Made by a program: the position numbers and the translations under genes
Assembly: GCF_031181185.1 (NCBI RefSeq)
Contig: NZ_JAPSKZ010000019.1
Coordinates: forward strand, 1 to 32,969
Length of the DNA stretch: 32,969 nt
Source of the DNA: Phenylobacterium sp.
Lineage (GTDB): Bacteria > Pseudomonadota > Alphaproteobacteria > Caulobacterales > Caulobacteraceae
Direction: 5' to 3'
In this document: one piece after another, positions 1 to 32,969 of the stretch
Numbering within the stretch: position 1 is the first letter of the stretch
Layout of the letters: each line of letters begins with the position of its first letter
Notes under the pieces: generated by a model
Told to the model about the DNA's origin: nothing
What the model saw: the letters and a program-made list of their open reading frames with translations, nothing else
Database searches by the model: none

Positions 1-1
1 C

Positions 2-880
2 CAGCAGTGGCCCAACTACGTGCTGCAGCTCGAGAAGGTGCCGGTGGCGGGCCTCACCTGGTCCAAGCTCGCCGGTGGCGGGACCTCCGAGCCGCCGCCG
101 CCGACCAATCCGCAGCTCGCCTTCACGACCACGTCGCTGACGCTGGCCGAGGGCAACTCGGGAACGACGGCGTTCAGCTTCACGGTGACCCGCACCGGCT
201 CGACCGCCGCCAGCTCGACGGTCAACTGGGGCGTCTCGGGCTCGGGCTCCAACCCGGCCTCGGGCGCGGACTTCCAGGGCGGCGCCCTGCCCTCCGGGAC
301 GCTGACGTTCGCGGCGGGCGAGACCTCGAAGACCATCACCGTCAACGTCGTCGGCGACACCACGGTCGAACCCACGGAAGCGTTCACCGTGACCCTGTCC
401 GGCGCATCGGGCGCTACCTTGGGTCAGGCGACGGCGACCGGGACCATCACCAACGACGACGGCTCGACGGGCGGCGGCGGCGGCCAGGTGATCAATTCGC
501 CCGGCCCGGGCTCGGCCCTGACCGGCGGCGCTGGCGCCGACACCCTGAACGCCAGCCAGGGCCAGGACGTGCTGACCGGGGCCGGCGGCGCCGACCACTT
601 CGTCTTCCCCAAGGAGAACTGGGCGCCTGCGCGGATCACCGACTTCGAACGCGGGGTCGACAAGATCGACATCCGCGGGATGCTGGACGCGGTGGGCTAC
701 ACCGGGACCGATCCGTTCGGAGCCGGCTACCTGAAGCTGATCGACGACGGGGCCGGCGGCACGAAGGTGCTGTTCGACCGCGATGCGACCGGCACGGCCC
801 AGCAGTGGCCCAACTACGTCTTCCAGGTCGAGAAGGTGGCGCCCGGCCAGCTCACCGCCAGCGACTGGATCTTCCAGTAG
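2..880 (+). CDS. Calx-beta / RTX-like secreted protein, C-terminal fragment
   Basis: The reading frame is open from base 2, so the true start lies upstream of the window; about 292 residues are visible. After a short Gly/Pro-rich linker there is a Calx-beta domain (about residues 39-155 of the visible part, with the typical ending TITNDDG), then a Gly-rich linker. A hemolysin-type segment follows (GGAGADTL, LTGAGGADHFVF) and then a C-terminal module of the type I secretion target kind, with DFERGVDKIDI and a hydrophobic end at SDWIFQ. Such proteins are normally exported by an ABC-type one-step secretion system and fold on calcium outside the cell. The first visible residues (QQWPNYVLQLEKV) repeat the protein's own end (QQWPNYVFQVEKV), so an earlier copy of the terminal module precedes the Calx-beta domain. 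The stop codon lies 3 bases from the convergent cysA stop. The substrate or enzymatic part, if any, is outside the window. Confidence 0.85.
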   Translation, partial: QQWPNYVLQLEKVPVAGLTWSKLAGGGTSEPPPPTNPQLAFTTTSLTLAEGNSGTTAFSFTVTRTGSTAASSTVNWGVSGSGSNPASGADFQGGALPSGTLTFAAGETSKTITVNVVGDTTVEPTEAFTVTLSGASGATLGQATATGTITNDDGSTGGGGGQVINSPGPGSALTGGAGADTLNASQGQDVLTGAGGADHFVFPKENWAPARITDFERGVDKIDIRGMLDAVGYTGTDPFGAGYLKLIDDGAGGTKVLFDRDATGTAQQWPNYVFQVEKVAPGQLTASDWIFQ

Positions 881-883
881 GCG

Positions 884-1957
884 TCACGTCGCGTAGACCT
901 GCGGGCGCAGCGGCTTGACGCGGACGGCCAGGCCGGGCGCGACCCCGGCCGGCAGCGTCGGGCCATGCGCCTGCAGCTCGACCACCTCGCCCTCGATCAG
1001 GCACTCGATCCGCACGTCGGGACCGCGGGCGGCCACCGCCTTGACCTCGGCGGCCAGGCCTGGGCCGTCCGCCGGCGCGAAGGCCACCTCGTCGGGTCGG
1101 AAGAACACCTCGACCCGCCCCTCCGGCGCGTTGCTCGGCGCGGGCGATTCCCAGTCCGCGATCCTCAGCCGGTCCTTCTCGACCACCCCCGGCATGCGGC
1201 AGGCGGCCCCGAGGAAATCGAAGACGAACGGATCGGCCGGGTGCTCGTAAACCTCGTTCGGCGTGCCCAGCTGCACCAGTTGGCCGTCCTTCAGGATCGC
1301 CACGCGATCGGCGAGGTCCAGCGCCTCCTCTTGGTCGTGGGTCACGAACACGGTGGTCACGCCGGCGCGGTCGTGCAGCTCGCGCAGCCAGCGACGCAGC
1401 TCCCGGCGCACCTGGGCGTCGAGGGCGCCGAACGGCTCATCCAGCAGCAGCATTCGGGGTTCGATGGCCAGCGCCCGGGCGAGCGCCACGCGCTGCCGCT
1501 GACCGCCGGAAAGCTGTGACGGGTAGCGCTTCTCCAGCCCCTCCAGCTGCACGAGCGACAGGAGATGCGCGACGCGGTCGGCGATCTCGGACTTCGACGG
1601 CCGATCCGAACCCTTCCGGACCGACAGGCCGAAGGCGATGTTCTGGGCGACGGTCATGTGCCGGAAGAGCGCGTAGTGCTGGAACACCATGCCCACTCGC
1701 CGTTTGCGCACCGGCAGGGCGAGGAAGTCCTCGCCGGCGAAGCGCACCTCGCCCGCGTCGGGCTTCTCGAGGCCGGCCAGGACGCGCAGCAGCGTCGTCT
1801 TGCCCGAGCCCGACGGGCCTAGCAGCGCCAGGAACTCCTTCTCGCGCGCTTGCAGCGAAACATCCCTCAGCGCCGGGAAGCGACCGAAGGCCTTCGAGAC
1901 CCCGCGGATGTCGAGCGCCAGGTTCGAGCTAGTGTCGTCGTCGGGCCGAAAGTTCAC
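884..1957 (-). CDS. cysA: Sulfate/thiosulfate ABC transporter ATP-binding protein CysA
   Basis: This is the cytoplasmic ATPase of the sulfate/thiosulfate importer, driving transport through CysT-CysW. With the chosen start it has 357 residues, close to the family norm. Walker [10 protein letters not shown] is at residues 47-55, signature LSGGQ at 149-153, Walker B LLLDEP at 170-175 and the switch His at 207. About 120 C-terminal residues match a TOBE-like regulatory domain. The frame stays open upstream to 2077, but that part reads as a shadow inside cysW. I chose the GTG at 1957-1955, which overlaps the end of cysW by 29 bases and gives a normal N-terminus (family core [13 protein letters not shown] from about residue 13). 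No good Shine-Dalgarno precedes it, so the exact start is uncertain. It is the last gene of the operon. Confidence 0.93.
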
Positions 1958-2765
1958 CGGAATGACGCCATTCGAGGACGGTCTTGAGGACCAGGGTGAC
2001 GAGTCCGAGGCCGGCCAGGATGGAGGCCGCCGCGAAAGCGCCGACGAATTCGTAGTCATTGTAGAGCACCTCGACATGCAGCGGCAAAGTCGTCGTCAGA
2101 CCCCGCACGCTGCCGGAAACCACGGAGACCGCGCCGAACTCGCCCATGGCGCGGGCGTTGCAGAGCAGGACGCCGTACAGCAGCGCCCAGCGGATGTTCG
2201 GCAGGGTGATCCGCCAGAAGGTCGTCCAGCCGCCGGCGCCGAGCGTCAGCGCGGCGGCCTCCTCGTCCGAGCCCTGGTCCTGCATCAGGGGGATCAGCTC
2301 GCGGGCGACGAACGGCAGGGTCACCAGCACCGTGGCCAGCACCAGGCCGGACGTGGCGAAGATGATCTTGATGTCGTGATCGATCAGCCATTCGCCGAAC
2401 CAGCCCTGGGCGCCGAACAGCAGCACCCAGACCAGGCCCGACACCACCGGCGACATCGAGAACGGCAGGTCGATGAAGGTGACCAGCAGGCTCTTGCCCT
2501 TGAACTCGAACTTGGCGATCGCCCAGGCGGCCGCGACGCCGAACACGGCGTTAAGCGGCACGGAGATCGCTGCCACGGTAAGGGTCAGCTTGATCGCCGC
2601 GATGGCGTCGGGCTGCTTCAGGGGCTCGAGATAGGCGGCCCAGCCCTCCGACAGGGCCTGCTGGAACACGACGGCCAGAGGCAGCACGATCAGCACGCCC
2701 AGCACCGCGACCGTGAGGGCCAGGAACAGGGGCCCGAGGCCCGGCAGGCGAACGGTCGGGCTCAT
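1929..2765 (-). CDS. cysW: Sulfate ABC transporter permease CysW
   Basis: This inner-membrane permease pairs with CysT to form the sulfate channel. It has 278 residues, beginning [20 protein letters not shown], with about six hydrophobic helices. The ABC permease EAA-type loop is visible ([22 protein letters not shown]), as is the family-typical segment [15 protein letters not shown]. The ATG at 2765-2763 overlaps the cysT stop as ATGA, indicating translational coupling. The longer frame running up to 3584 is a shadow inside cysT. The 3' end overlaps the start of cysA. Confidence 0.94.
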
Positions 2766-3631
2766 GCCCGCCCCCGCTTCGCCAGGAACACCTGGGCGGC
2801 GTTCACGGCCAAGAGGGCGCCGAACGAGATGACCAGCATGGCCAGGCCCACCGCAGCCGCCCCGGCATAGTCGTACTGCTCGAGCTTGATGACGATCAGC
2901 AGCGGCGCGATCTCGGACTTCAGCGGCATGTTGCCGGCGATGAAGATCACGCTGCCGTACTCGCCCACGGCCCGCGCGAACGCCAGGCTGAAGCCCGAGA
3001 GCAGCGACGGCGCAAGCGTCGGCAACACCACCAGCCAGAACCGCTGCAGGTTGGTCGCCCCCAGCGTCTGGGCGGCCTCTTCCACCTCGACGTCCAGGTC
3101 TTGCAGCACCGGCTGCACCGTGCGCACGACGAACGGCAGGCCGATGAACACCAGGGCGATGAAGACGCCGACCGGGTTGTAGGCGGTCTTGATCCCGAGT
3201 TTGGCGAACGGCTCGCCGAGGATCCCCGTCGGCGCATAGATCGCCGTCAGCGCGATGCCGGCCACCGCCGTCGGCAGGGCGAACGGCAGATCCACGAAGG
3301 CGTCGATGAGCCGCCGCCCCGGGAATTCGTATCGGGTCAGGGTCCAGGCGACGAGCAGGCCGATGGGCACGTTCGCCAGCGCCGCCAGCGCCGCAGCCCC
3401 GAAGCTCAGGCGCAGCGAGGAAAGCACGCGTGGCTCGGTGAGCGCCGACCAGACGCCCGACAGTCCCAGCTCCCAGGGCCGCAGGATCAGCGCCGTCAGC
3501 GGCAGCACCACCAGCAGGCCGAGGTAGGTCAGGGTCCAGCCCATGGCGAGGCCGAAGCCCGGCAGGATGCTGGGCTGCACCCATCGGGCCCGAACCCGTC
3601 GGGGCGGTTCGGCCAGAGCGGCGATCGTCAT
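2762..3631 (-). CDS. cysT: Sulfate ABC transporter permease CysT
   Basis: This is the partner permease of CysW, also known as CysU. It has 289 residues with several membrane segments, the EAA-type loop ([21 protein letters not shown]) and the family segment [18 protein letters not shown], which distinguish sulfate permeases from other importers. The N-terminal 25 residues are Arg/Pro-rich and cytoplasmic. It starts 8 bases after the stop of the binding-protein gene and is coupled to cysW by an ATGA overlap. Confidence 0.95.
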
Positions 3632-3638
3632 CCCAGGC

Positions 3639-4688
3639 CTAGCGCTTGTAGATGCGGTCGAAGACGCCGCCGTCGGCGAAGTGGGTCGCCTGGGCCTTCT
3701 TCCAGCCGCCGAACTGGCCGTCGACGGTCACCAGCGGGATGTTGCGGAACTTGGACCGGTACTTGGCGAGCGCGGCTTCGTTGCGCGGCCGGAAGTGGTG
3801 CTTGCCGATCAGATCCTGCGCCAGGGGGCTGTAGAGGAAGTTCAGGTATCCCTCAGCCTGGATGCGGGTCTTCTTGCGGTCGACGTTCCTGTCCACCAGC
3901 GCCACCGTCGGCTCGGCCAGGATCGACAGGCTGGGATAGACGATGTCGAACTTGGGCCCGAACTCCTCGAGCGAGAGATAGGCCTCGTTCTCCCAGGCGA
4001 TCAGCACGTCGCCGATGCCGCGCTCCGCAAACGTGGTGGTGGAGCCGCGCGCGCCGGTGTCCAGCACCGGCACGTTGCGGAACAGCTTGGCCAGGAAGGC
4101 TTCCGCCGTCTGCGGAGAGCCGCCCGGCTGCTTCAGCGCCCAGGCGTAGGCCGCCAGGTAGTTCCAGCGGGCGCCGCCCGAGGTCTTGGGGTTCGGCGTG
4201 ATGACGCTGATCCCCGGCTTCGCCAGGTCGCCCCAGTCGCGGATCTTCCAGGGATTGCCCTTCCGCACCAGGAACACGATCGTCGAGGTGTAGGGCGCGG
4301 AGTTGTTCGGCAGCCGGCTCTGCCAGTTTGGCGGCAGGAGCTTGGCCCGCAGCGCGATCTCGTCGATGTCGTAGGCCAGCGCCAGGGTCACCACGTCAGC
4401 CTGCAGGCCGTCGATCACCGCCCGCGCCTGGCGGCCCGAACCGCCGTGGCTCTGGTTGATGTTCAGGCTCTGGCCGGTGCGGCCCTTCCAGTAGCTGGCA
4501 AAGGCGGTGTTCACCTCCTTGTAGAGCTCGCGGGTCGGATCGTAGCTGACGTTGAGCAGGGTCAGTCCGCGGGCCTTGGACTGGGCCTGCGCCGCCCCGG
4601 GGAGGAGGAGCGGCGCAGTCCCAGCCGCCGTGATGCCTGCAGCTCCCACGCTGAGCAGGCGGCGACGCGTGAAGTTGGTGTCCGTCAT
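3639..4688 (-). CDS. Periplasmic sulfate-binding protein, Tat-exported
   Basis: This is the solute-binding protein that delivers sulfate or thiosulfate to CysTW-CysA. It has 349 residues, the usual size for Sbp/CysP. The N-terminus [12 protein letters not shown] followed by a hydrophobic stretch and AQA is a twin-arginine signal, with cleavage near residue 35. The mature part has the family signatures [29 protein letters not shown] and [13 protein letters not shown]. The GSGRQAR segment is the part that binds the oxyanion in characterised family members. Sequence alone does not separate Sbp (sulfate) from CysP (thiosulfate), so no symbol is given. It lies 30 bases downstream of the porin gene. 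Confidence 0.93.
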
Positions 4689-4718
4689 CGTGGTCAGGTC
4701 CCGTCGAGGGGTTGTCGG

Positions 4719-6305
4719 TCAGAAGGCGTACTGGGTGCGGAAGGACCAGATGTTCAGGTCCTGGCCGATCTGAGCCCCTGCGGGGGGCGTGAGGGCGCCG
4801 GCGCCGAAGGCCGTCCCGCCGGGCGACAGACGATCGACCTCCACGCGCTGGTAGTCGGCGAGGAAGCGGACGTTGTTGTTCGGGTACCAGTTGAGCCCGA
4901 CCGTGATGATCTTCTGCTCGCCGCCCCGAACGGCCGAGGCGGTGGGGGCCGTGTCCGGCGCGCCGGCGTTGAAGTTCAGGTCCAGGTCGGAGTAGCGGGC
5001 CGCCAGCTCCCAGACGCCCCAGCTCCCGGAGCCCAGCTTGAACGGGTTCTCCACCCGCGGGCTGTCGAAGCCGCCGTTGGCCGCATTGTAGCGCCGCGGC
5101 TGACCCGTGATCGTCCAGGCGCCCTGCACGTACCAGCCGGCGAACTCGGGATCGGCCAGGGCGCCCGTGCGGCGCTCCACGTCGATCCAGAAGTGCTCGC
5201 CCTGCAGGCTGAAGTTCTTCCACTGGTAGGCCGCTTCGACGCCCAGCGCCGTCAGTCCGTCGGCGTCGATGCTGCCGGTGTCGACCAGCCGGGCGCCGTC
5301 GACGCGGAGCTCGGGGCGTTCGCGCAGGCGCACCGGCGTCGCCGCCCCGCCCGGCGGGATGTCCGCGCCCGTGGCCGCCGGATTGATCACCAGGTTCGCG
5401 TTCACGCCGACCTGGATCAGGCTGTCCAGCGTCTTGTACGGCACATAGGTCGCCCGGATCACGGCGCCCAGCTGCTCGTCGAAGCTGGAAACGCCGATGG
5501 TGTTCCCGGTGACGTTGGCGCCGAACGACCAGCGCTCGCCGTTGGCCAGCACCGCCGCGCCCGTCCGCCCGTCGCCGCCCGCGAAGCCGCGGACGAGTTC
5601 GGCCACCGCCGCCCGTTCCGGGAACAGCGACGCGGTGTTGGAGGTCGCGTCCTCGAGGCCTGTGGTCGGCGCGAACGCGCCCACCCGGAAGCGCAGGGGC
5701 TTGAGCCCAGCGTATTCGATGTAGGCGTTGGTGATCTTGCCGGCTTCCTCGACGCCCGAGCCGCCGAAGTCGAACAACAGGTTGTAGTTCCAGTCGCTGA
5801 ACGCCTTGCCTTCGATGCCGAAGCGCACGCGCCGGAAGTTGGTGCCGTCCGCCAAGTCGCGGGCCCGATCGGCCTCGGCCGCGTCACCCACCGAGCCGCG
5901 GCGGAAGTCGCTGCCGGGCGGGCCGGCGCTGCGCTGGTCGTAGTGGGCTGCGTCGAGCTGGACGATTCCGCGCAGCGAGGCGGTGAACGCGCCGTCGCCA
6001 GAGGCGATCGTCGGCCGGCCGTTGGCGATCGACACCGTCGTGGCGGCGACCTGGTCGCGGATGGCCTGGTCCGAGGCCGCCCCTTGCGCCTTGAGGTCCA
6101 GGATCTGCTGCTCGAGCTCGTCATTGCGCCGTTCCAGCGCATCGAGGCGGCCGATCAGGGCCAGCAGTTGCTCCTGGCTGATGCCGGTCGGCTGGCCGTT
6201 GGCCGTCGCGACCGCCTGCGCCATCGCCGAGGGCGCAGCGCTGCAAAGCAACGCCGCCAGGGCGAGGCTTTCCCCTATCCGTTTCGATCGTCCAGGCGCG
6301 GTCAT
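4719..6305 (-). CDS. OprO/OprP-like outer-membrane porin leading the sulfate operon
   Basis: The predicted protein has 528 residues. It has a signal peptide ending AMAQA near residue 30, then a short coiled coil (LLALIGRLDALERRNDELEQ) that probably drives trimerisation. A long beta-barrel region follows and ends in an aromatic residue (RTQYAF), as outer-membrane barrels do. The arrangement matches the phosphate-selective porin O/P family. A strong Shine-Dalgarno (GGAGGGGAGAGG) precedes the ATG. It is the first gene of an apparent five-gene transcription unit with the sulfate importer, so I infer that it passes sulfate or sulfonates across the outer membrane rather than phosphate. Selectivity cannot be read from the sequence. 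Confidence 0.88.
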   Translation of the reverse strand: MTAPGRSKRIGESLALAALLCSAAPSAMAQAVATANGQPTGISQEQLLALIGRLDALERRNDELEQQILDLKAQGAASDQAIRDQVAATTVSIANGRPTIASGDGAFTASLRGIVQLDAAHYDQRSAGPPGSDFRRGSVGDAAEADRARDLADGTNFRRVRFGIEGKAFSDWNYNLLFDFGGSGVEEAGKITNAYIEYAGLKPLRFRVGAFAPTTGLEDATSNTASLFPERAAVAELVRGFAGGDGRTGAAVLANGERWSFGANVTGNTIGVSSFDEQLGAVIRATYVPYKTLDSLIQVGVNANLVINPAATGADIPPGGAATPVRLRERPELRVDGARLVDTGSIDADGLTALGVEAAYQWKNFSLQGEHFWIDVERRTGALADPEFAGWYVQGAWTITGQPRRYNAANGGFDSPRVENPFKLGSGSWGVWELAARYSDLDLNFNAGAPDTAPTASAVRGGEQKIITVGLNWYPNNNVRFLADYQRVEVDRLSPGGTAFGAGALTPPAGAQIGQDLNIWSFRTQYAF

Positions 6306-6345
6306 GCCTCTCCCCTCCGTGATGTCGGAGGCGAAGCTATTCCGC

Positions 6346-6371
6346 TAAATCCTATGAGAGAAGTAGGATTA
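6346..6371. promoter_or_regulatory. Inverted repeat upstream of sulfate operon, candidate operator
   Basis: The arms AATCCTA (6348-6354) and TAGGATT (6364-6370) are perfect inverted complements separated by 9 bases. One further outer pair of bases almost matches. It is an AT-rich island in very GC-rich DNA, 43-65 bases upstream of the porin ATG, where an operator of the sulfate operon would be expected. The binding protein is not known to me. Confidence 0.5.
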
Positions 6372-6401
6372 GACTCTCAGCCTATGCAGAAATTCTAAAC
6401 C

Positions 6402-7406
6402 CTACTCCGCGGCCAGTAGAGCGCGCCCGGCGGTGAACGAGGTCTTCTCGGCCAGTTCGGCTTTGGCGGCCTCGTATTCCTCGGCCAAGCGGGCCACCAG
6501 CTCGGCGGCGGACGGCACGTCCTTCACCGCGCCGATGCCCTGGCCGCAGCCCCAGATGTCGCGCCAGGCCTTGGACTTCTGGTTGCCGCCCGAGCCGAAG
6601 TTCATTCGCGACGGGTCGCTTTCCGGCAGGTTGTCCGGGTCCATTCCGGCCGCCCGGATCGACGGCGCCAGGTAGTTGCCGTGCACGCCGGTGAAAAGGT
6701 TCGAATAGACGATGTCGTCGGCGCCCGAGGCCACGATCATGTCCTTGTAGGCCTGTTCGGCGTTGGCTTCTTGAGTGGCGATGAAGGCCGAGCCGACATA
6801 GGCCAGGTCGGCGCCCATGGCCTGGGCGCCCAGGATGGCGCGGCCGTTGGCGATCGAGCCCGAGAGCGCGATCGGGCCCTGGAACCACTCGCGCACCTCC
6901 TGAACCAGCGCAAACGGCGACAGCTTGCCGGCGTGGCCGCCCGCGCCGGCGGCGACCGTGATCAGCCCGTCCGCCCCCTTCTCGATCGCTTTGCGGGCGA
7001 AGCGGTCGTTGATCACGTCGTGCAGCACGACGCCGCCATACGAATGGACCGCGGCGTTCACGTCCTCGCGCGCGCCCAGCGAGGTGATGACCACCGGCGC
7101 CTTCCACTTGGTCGAGATTTCAAGGTCGTGTTCGAGCCGGTCGTTGGTCTTGTGGACGATGTGGTTCACGGCGAAGGGCGCCGAGGGCCGATCCGGGTTG
7201 TCGCGGTCCCACGCGGCCAGTTCCTCGGTGATCCGGTGCAGCCATTCGTCGAGCAGGCTGGCCGGCCGCGCGTTCAGCGCGGGGAACGAGCCCACGATGC
7301 CCGCCTTGCACTGGGCGATCACCAGGTCGGGCCCCGAGATGATGAACAGCGGGCTGCCGATCACCGGCAGGCGCAGGCGGTCTCGAAGAACGGGCGGCAG
7401 GGCCAT
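6402..7406 (-). CDS. Nitronate monooxygenase-like FMN oxidoreductase
   Basis: The predicted protein has 334 residues and is a TIM-barrel flavoprotein of the 2-nitropropane dioxygenase / nitronate monooxygenase family, which uses FMN. Visible family features are the N-terminal LRLPVIGSPLFIISGPDLV and the glycine-rich phosphate-binding segments GADGLITVAAGAGGHAG and GAQAMGADLAYVGSAFIAT. The late segment ending GCGQGIGAVKD is also typical. The His in AGGHAG is the conserved catalytic-type position. Members act on alkyl nitronates, but many relatives have unknown substrates; the divergent thiolase hints at acyl-CoA metabolism. The start ATG at 7406 is preceded by a modest GAGGT. It is probably a single-gene unit read away from the shared control region. 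Confidence 0.88.
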   Translation of the reverse strand: MALPPVLRDRLRLPVIGSPLFIISGPDLVIAQCKAGIVGSFPALNARPASLLDEWLHRITEELAAWDRDNPDRPSAPFAVNHIVHKTNDRLEHDLEISTKWKAPVVITSLGAREDVNAAVHSYGGVVLHDVINDRFARKAIEKGADGLITVAAGAGGHAGKLSPFALVQEVREWFQGPIALSGSIANGRAILGAQAMGADLAYVGSAFIATQEANAEQAYKDMIVASGADDIVYSNLFTGVHGNYLAPSIRAAGMDPDNLPESDPSRMNFGSGGNQKSKAWRDIWGCGQGIGAVKDVPSAAELVARLAEEYEAAKAELAEKTSFTAGRALLAAE

Positions 7407-7420
7407 GGCTACCTCGAACA

Positions 7421-7446
7421 GTTGTTAGATTTACAACGTATGTAAA
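7421..7446. promoter_or_regulatory. Palindrome in divergent promoter of flavoprotein and thiolase genes
   Basis: TTTACA (7430-7435) and TGTAAA (7441-7446) form a perfect inverted repeat with a 5-base spacer. A second, overlapping one is GTTGT (7421-7425) with ACAAC (7433-7437). The site sits between two divergent starts (7406 and 7537), about 24 bases from the flavoprotein ATG. Its size resembles operators of TetR-type fatty-acid or acyl-CoA regulators, which is an inference from form only. Confidence 0.55.
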
Positions 7447-7536
7447 AGCGCCGCAGCCGGCAAGACGCATTTGTCGCTGGACTGACGCTACGGCCGCCTA
7501 GGAGGCTTCGTCTAATTTCCAGGGGAGGACAACCAC

Positions 7537-8787
7537 ATGCCCGAAGCTCTGATCATCGACGCCTGCCGCACGCCGCGCGGCATCGGCAAGGTCGGCAAGG
7601 GGGCGTTGGCCGACTTCCACCCCCAGCACCTGGCCGCCACGGTCCTGAAGGCGATCGCCGAGCGCAACCAGCTGAAGACCGAGGAAGTCGACGACATCAT
7701 CTGGGGCACCTCCTCCCAGCGCGGCAAGCAGGGCGGCGACATGGGACGGATGGCGGCCCTCGACGCCGGCTACGACACCCGCGCCAGCGGCGTCACCCTG
7801 GACCGCTTCTGCGGCTCGGGCATCACCGCGGTGAACCTGGCCGCGGCCCAGATCATGTCGGGCATGGAGGACCTGGTCATCGCCGGCGGCACCGAGATGA
7901 TGTCCTACACCGCCGCCACTGCCAGCATGCAGGGCCCGGACGGCGGCCCCGCCCTGATCGATTCCGGCAACACCCGCCTGCGCGCCAAGCACCCGCAGTC
8001 GCACCAGGGCGTCTGCGCCGACGCCATCGCGACCCTGGAAGGCATCAGCCGCGAGGCCCTGGACGAGCTGGCCTACGTCAGCCAGCAGCGGGCGGACAAG
8101 GCGATCAAGGAAGGCCGTTTCGACCGCAGCGTCGTGCCGGTCTATCGCGACGACGGCACAGTGGCCCTCGATCGCGAGGAATTCCCCCGTCCGCAGACGA
8201 CGCTGGAGGGTCTCGCGGCCCTGAAGCCTTCCTTCGAAGCGATGGCCAACGCGCCGCTTGACGACCAGGGCACGACGCTGGCCGGCCTGATCAACCGCGT
8301 CTATCCGGACCTGAAGATCCGCCACTTCCACCACGCCGGGAACTCCTCGGGCGTGGTGGACGGCGCGGCCGCGGTGCTGCTGGCCTCGCCCGAGTACGCC
8401 AGGAAGAACGGCCTGAAGGCCCGCGCGCGCGTCGTCGCCATGGCCAATGTCGGCGACAGCCCGACCCTGATGCTGAACGCCCCGGTCCCGGCGGCGAAGA
8501 AGGTGCTCAAGAAGGCCGGCCTGACGCCCGACGACATCGACCTGTGGGAAATCAACGAGGCCTTCTCGGTCGTGGCCGAGAAATTCATCCGCGACCTCGA
8601 GCTCGACCGTGAGAAGGTCAATGTGAACGGTGGCGCCATGGCGCTGGGCCACCCGATCGGCGCCACCGGCTCCATCCTGATCGGCACCATCGTGGACGAG
8701 CTGGAGCGGCGCGACCTCAAGCGCGGCCTGGTCACCATGTGCGCCGCCGGCGGCATGGCCCCGGCGATCATCGTCGAACGGGTCTAG
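7537..8787 (+). CDS. Acetyl-CoA acyltransferase (thiolase)
   Basis: The predicted protein has 416 residues and is a thiolase that cleaves 3-ketoacyl-CoA with CoA, or condenses acetyl-CoA in the reverse direction. The nucleophilic cysteine is C92 (TLDRFCGSGI), the conserved histidine is H372 (MALGHPIGATGS) and the second active cysteine is C402 (TMCAAGGMAP). The segment EINEAFSVV is also diagnostic. A strong Shine-Dalgarno GGGGAGGAC lies just before the ATG. The length exceeds the 390-400 residues of biosynthetic PhaA thiolases, which suggests a degradative FadA/FadI-like role. The chain-length preference is not visible. It is transcribed divergently from the flavoprotein gene. Confidence 0.95.
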   Translation: MPEALIIDACRTPRGIGKVGKGALADFHPQHLAATVLKAIAERNQLKTEEVDDIIWGTSSQRGKQGGDMGRMAALDAGYDTRASGVTLDRFCGSGITAVNLAAAQIMSGMEDLVIAGGTEMMSYTAATASMQGPDGGPALIDSGNTRLRAKHPQSHQGVCADAIATLEGISREALDELAYVSQQRADKAIKEGRFDRSVVPVYRDDGTVALDREEFPRPQTTLEGLAALKPSFEAMANAPLDDQGTTLAGLINRVYPDLKIRHFHHAGNSSGVVDGAAAVLLASPEYARKNGLKARARVVAMANVGDSPTLMLNAPVPAAKKVLKKAGLTPDDIDLWEINEAFSVVAEKFIRDLELDREKVNVNGGAMALGHPIGATGSILIGTIVDELERRDLKRGLVTMCAAGGMAPAIIVERV

Positions 8788-8790
8788 CTC

Positions 8791-8842
8791 ACCGTCTCCC
8801 CCTGCGGGAGAAGGTGTCGCCTGAAGGGTGACGGATGAGGGG
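8791..8842. repeat. Intergenic repeat-like element
   Basis: The core CTCCCCCTGCGGGAG forms a 5-bp stem (8796-8800 with 8806-8810) and is followed by a GTGTCGCCTGAAGGGTGACG segment. From memory this is the kind of short sequence that recurs between genes in Caulobacter-type and other alphaproteobacterial genomes. There is only one copy in this window, so repetition cannot be shown here. Confidence 0.5.
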
Positions 8843-8870
8843 TCGCACGGTGATGTCCGCGCGACCCCTC
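8837..8870. terminator. Bidirectional hairpin between convergent genes
   Basis: GAGGGGTCGC (8837-8846) and GCGACCCCTC (8861-8870) are perfect 10-base inverted complements around a 14-base loop. The hairpin lies between the thiolase stop (8787) and the stop of the membrane protein read from the other strand (8888). Position and symmetry fit a terminator serving both directions, though no T-tract follows. Confidence 0.6.
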
Positions 8871-8887
8871 TTCGTTCGGAGAGGGGA

Positions 8888-10114
8888 CTACTGCGGCGGC
8901 TTCTTCGTCCACTTTTCCAGCAGCCGCGCCGCCGCGTCGCGGCCGCCGATGCCGAAGGCGAGCGCCGCCGCCACGGCCGCCGAGCCCAGGATCAGGCCGA
9001 ACGCCAGGATCACGATCTCGTCGGCGATGCCCATGAAGCGCAGGCCCATGGCGGTCGCGAGCGCGATGGTCGCCCACTTCACGATGTCGGAGGCGAAGCC
9101 GTCGGCGCCGTTGGTTGAGCGGTCGATCAGGGCGGCGAGGAAGTTGGCGGTGATCACCCCGATGGCGATGATCACCCCGCCGAACAGCACATGGCCGGCA
9201 AGCTCGAGGATTTCCGCCAGCATCACCGCGATCGCCGCAAAGGCCAGCAGGCGCGCGGCCTCGACCGCCGAGAACAGCATGATCGCCACGAGCGCGAGGC
9301 GGGCCACCACCTTCGACGGCGTGATGCGCGACAGCTGAGCCGCAGCGTCGGCCTCGAGCGGCTCTTCGGCGGCAGGCCCGATACCCAGCCCCTGCAGGCT
9401 GCGGTCGAAGCCCAGCGACGGCAGCAGCTGTTCGATCAGGCTCGCCACCCAGCGGCCGATCACGAAGGCGATGGCCAGCACGATGGCGGCGGCCAGCACT
9501 CTCGGCAGGGCGTCCAGCACGGTCGCCAGCACCGCGACGGCCGGATCCGAGATCGCGCTGACGCCCAGCTGCTGCAGGGCCGCGATGGTCACTGGAATGA
9601 TGATCAGCACGAAGACCAGCGTGCCCACCGTGCGCGACAGGCCCGAGGCGCCCGTCACCCGCGACAGGCCGGCCTTCTCCAGCCACGAGTCCAGCCGCGC
9701 GGCGGCGAGGCCCGCCTCCACGACCCGCCGCGCCAGCGTCGCGACGATGAAGCCCACGAAGAAGATGACCACCGCCCCGATCAGGTTCGGGATGAAGGCG
9801 GCGACCTCCAGCAGCAGCCCGTTCAGCGGCGCCACGATGCTGGTCAGCTCCAGGGTCGTCAGGGCCCCGATCAGACCGATCAGCAGCACCAGCCAGTAGG
9901 CCAGTTGCCCGAGCTGGTAGCCCACGGTCTCCTTCGGGTCGGCGCCGGCGTTGTGCTGCTTCACGCCGGGGATGCGATCGATCAGCCGCGCCAGGCCCCA
10001 CTGCGCCGCCTTCGCCAGGAAGTGGGCGGCGATCAGGATGACGATGGCGATGGCGATGCGCGGGCCCCAGTCCATCATCATCTGCTGGCTGCGGTAATAG
10101 TCGAGCGTCGGCAT
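8888..10114 (-). CDS. TM-helix (MscS-like N-terminal) membrane protein
   Basis: The predicted protein has 408 residues and about eight to ten hydrophobic helices. It contains two copies of the conserved TM-helix type (IPNLIGAVVIFFVGFIVATL near residue 100; a second near ALPRVLAAAIVLAIAFVIGR). This is the arrangement of CmpX-like proteins annotated as mechanosensitive-channel related. The beta-domain of true MscS channels is not recognisable, and the tail ends in a short charged segment. I chose the ATG at 10114-10112 because GGGAGGAC stands 6 bases before it; the much longer open frame upstream is a shadow of mutA. Its role is unknown, possibly osmotic or membrane-stress related. It is divergent from mutA and convergent with the thiolase gene. 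Confidence 0.82.
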   Translation of the reverse strand: MPTLDYYRSQQMMMDWGPRIAIAIVILIAAHFLAKAAQWGLARLIDRIPGVKQHNAGADPKETVGYQLGQLAYWLVLLIGLIGALTTLELTSIVAPLNGLLLEVAAFIPNLIGAVVIFFVGFIVATLARRVVEAGLAAARLDSWLEKAGLSRVTGASGLSRTVGTLVFVLIIIPVTIAALQQLGVSAISDPAVAVLATVLDALPRVLAAAIVLAIAFVIGRWVASLIEQLLPSLGFDRSLQGLGIGPAAEEPLEADAAAQLSRITPSKVVARLALVAIMLFSAVEAARLLAFAAIAVMLAEILELAGHVLFGGVIIAIGVITANFLAALIDRSTNGADGFASDIVKWATIALATAMGLRFMGIADEIVILAFGLILGSAAVAAALAFGIGGRDAAARLLEKWTKKPPQ

Positions 10115-10219
10115 GGCGTCCTCCCGGTCTTCGAGGCCCAGCATAGCCATGAATCGGCCCGGCCCGCGATCACGCTGGGTGAACTTGACGCGCGCGGGCG
10201 CGGGGGCCCATGTGCCGCC

Positions 10220-11641
10220 ATGTCCGACACACGCCTCCTGGACCCCGGATTCACCCCTGCGGGCGAGGACGCCTGGCGCGCGCTCGTCGCCAAGACGCTG
10301 GGCGACAAGCCGTTCGACAGCCTGGTGAAATCGACCGTCGAGGGGTTGGCGATCCAGCCGCTCTACGCCCAGGCGCCGCAGCCCGCCGCCTTCCCGCCGC
10401 GCCCGTTCGACGCCGAGCGCCCTTGGGACATCCGGGCGGTTTCCGCCCATCCAGATCCGGCGCGCGCCAACCTCGAACTGCTGGCCGACCTGGAGGCTGG
10501 GGCGGCCTCCGTCACGCTGAAGATTGATCCGGCCGGCCAAACGGGCGTCGCCGTGGGTTCGGCCGAGGGTCTCGCGACCGCGCTCAAGGATGTAATCGTC
10601 GAACTGGCGCCGGTGGGGCTCGACGCGGGCTTCCTGGGGCCCAGGGCCGCCGACTGGCTGCACGCCTTCGCCAAGTCCTCGCCCGGCGCGAAGCTGAACT
10701 TCCACCTGGATCCCTTGAGCGCCTTCGCCGAGGCCGGCGGCAGCGAGGGTCCGATCGAGAGCCACCTGGTCAGCGCCGCCACCGTCGCCGCGCGGCTCGC
10801 GCAGCCCTATCCGCACGCCCAGCTGTTCCTGGCCTCCGGCCGTGTCGTCCACGAAGCCGGCGGAGGCGAGGCGCTCGAGGTCGCCTTCGCCGCGGCCGCC
10901 GCGGTCGCCTACGCCAAGGCGCTGGTCCGCGCGGGCGTCGCGATGGACGAGGCTTTCGCCCGCATCACCCTGGGGCTCTCCGCCGACGCGGATTACTTCG
11001 TGACCATCGCCAAGCTGCGCGCCGCTCGGGTGGTCTGGGCGCGGATCGCCAGCGCCTGCGAGGCCAGCCCGCAGGCCCGCATCGAGGCTCGCTCCTCGCG
11101 CCGGATGCTGGCCGCCAAGGACGCGTTCACCAACATGATCCGCCTGACCGCCGCCGGCTTCGGCGCGGCCGTGGGCGGGGCCGATGCCGTCCAACTGGGC
11201 GCGTTCACCGACGCGCTGGGCCTGCCGACCGCGTTCGCGCGCCGCCAGAGCCGCAACACCCAGCTGGTGCTGATGGAAGAGGCCTTCCTTGGCCGCGTCG
11301 CCGACCCGGCCGCGGGTTCCGGCTACATCGAGGGGCTGACCGACCAAATCGCGCGCGCCGCCTGGGCGAAGTTCCAGGCGATCGAGGCCGCCGGCGGCCT
11401 GATCAAGGCGCTCGAGACCGGCGAGGTCGCCCGCGAGGTGGAGGCCGCCAACGCTGCCCGAGGCGAGCTGAAGATCGTGGGCGTCACCGCCTTCCCGCCC
11501 GCCGAGGACGCGCCGGTCGAAGTGGAGCGCGCCACGCCCAAGGCCGTGGAAGCGCCGTCCGTGCGCCTGCCCGGCCCTGACAGCCGCTGCTCGCCGCTCA
11601 AGCCCATGCGGCTCTCCGAAAAGTACGAGGCCGCCCAATGA
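10220..11641 (+). CDS. mutA: Methylmalonyl-CoA mutase small subunit
   Basis: This is the non-catalytic partner of the heterodimeric B12 enzyme that interconverts methylmalonyl-CoA and succinyl-CoA in propionate, odd-chain and branched-chain catabolism. It has 473 residues. Family features include [25 protein letters not shown], the TIM-barrel segments [14 protein letters not shown] and [20 protein letters not shown], and a late [11 protein letters not shown]. The ATG at 10220 fits the family start; no strong ribosome site is seen. It ends where the barrel-linker ends ([12 protein letters not shown]), so the degenerate B12-fold domain found at the C-terminus of longer small subunits is absent. 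Its stop overlaps the large-subunit start as ATGA. Confidence 0.93.
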
Positions 11642-13797
11642 CCGGCTTCCCAGATTTCTCCGCCCTGCCCTTCGACGCCGAACGCGCAGGCGTCCCGCCC
11701 GTGACCGGCGCCGCCTGGGACACGCCAGAGGGCATCCCCGTCCGACCGGGTTACGGCCCGGCCGACGCCGAGGACTTCGCCAGGCTCGCCGGGTATCCCG
11801 GGCTCGCGCCCTTTGTCCGCGGTCCGTACCCGACGATGTACGCGACCAATCCGTGGACCATCCGCCAGTACGCGGGCTTCTCCACGGCCGAGGACTCCAA
11901 CGCCTTCTACCGCCGCAACCTGGCGGCCGGTCAGATGGGCCTGTCCATCGCCTTCGACCTGGCCACCCACCGCGGCTACGACTCGGACCATCCGCGTGTG
12001 CCCGGCGACGTCGGCATGGCCGGCGTGGCGATCGACAGCATCCTCGACATGCGCACGCTGTTCGACGGCATCCCGCTCGACAAGATGAGCGTGTCGATGA
12101 CGATGAACGGGGCGGTGCTGCCGATCCTGGCGCTCTACATCGTGGCCGCCGAGGAACAGGGTGTGCCGCACGAGAAGCTGACCGGCACGATCCAGAACGA
12201 CATCCTGAAGGAGTTCCTGGTCCGGAACACCTACATCTATCCGCCCGGTCCCTCGATGCGGATCATCGCGGACATCTTCGCCTACACGTCGAAGGAGATG
12301 CCGCGGTTCAACTCGATCTCGATCAGCGGCTACCACATCCAGGAAGCCGGGGCGACGCTGGACCTGGAGCTGGCCTACACCCTGGCCGACGGCATTGAAT
12401 ACGTCCGCGCCGGCGTCGCGGCGGGCATGACCGTGGACCAGTTCGCTCCGCGGCTGTCCTTCTTCTGGAACGCCGGCATGAACGCCTTCATGGAGATCGC
12501 CAAGCAGCGGGCCGCCCGCCTGCTCTGGGCCAAGCTCATGAAGCAAGAGTTCGAGCCCAAGGACCCGCGCTCGCTATCGCTGCGCGCCCACACCCAGACG
12601 TCCGGCTGGTCGCTGGCCGCCCAGGACGTGTTCAACAACGTCGCCCGCACGGCGATCGAGGCGATGGCGGCCACCGGCGGCCAGACCCAGAGCCTGCACA
12701 CCAACAGCCTCGACGAGGCGCTGGCCCTGCCCACCGACTTCTCGGCCCGGATCGCGCGCAACACCCAGCTGTTCATCCAGCTGGAGAGCGGTCAGACCCG
12801 GGTCGTCGACCCCTGGGGCGGCAGCTACTACGTCGAGGCCCTGACCGCCGCCATCGCCGAGCGGGCGCTCGCCCACATCGCGGAGGTGGAAGCCTTAGGG
12901 GGCATGGCCAAGGCGATCGAGGACGGCTTGCCCAAGCGCCGCATCGAGGAGGCCTCGGCCCGCACCCAGGCGCGGATCGATAGCGGGCATCAGACCGTCG
13001 TAGGCGTGAACCGCTACCGCCCCGCGGTCGCCGACGAGATCCCGGTGCTGAAGGTCGACAACTCGGCGGTCCGCAACGCCCAGATCGCCAAGCTGAACCG
13101 TCTGAAGGCCGAGCGCGATCCCGAGGCGGTCGCCGCCGCCCTCGATGCGCTGACGGCCGGCGCCGCCGGAAACGCCAACCTGCTGGAGCTTGCGGTCGCC
13201 GCCGCCCGCGCCAAGGCCACGGTGGGCGAGATCTCCTACGCGCTCGAAAAGGTGTTCGGCCGGCACAAGGCCAAGGCCGATGCCGTGAAGGGCGTGTACC
13301 TCCGCGAGTCCGGCGACACGCCGGCGGCCGCCCGCGCCCGCGCCATGGCCGAGGCCTTCCGCCAGGCCGACGGCCGCAAGCCGAGGGTCATGGTCGCCAA
13401 AATGGGCCAGGACGGCCACGACCGCGGGCAGAAGGTGATCGCCTCCGGCTTCGCGGACCTGGGTTTCGACGTCGAGATCGGGGACCTTTTCCAGACGCCG
13501 GCCGAAGCGGCGGCCGAAGCCGTCCAGGCCGGTGTGCACGCCGTCGGCGCAAGCTCCCTGGCCGCCGGCCACCTGACGCTGGTGCCCGAGCTGAAGGCGG
13601 AGCTCGCAAAGCTGGGGCGTCCTGACATCCTGGTGTTCGTCGGCGGCGTCATTCCGCCCGAGGACTTCAAGGCGCTGGAGGAGATGGGCGTGGCGGCGAT
13701 CTTCCCGCCCGGCACCGTCATCCCCGAGGCGGCTATCGAGGTCCTGGACCGCCTGAACGAGCACCTCGGCTACGCCCAGGAGCAGGCGGCGCAGTAG
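11638..13797 (+). CDS. mutB: Methylmalonyl-CoA mutase large (catalytic) subunit
   Basis: The predicted protein has 719 residues, the usual length for the catalytic subunit. The TIM barrel carries [20 protein letters not shown], the substrate and radical-control region, and [12 protein letters not shown]. The C-terminal cobalamin domain has DGHDRG at 592-597, with H594 the expected lower cobalt ligand, and GGVIPPEDF near the end. It converts (R)-methylmalonyl-CoA to succinyl-CoA with adenosylcobalamin. It is translationally coupled to mutA by ATGA. No epimerase or MeaB chaperone gene is in the window. Confidence 0.97.
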
Positions 13798-13834
13798 CCT
13801 CGCCCGACAATCGACCCCTCCTTTGCGAAAGCCT

Positions 13835-13860
13835 GGAACAGGCGTCCTCCGCCTCTGGTT
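13835..13860 (+). promoter_or_regulatory. EcfG-type general stress promoter candidate
   Basis: GGAAC (13835-13839) is followed after 18 bases by GTT (13858-13860), that is GGAAC-N17-gGTT. This fits the alphaproteobacterial general stress sigma factor consensus (GGAAC-N16/17-CGTT) apart from the first base of the -10 element. The predicted transcript would begin near 13867, leaving about 24 bases before the ATG at 13891. It precedes two hydrophilic stress-like proteins. Confidence 0.6.
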
Positions 13861-13890
13861 GGCTCCCTGAACCAGATGCCGGAGAGGAAC

Positions 13891-14124
13891 ATGTCGGAAG
13901 CAGACTCCAACAACCGCTCGGACGTCCCCCGCGACCGGTCCGAGGAGGACCGCAGCTTTGACGCCGAACACGGAGCTCAGGGCGCACCGAACGGCAAGGC
14001 GCGGGACCGCGGCTCGAGCGCCGACGCGCCCGGGGCCGACTCCGTGATGCCGGGCCGCGAGTTCGGCGCCGGCAGCCAGGTCGATGACGGTCCTGACGAG
14101 ACCGCTGGCGCCGGCGGCGCTTGA
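13891..14124 (+). CDS. Small disordered hydrophilic protein
   Basis: The predicted protein has 77 residues and is almost entirely Asp, Glu, Arg, Ser, Gly and Ala, with no hydrophobic core, Cys, Trp or membrane segment, so it is probably intrinsically disordered. I do not recognise a family. The ATG at 13891 was chosen because GGAGAGG stands just in front of it; an in-frame ATG at 13876 lies before that site and is less likely. The stop is 10 bases before the next gene, so the two are probably co-transcribed from the stress-type promoter upstream. Proteins of this kind are common in general-stress regulons of alphaproteobacteria, which is an inference. Confidence 0.7.
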   Translation: MSEADSNNRSDVPRDRSEEDRSFDAEHGAQGAPNGKARDRGSSADAPGADSVMPGREFGAGSQVDDGPDETAGAGGA

Positions 14125-14134
14125 GGAGAGGGCC

Positions 14135-14848
14135 ATGCCCGATAAGCACCCGAACACCGTCCGCTGGGGCGGACCCGGCGCCAGCCACGAAGACCGCACC
14201 AAGCCGATGCCGCGGCCGCAGCCGGGCCAGCCCGAGGGCGCGGCAAGCACCAATCCTCGAGTTAGCCAGGAGTCCGGCGGCGGCGGCGAGCGCGACGAGA
14301 AGCACAGCCACGTCGACGCCTTGCGCAGCTCGAAGTCACACACCACCGGCACGCCCAGTCCGACGTCCAGCGACGACTGGCGGCGCAACCGGTCGCGCCA
14401 CGATCGCGCGGCCGAGATGGCCTCGTCTGAAGACACCGGCGAACCCCGCAGCTTCCGGGCGGGCGACGGTCACGAGGCGGGATCGCCCGACGCGCCGGAC
14501 GCAGGTCACGGCACCCCGGTCCAGGTGCACTTCGACAGCGAGGTTCCCGGCGTCGCCGGCGAAGCGGAGCAACGGGTGCGGCGGGCCATCGCGCGTTTCG
14601 ACCGGGACCTTTCGGACGTCCAGGTCTACCTGACTGACGAGAGCGGCATAGGCTCGCCAGGGCCGCGAAGCTGCACGATCCAGGCGACGCCGCACCGGGG
14701 CGAGACGATCGCCGTGACCGAGACCGCCGGCCAGATGGACAAGGCCGTCACCATGGCTGCGCGCGAGCTCGTGCGGCGGCTGTCCGAGAGCTTCGGTTAC
14801 GGCGGCGGACAGCCCGACGCCGCCGGCGAAGCGGCGCCGCAGGCCTGA
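14135..14848 (+). CDS. Disordered protein with C-terminal HPF/RaiA-like domain
   Basis: The predicted protein has 237 residues. The first 125 or so are low-complexity, rich in Gly, Pro, Ser, Asp, Glu and Arg. From about residue 127 a compact domain follows: VQVHFDSEVPGVAGEAEQRV, then VQVYLTDESG, CTIQATPHRGETIAV and MDKAVTMAARELVRRLSESF. The beta-alpha-beta-beta-beta-alpha order, the first helix ending in FDRDL and the last helix with paired Arg match ribosome hibernation promoting factors. The domain probably binds ribosomes or RNA. HPF proteins start with this domain, whereas here it sits at the C-terminus behind a long tail. GGAGAGG precedes the ATG at 14135. It is likely expressed with the small gene just upstream. 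Confidence 0.7.
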   Translation: MPDKHPNTVRWGGPGASHEDRTKPMPRPQPGQPEGAASTNPRVSQESGGGGERDEKHSHVDALRSSKSHTTGTPSPTSSDDWRRNRSRHDRAAEMASSEDTGEPRSFRAGDGHEAGSPDAPDAGHGTPVQVHFDSEVPGVAGEAEQRVRRAIARFDRDLSDVQVYLTDESGIGSPGPRSCTIQATPHRGETIAVTETAGQMDKAVTMAARELVRRLSESFGYGGGQPDAAGEAAPQA

Positions 14849-14945
14849 GGAGGCCCACCGCCGGCATCCTGGCGAGGCGCCGAGCTATCTCGACGGGAGC
14901 GGTGCGACGCGTCGGACCATGCGCCACCCTACACCAGGCGAGCCC

Positions 14946-16025
14946 CTACTCCGCAGGTTGCGGAGCGACGAGCTTCCCGCGGGCCGGCCTGCGGCGCGTC
15001 TGCTTGATCAGGAACGACCAGAGGCCGAAGCCGCCCAGGCCCGCGAGCGCCAGGCCCGAAAGGAAGACCACGGCCTCGTAGGCGAAGCCGCCTACCTTGC
15101 CCGCATGTACGGGATAGAAGGCGTTGTAGGCCCGCTGGCCCGTCCCCAGCGCCATGGCGTCGACGACGCCCAGCACGCGCTCGTCCGACGGATCGATATA
15201 GACGACCGTGCGGCCGTTCGGGTGCCATTCGCCGGGCTGCTTCATGCGGATGGACGCCGGCGCGCCGGGCTTGGCGGGGCCGGCGGCGGTGCGCAGGACA
15301 GCGTCTGGGAACTGCGCCTGCGCGGCCGAGAGAGCGCGCATCCAGTTGACCTCCCCCTCCTCGGCCTTCGGCGGCTTCATCGGAGCGGGACCCGGCGCGG
15401 CCTGCGTCATCAGCTTCTGAGAGGTCTCGTTGAAGATGATCGCCCCGCCGGTCAGGCACAGTACGAACACCGGGACCGCCGTGATCATGCCGAGGTTGCG
15501 GTGCGAGCCCAAGAGGTCCGCGCGCCGGCTGATGGTCTTCGGCCAGACCCGCGCGCCGAAGCTGCGCCACACCGGCAGCCAGACGACGACGCCGGTGATC
15601 ACCAGGACGGCGCCGGCAAGGCCCGCGACGCCGACCACGAAGTCGCCCGTCTCGCCCGCCAGCAGCCGGTGGTGCAGCTCGAAGAGCCAGCCCTCGACGC
15701 GATCGGTGGGCTCGAAGCGGGTCAGCAGCCGACCGTCGGCCGTGGCGTAGCCCAGGTCCTTGTCCTCGAAGTACACCCGGTGGACGCCCATGCCGGCGCC
15801 GCCGAAGACGACGCTGCGCAATTCGCCCGCGGTCTGCGCCTCCAGCGTCTGGAGCGAGGCGCCCAGCGCCTGGGGCGTGGGCTGAAGGCCTGCCCGCGCC
15901 TCGGGCACGCTCAGCTTGATCCAGGGGTCCTCCAGCACCAGCAGGCTGCCGCTGAGACCCAGCGCGACGAGGATCAGCGCGAGGATCGCGCCGGCCCAGG
16001 CGTGCAGGGTCCTGAGGAAGCCCAT
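14946..16025 (-). CDS. PepSY-associated TM-helix protein (iron-uptake associated)
   Basis: The predicted protein has 359 residues of the PepSY_TM (PiuB-like) family, an inner-membrane protein often adjacent to TonB-dependent siderophore receptors. It has an N-terminal helix (TLHAWAGAILALILVALGLS), then a periplasmic PepSY region, two central helices (FVVGVAGLAGAVLVITGVVV and ITAVPVFVLCLTGGAIIFNE) and a last one near residues 320-342. The HAWAG and HRLLAGETGDF motifs are typical. Relatives are thought to act in reductive iron release or periplasmic processing. The ATG shares one base with the receptor stop (TGATG), so they form an operon. Confidence 0.88.
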   Translation of the reverse strand: MGFLRTLHAWAGAILALILVALGLSGSLLVLEDPWIKLSVPEARAGLQPTPQALGASLQTLEAQTAGELRSVVFGGAGMGVHRVYFEDKDLGYATADGRLLTRFEPTDRVEGWLFELHHRLLAGETGDFVVGVAGLAGAVLVITGVVVWLPVWRSFGARVWPKTISRRADLLGSHRNLGMITAVPVFVLCLTGGAIIFNETSQKLMTQAAPGPAPMKPPKAEEGEVNWMRALSAAQAQFPDAVLRTAAGPAKPGAPASIRMKQPGEWHPNGRTVVYIDPSDERVLGVVDAMALGTGQRAYNAFYPVHAGKVGGFAYEAVVFLSGLALAGLGGFGLWSFLIKQTRRRPARGKLVAPQPAE

Positions 16026-18154
16026 CAGAACGACTTCGCCACGGTCAGCGTGATCGTCCGCCCGCGCCCGGCGAAGAAGCGGACGTTGTCGGTCGGGTTC
16101 TGGGTGTCGCTGAAGTAGGTGATGTACTGCTCGTCCAGCAGGTTCTGGACGCCCAGGCTGACATCGGCGACGTCGAAGCGCCAGGTGCCGACCGCATCAA
16201 CCAGGGTGTAGCCCCCGAAGCTGTTGGCGGCCGGTTCGCCTTCGAAGCTGCGGCCCTCGTACTTCTGGCCCTGGATGCGCAGCGACGCCGGACCCCAGGT
16301 GGCCTCGGCAAAGGCGGTGAAACGGTCCGGCGAGATGTTCGCGCCGTTCAGGTCGCGGTCCAGCGTCCCGTCGCCGTTGCCGTCGGTGCGGCCGTCCAGC
16401 TTGGAATAGGCGCCGCCGACGGCGAGCCAGTCGGTAGCCTGGAAGCGCAGGGTGGCCTCGAAGCCGTCGATCTTGGTCTTCTGCCGCTGCACGTCGAACG
16501 TGCCGCCCGAGTTCAGCACCAGGAGCGCGCCGCGGTCGGACTTCGACTCGAAATAGGCCAGCGACCCGCGCCAGCGATCGAGGTTCACCTCGAGGCCCAC
16601 CTCGACGTTGTCCGAGACCACCGGCTCGACGTCGAGGTAGGTGTCGATGTCGCGGTTCGGCGTATTGATCGCTCGCAGCACCCGGCCCACGTCGGGCATG
16701 GTGAAACCCTCGGCGTACGAGGCGTAGGCCGTTACGCCGTCCACGAGACGCACCGTGCCGCCGAAGTTGACGAGCGTCTTCTCGAAGCTGGGCGAGCCGC
16801 CGGCCACCTGCACGCCGCCGCCGGCGGCATAGATGGTGGTGTAGTCGTCGACCTTCAGCGTGGCGTTCTCGTAGCGCACGCCGGCCGAGAGGTGCACGCG
16901 GTCCTCGAACAGCGCCTGGCGCAGCTGCACGAACGGCGAGAGGCTCTCGTAGGTGGTCTCGGGCACCCAGTTGCGGTCGGTGAGGATCAGCGCCTGGTAG
17001 GTCTTGTCCTTGAGGCCGTCCAGGCCGATCAGGAACTTGAACCCCGGCAGCGCCTCGATCCCGCGCTCGTAATCCAGCTTGAAGCCCAGCTTCTCGGAGT
17101 TGTTCTCGGACTGGTCGAACAGCGTCCCCACCGGCGCGATCCGCGGATCCTGGAAGGTGCCTTCGAAGCCGCCGCCGAACGTGCCCTGGTAGTCGTGCGC
17201 GAAGGCCTGGGCCGAGAACGCCCCGCCCAGCAGCTCACGGTCCCGGTAGGCCACCGCGATGGAGCTCACCTTGTTGCGCGGCGCCTCGCCCAGCTGGGCC
17301 CCGCGGCGGCCGCTGGTGGGCACGCCGGTGGCGCGGTTGCCGTTCACGACCAGGTAGTCGCCGTCGCCCTGCAGTTCGAAGTGGTTGACCATCACCTCGA
17401 TGCGGCGCGTCTCGGTGAGGTCGTACCCGGCCTTGCCGAACAGCGACCAGCTGTCCGAATCCTGGATGTCGCCCTGGGTGCTGTCGGGCCCGATCCGCAG
17501 CCCGTCGGCGTCGTAGAAGGCGCCGCGCGCCTCATAGGCCGCGCCCACGGTGAAGTCCCACGCGCCGAAATTCCGCCCGACGATGCCGGCGGCCTTGTAG
17601 CCCAGGCTGTCGCCCTCGCCGCTGTCGTCGAAGGTCGTCTGGCCCAGCACCTTGCCGGCCCAGCCCTCGGCTTCGTCGGGCGTGGGCACGGTGACGTAGT
17701 TGATCACACCGCCCGTGGCGCCGATGCCCTGAATGGCGTTCGAGCCGAAGACGACTTCCACGCGGTCGATGAAGAACGGATCGATGGTGAAACCGTCCCG
17801 GCTGTCGTCCCGCAGCGGGGTCGACTGGGGGATACCGTCCACCAGGTAGAGCGGCGAGCGGCCGCGCAGGGTCTCCCCGGCGCCCGACAGCTTCTGGCGG
17901 GTGGGGGAGAACGACGGAACCAGCGCCGCGACCGCCTCGACCGCGCTCTGCGACAGGGTCTGCTGGGTGACGAGCTCCTGGCTGCCGATCACCTGCACGG
18001 TGGCCGGCGTCGCCGCCCGCGGCTGCTCGACGCGCAGAGCGGTGATCACCACCTCGTCCAGATCGGTGGTCGGAGCCTCCTCCGCCCGCGCCGCCCCCGC
18101 CATGAGAGCCCCGAACGCCGCGCCGGCCAACCACGCCCTGCCAAAAGTCCGCAC
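16025..18154 (-). CDS. TonB-dependent siderophore-type receptor
   Basis: The predicted protein has 709 residues. The signal peptide ends ARAEEA near residue 25, followed by the TonB box-like stretch EVVITALR. The plug domain carries LYLVDGIPQSTPLRD and IDRVEVVFGSNAIQGIGATG. A 22-strand barrel follows, with late motifs LLDEQYITYFSDTQ and the terminal aromatic ending LTVAKSF. Start codon GTG at 18154-18152, with GGAG nearby; no in-frame ATG gives a better start. Two Fur-like boxes lie just upstream and a PepSY protein follows, so uptake of an iron chelate is the likely role. The ligand is not known. Confidence 0.92.
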   Translation of the reverse strand: MRTFGRAWLAGAAFGALMAGAARAEEAPTTDLDEVVITALRVEQPRAATPATVQVIGSQELVTQQTLSQSAVEAVAALVPSFSPTRQKLSGAGETLRGRSPLYLVDGIPQSTPLRDDSRDGFTIDPFFIDRVEVVFGSNAIQGIGATGGVINYVTVPTPDEAEGWAGKVLGQTTFDDSGEGDSLGYKAAGIVGRNFGAWDFTVGAAYEARGAFYDADGLRIGPDSTQGDIQDSDSWSLFGKAGYDLTETRRIEVMVNHFELQGDGDYLVVNGNRATGVPTSGRRGAQLGEAPRNKVSSIAVAYRDRELLGGAFSAQAFAHDYQGTFGGGFEGTFQDPRIAPVGTLFDQSENNSEKLGFKLDYERGIEALPGFKFLIGLDGLKDKTYQALILTDRNWVPETTYESLSPFVQLRQALFEDRVHLSAGVRYENATLKVDDYTTIYAAGGGVQVAGGSPSFEKTLVNFGGTVRLVDGVTAYASYAEGFTMPDVGRVLRAINTPNRDIDTYLDVEPVVSDNVEVGLEVNLDRWRGSLAYFESKSDRGALLVLNSGGTFDVQRQKTKIDGFEATLRFQATDWLAVGGAYSKLDGRTDGNGDGTLDRDLNGANISPDRFTAFAEATWGPASLRIQGQKYEGRSFEGEPAANSFGGYTLVDAVGTWRFDVADVSLGVQNLLDEQYITYFSDTQNPTDNVRFFAGRGRTITLTVAKSF

Positions 18155-18171
18155 TCAGACCCGCTCCACAT

Positions 18172-18188
18172 TTGCGAATGTCTCGCAG
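18172..18188. promoter_or_regulatory. Fur-like box 1
   Basis: TTGCGAATGTCTCGCAG is an imperfect inverted repeat (TTGCGA / TCGCAG) 18 bases upstream of the receptor GTG. It resembles the alphaproteobacterial Fur consensus built on TGC-N-GCA half sites. The position would block the receptor promoter in iron-replete cells. Confidence 0.6.
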
Positions 18189-18206
18189 GCTCATAGAGCG
18201 GTGCAG

Positions 18207-18223
18207 TTGCAAGTCAATCGCAA
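18207..18223. promoter_or_regulatory. Fur-like box 2
   Basis: TTGCAAGTCAATCGCAA has TTGC and GCAA ends around a 9-base centre, matching the alphaproteobacterial Fur box shape. It lies between the receptor and superoxide dismutase starts, 35 bases from box 1, and could affect both. Confidence 0.6.
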
Positions 18224-18235
18224 AAACTTGAGACC

Positions 18236-18260
18236 GGAACGGTTGGTCTCCACCTGTGTT
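18236..18260 (+). promoter_or_regulatory. EcfG-type promoter candidate for the Fe-SOD gene
   Basis: GGAAC (18236-18240), then 16 bases, then TGTT (18257-18260). This matches the general-stress consensus GGAAC-N16/17-CGTT except at one base. A start near 18267 would leave about 43 bases before the ATG at 18310. It overlaps neither Fur-like box. Confidence 0.55.
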
Positions 18261-18309
18261 GGTGCGCCGACAGGCGCGCTTAGCCCTCAACTTCCCAGGG
18301 GATCAGTCC

Positions 18310-18990
18310 ATGTACGTTCTGCCAGAGCTTCCGTACGCCCATGATGCGCTCGAGCCGGTCGTCTCGGCCGAGACGCTGCGCACCCACCACGGCAAGCACC
18401 ACAAGGCCTATGTGGACAAAACGAACGAGCTCTCGGCCAAGGCCGGGCTCGCCGGCCGCCCGCTCGAGGAGGTGGTGCGCGAGGCGAGGCGCACGGGCGA
18501 CCAGAAGCTGTTCAACAACTCGGGCCAGGCGTGGAACCACGCCTTCTTCTGGGAATGCATGACGCCCGACTATCAGCCGCCCTCCGGCGAGCTGGCCCAG
18601 GCGATTGACCGCGCGTTCGGCGGGCTCGCCGGCCTGAAGGAGGCCTTCGTGACGGAAGGCGTGAACCACTTCGCCTCGGGCTGGGCCTGGCTGCTGGCGG
18701 GCGCCGACGGCCTGAAGGTGACCTCGTATCACGACGGCGACAGTCCCATCGTGCACGAGGACGGCGTTCCCCTCCTCGTCTGCGACGTGTGGGAGCACGC
18801 CTACTACCTGGACTACAAGAACGACCGGAAGGGCTTCATCGAGCGCTGGTTCGACCAGGCGGTGAACTGGGCTTTCGTCGAGGCGCAGCTGACCGCGGCC
18901 AATGGCCAGGGCCAGCCCTTCCGCTACCCGGCCCCCGAGCGCGACGCCCCCTCCGGCGGCGCCGGCGCGGCGCCTAGCGCGCCGCGCTGA
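18310..18990 (+). CDS. sodB: Iron-type superoxide dismutase
   Basis: The predicted protein has 226 residues. It dismutates superoxide to oxygen and peroxide in the cytoplasm. Metal ligands are H26 (HHGKHH), H77 (WNH), D159 and H163 (DVWEHAYY). Gln73 in the segment just before WNH points to the iron rather than manganese type, because Mn enzymes carry the outer-sphere Gln in another place. The open frame runs upstream to 18256, but MYVLPELPYAHDALEP is the family start and AGGGGAT lies before it, so I chose 18310. The last 25 residues are a Pro/Ala/Gly-rich extension. The 3' end overlaps the convergent regulator gene by 17 bases. Fur-like boxes lie upstream. Confidence 0.96.
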   Translation: MYVLPELPYAHDALEPVVSAETLRTHHGKHHKAYVDKTNELSAKAGLAGRPLEEVVREARRTGDQKLFNNSGQAWNHAFFWECMTPDYQPPSGELAQAIDRAFGGLAGLKEAFVTEGVNHFASGWAWLLAGADGLKVTSYHDGDSPIVHEDGVPLLVCDVWEHAYYLDYKNDRKGFIERWFDQAVNWAFVEAQLTAANGQGQPFRYPAPERDAPSGGAGAAPSAPR

Positions 18991-21067
18991 GTTCGAAGAG
19001 CCCCAGGTCTGTCTGCTCGTCTAGGTTCTGCGAGACGAGCAGACGGCCGTCTGGGGCGACCCCGAGTTCGCCCGTGCCGGCGGGCACCTCGGCCAGCTTG
19101 CGCGGCGGGCCGTTCCACGGGTGCAGCCACACCGCGGGCGGCGCGTCCCGCCGCACTAGGAACAGATAGATTCCGTCGCGGCCCACCGTCCAGGCGTCGT
19201 TGGCGGCCACCTCGACGCGTGGCGCGGTTCCTCCCGCCGCCTCCACCCTCTCGCCCCCGACAGGCAGTCCGAACAGTCGGCCGTCGGGCGCCGCGCGCAG
19301 CTCCCGCCACGGCCGCTCGAAGAGGACCTCAGGCTTGGCGCCCGGCGCGACGGCGACCTGCATGATCCGGTAGGCCCCGCCCCGGCGCTCCAGGTAGCGG
19401 ATGCGGTCGCCCCCGGGCGACCAGACCGGATCGAGCTTGTCCCGGCCGTCGGAGGTCACCGCGCGCAGGCGCGAACCGTCGCGCTCCACGGTATACACCT
19501 CAGCTTTGCGCCCCTTCACGGCCACGAATGCTAGCCGGCGACCGTCGGGCGACCACGTCGGCGAGTTGACGTAAGAGCCGACGATGTTCGTCAGCCGCAC
19601 CGACTGACCGCCCGGATGGGTCACCCACAGTTCGGACGACCCGCTGCGGTTCGAGACGTAGGCCACCGCCCCGTCGGCAGCGGCGTCCGGCTCCCAGTCC
19701 GAGCTCGCGGCGTTGGTCACCGGCCGGACCGCGCCGGGCGGCGTCACCGCGGCAATGTTGGTCCGGCCGCGCGGCAGCTCGACGGCGAGCCGGTTGCGCC
19801 GGTCGATGGACATGCGGCTGAATGTCAGCTGTCCGAATCCCAGGCTGATCCGCCGGGGTGGCGCATCGCGGGCCGTGTCTACGGTCCACAGGCCGAACTC
19901 CCCGCCTCGGTTGGACGAATAGAAGATGTGCCGGCTGTCCGCCGACCACACATAACCCGCCGCTTTCCACCCGTCGGTGGTCAGCGCGCGCTCTCTCCCA
20001 GTGCGCAGATCTTTGAGGAACAGGTCGTCAGCGCCGTGCAGCAGCGTGCGGCGGAAGGCGACATAGCGGCCATCCGGCGAGACTGCAGGGTCGCTGTCGC
20101 CCAAGGTGTCGGCCGGCGGCGCGGTCAGGTCGCGCACCGCGCCGCTGGTCAGGTCGACGGCCCGGATCCGCCACAAGGCGTCTGCCGCGGGTCGGTCTCC
20201 GATCGCGAGGGTGTTTTCGTCCAGCCACCCCACGCGCGTGTGCGTCGACGATTGACAGGTCGCCGCCACCCTTTCCGGACCCAGCGGCACAGGCGCCACT
20301 ACCAGCTGGCAGGGCCCTGTCGGCGCCGTGCGCACGAAGACGATCCGGTCGCCCCGAGGCGACCAGGCCGCGCTGTGGTCGTCATGCGGGTGCGTGGTGA
20401 TCCGAACGGGCGTGCCCTGATCCACGCCGCGGATGTAGAGGTCACGCCCGACGCTGGAGTCCGGCCGCTGCGCATAGACGATCTGCTCGCCGTTGGGCGA
20501 AATCGCCGGATGGGTCTCGAGCCCGCGCTCGGCGGTGAGCGGATGGTACGACTGCGCCGTCCAGGCCACCTCGCGCGGCCCGAGCAACGCAAAGGCGCCA
20601 AGGCTCGCGGCCACCGCCGCGCCCACGCCTCCCGCCGCCCAGCGCCAGCGCCTGGACGGCGCCTTGCCCGCAGTCTCCTCGGCCGGCGTCACGGCCGGGG
20701 CGACGGGGGTCATGCGCCGCACCTCGCCGACCGCCTTAAGCCGGTACCCGACGGTTGGGATGGTATCGAGGCGGATGCGCGGATTGTCGGACAGCGCTTT
20801 GCGGAGCTGCGCGACGCAGCGGTTGAGCGCGCCTTCGGTGACGATCCGACCGTCCCAGCACAGGTCGATCAGCTCGTCTCGGCTCACCGGGTGGCCCCGC
20901 GCCCGGTGCAGGGCGACGAGCACCTTCATCACCCGCGGCTCCAGCATGGTCAGCCGCCCGTCGGTCTCGACCTCCAAGGCGGACGGCCGCACCTGGGTCC
21001 CCGCCAGCATGAAGGGCAGCTCGCGGGCCAGCGAGAGCTTCGGCCACAGCGCGACATGCTCGTTCAT
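18974..21067 (-). CDS. Membrane-anchored winged-helix regulator with TolB-type propeller
   Basis: The predicted protein has 697 residues. Residues 20-113 are an OmpR/PhoB-type winged helix (CadC-like), with the conserved LEPRVMKVLVAL, VSRDELIDLCW and VGYRLKAV. A linker is followed by one membrane helix (about 142-163). From there to the end the protein is a periplasmic domain of repeated TolB/PD40 blades (SPNGEQIVYAQR, SPRGDRIVFVRT, SPDGRRLAFVAV, SPGGDRIRYLER). The reading is a one-component sensor: DNA-binding inside, propeller outside. Divergent from a TonB-dependent receptor gene, which it may control. The start has a weak ribosome site. A direct repeat just upstream may be its own target. 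Confidence 0.86.
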   Translation of the reverse strand: MNEHVALWPKLSLARELPFMLAGTQVRPSALEVETDGRLTMLEPRVMKVLVALHRARGHPVSRDELIDLCWDGRIVTEGALNRCVAQLRKALSDNPRIRLDTIPTVGYRLKAVGEVRRMTPVAPAVTPAEETAGKAPSRRWRWAAGGVGAAVAASLGAFALLGPREVAWTAQSYHPLTAERGLETHPAISPNGEQIVYAQRPDSSVGRDLYIRGVDQGTPVRITTHPHDDHSAAWSPRGDRIVFVRTAPTGPCQLVVAPVPLGPERVAATCQSSTHTRVGWLDENTLAIGDRPAADALWRIRAVDLTSGAVRDLTAPPADTLGDSDPAVSPDGRYVAFRRTLLHGADDLFLKDLRTGRERALTTDGWKAAGYVWSADSRHIFYSSNRGGEFGLWTVDTARDAPPRRISLGFGQLTFSRMSIDRRNRLAVELPRGRTNIAAVTPPGAVRPVTNAASSDWEPDAAADGAVAYVSNRSGSSELWVTHPGGQSVRLTNIVGSYVNSPTWSPDGRRLAFVAVKGRKAEVYTVERDGSRLRAVTSDGRDKLDPVWSPGGDRIRYLERRGGAYRIMQVAVAPGAKPEVLFERPWRELRAAPDGRLFGLPVGGERVEAAGGTAPRVEVAANDAWTVGRDGIYLFLVRRDAPPAVWLHPWNGPPRKLAEVPAGTGELGVAPDGRLLVSQNLDEQTDLGLFELSAAR

Positions 21068-21076
21068 CGCGAAACC

Positions 21077-21093
21077 ATCACGAATAAATCACG
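21077..21093. promoter_or_regulatory. 11-bp-spaced direct repeat, candidate regulator target
   Basis: ATCACG occurs at 21077-21082 and again at 21088-21093, one helical turn apart. OmpR/PhoB-type winged helices usually bind such tandem half sites with 11-bp spacing. The site lies 10 bases upstream of the regulator ATG and 79 bases from the divergent receptor ATG. Two 6-base hits could arise by chance. Confidence 0.3.
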
Positions 21094-21171
21094 CCCACAG
21101 CCACGTCGTCCCCACTCGAACATCCGACAAAGCGCCCCGTCTGAACAGCCCAGTTCTCCGGGATTACCGCG

Positions 21172-23070
21172 ATGTCACGTATCACCGTTCTCGCTATCGC
21201 TTGCGCCGCCGCCAGCCCGGCCGCCGCTCAGGATAGCGCCGTCCGCTCGGCAGCCGACGCGTTCGGCGAGCGCGTGGGTATCGAACAGATCGGCCTCTAC
21301 AACGAAGGCCAGGTCCGCGGCTTCGACCTGAATGCGTCGGGCGCCTATCGGATCGAGGACGCCTACTTCAGCCGCGCCGCGCCCCTCAACGACCCGGTGC
21401 TGGCCGGGGTGGGCGTACGGGTGGGCGTGAACGCCGCGCGCCTCGCCTACCCCGCTCCGTCGGGCGTCGTGAACTACCGGTTACGTGAGCCCGGCCCCCG
21501 CAATGGCTTCACGATCGGCGCAGGCCTGCGCGACTATGGGACTCCCACCATTGAGTTCAACGGCTCGTGGAAGGACGAGGCCGATCGCTTCAGCCTGGCG
21601 GGCGGAGCGGTCTGGCGGCCCATAGCGCGCTGGGGCGCCGGCACCGAGGGCGAGGCGGTGGACGTCGGCATCGTCGGCCGCTGGCGAATCTCCGAGACCC
21701 AAACCCTGCGCGCGTTCGCGACGACGTACGACCGCCACTACGACGGCGACTTCGCCTTCCACTCCGCCGACGGCGTCCTTCCGCCCGACGCTCAGGAGCG
21801 CCGGAATTATTCGCCCGAGTGGGCGCGCGTAGAAGCCACCAGCGCCAACTTAGGCGCGCTGTACAACGGACGCTTCAACGGCTGGTCCGTCGACCTGTCG
21901 GCTTTCCGGTCGGTTTTCGACCTCGGGCGCTCGGACTTCACGCTGATCGAGACCCGCGCCGACGGCAGCGCGACGGCCACGGCCATGATCGTCCCCGCCA
22001 AGACCAACACCTCGGACTCCGCGGAAGCCCGCCTCAGCCGGGTGTTCGAGGTCGGCGCGTTCAGCCACCTGCTCAGCGCCTCGGTACGCGGCCGCAAGAG
22101 CGAGGTGGAGCTCGCCAGCACGCTCTTCGTCCCGCTGGGAGCCCTGACCCTCGACACTGTCGTCGCCCCTTCGTCTGAGCCGGTCTGGTCCGGGACCCGC
22201 GGCCTCGACGTCGTGGAGCAAGTCACCGGCTCGGTGGGCTACGGCCTGGTCTGGGCCGACCGACTGCAGGTGCGGCTGGGCGCCCATCGCACCCGCTACG
22301 AGAAGACGGTCGACACGCTCTCCGGCGCCCGCACCCGCGGCGTCGACCAGACCACGCTCTACAACGCTTCCGCCGTCTGGAGCGTGACGTCGAGGACCGC
22401 GCTGTTCGCCAGCTGGGTTACGGGCCTGGAGGAGTCGGGCGTCGCGCCGCAGACCGCCACCAACCGCGACGAGGTGCTCGCGCCCGTCGAGGCCGAGCAG
22501 TACGAGGTCGGCGTCCGGCACGCGGTGACTTCGGGCCTGACCTTCATTGGCGCCCTCTTTGAGGTGTCCAAGCCCACCACGGGTTTCCGAGCCGACGGCT
22601 CCTTCGCCTTTGTCGGCGAGGTGGCGCACCGCGGCGTCGAGGGCTCGCTGGCCGGCCGCCTGGACGATAAGACCAGCATCGTCCTCGGCGCCGTGGCCTT
22701 CCAGCCCGAGGTCACGGGACCTCTGGTGGAGGCCGGGGTTGTCGGCGAACGGGCGGCGGGCATCTCCAGCGTCGTCGCCAACGCCAGCGTCGAACGCCAG
22801 CTGGGCGCCGGCTGGTCGGTGGATGCCCAGCTAACCTATTCGGGCGACCGCTGGGCCGACACGCGCAACACGTTCAAGACGCCCGCGCAGGTGCAGGTGA
22901 ACCTCGGCGCACGGCGTCGCTTCGAGCTTCAGGGCCGGCCGGCCACGCTGCGCGTGCTGGCGTCCAACATCACAGGGGCGGACGGCTATTGGGGCTCGCC
23001 GTCCGGTCTGCTGTGGCCGATCACCCCGCCGACCGTACGTGCAATGCTGACGATCGGCTTCGGAGGCTAG
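21172..23070 (+). CDS. TonB-dependent receptor divergent from propeller regulator
   Basis: The predicted protein has 632 residues. A short signal peptide ends AAAQD near residue 21. The plug is compact (RGFDLNASGAYRIEDAYFSR, then SGVVNYRLREPGP) and no classic TonB box is obvious. The remainder reads as an outer-membrane barrel with alternating aromatic strands, late features NLGARRRFELQG and LRVLASNITGADGYWG, and an end at TIGFGG. It is shorter than the siderophore receptor in this window, and the unusual plug is close to that of receptors beside CadC-like regulators in related genomes, as I recall them. Its stop shares the palindrome CTAG with the stop of the convergent esterase gene. The ligand is unknown. 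Confidence 0.84.
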   Translation: MSRITVLAIACAAASPAAAQDSAVRSAADAFGERVGIEQIGLYNEGQVRGFDLNASGAYRIEDAYFSRAAPLNDPVLAGVGVRVGVNAARLAYPAPSGVVNYRLREPGPRNGFTIGAGLRDYGTPTIEFNGSWKDEADRFSLAGGAVWRPIARWGAGTEGEAVDVGIVGRWRISETQTLRAFATTYDRHYDGDFAFHSADGVLPPDAQERRNYSPEWARVEATSANLGALYNGRFNGWSVDLSAFRSVFDLGRSDFTLIETRADGSATATAMIVPAKTNTSDSAEARLSRVFEVGAFSHLLSASVRGRKSEVELASTLFVPLGALTLDTVVAPSSEPVWSGTRGLDVVEQVTGSVGYGLVWADRLQVRLGAHRTRYEKTVDTLSGARTRGVDQTTLYNASAVWSVTSRTALFASWVTGLEESGVAPQTATNRDEVLAPVEAEQYEVGVRHAVTSGLTFIGALFEVSKPTTGFRADGSFAFVGEVAHRGVEGSLAGRLDDKTSIVLGAVAFQPEVTGPLVEAGVVGERAAGISSVVANASVERQLGAGWSVDAQLTYSGDRWADTRNTFKTPAQVQVNLGARRRFELQGRPATLRVLASNITGADGYWGSPSGLLWPITPPTVRAMLTIGFGG

Positions 23071-24095
23071 TCGGCCGCGGCCTGCGCCTTGCCGCCCCTG
23101 GCCTGGACCATCAGCTTGACGAGCTCCTCGGTCACCTTCGGCTCGAGGCCTTCGGTGTGCCCCTTGTCCATGCGGACGACGTCGGCGACCACGCGCCCGT
23201 CGCGGCACTTCTCATAGACCCATTCCTGAGCCACGCCGGGCCGCGCCTTCGTGCCCCAGACCTTGTAGCCGGCGCGCTGGTAGTCCCAGACGTAGCCTGG
23301 CCTGTCGTCGACGATGTCCTTGCGTCGCACCCGGGCGGCGCAGCCGAACCGCTCGGCCAGCGGCGAGGTCTCGGGCAGGTGCTCGATCTCGTACTCGCCC
23401 ACGGTGAAGACATGGGAGAAGTCGCAGGCGGGGCCGCTTCCCGCCGGCATCGGCGGCCGCGGACGAGGATCAGGCGGCGAGCCGTCCGGCTTCGGCGGGC
23501 CGAAGGCGGCCACGAACGGCGCCTGGCCCACGCGCCCGCCCGAGAGGCTCAGCCAGCCGTCGACCTTGTCCTTAAAGAAGTCCGAACAGACGATCCGGCT
23601 GGACGTGAGGCCGCCCTGGCTGTGGCCCGCCAGCCAGAAAGACCGGATGTTCTTCTGGCCGAAGGTGTCGAACACCCAGGTGGTGATGTTCTGCAGGTGC
23701 GCGTCGTCGGCGGCGCCATCCCACCGGCGCACCGGCGTCGCGGTCGCCGCGGTCGGCGTCGCCACCACCAGCCGGTACTTCTCCTTGTAGTCGGCGACGG
23801 GGAAGTAGTGCCGCTGCCAGTTGCCGATCGAGCCTGCTCCGTGGAGGTTCAGGACGAACACCACCTTCTCGCCCGGCTTTAGGTCGCAAGGGTAGTCCAG
23901 CCAGAACTTGCGCCCTGTCTTGGCGTCGGTTGCGTTCCCCAGATTCGCCAGGTCGCCGCCCGCGGCGCACGCCTCGCCCACGCAGCGCGCCGGCGGCGGC
24001 GAGGTGCAGGCCACCCCGCCGACGTCCTTGGCCATGGCGGGCGCCGTCCAGAACCCCAGCACAGCGGCCGCCGCGCCCCACGCGATCTTCGACAT
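23067..24095 (-). CDS. Secreted PHB depolymerase-type esterase (alpha/beta hydrolase)
   Basis: The predicted protein has 342 residues. A signal peptide ends APAMAKD near residue 22. The oxyanion-hole segment is VLNLHGAGSIGNW, the nucleophile elbow is AGHSQGG with Ser159, and the late His is in KGHTEGLEPKV, giving a plausible Ser-Asp-His triad. Cys residues at 30, 38, 43 and 70 may form disulfides. The family includes poly(hydroxybutyrate) depolymerases and feruloyl-type esterases; the substrate cannot be told from sequence. GGGAGGAC precedes the ATG at 24095. It follows the amidohydrolase gene on the same strand after 81 bases and shares its terminal CTAG with the receptor gene. Confidence 0.85.
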   Translation of the reverse strand: MSKIAWGAAAAVLGFWTAPAMAKDVGGVACTSPPPARCVGEACAAGGDLANLGNATDAKTGRKFWLDYPCDLKPGEKVVFVLNLHGAGSIGNWQRHYFPVADYKEKYRLVVATPTAATATPVRRWDGAADDAHLQNITTWVFDTFGQKNIRSFWLAGHSQGGLTSSRIVCSDFFKDKVDGWLSLSGGRVGQAPFVAAFGPPKPDGSPPDPRPRPPMPAGSGPACDFSHVFTVGEYEIEHLPETSPLAERFGCAARVRRKDIVDDRPGYVWDYQRAGYKVWGTKARPGVAQEWVYEKCRDGRVVADVVRMDKGHTEGLEPKVTEELVKLMVQARGGKAQAAAD

Positions 24096-24176
24096 GGTCA
24101 GTCCTCCCAGCGGACGCCTATCGGTGCGGCGCCTCGCCGGGAAGGTCCGGGCTCAACCTTGCAGCCGTATTTCAGC

Positions 24177-27100
24177 TCACTCCCACCAATAGGGCGCGCG
24201 CTTTCGATCCCCCGTGACCACCTCGTTCATGGTCAGAGGATCGTACATCCGGCCGCCCACCATCACCCGATGCACCTTCTCGGAGTTGCGGATGTCGGTC
24301 GTGGGATCGGCGTCCAGCACCACCAGGTCGGCCAGCTTGCCGGCTTCGAGCGAGCCCACGTCGGCCGCCATGCCCAGCGACTGGGCGGGCACGATCGTGC
24401 CGGCGCGCAGCGCTTCCATTGGCGTCATGCCGCCGCGGACGAACGACCACAGCTCCCAGTGCGGACCGATCCCCGCCTGCTGGCCGTGGGCGCCGATCGA
24501 GACCGGCACCCCGCGCTTGGCCAGCTTGTGGGCCTCGCGCGCACTGTCGTCGTCGACGTAATCGCCCTCCGGCGCGATCGGCCGTCGAACGGTCTCGGCG
24601 GCGAGCTGCGCCGGCGGCGTGTGGGCCTTCACCACCGGCTGCTCCCAGACATTGGTGTGCGCCCGCCAGTAGGGGTCGCCCGCCAGGCCGCCGAAGGTCA
24701 CCACCAGAGTGGGCGTGTAGTAGGTGCGGCTCTGGCCCATGTAGCTCAGCACGTCCTCGTAGAGGCGCATCTGCGGGATGTTGTGCTCGAGCGTCGAATT
24801 GCCGTCCGCGACCAGGGTCATGTCCTGGCCGAACAGCGCCCCGCCCTCGGCTACGACCTGCATGCCCTCCCGGCGGGCGGCCTCGACGACCTGCTGGCGC
24901 TGGTCGCGACGCGGCTGGTTGTAGTTCTTCACGCTGTGGGCGCCCTGGGCCTTCAGCCGCCGGACGTGGGCCAGGGCGTCGTCCAGGCTGTTGATCTCGG
25001 CGTAGTTCCGCGGCGAGCGGGCGCCGTAGACCGTCTCGCCGGTCGAGAAGATGCGCGGCCCCACGATTCTGCCGGTCCGCTGCAGCTCTTGGGCCGCGAA
25101 CACCTCGGCCGCCCGCGTGGACGGGTCGTGGATCGTCGTCGTCCCCAGCGCGAGGTTGGCCAGCAGCGACCAGTTCTGCTGCGGCGTCAGCTCATCGACG
25201 CCGTAGGGGCCGTGGGCGTGGGCGTCCACCAGGCCCGGGATGATGGTCTTGCCGGCCATGTCGACGGTGCGCGCGCCGGCCGGCGCCTGGACCTCGCCCC
25301 GGCGCCCCACGGCGGCGATGCGATCGCCCTCGATGACGATCACCCCGTCCTCGATGACGCCGCCGTCCTCGCGCGCCATGGTGACGACGCGGGCGCCCGT
25401 CAGCACCACCGTGCCCGTCGGTTTGGCCGCCGCCACCTCGGTCGCCAGCGACACCCCGGTCTTCGGCGGCTCGAACTTCGTCGCGTCCTCGCCCGCCGGC
25501 GCCTGGCGGAACAGGGCCGACGTCGAGGCGGTGTAGACCGTCGGGCCCACGCTCCAGTGCAGCTGGCCGCCGTTCTGCGACCAGTGCATCCAGTTGGCGC
25601 CGCCGTAGCTGGCGCGCGTCACCGGCATCGGCCCGCCCTTGAGGTCGACCGCCACCTCCTGGCCGCCCGGCATCAGCGGCATGACGTGGGCCTCGTGGTT
25701 CTGGCGGAAGGCGAAGAACTGGCCGTCTGGCGAGACGGCGAAGTCGTTCACCAGCTCGCCCTGGGCGTGAACCCGCTTGGCCTCGCCGTTCAGGTCGGTG
25801 GAGACCAGCTGCTGCTTGCCCTTGTCGGAGCCCACCATGAAGACGCGGTCGTTGGCGGCGCCAAACTGCGGCGAGCCCATATTGCGGGCGATGCGCTCGG
25901 GCGCCCCGCCGCTCGCGGCCACACGGTAGACGCCCGGGTTTTCGGACCAGGCGCGCGAGGTCAGGAAGCCGCCCTCGTTCTTCTCGAAGACGATCGTCTT
26001 GCCGTCGGGCGAGAACTGCGGCCGGGCGTAGTGGCCCGGCTGGCTGGTGACGTCCTTGGGCGCGCCGCCCGACGCCGCCACGGTCTTGATGCGGCCTAGC
26101 CCCCGGTCGGTCCAGCTGACGAAGGCCACGGTGCGGCCGTCCCGCGACCAGGCGGGGAACAGCTCGAAGGCGTCGTCGTTCGTCCGCGTCAGACGGCGGG
26201 CCTGGCCGCCGGCCATCGGCTTCACCCAGAGCTTGCCAAGGCTTTCATAGACCACCTGCCGGCCGTCGGGAGAGACCGCGGCGAAGCGAGTCATACGGGT
26301 GGTGAACCGGTCCGGCGCCACAGTTACCTTCGGATGGGGCGCGTCGATCACCGGCCGGGTGTCGTTCACCCGGAACGGGATCACCTGGGCCTCGCCGCCG
26401 TCGGCGCCAATTCGGCGGATCTTGCCGCCCGCCCAGAACACCAGGCTCTTGGAATCCGGTGTCCAGGCCAGGTTCGGATAGAGGCCGACGACCGCCCAGG
26501 TTTCCTGCATGTCGGGATCGAGTTCGGCGTAGATCTTTCGCTCTTCGCCGGACGTCAGGTCCTTCACCCACAGGCCTGACTTCGTCCGTTCGCGGCGCAC
26601 GAAGGCGATCTTCTTGCCGTCCGGTGACGGCGCCGGCCGCACCGAACCGCCCGCGCCGGCCACGGCCGTCGAGACCTCGCCGGTCGCCAGCTCATAGCGC
26701 TCGATGTTGAAGAGGTCGGTGTTGGAGTCCTGGGCGTATTCGAAGATCGGCCCGGGCGTGACGTTGCGCGTGTAGTAGATCGACTTGCCGTCGGGCGCGA
26801 AAGTGGGCTCGCCCAGCTCCTTCTGGTGCTGCTCGTTCGGCTTCTTCACCAGCGGCACGCCGCCGCCGCCCGACACGTGGTACAGCCAGACCTCGCCGGT
26901 GCCCAGCGAACGGCCTGTCGTGAAATGCTTCTTGGCGGCGATGAAGCGGCCGTCGGGGCTCCAGGTCGGCTGGTTCAGCAGCCGGAACTCCTCCTTCGTC
27001 ACCTGGCGCTTGTCGGAGCCGTCTAGGTTCATCACCCAGATGTTGTCGCCGCCGCCCCGGTCCGAGGTGAAGGCGATGCGCCGACCGTCCGGCGAGAATC

Positions 27101-27500
27101 GCGGCTGCACCTCCCAGGCCAGGCCCTCGGCGATCCGGGTCGGGGTCCCGCCGGCGATCGGCATGACGTAGATGTCGCCCAAGAGGGCGAAGGCGATGGT
27201 TCGGCCGTCGGGGCTGACGTCCAGGTCCATCCAGGTGCCCTCGTCCACATTGATCGGGACTTGGCGGATCTGGCCCACCGTCGGCGGGTTGTTCACGTCC
27301 CACTTCGGCGGCTTGCCCGTCTGGGCCGCGGCGCCGGCCGCAGGCGTCGTCGGCTTCGGAAGATCGCGGCGGGCGTCCGGATTGGCCGCCTGGTCCTCCG
27401 GGCCTTGGGTCGCCTGGACCGGCGGCGGGGCGGGCTGCTGGGCGGCCGCGGGCGAGATCCCGATGGACGCAGCGACGAACAACGCAAGCTTGGACTTCAT
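24177..27500 (-). CDS. Exported propeller-amidohydrolase fusion protein
   Basis: The predicted protein has 1107 residues. A signal peptide ends SPAAAQ near residue 21, followed by a Pro/Ala-rich stretch. Residues of roughly 70-660 hold many TolB/PD40 blades (SPDGRTIAFALLG, SPDGRRIAFTSDRGG, SPDGKKIAFVRRE). The C-terminal part is an amidohydrolase with the metal motif DAHAH (D759, H761, H763) within GKTIIPGLVDAHAHGPYG and a late SLEAGKLADLVVLDADP. Such fusions occur in Caulobacter- and Sphingomonas-type bacteria and are thought to be periplasmic imidazolonepropionase/dipeptidase-like hydrolases. The usual late Asp position reads SIGAHGQQ rather than GTD, so the metal site may differ. Read with the esterase. 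Confidence 0.87.
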   Translation of the reverse strand: MKSKLALFVAASIGISPAAAQQPAPPPVQATQGPEDQAANPDARRDLPKPTTPAAGAAAQTGKPPKWDVNNPPTVGQIRQVPINVDEGTWMDLDVSPDGRTIAFALLGDIYVMPIAGGTPTRIAEGLAWEVQPRFSPDGRRIAFTSDRGGGDNIWVMNLDGSDKRQVTKEEFRLLNQPTWSPDGRFIAAKKHFTTGRSLGTGEVWLYHVSGGGGVPLVKKPNEQHQKELGEPTFAPDGKSIYYTRNVTPGPIFEYAQDSNTDLFNIERYELATGEVSTAVAGAGGSVRPAPSPDGKKIAFVRRERTKSGLWVKDLTSGEERKIYAELDPDMQETWAVVGLYPNLAWTPDSKSLVFWAGGKIRRIGADGGEAQVIPFRVNDTRPVIDAPHPKVTVAPDRFTTRMTRFAAVSPDGRQVVYESLGKLWVKPMAGGQARRLTRTNDDAFELFPAWSRDGRTVAFVSWTDRGLGRIKTVAASGGAPKDVTSQPGHYARPQFSPDGKTIVFEKNEGGFLTSRAWSENPGVYRVAASGGAPERIARNMGSPQFGAANDRVFMVGSDKGKQQLVSTDLNGEAKRVHAQGELVNDFAVSPDGQFFAFRQNHEAHVMPLMPGGQEVAVDLKGGPMPVTRASYGGANWMHWSQNGGQLHWSVGPTVYTASTSALFRQAPAGEDATKFEPPKTGVSLATEVAAAKPTGTVVLTGARVVTMAREDGGVIEDGVIVIEGDRIAAVGRRGEVQAPAGARTVDMAGKTIIPGLVDAHAHGPYGVDELTPQQNWSLLANLALGTTTIHDPSTRAAEVFAAQELQRTGRIVGPRIFSTGETVYGARSPRNYAEINSLDDALAHVRRLKAQGAHSVKNYNQPRRDQRQQVVEAARREGMQVVAEGGALFGQDMTLVADGNSTLEHNIPQMRLYEDVLSYMGQSRTYYTPTLVVTFGGLAGDPYWRAHTNVWEQPVVKAHTPPAQLAAETVRRPIAPEGDYVDDDSAREAHKLAKRGVPVSIGAHGQQAGIGPHWELWSFVRGGMTPMEALRAGTIVPAQSLGMAADVGSLEAGKLADLVVLDADPTTDIRNSEKVHRVMVGGRMYDPLTMNEVVTGDRKRAPYWWE

Positions 27501-27532
27501 GGACGCCCCCTCTTATGGCGGCGTCATTGGTA

Positions 27533-27548
27533 GCAAGCGGACGCTTGC
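27533..27548. promoter_or_regulatory. Near-perfect palindrome between divergent genes
   Basis: GCAAGCG and CGCTTGC are inverted complements separated by 2 bases. The site lies between the amidohydrolase ATG (27500) and the FKBP ATG (27605), where an operator for either would be. The binding protein is unknown. Confidence 0.4.
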
Positions 27549-27604
27549 GCGCAACGGCCGTAAGCACGACCGTGTTCGCCAAGATTCCAGGGAGTCGGGG
27601 AAGA

Positions 27605-28117
27605 ATGATCCGCCAAGCCGCCGCGTTCGCGGTAAGCCTGTTGCTCTGCGCCTGCGCAACCGCGCCAGCGCCCGCCCCCGAAACCGCGCCCGCCGCCGAC
27701 CCGCAGGCGCGCTGGGAACAGGGTCAGGCCGCCTATCTCGCCTGGAACGCCCGGCGGCCGGGCTGGAAGACCACCGACAGCGGCCTGCAGTACAAGGTGC
27801 TGAAGAAGGCGCCAGCCTCCGCGCCGAAGCCGGCGCCGGGCGCGACCGTGACCATCCACTACACCGGGACCTTCATCGACGGCCGCAAGTTCGACTCGTC
27901 CCGCGACCGCGGCGAGCCCGCCACCTTTCCGCTCGGCCGGCTGATCAAGGGCTGGCAGGAAGGCGTGCCGATGATGCGGGTGGGCGAGCGCTGGCTGTTC
28001 GCCATCCCCGCCGACCTGGCCTACGGCGACCGCAACCGCGCCCCGATCCCGAACGGAAGCGCGCTGCTGTTCGACATCGAACTGATCGCCATTCCCGAAC
28101 AGCCGCCCGCCGGCTGA
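27605..28117 (+). CDS. FKBP-type peptidyl-prolyl isomerase lipoprotein
   Basis: The predicted protein has 170 residues. The signal is of lipoprotein type: the lipobox LCAC leads to C17, followed by an Ala/Pro-rich spacer. A FKBP domain follows from about residue 65, with DSGLQYKVLK, VTIHYTGTFIDGRKFDSS, FPLGRLIKGWQEGVPMMRVG and IPADLAYGD. It catalyses proline isomerisation in folding proteins, presumably in the periplasm or anchored to a membrane. The open frame runs up to 27515, but the ATG at 27605 gives the clean signal peptide and GGGGAAG precedes it. It converges with the DUF983 gene at 4 bases. Confidence 0.93.
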   Translation: MIRQAAAFAVSLLLCACATAPAPAPETAPAADPQARWEQGQAAYLAWNARRPGWKTTDSGLQYKVLKKAPASAPKPAPGATVTIHYTGTFIDGRKFDSSRDRGEPATFPLGRLIKGWQEGVPMMRVGERWLFAIPADLAYGDRNRAPIPNGSALLFDIELIAIPEQPPAG

Positions 28118-28121
28118 CCGG

Positions 28122-28538
28122 CTACCAGCCGTTGCGCTTGTAACCTTCCGGCGGCTTGCCGTGGGAGCCCAGGCTGGACCAGCGGGCCTCCTCGGCCTTG
28201 TGCACGTACTGCTCGGCGACGAGCCAGGCCTTCACCGGCCGAAGCGCGCCCAGGCAGCCGCCGATCAGCGCTGGGAACACCACGGCGAACTGCGCCCAGA
28301 TCGGCGGCTGGGCCATCACCGCCCAGACGCCCCAGAAGGTCGTGACCACGATGGCCACGCCGCTCATCACGAAGAACGCCGGTCCGTCCGCCGGATCGGC
28401 GAAGCTGAAGTCCAGACCGCAGGCCTCGCAGCGCGGAGCCACGTTCAGGAAGCCTTTGAAGACGCGTCCTTCCCCGCAACGCGGGCAGCGACAGCGCAGG
28501 CCGGCGACGACCGTGGACGGCGTGTTGAACTGGGTCAT
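28122..28538 (-). CDS. DUF983 membrane protein with zinc-ribbon
   Basis: The predicted protein has 138 residues. Cysteine pairs at 18/21 (CPRCG) and 37/40 (CEACG) form a zinc-ribbon-like head, followed by two membrane helices (around FVMSGVAIVVTTFWGVWAVM and FAVVFPALIGGCLGAL). This is the DUF983 arrangement; function is unknown, though members are often near cytochrome-oxidase or cell-envelope genes. GGAGGG stands before the ATG at 28538. The longer upstream frame (to 28631) crosses the MocR operator region and is unlikely to be coding. It is divergent from the MocR gene, whose operator sites are therefore also its promoter. Confidence 0.86.
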   Translation of the reverse strand: MTQFNTPSTVVAGLRCRCPRCGEGRVFKGFLNVAPRCEACGLDFSFADPADGPAFFVMSGVAIVVTTFWGVWAVMAQPPIWAQFAVVFPALIGGCLGALRPVKAWLVAEQYVHKAEEARWSSLGSHGKPPEGYKRNGW

Positions 28539-28548
28539 CGACGACCCT

Positions 28549-28595
28549 CCATACAATCCGGGTTGATGTCCATACAATCTGCGCATAATGTATGG
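28549..28595. promoter_or_regulatory. MocR-type operator: two direct repeats and one inverted copy
   Basis: CCATACAATC occurs at 28549-28558 and exactly again at 28570-28579, 21 bases apart, two helical turns. TGTATGG (28589-28595) is an inverted copy of the core. This layout, direct repeats with an inverted partner next to the regulator's own start, is typical of MocR-family operators. It lies between the divergent DUF983 (28538) and MocR (28618) starts. Confidence 0.72.
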
Positions 28596-28617
28596 ATCGC
28601 GGTGGGGGAGAGCAAGC

Positions 28618-29994
28618 ATGGCGGCCGACAAATCCGCTGACGTGTGGCTCGGCCGCGTGCGCTCGGGCGGGCCGGTTTACCTCGCGATCCTGGAAGCCTT
28701 GGCCGAAGCCGTTCGCGCCGGCGAGCTTCAGCCGGGCGACCGTCTGCCGCCGCAGCGGGCGGTGGCCGACCGCCTGGGCGTCGACCTGACCACCGTCACC
28801 CGCGCCTACGCCGCCGCCCGCGACCGCGGCCTGGTCGAAGGCACCGTCGGCCGCGGCACCTTCGTGCGCGCCCGCCGCGAGGAGGACGAGACCGGCGTCG
28901 TCGACCTTTCCATGAACCTGCCGCCGCCGCCGGAGGGGCTGTCGCTGGGCCGCCTGCTGCAGGAAACCAGCGCCGCCATCCTGCAGCGCACCGACGCCGC
29001 GACCCTGATGGCCTACCACCCCGGCGCCGGAGCCCTGGGCCAGCGGATCGCCGGCGCCCGCTGGCTCGCGCCCGTGCTGGGCGAGGTTTCGCCCGAGCGG
29101 GTGCTGGTCGGCCCCGGCGCCCAGGCGGCGCTGGCGGCCGTGCTCTCGTGCATCTGCAAGCCTGGCGACGCGGTGGTGGCCGAAGCCCTCACCTACCCCG
29201 GCTTCCGCGCGGTGGCGGCTCAACTCGGCCTGCGCGTCCTCGCCTGCCCGATGGACGAGGAAGGCCCCGAGCCCCAGGCGCTGGAGCGGCTCTGCGCCGA
29301 GCACCGGCCGGCGGCCATCTATGTCGTGCCGACCATGCAGAACCCGGCCGCCTCGACGATGGGCGCCGCCCGCCGCGCCGAGGTCGCCCGCATCGCCGCC
29401 AGCTGCGGCGTCTGGCTCCTCGAGGACGATCCCTACAGCCGCCTCTGCGAAGCGCCGCCCCAGGGACTGGCCGCCATCGCGCCCGATCGGACATTCCACA
29501 TCGCCACCCTGGCCAAGTGCCTGACGCCGGGGCTGCGGATCGCCTATGTGGCGGCGCCCGACGGTCAGGCCGGCCGCATCGCCGAGGCCCTGCGCGCCAC
29601 CGCCCTGATGACCGCGCCGCTGATGGCCGCTGTCGCCACCACCTGGATCCGCGAGGGAACCGCCGAGACACTGCTGAAGGCGGTGCGCGCGGAGGCTGTC
29701 GCCCGCCGCGCCCTCGCCGCCGAAGCCCTGCCCGGCGCAGTTGGCGCGCCCGAGAGCCTGCACGTCTGGCTGCCGCTGCCGCGCGGCGCCTCCGCCGACC
29801 GCCTGCGCCAGGCCGCCCAGGCTCGCGGCCTCTCGCTCACCGCCGCCGACGCCTTCGCCGTGTCGCCAGAGGCGCCGGACGGCGTCCGCATCTCGCTGGG
29901 GGCGGCCTCGAAGCGCGCGGTGCTGGCCGAGGCCCTGCGCACCGTCGGCCAACTTGTCCGCAGCGGGCCGCAGCCGGCGCCCGCAATCGTCTGA
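28618..29994 (+). CDS. MocR-type (GntR-aminotransferase) transcription regulator
   Basis: The predicted protein has 458 residues. The GntR-type winged helix is at about 14-80 (LQPGDRLPPQRAVADRLGVD, LVEGTVGRGTFV), then a fold-type I aminotransferase domain. K300 in TLAKCLTPGLRIAYV is the expected PLP lysine, with NPAAST and LLEDDPYSRL as PLP-contact segments. MocR proteins sense PLP or amino acid-like ligands rather than acting as enzymes in most known cases. The start at 28618 follows GGGGGAG by eight bases; the open frame also begins at 28588 but that would overlap the operator. No pyridoxine gene is near; DUF983 is the only divergent neighbour. Stop is 3 bases from the tRNA gene end. Confidence 0.92.
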   Translation: MAADKSADVWLGRVRSGGPVYLAILEALAEAVRAGELQPGDRLPPQRAVADRLGVDLTTVTRAYAAARDRGLVEGTVGRGTFVRARREEDETGVVDLSMNLPPPPEGLSLGRLLQETSAAILQRTDAATLMAYHPGAGALGQRIAGARWLAPVLGEVSPERVLVGPGAQAALAAVLSCICKPGDAVVAEALTYPGFRAVAAQLGLRVLACPMDEEGPEPQALERLCAEHRPAAIYVVPTMQNPAASTMGAARRAEVARIAASCGVWLLEDDPYSRLCEAPPQGLAAIAPDRTFHIATLAKCLTPGLRIAYVAAPDGQAGRIAEALRATALMTAPLMAAVATTWIREGTAETLLKAVRAEAVARRALAAEALPGAVGAPESLHVWLPLPRGASADRLRQAAQARGLSLTAADAFAVSPEAPDGVRISLGAASKRAVLAEALRTVGQLVRSGPQPAPAIV

Positions 29995-29997
29995 GGC

Positions 29998-30083
29998 TGG
30001 TGGGGACACTGGGAATCGAACCCAGACGGGCGAGGCCCGAGCGATTTTAAGTCGCTTGCGTCTACCAGTTCCGCCATGTCCCC
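29998..30083 (-). tRNA. tRNA-Leu (UAA anticodon)
   Basis: On the minus strand the RNA begins GGGGACA and ends TGTCCCC A CCA, so the acceptor stem is 7 bp and CCA is encoded. The T-arm contains GGTTCGATTCC. The anticodon stem GCGA/TCGC encloses the loop CTTAAAA, giving anticodon TAA for Leu. The long variable arm (GGGCCTCGCCC) is a class II hallmark. Length is 86 nt including CCA. Confidence 0.97.
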
Positions 30084-30128
30084 GGCCGCCAGAGGCCTAA
30101 GCGATATCGGCGGGCGGGTCGATAGCGG

Positions 30129-30560
30129 TCAGGTCGGCGGCTCGTCGGGCGTGGCGGGCGCCTGGGTCGGCGCCGGGGCGGGCGTTGGCGCGGCTTCGCT
30201 CGGCGCGGGCGTCTGCGCCGCAGCCGGGACCGCAGGCTCGGGATCGGCTTCGGCGGCGGCGGGCGCCGGTTCGGCGGCATCGGCCTTCGGCGCCGGCGTC
30301 TCGTCTTCCTCCTCCTCCTCCGCCTTCTCCGGCGGAACCTCGGCGGCGGCCTGCGCCGCCGCGCCTGCCGGCGGCCCGACCGGGGGCGCCTGCGGGGCCT
30401 GGGCCGCGGCCGGCGGGGCCTCGCGGCGCCAGCCGGGCAGATGGAACTCCACGTCCCGGAACATGCCGTGCAGGAAGCTCGCCAGGCTCAAGAGCGCGAG
30501 CGCGGTCAACGCGCGGCGCTTGGCGAGCGGACTGGCGAAGCGGCCTTCCACATAGCTCAT
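30129..30560 (-). CDS. Single-pass membrane protein with Pro/Ala/Glu-rich tail
   Basis: The predicted protein has 143 residues. A basic N-terminus (LAKRR) precedes one membrane helix (about 16-33, [17 protein letters not shown]). The rest is a low-complexity tail rich in Pro, Ala, Glu and Asp, including a run of acidic residues. Such tails often span or reach into the periplasm, but the direction cannot be certain. I recognise no family. The ATG is at 30560-30558. It is on the same strand upstream of the tRNA and divergent from purU. Confidence 0.6.
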
Positions 30561-30647
30561 GGCCGCACCTTAGACCGGTGCTCGCCCGCCGCAACCGGCC
30601 GCATCGAGCTTGACCGCCGCCGCTTCGCCTGCGACGTGCCCCCGGCG

Positions 30648-31490
30648 ATGATCCTGACGCTCTCCTGTCCCGACCAGCCCGGCATCGTGGCCCGGGTTTC
30701 CGCCCTGCTCTTCGAGCGCGGCGCCAACATCCTGGACGCCCAGCAGTTCGACGACGAGGAGACCGGCCGGTTCTTCATGCGCGTGGTCTTCGACCCCGGC
30801 CAGGCGAGCGTCGAGGACTGGCGCGCCGCCTTCGCCCCGCTTGGCGAGCAGTACGCCATGACCTGGCAGATGCGCGCCCGCGGCGAGCGCCGCCGGGTGA
30901 TGATCCTCGCCTCGCAACAGGACCACTGCCTGGCCGACCTCATCTGGCGCTGGCGTCAGGGCGAGCTGCCGATGGACATCGCGGCCGTGGTCTCGAACCA
31001 CCCGGCGTCCACCTACCCGCACACCGACCTGCACGGCATCGCCTTCCACCACCTGCCGATCACCGCCGAGACCAAGCCCCAGCAGGAGGCCAGGCTCTGG
31101 AAGCTGATCCAGGAAACGGGAACCGAGCTCGTGGTGCTCGCCCGCTACATGCAGATCCTGTCGGACGACCTGTCGGCCAAGCTCGAGGGCCGCTGCATCA
31201 ACATCCACCACTCGTTCCTGCCCGGCTTCAAGGGCGCGCGGCCCTATCACCAGGCTCATGCGCGCGGGGTGAAGGTGATCGGCGCCACCGCCCACTACGT
31301 CACCGCTGACCTCGACGAGGGCCCCATCATCGAGCAGGACGTGGAGCGCATCAGCCACCGCGACCACCCCCGCGACCTGATCCGCAAGGGCCGCGACATC
31401 GAGCGCCGCGTGCTGGCGCGCGCGGTGCGCTGGCACCTCGAGGACCGCGTCCTGCTCAACGGCCGCAAGACCGTGGTCTTCACCGACTGA
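30648..31490 (+). CDS. purU: Formyltetrahydrofolate deformylase
   Basis: The enzyme hydrolyses 10-formyltetrahydrofolate to formate and tetrahydrofolate, balancing one-carbon units. It has 280 residues with an N-terminal ACT domain ([20 protein letters not shown], about 1-80) and a formyltransferase-fold hydrolase domain. Catalytic residues are N185 and H187 (INIHHSFLP) and D223 (DLDEGPI). The usual length is about 280. I chose ATG 30648; an in-frame GTG at 30636 adds four residues (VPPA), and neither has a good ribosome site, so the start is uncertain by four residues. Confidence 0.95.
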
Positions 31491-31561
31491 GGCCACGCTC
31501 CCGTTAGTCGGGCGCGCGCGGGCGTCCACAATCCAAGGTCGCGATTAAGCCCCTGTAACGG

Positions 31562-31579
31562 AACGCATTTTCATGCGTT
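31562..31579. promoter_or_regulatory. Perfect short hairpin upstream of sensor kinase
   Basis: AACGCAT (31562-31568) and ATGCGTT (31573-31579) are perfect inverted complements with a 4-base loop. It lies 71 bases after the purU stop and 59 before the kinase ATG. It could be a purU terminator or an operator. A GGAAC motif overlaps its left arm but has no correctly spaced -10 partner. Confidence 0.45.
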
Positions 31580-31638
31580 GATGAACAGCGGTCTCCGTCC
31601 AGCCAGCCGGGCTGGGCGGCGGATCGGCTGGGGTCGCC

Positions 31639-32969
31639 ATGGCTGCGTCCGACTCACCGATGGCGAGCGTCACCGCCTTGCCGCTGTTCGACCGGGACGC
31701 GCCGAAGGTGGCGGGCCTCATCGCCGTCATCCGGCGGCTCACAATCGCCCGCTCCACGCCCGAGATCATGGAGATCGTCACCAAGGCGGCCCGCAATCTG
31801 CTGGGCGCCGACGGGGTCTCCTTCGTCCTGCGCGACGGCCAGCACTGCCACTATGCCGAGGAAGACGCGACCTCGCCGCTGTGGAAGGGCCAGCGCTTTC
31901 CCTCGAGCGCGTGCATCTCGGGCTGGTGCATGGAGCACGGGGAGGCGGTGGCCATCCCCGACGTTTACCAGGACGACCGCGTCCCCCACGACGCCTACCG
32001 GCCGACCTTCGTGCGCAGCCTGATCATGGCCCCGGTGCGCCAGGAGCAGCCGATCGCCGCCATCGCCGCCTACTGGGGGCGCGTCCGGCAGTTCAGCGCC
32101 GAGGAGGTGGAGCTGCTCCAGACCGTGGCGAACGCCGCGGCCCTCGCCGTGGCGCTCGTGCGGGCCATGGAGGAGCGGGAGGCGGCGCGCGCGCATGGAG
32201 GCCCGTTCAGCCTGCGCGGCGCAGGCGCTGCGCTTCGCCAGGCCAGCCATGGGCTGGTGTTCCGGCTGGCGCTCGCCCGGAACGCGTTCCGGCTGGCCAC
32301 TCGTTCGGGCCTGGGCGCGGCCGTCCGATGGGGACCGGTGCGGGCCTGGCTGGCGAGGCGGCCCATCGCCCAGTGGCACCGCGTGCTGAACGGCCTGCTG
32401 TTCACCGGCCTCGCCTGGGCCGCGCGCGCCTCGATGTCGCCGGTGATGGGCGACGAGAGTCCCTATGCGTTCTTCGTGCCGGCGGTGCTCGTCGCGGCGA
32501 TGCGCGGCGGCCGCACGGCAGGGGTGACCGCCATGCTGGCCGGCGGTCTCGTGGCCAACGTGACCTTCGTCGGCGACGCGGGCGCCATCGACATCGAGGG
32601 CGGACACCTGTGGGCGCTGATGTCCTTCTGGGCGTCCTCGGTCTTCATCATCATCGTCGGCGACGGCATGAGCCGCGCGCTGCGGCGCGAGGCCGTGGCC
32701 AACGACCACCTCGAAGTCATCCGCGGCGAGCTGCAGCACCGCATCAAGAACATCGTCACCATCGCCCAGGCGCTCGCCCGGCAGACGGCGCGCACCACCC
32801 AGGGGGTGAGGGAATTCGAAGCAGCCCTCGCCGAGCGCCTGGAAGCGCTGGCCGAGGCTCAGGTCCTCTTGCTGGAGGACCAAGTCCGGGGCGCCGAGCT
32901 CGGGACACTGGTCAGCCGGATCCTTGCGCCGTTCGGCGTCGACGGGCGTCTGGAGGTATCCGGCGGCCC
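31639..32969 (+). CDS. GAF-DUF4118-HWE/HisKA_2 sensor histidine kinase, 5' part
   Basis: The frame is open to the end of the window (443 codons), so the stop is missing. Residues about 25-178 form a GAF domain (LLGADGVSFVLRDG, SLIMAPVRQEQPIAAIAAYW). Residues about 245-342 hold hydrophobic helices of the DUF4118 (KdpD-like) type. From about 360 the kinase core begins: ELQHRIKNIVTIAQALARQT, with H367 as the phosphorylated residue, the HWE/HisKA_2 form. The ATG at 31639 follows a weak GGGG; the frame is closed just upstream by TGA. HWE/HisKA_2 kinases often feed the general stress or light and surface responses of alphaproteobacteria. The input of this one cannot be told; the ATP-binding domain lies beyond the window. 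Confidence 0.9.
   Translation, partial: MAASDSPMASVTALPLFDRDAPKVAGLIAVIRRLTIARSTPEIMEIVTKAARNLLGADGVSFVLRDGQHCHYAEEDATSPLWKGQRFPSSACISGWCMEHGEAVAIPDVYQDDRVPHDAYRPTFVRSLIMAPVRQEQPIAAIAAYWGRVRQFSAEEVELLQTVANAAALAVALVRAMEEREAARAHGGPFSLRGAGAALRQASHGLVFRLALARNAFRLATRSGLGAAVRWGPVRAWLARRPIAQWHRVLNGLLFTGLAWAARASMSPVMGDESPYAFFVPAVLVAAMRGGRTAGVTAMLAGGLVANVTFVGDAGAIDIEGGHLWALMSFWASSVFIIIVGDGMSRALRREAVANDHLEVIRGELQHRIKNIVTIAQALARQTARTTQGVREFEAALAERLEALAEAQVLLLEDQVRGAELGTLVSRILAPFGVDGRLEVSGG

Follow-up and report, generated by a model that had tools for sequence, protein, structure and literature searches.

A divergent HPF-type domain joined to a conserved disordered arm in Phenylobacterium and Acetobacterales, with features of general-stress control

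Several kinds of proteins with an HPF/RaiA domain (PF02482) have been described. In HPF and RaiA (YfiA) of Escherichia coli, the domain is at or near residue 1. The short HPF of Acinetobacter baumannii, which is seen in an hpf-bound 70S structure (7m4z chain v), has 116 amino acids and no N-terminal arm. In long HPF and in LrtA, according to PMC6321479, the HPF domain is joined to a second part, which is disordered in LrtA and lies on the C-terminal side. Here we describe a protein from Phenylobacterium that shares its fold with these factors and has, like LrtA, a disordered part; unlike in any of them, the disordered part is an N-terminal arm, on the opposite side from the extra part of long HPF and LrtA. 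The HPF-type domain begins after about 125 residues, rather than near residue 1 as in the E. coli proteins. In the open-access literature, we found no report of an N-terminal arm on HPF or of ribosome hibernation under the control of EcfG. Many small disordered stress proteins have no known target, and a natural fusion such as this one points to a likely target, the ribosome, for one family of them and makes that target testable.

The stretch of DNA that we analyzed (the window) is 32,969 nucleotides from Phenylobacterium sp. The promoter-like site and the two genes examined here are on its forward strand. Downstream of a gene for methylmalonyl-CoA mutase (11638-13797) are two hydrophilic genes that are 10 bases apart: the first (13891-14124) encodes a peptide of 77 amino acids (P0001), and the second (14135-14848) encodes a protein of 237 amino acids (P0002). 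The pair is preceded by a promoter-like site of the EcfG (general stress) type, GGAAC-N17-GGTT (13835-13860), with the GGAAC box at 13835-13839 and GGTT at 13857-13860. The site begins 56 bases 5' of the first ATG, and similar sites are found at relatives. A search of 13700-15000 revealed neither a sigma-70-like promoter nor an intrinsic terminator. An earlier note, made from the sequence alone, had described the site, the gene pair, its spacing, and the order of domains in the second protein, and our reanalysis confirms these observations.

The 237-amino-acid protein has three parts: an arm (residues 1-90; 14135-14404) that matches stand-alone proteins; a variable linker (residues 91-125; 14405-14509); and a C-terminal domain with the HPF/RaiA fold (residues 126-225; 14510-14809), which was identified by PF02482, by profile search, by a predicted model, and by Foldseek. 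By these computations, the C-terminal part is a short-HPF domain that has diverged and is closest to the type in 7m4z, with a conserved disordered arm placed in front of it via the variable linker.

The earlier note had proposed checking the domain with family HMMs and structure prediction. PF02482 matches residues 145-217 of the window protein with E = 6.5e-4 but at 20.8 bits, which is under the Pfam cut-off of 23.7, and NCBIfam models gave no match. The predicted structure, in contrast, does have the HPF fold at about residues 126-225, behind some 125 disordered residues, as the note had suggested. In the AlphaFold model, mean pLDDT by block is 83-96 over residues 131-220 and 45-71 over residues 1-120, and the arm half has one low-confidence helix (residues 79-98) and nothing more. 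The elements of the domain are strand 129-133, helices 140-151 and 153-158, strands 159-168, 178-186, and 192-198, and helix 201-220, which gives b-a-b-b-b-a at 129-220. Foldseek returned 29 matches with E ≤ 0.001, whose titles name chains of the HPF, protein Y, or RafH type or chains from 70S ribosome entries (hibernating, chloroplast, or other), and the top structural matches in PDB are HPF/protein Y chains. The alignment given to AlphaFold held stand-alone HPFs, so this agreement in fold is not independent of them.

We built a profile from 23 relatives (10 fusions, the window protein among them, and 13 stand-alone short HPFs), and at E ≤ 0.01 it found just one distinct PDB sequence, 7m4z_v, with E = 1.5e-24 over profile positions 126-233. 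This chain is titled "Ribosomal subunit interface protein" and is matched from its own residue 1. The window protein by itself matches it with E = 0.014. At E ≤ 0.01, PF02482 matches 20 of the 23 members of alignment A6, and the fusion from P. kunshanense passes the Pfam cut-off (31.9 bits). Furthermore, in a search of a small set of open reading frames, the fusions of strain J426 and P. kunshanense matched a stand-alone short HPF with E values of 2e-20 and 9e-26, and these two fusions thus connect the divergent domain of the window protein with typical short HPFs. The window's genome has another PF02482 gene (contig C278, 63.2 bits), and second matches to PF02482 were also seen in G010, G025, G029, G359, G400, and G402.

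To quantify the divergence of the domain, we considered the 38 alignment columns that are kept in at least 12 of the 13 stand-alone short HPFs. The window protein keeps 17 of these positions and has lost 21, and a conserved lysine in the last helix is replaced by glutamate. The domains from P. deserti and RYN_472 keep 12 and 14, and the seven remaining fusions keep 26-28. When the stand-alone short HPFs were left out in turn, each kept 36-38 of 38-42 positions, although all 13 are from Caulobacteraceae, so their kinship contributes to these higher scores. This loss of conserved positions is the strongest evidence against the window protein acting simply as a hibernation factor, and with 21 of 38 positions gone, its binding to ribosomes is an inference. 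Because three family features are lacking (a domain at the N-terminus, a score above the Pfam cut-off, and the conserved residues), we use the name "HPF-domain fusion" and do not call the protein a proven HPF.

The arm-linker-HPF order is common to genes from Phenylobacterium and Acetobacterales. We found it in at least 10 unbroken genes. Five are from Phenylobacterium (the window, P. deserti YIM 73061, the metagenome-assembled genome [MAG] RYN_472, strain J426, and P. kunshanense BUT-10), and five are in four Acetobacterales genomes (Roseicella aerolata, Pararoseomonas baculiformis, Roseococcus sp. MDT2-1-1, which has two copies, and Falsiroseomonas algicola). In a tenth genome with the fusion, a MAG (L087), the frame is broken. 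The fusion is rare: in the window's family, at least 5 of 390 genomes have it, and these are from one genus. Among 299 genomes of the Roseicella family, at least 42 have a match to any part of the profile, with at least 3 unbroken fusions and at least 1 broken one, and in an even draw from the class, at least 12 of 385 genomes match any part of the fusion. These counts are lower bounds because 7 or 9 candidates were scored per genome. In 72,556 records, there was one match only, which covers residues 4-64 of the arm and is on a plasmid from Rhizobium, and we dropped the idea that the fusion is carried on plasmids.

Two of the Phenylobacterium fusions are unusual. In J426 (L043, 3108-3929), the match ends and the C-terminus diverges after about residue 208, possibly because of a sequencing error or a change of frame; alignments A5 to A7 include only residues 1-216 of this protein. 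The fusion of P. kunshanense (L044, 3115-3684), which A7 omits, retains the first 25 residues of the arm along with the HPF domain, and most of the arm and the linker are gone.

In a tree of HPF domains (52 rows, with L158 omitted), the Acetobacterales fusions form one clade, J426 groups with P. kunshanense, and the window protein, P. deserti, and RYN_472 sit on a stem with a length of 1.5 changes per column. A single clade for all ten fusions was not rejected (p = 0.678), which is no proof that they form one. We also considered whether the fusion and a stand-alone short HPF exclude each other. No further short HPF was found in the five Phenylobacterium fusion genomes at the threshold used, but this threshold also missed three fusions, and Roseococcus and Falsiroseomonas carry a stand-alone short HPF beside the fusion, so we do not regard exclusion as a rule.

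The earlier note had described the N-terminal half as disordered. Low pLDDT is consistent with disorder, but the arm is more than this: it belongs to a conserved family whose members also occur alone. In Caulobacteraceae, stand-alone proteins with a length of about 76-84 amino acids match it over residues 1 to about 60-70, and residues 1-90 match proteins of 88-104 amino acids on contigs named as Roseococcus, Roseicella, Sabulicella, Rhizobium, Pseudorhizobium, and Falsiroseomonas. Unlike the fusion, these proteins of 76-104 amino acids have no HPF domain. The two that we scanned had no match in Pfam or NCBIfam. A scan for the arm pattern identified 229 places that encode it, and the best 80 of the 229 were taken further; among these 80 named loci, phmmer found the arm in 78 and, in 39, also a hydrophilic gene (MSKAPPIPPEQ...QDR) that often precedes the arm gene. 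At some loci (L006, L009, L011, L012, L016, L018, and others), this gene and the arm gene form a two-gene unit with an EcfG-type site about 20-35 bases ahead of its first gene. The unit is often preceded by a gene that we take to be nadC. GGAAC-N16/17-NGTT occurs within 400 bp upstream at 33 of the 70 named non-fusion loci, as compared to 8 of 70 on the opposite strand. Of the 12 free-arm loci that are closest to the fusion arms (L072, L073, L075, and L078-L086), two have this site (L082 and L084).

Selection on the arm is also stronger than on the folded domain. We compared seven chosen pairs drawn from eight genes, with J426 and P. kunshanense omitted. pN/pS was 0.07-0.28 for residues 1-66, and 0.26-0.61 for residues 67-125; in the HPF part, it was 0.20-0.41. 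The arm had the lowest value in all seven pairs. Given this purifying selection and the matching stand-alone proteins, we dropped the idea that the arm is low-complexity filler.

General-stress control, which the earlier note had proposed, is supported by sites at relatives and by the regulators in the genome. The motif of the window's site is of the EcfG type reported in PMC6599016 and PMC7083833; in Sphingopyxis, according to the latter, the -35 box is most often GGAAC or GCAAC, and -10 boxes are flexible. The site's position at -56 from the first ATG is at the usual distance for this regulon. Within the window, GGAAC-N16/17-SGTT has two matches where 0.73 are expected, and 20 of 100 shuffled sequences have at least two; this is no more than chance, so support for the promoter rests on the relatives. 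With the pattern GNAAC-N16/17-N[GA]TT, which we widened after seeing examples, 6 of 10 fusion loci have a site within 150 bp upstream, at -52 to -77 (for the window, counted from the 77-amino-acid gene), as compared to none of the 10 when the opposite strand was read and a background of 2.4% per 150 bp. The other four fusions lack even this loose site, and when GGAAC is required strictly, all nine fusions other than the window's are without a site. P. kunshanense, outside the count of six, has AGAAC-N16-CGTT at -60.

The window's genome encodes the expected regulators on contig C20: a protein with PhyR domains, NepR (55.8 bits), and, in the gene after nepR, sigma-70 regions 2 and 4, as in an EcfG-like sigma factor. 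In the gap between phyR and nepR, one GGAAC-N16/17-CGTT site faces each gene. Around this hub (L201, 9176-10993), there are seven such sites within about 8 kb. Across the whole genome, the strict pattern GGAAC-N16/17-CGTT occurs 49 times, versus 33 for a reversed control, which is a mild excess.

The 77-amino-acid peptide is a different matter. While the C-terminal fold, the disordered N-terminal half, and the stress-type promoter of the earlier note's interpretation have held up, its view of the peptide as a fixed partner has not. Among 101 genomes of the genus, only the window's and P. deserti have a strong match (two others are weak, with E = 0.002 and 0.006), and in P. deserti, the relative lies about 0.5 Mb from the fusion. 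There (L064), it follows a gene with a CBS domain (86.7 bits), and GGAAC-N16-GGTT is upstream of the CBS-domain gene. We therefore dropped the idea of an obligate partner; the peptide is linked to stress independently of the fusion and is at most a candidate partner. We also dropped a relationship to the hydrophilic gene commonly seen ahead of the arm gene, as no likeness was seen by eye.

The best explanation of these results, to which we give a probability of roughly 0.6, is that the 237-amino-acid protein is an HPF-type protein, induced by general stress, that acts at the ribosome with its arm. The sigma factor EcfG would turn on the gene; the HPF domain would dock onto the small ribosomal subunit, by analogy with short HPFs; and the arm, brought there by the domain, would work on the ribosome surface or on neighboring molecules by protecting, clustering, or recruiting. 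In this way, a disordered stress protein would be delivered to idle ribosomes instead of floating freely. The 77-amino-acid peptide would be a separate product of the stress regulon that shares the promoter at this locus. A more specific proposal, which we put forward tentatively, is that the work is done by the conserved arm. It would be a stress protein whose action depends on its sequence and which coats idle ribosomes or gathers them, while the HPF domain serves as its "address label." If so, it would represent a new class of ribosome-targeted disordered protectant.

It is possible, if on balance doubtful, that in the window protein and its two close relatives the domain has left the decoding center and binds other RNA or protein, so that activity lies mainly in the arm, and the domain is a remodeled anchor. 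Against this, the HPF fold is predicted with high confidence, the seven other fusions keep 26-28 of the 38 positions, and the domain is under purifying selection (pN/pS of 0.25-0.41 in the three Phenylobacterium pairs). A chance joining of two genes, whose halves work independently and share no mechanism, strikes us as improbable. Both halves do occur alone, the linker is variable, the fusion is rare, most of the arm is gone in P. kunshanense, and Roseococcus and Falsiroseomonas retain a stand-alone short HPF as well; on the other hand, the order has been kept in two bacterial orders, with dS of 0.58-2.35 between the compared pairs within each group, and one Roseococcus genome has two copies. 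We give very little credence to an ordinary hibernation factor whose arm is merely an entropic bristle or a solubility tag: the arm is hydrophilic and has low pLDDT, but it is more constrained than the domain in seven of seven pairs, and a bristle would be expected to keep its composition and not its sequence.

The more general idea of pairing HPF with a small hydrophilic protein survives. Directly 5' of stand-alone short HPF genes in Caulobacteraceae, we found a small hydrophilic gene for 17 of the 18 genes retrieved (the exception is L060). The product of this upstream gene ends in ..APSGAxDAEGxRPVLERSRKxR or similar (L014, L015, L031, and L046-L059; the L059 gene was read in a doubtful frame). 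As small hydrophilic proteins either adjoin short HPF or are fused to it, short HPF seems to be repeatedly tied to them. These loci also have promoter-like sites: strict GGAAC is found at 1 of the 17, and a site of the GNAAC type lies within 250 bp at 10 of the 17, as compared to 2 on the opposite strand and a background of 5.2%.
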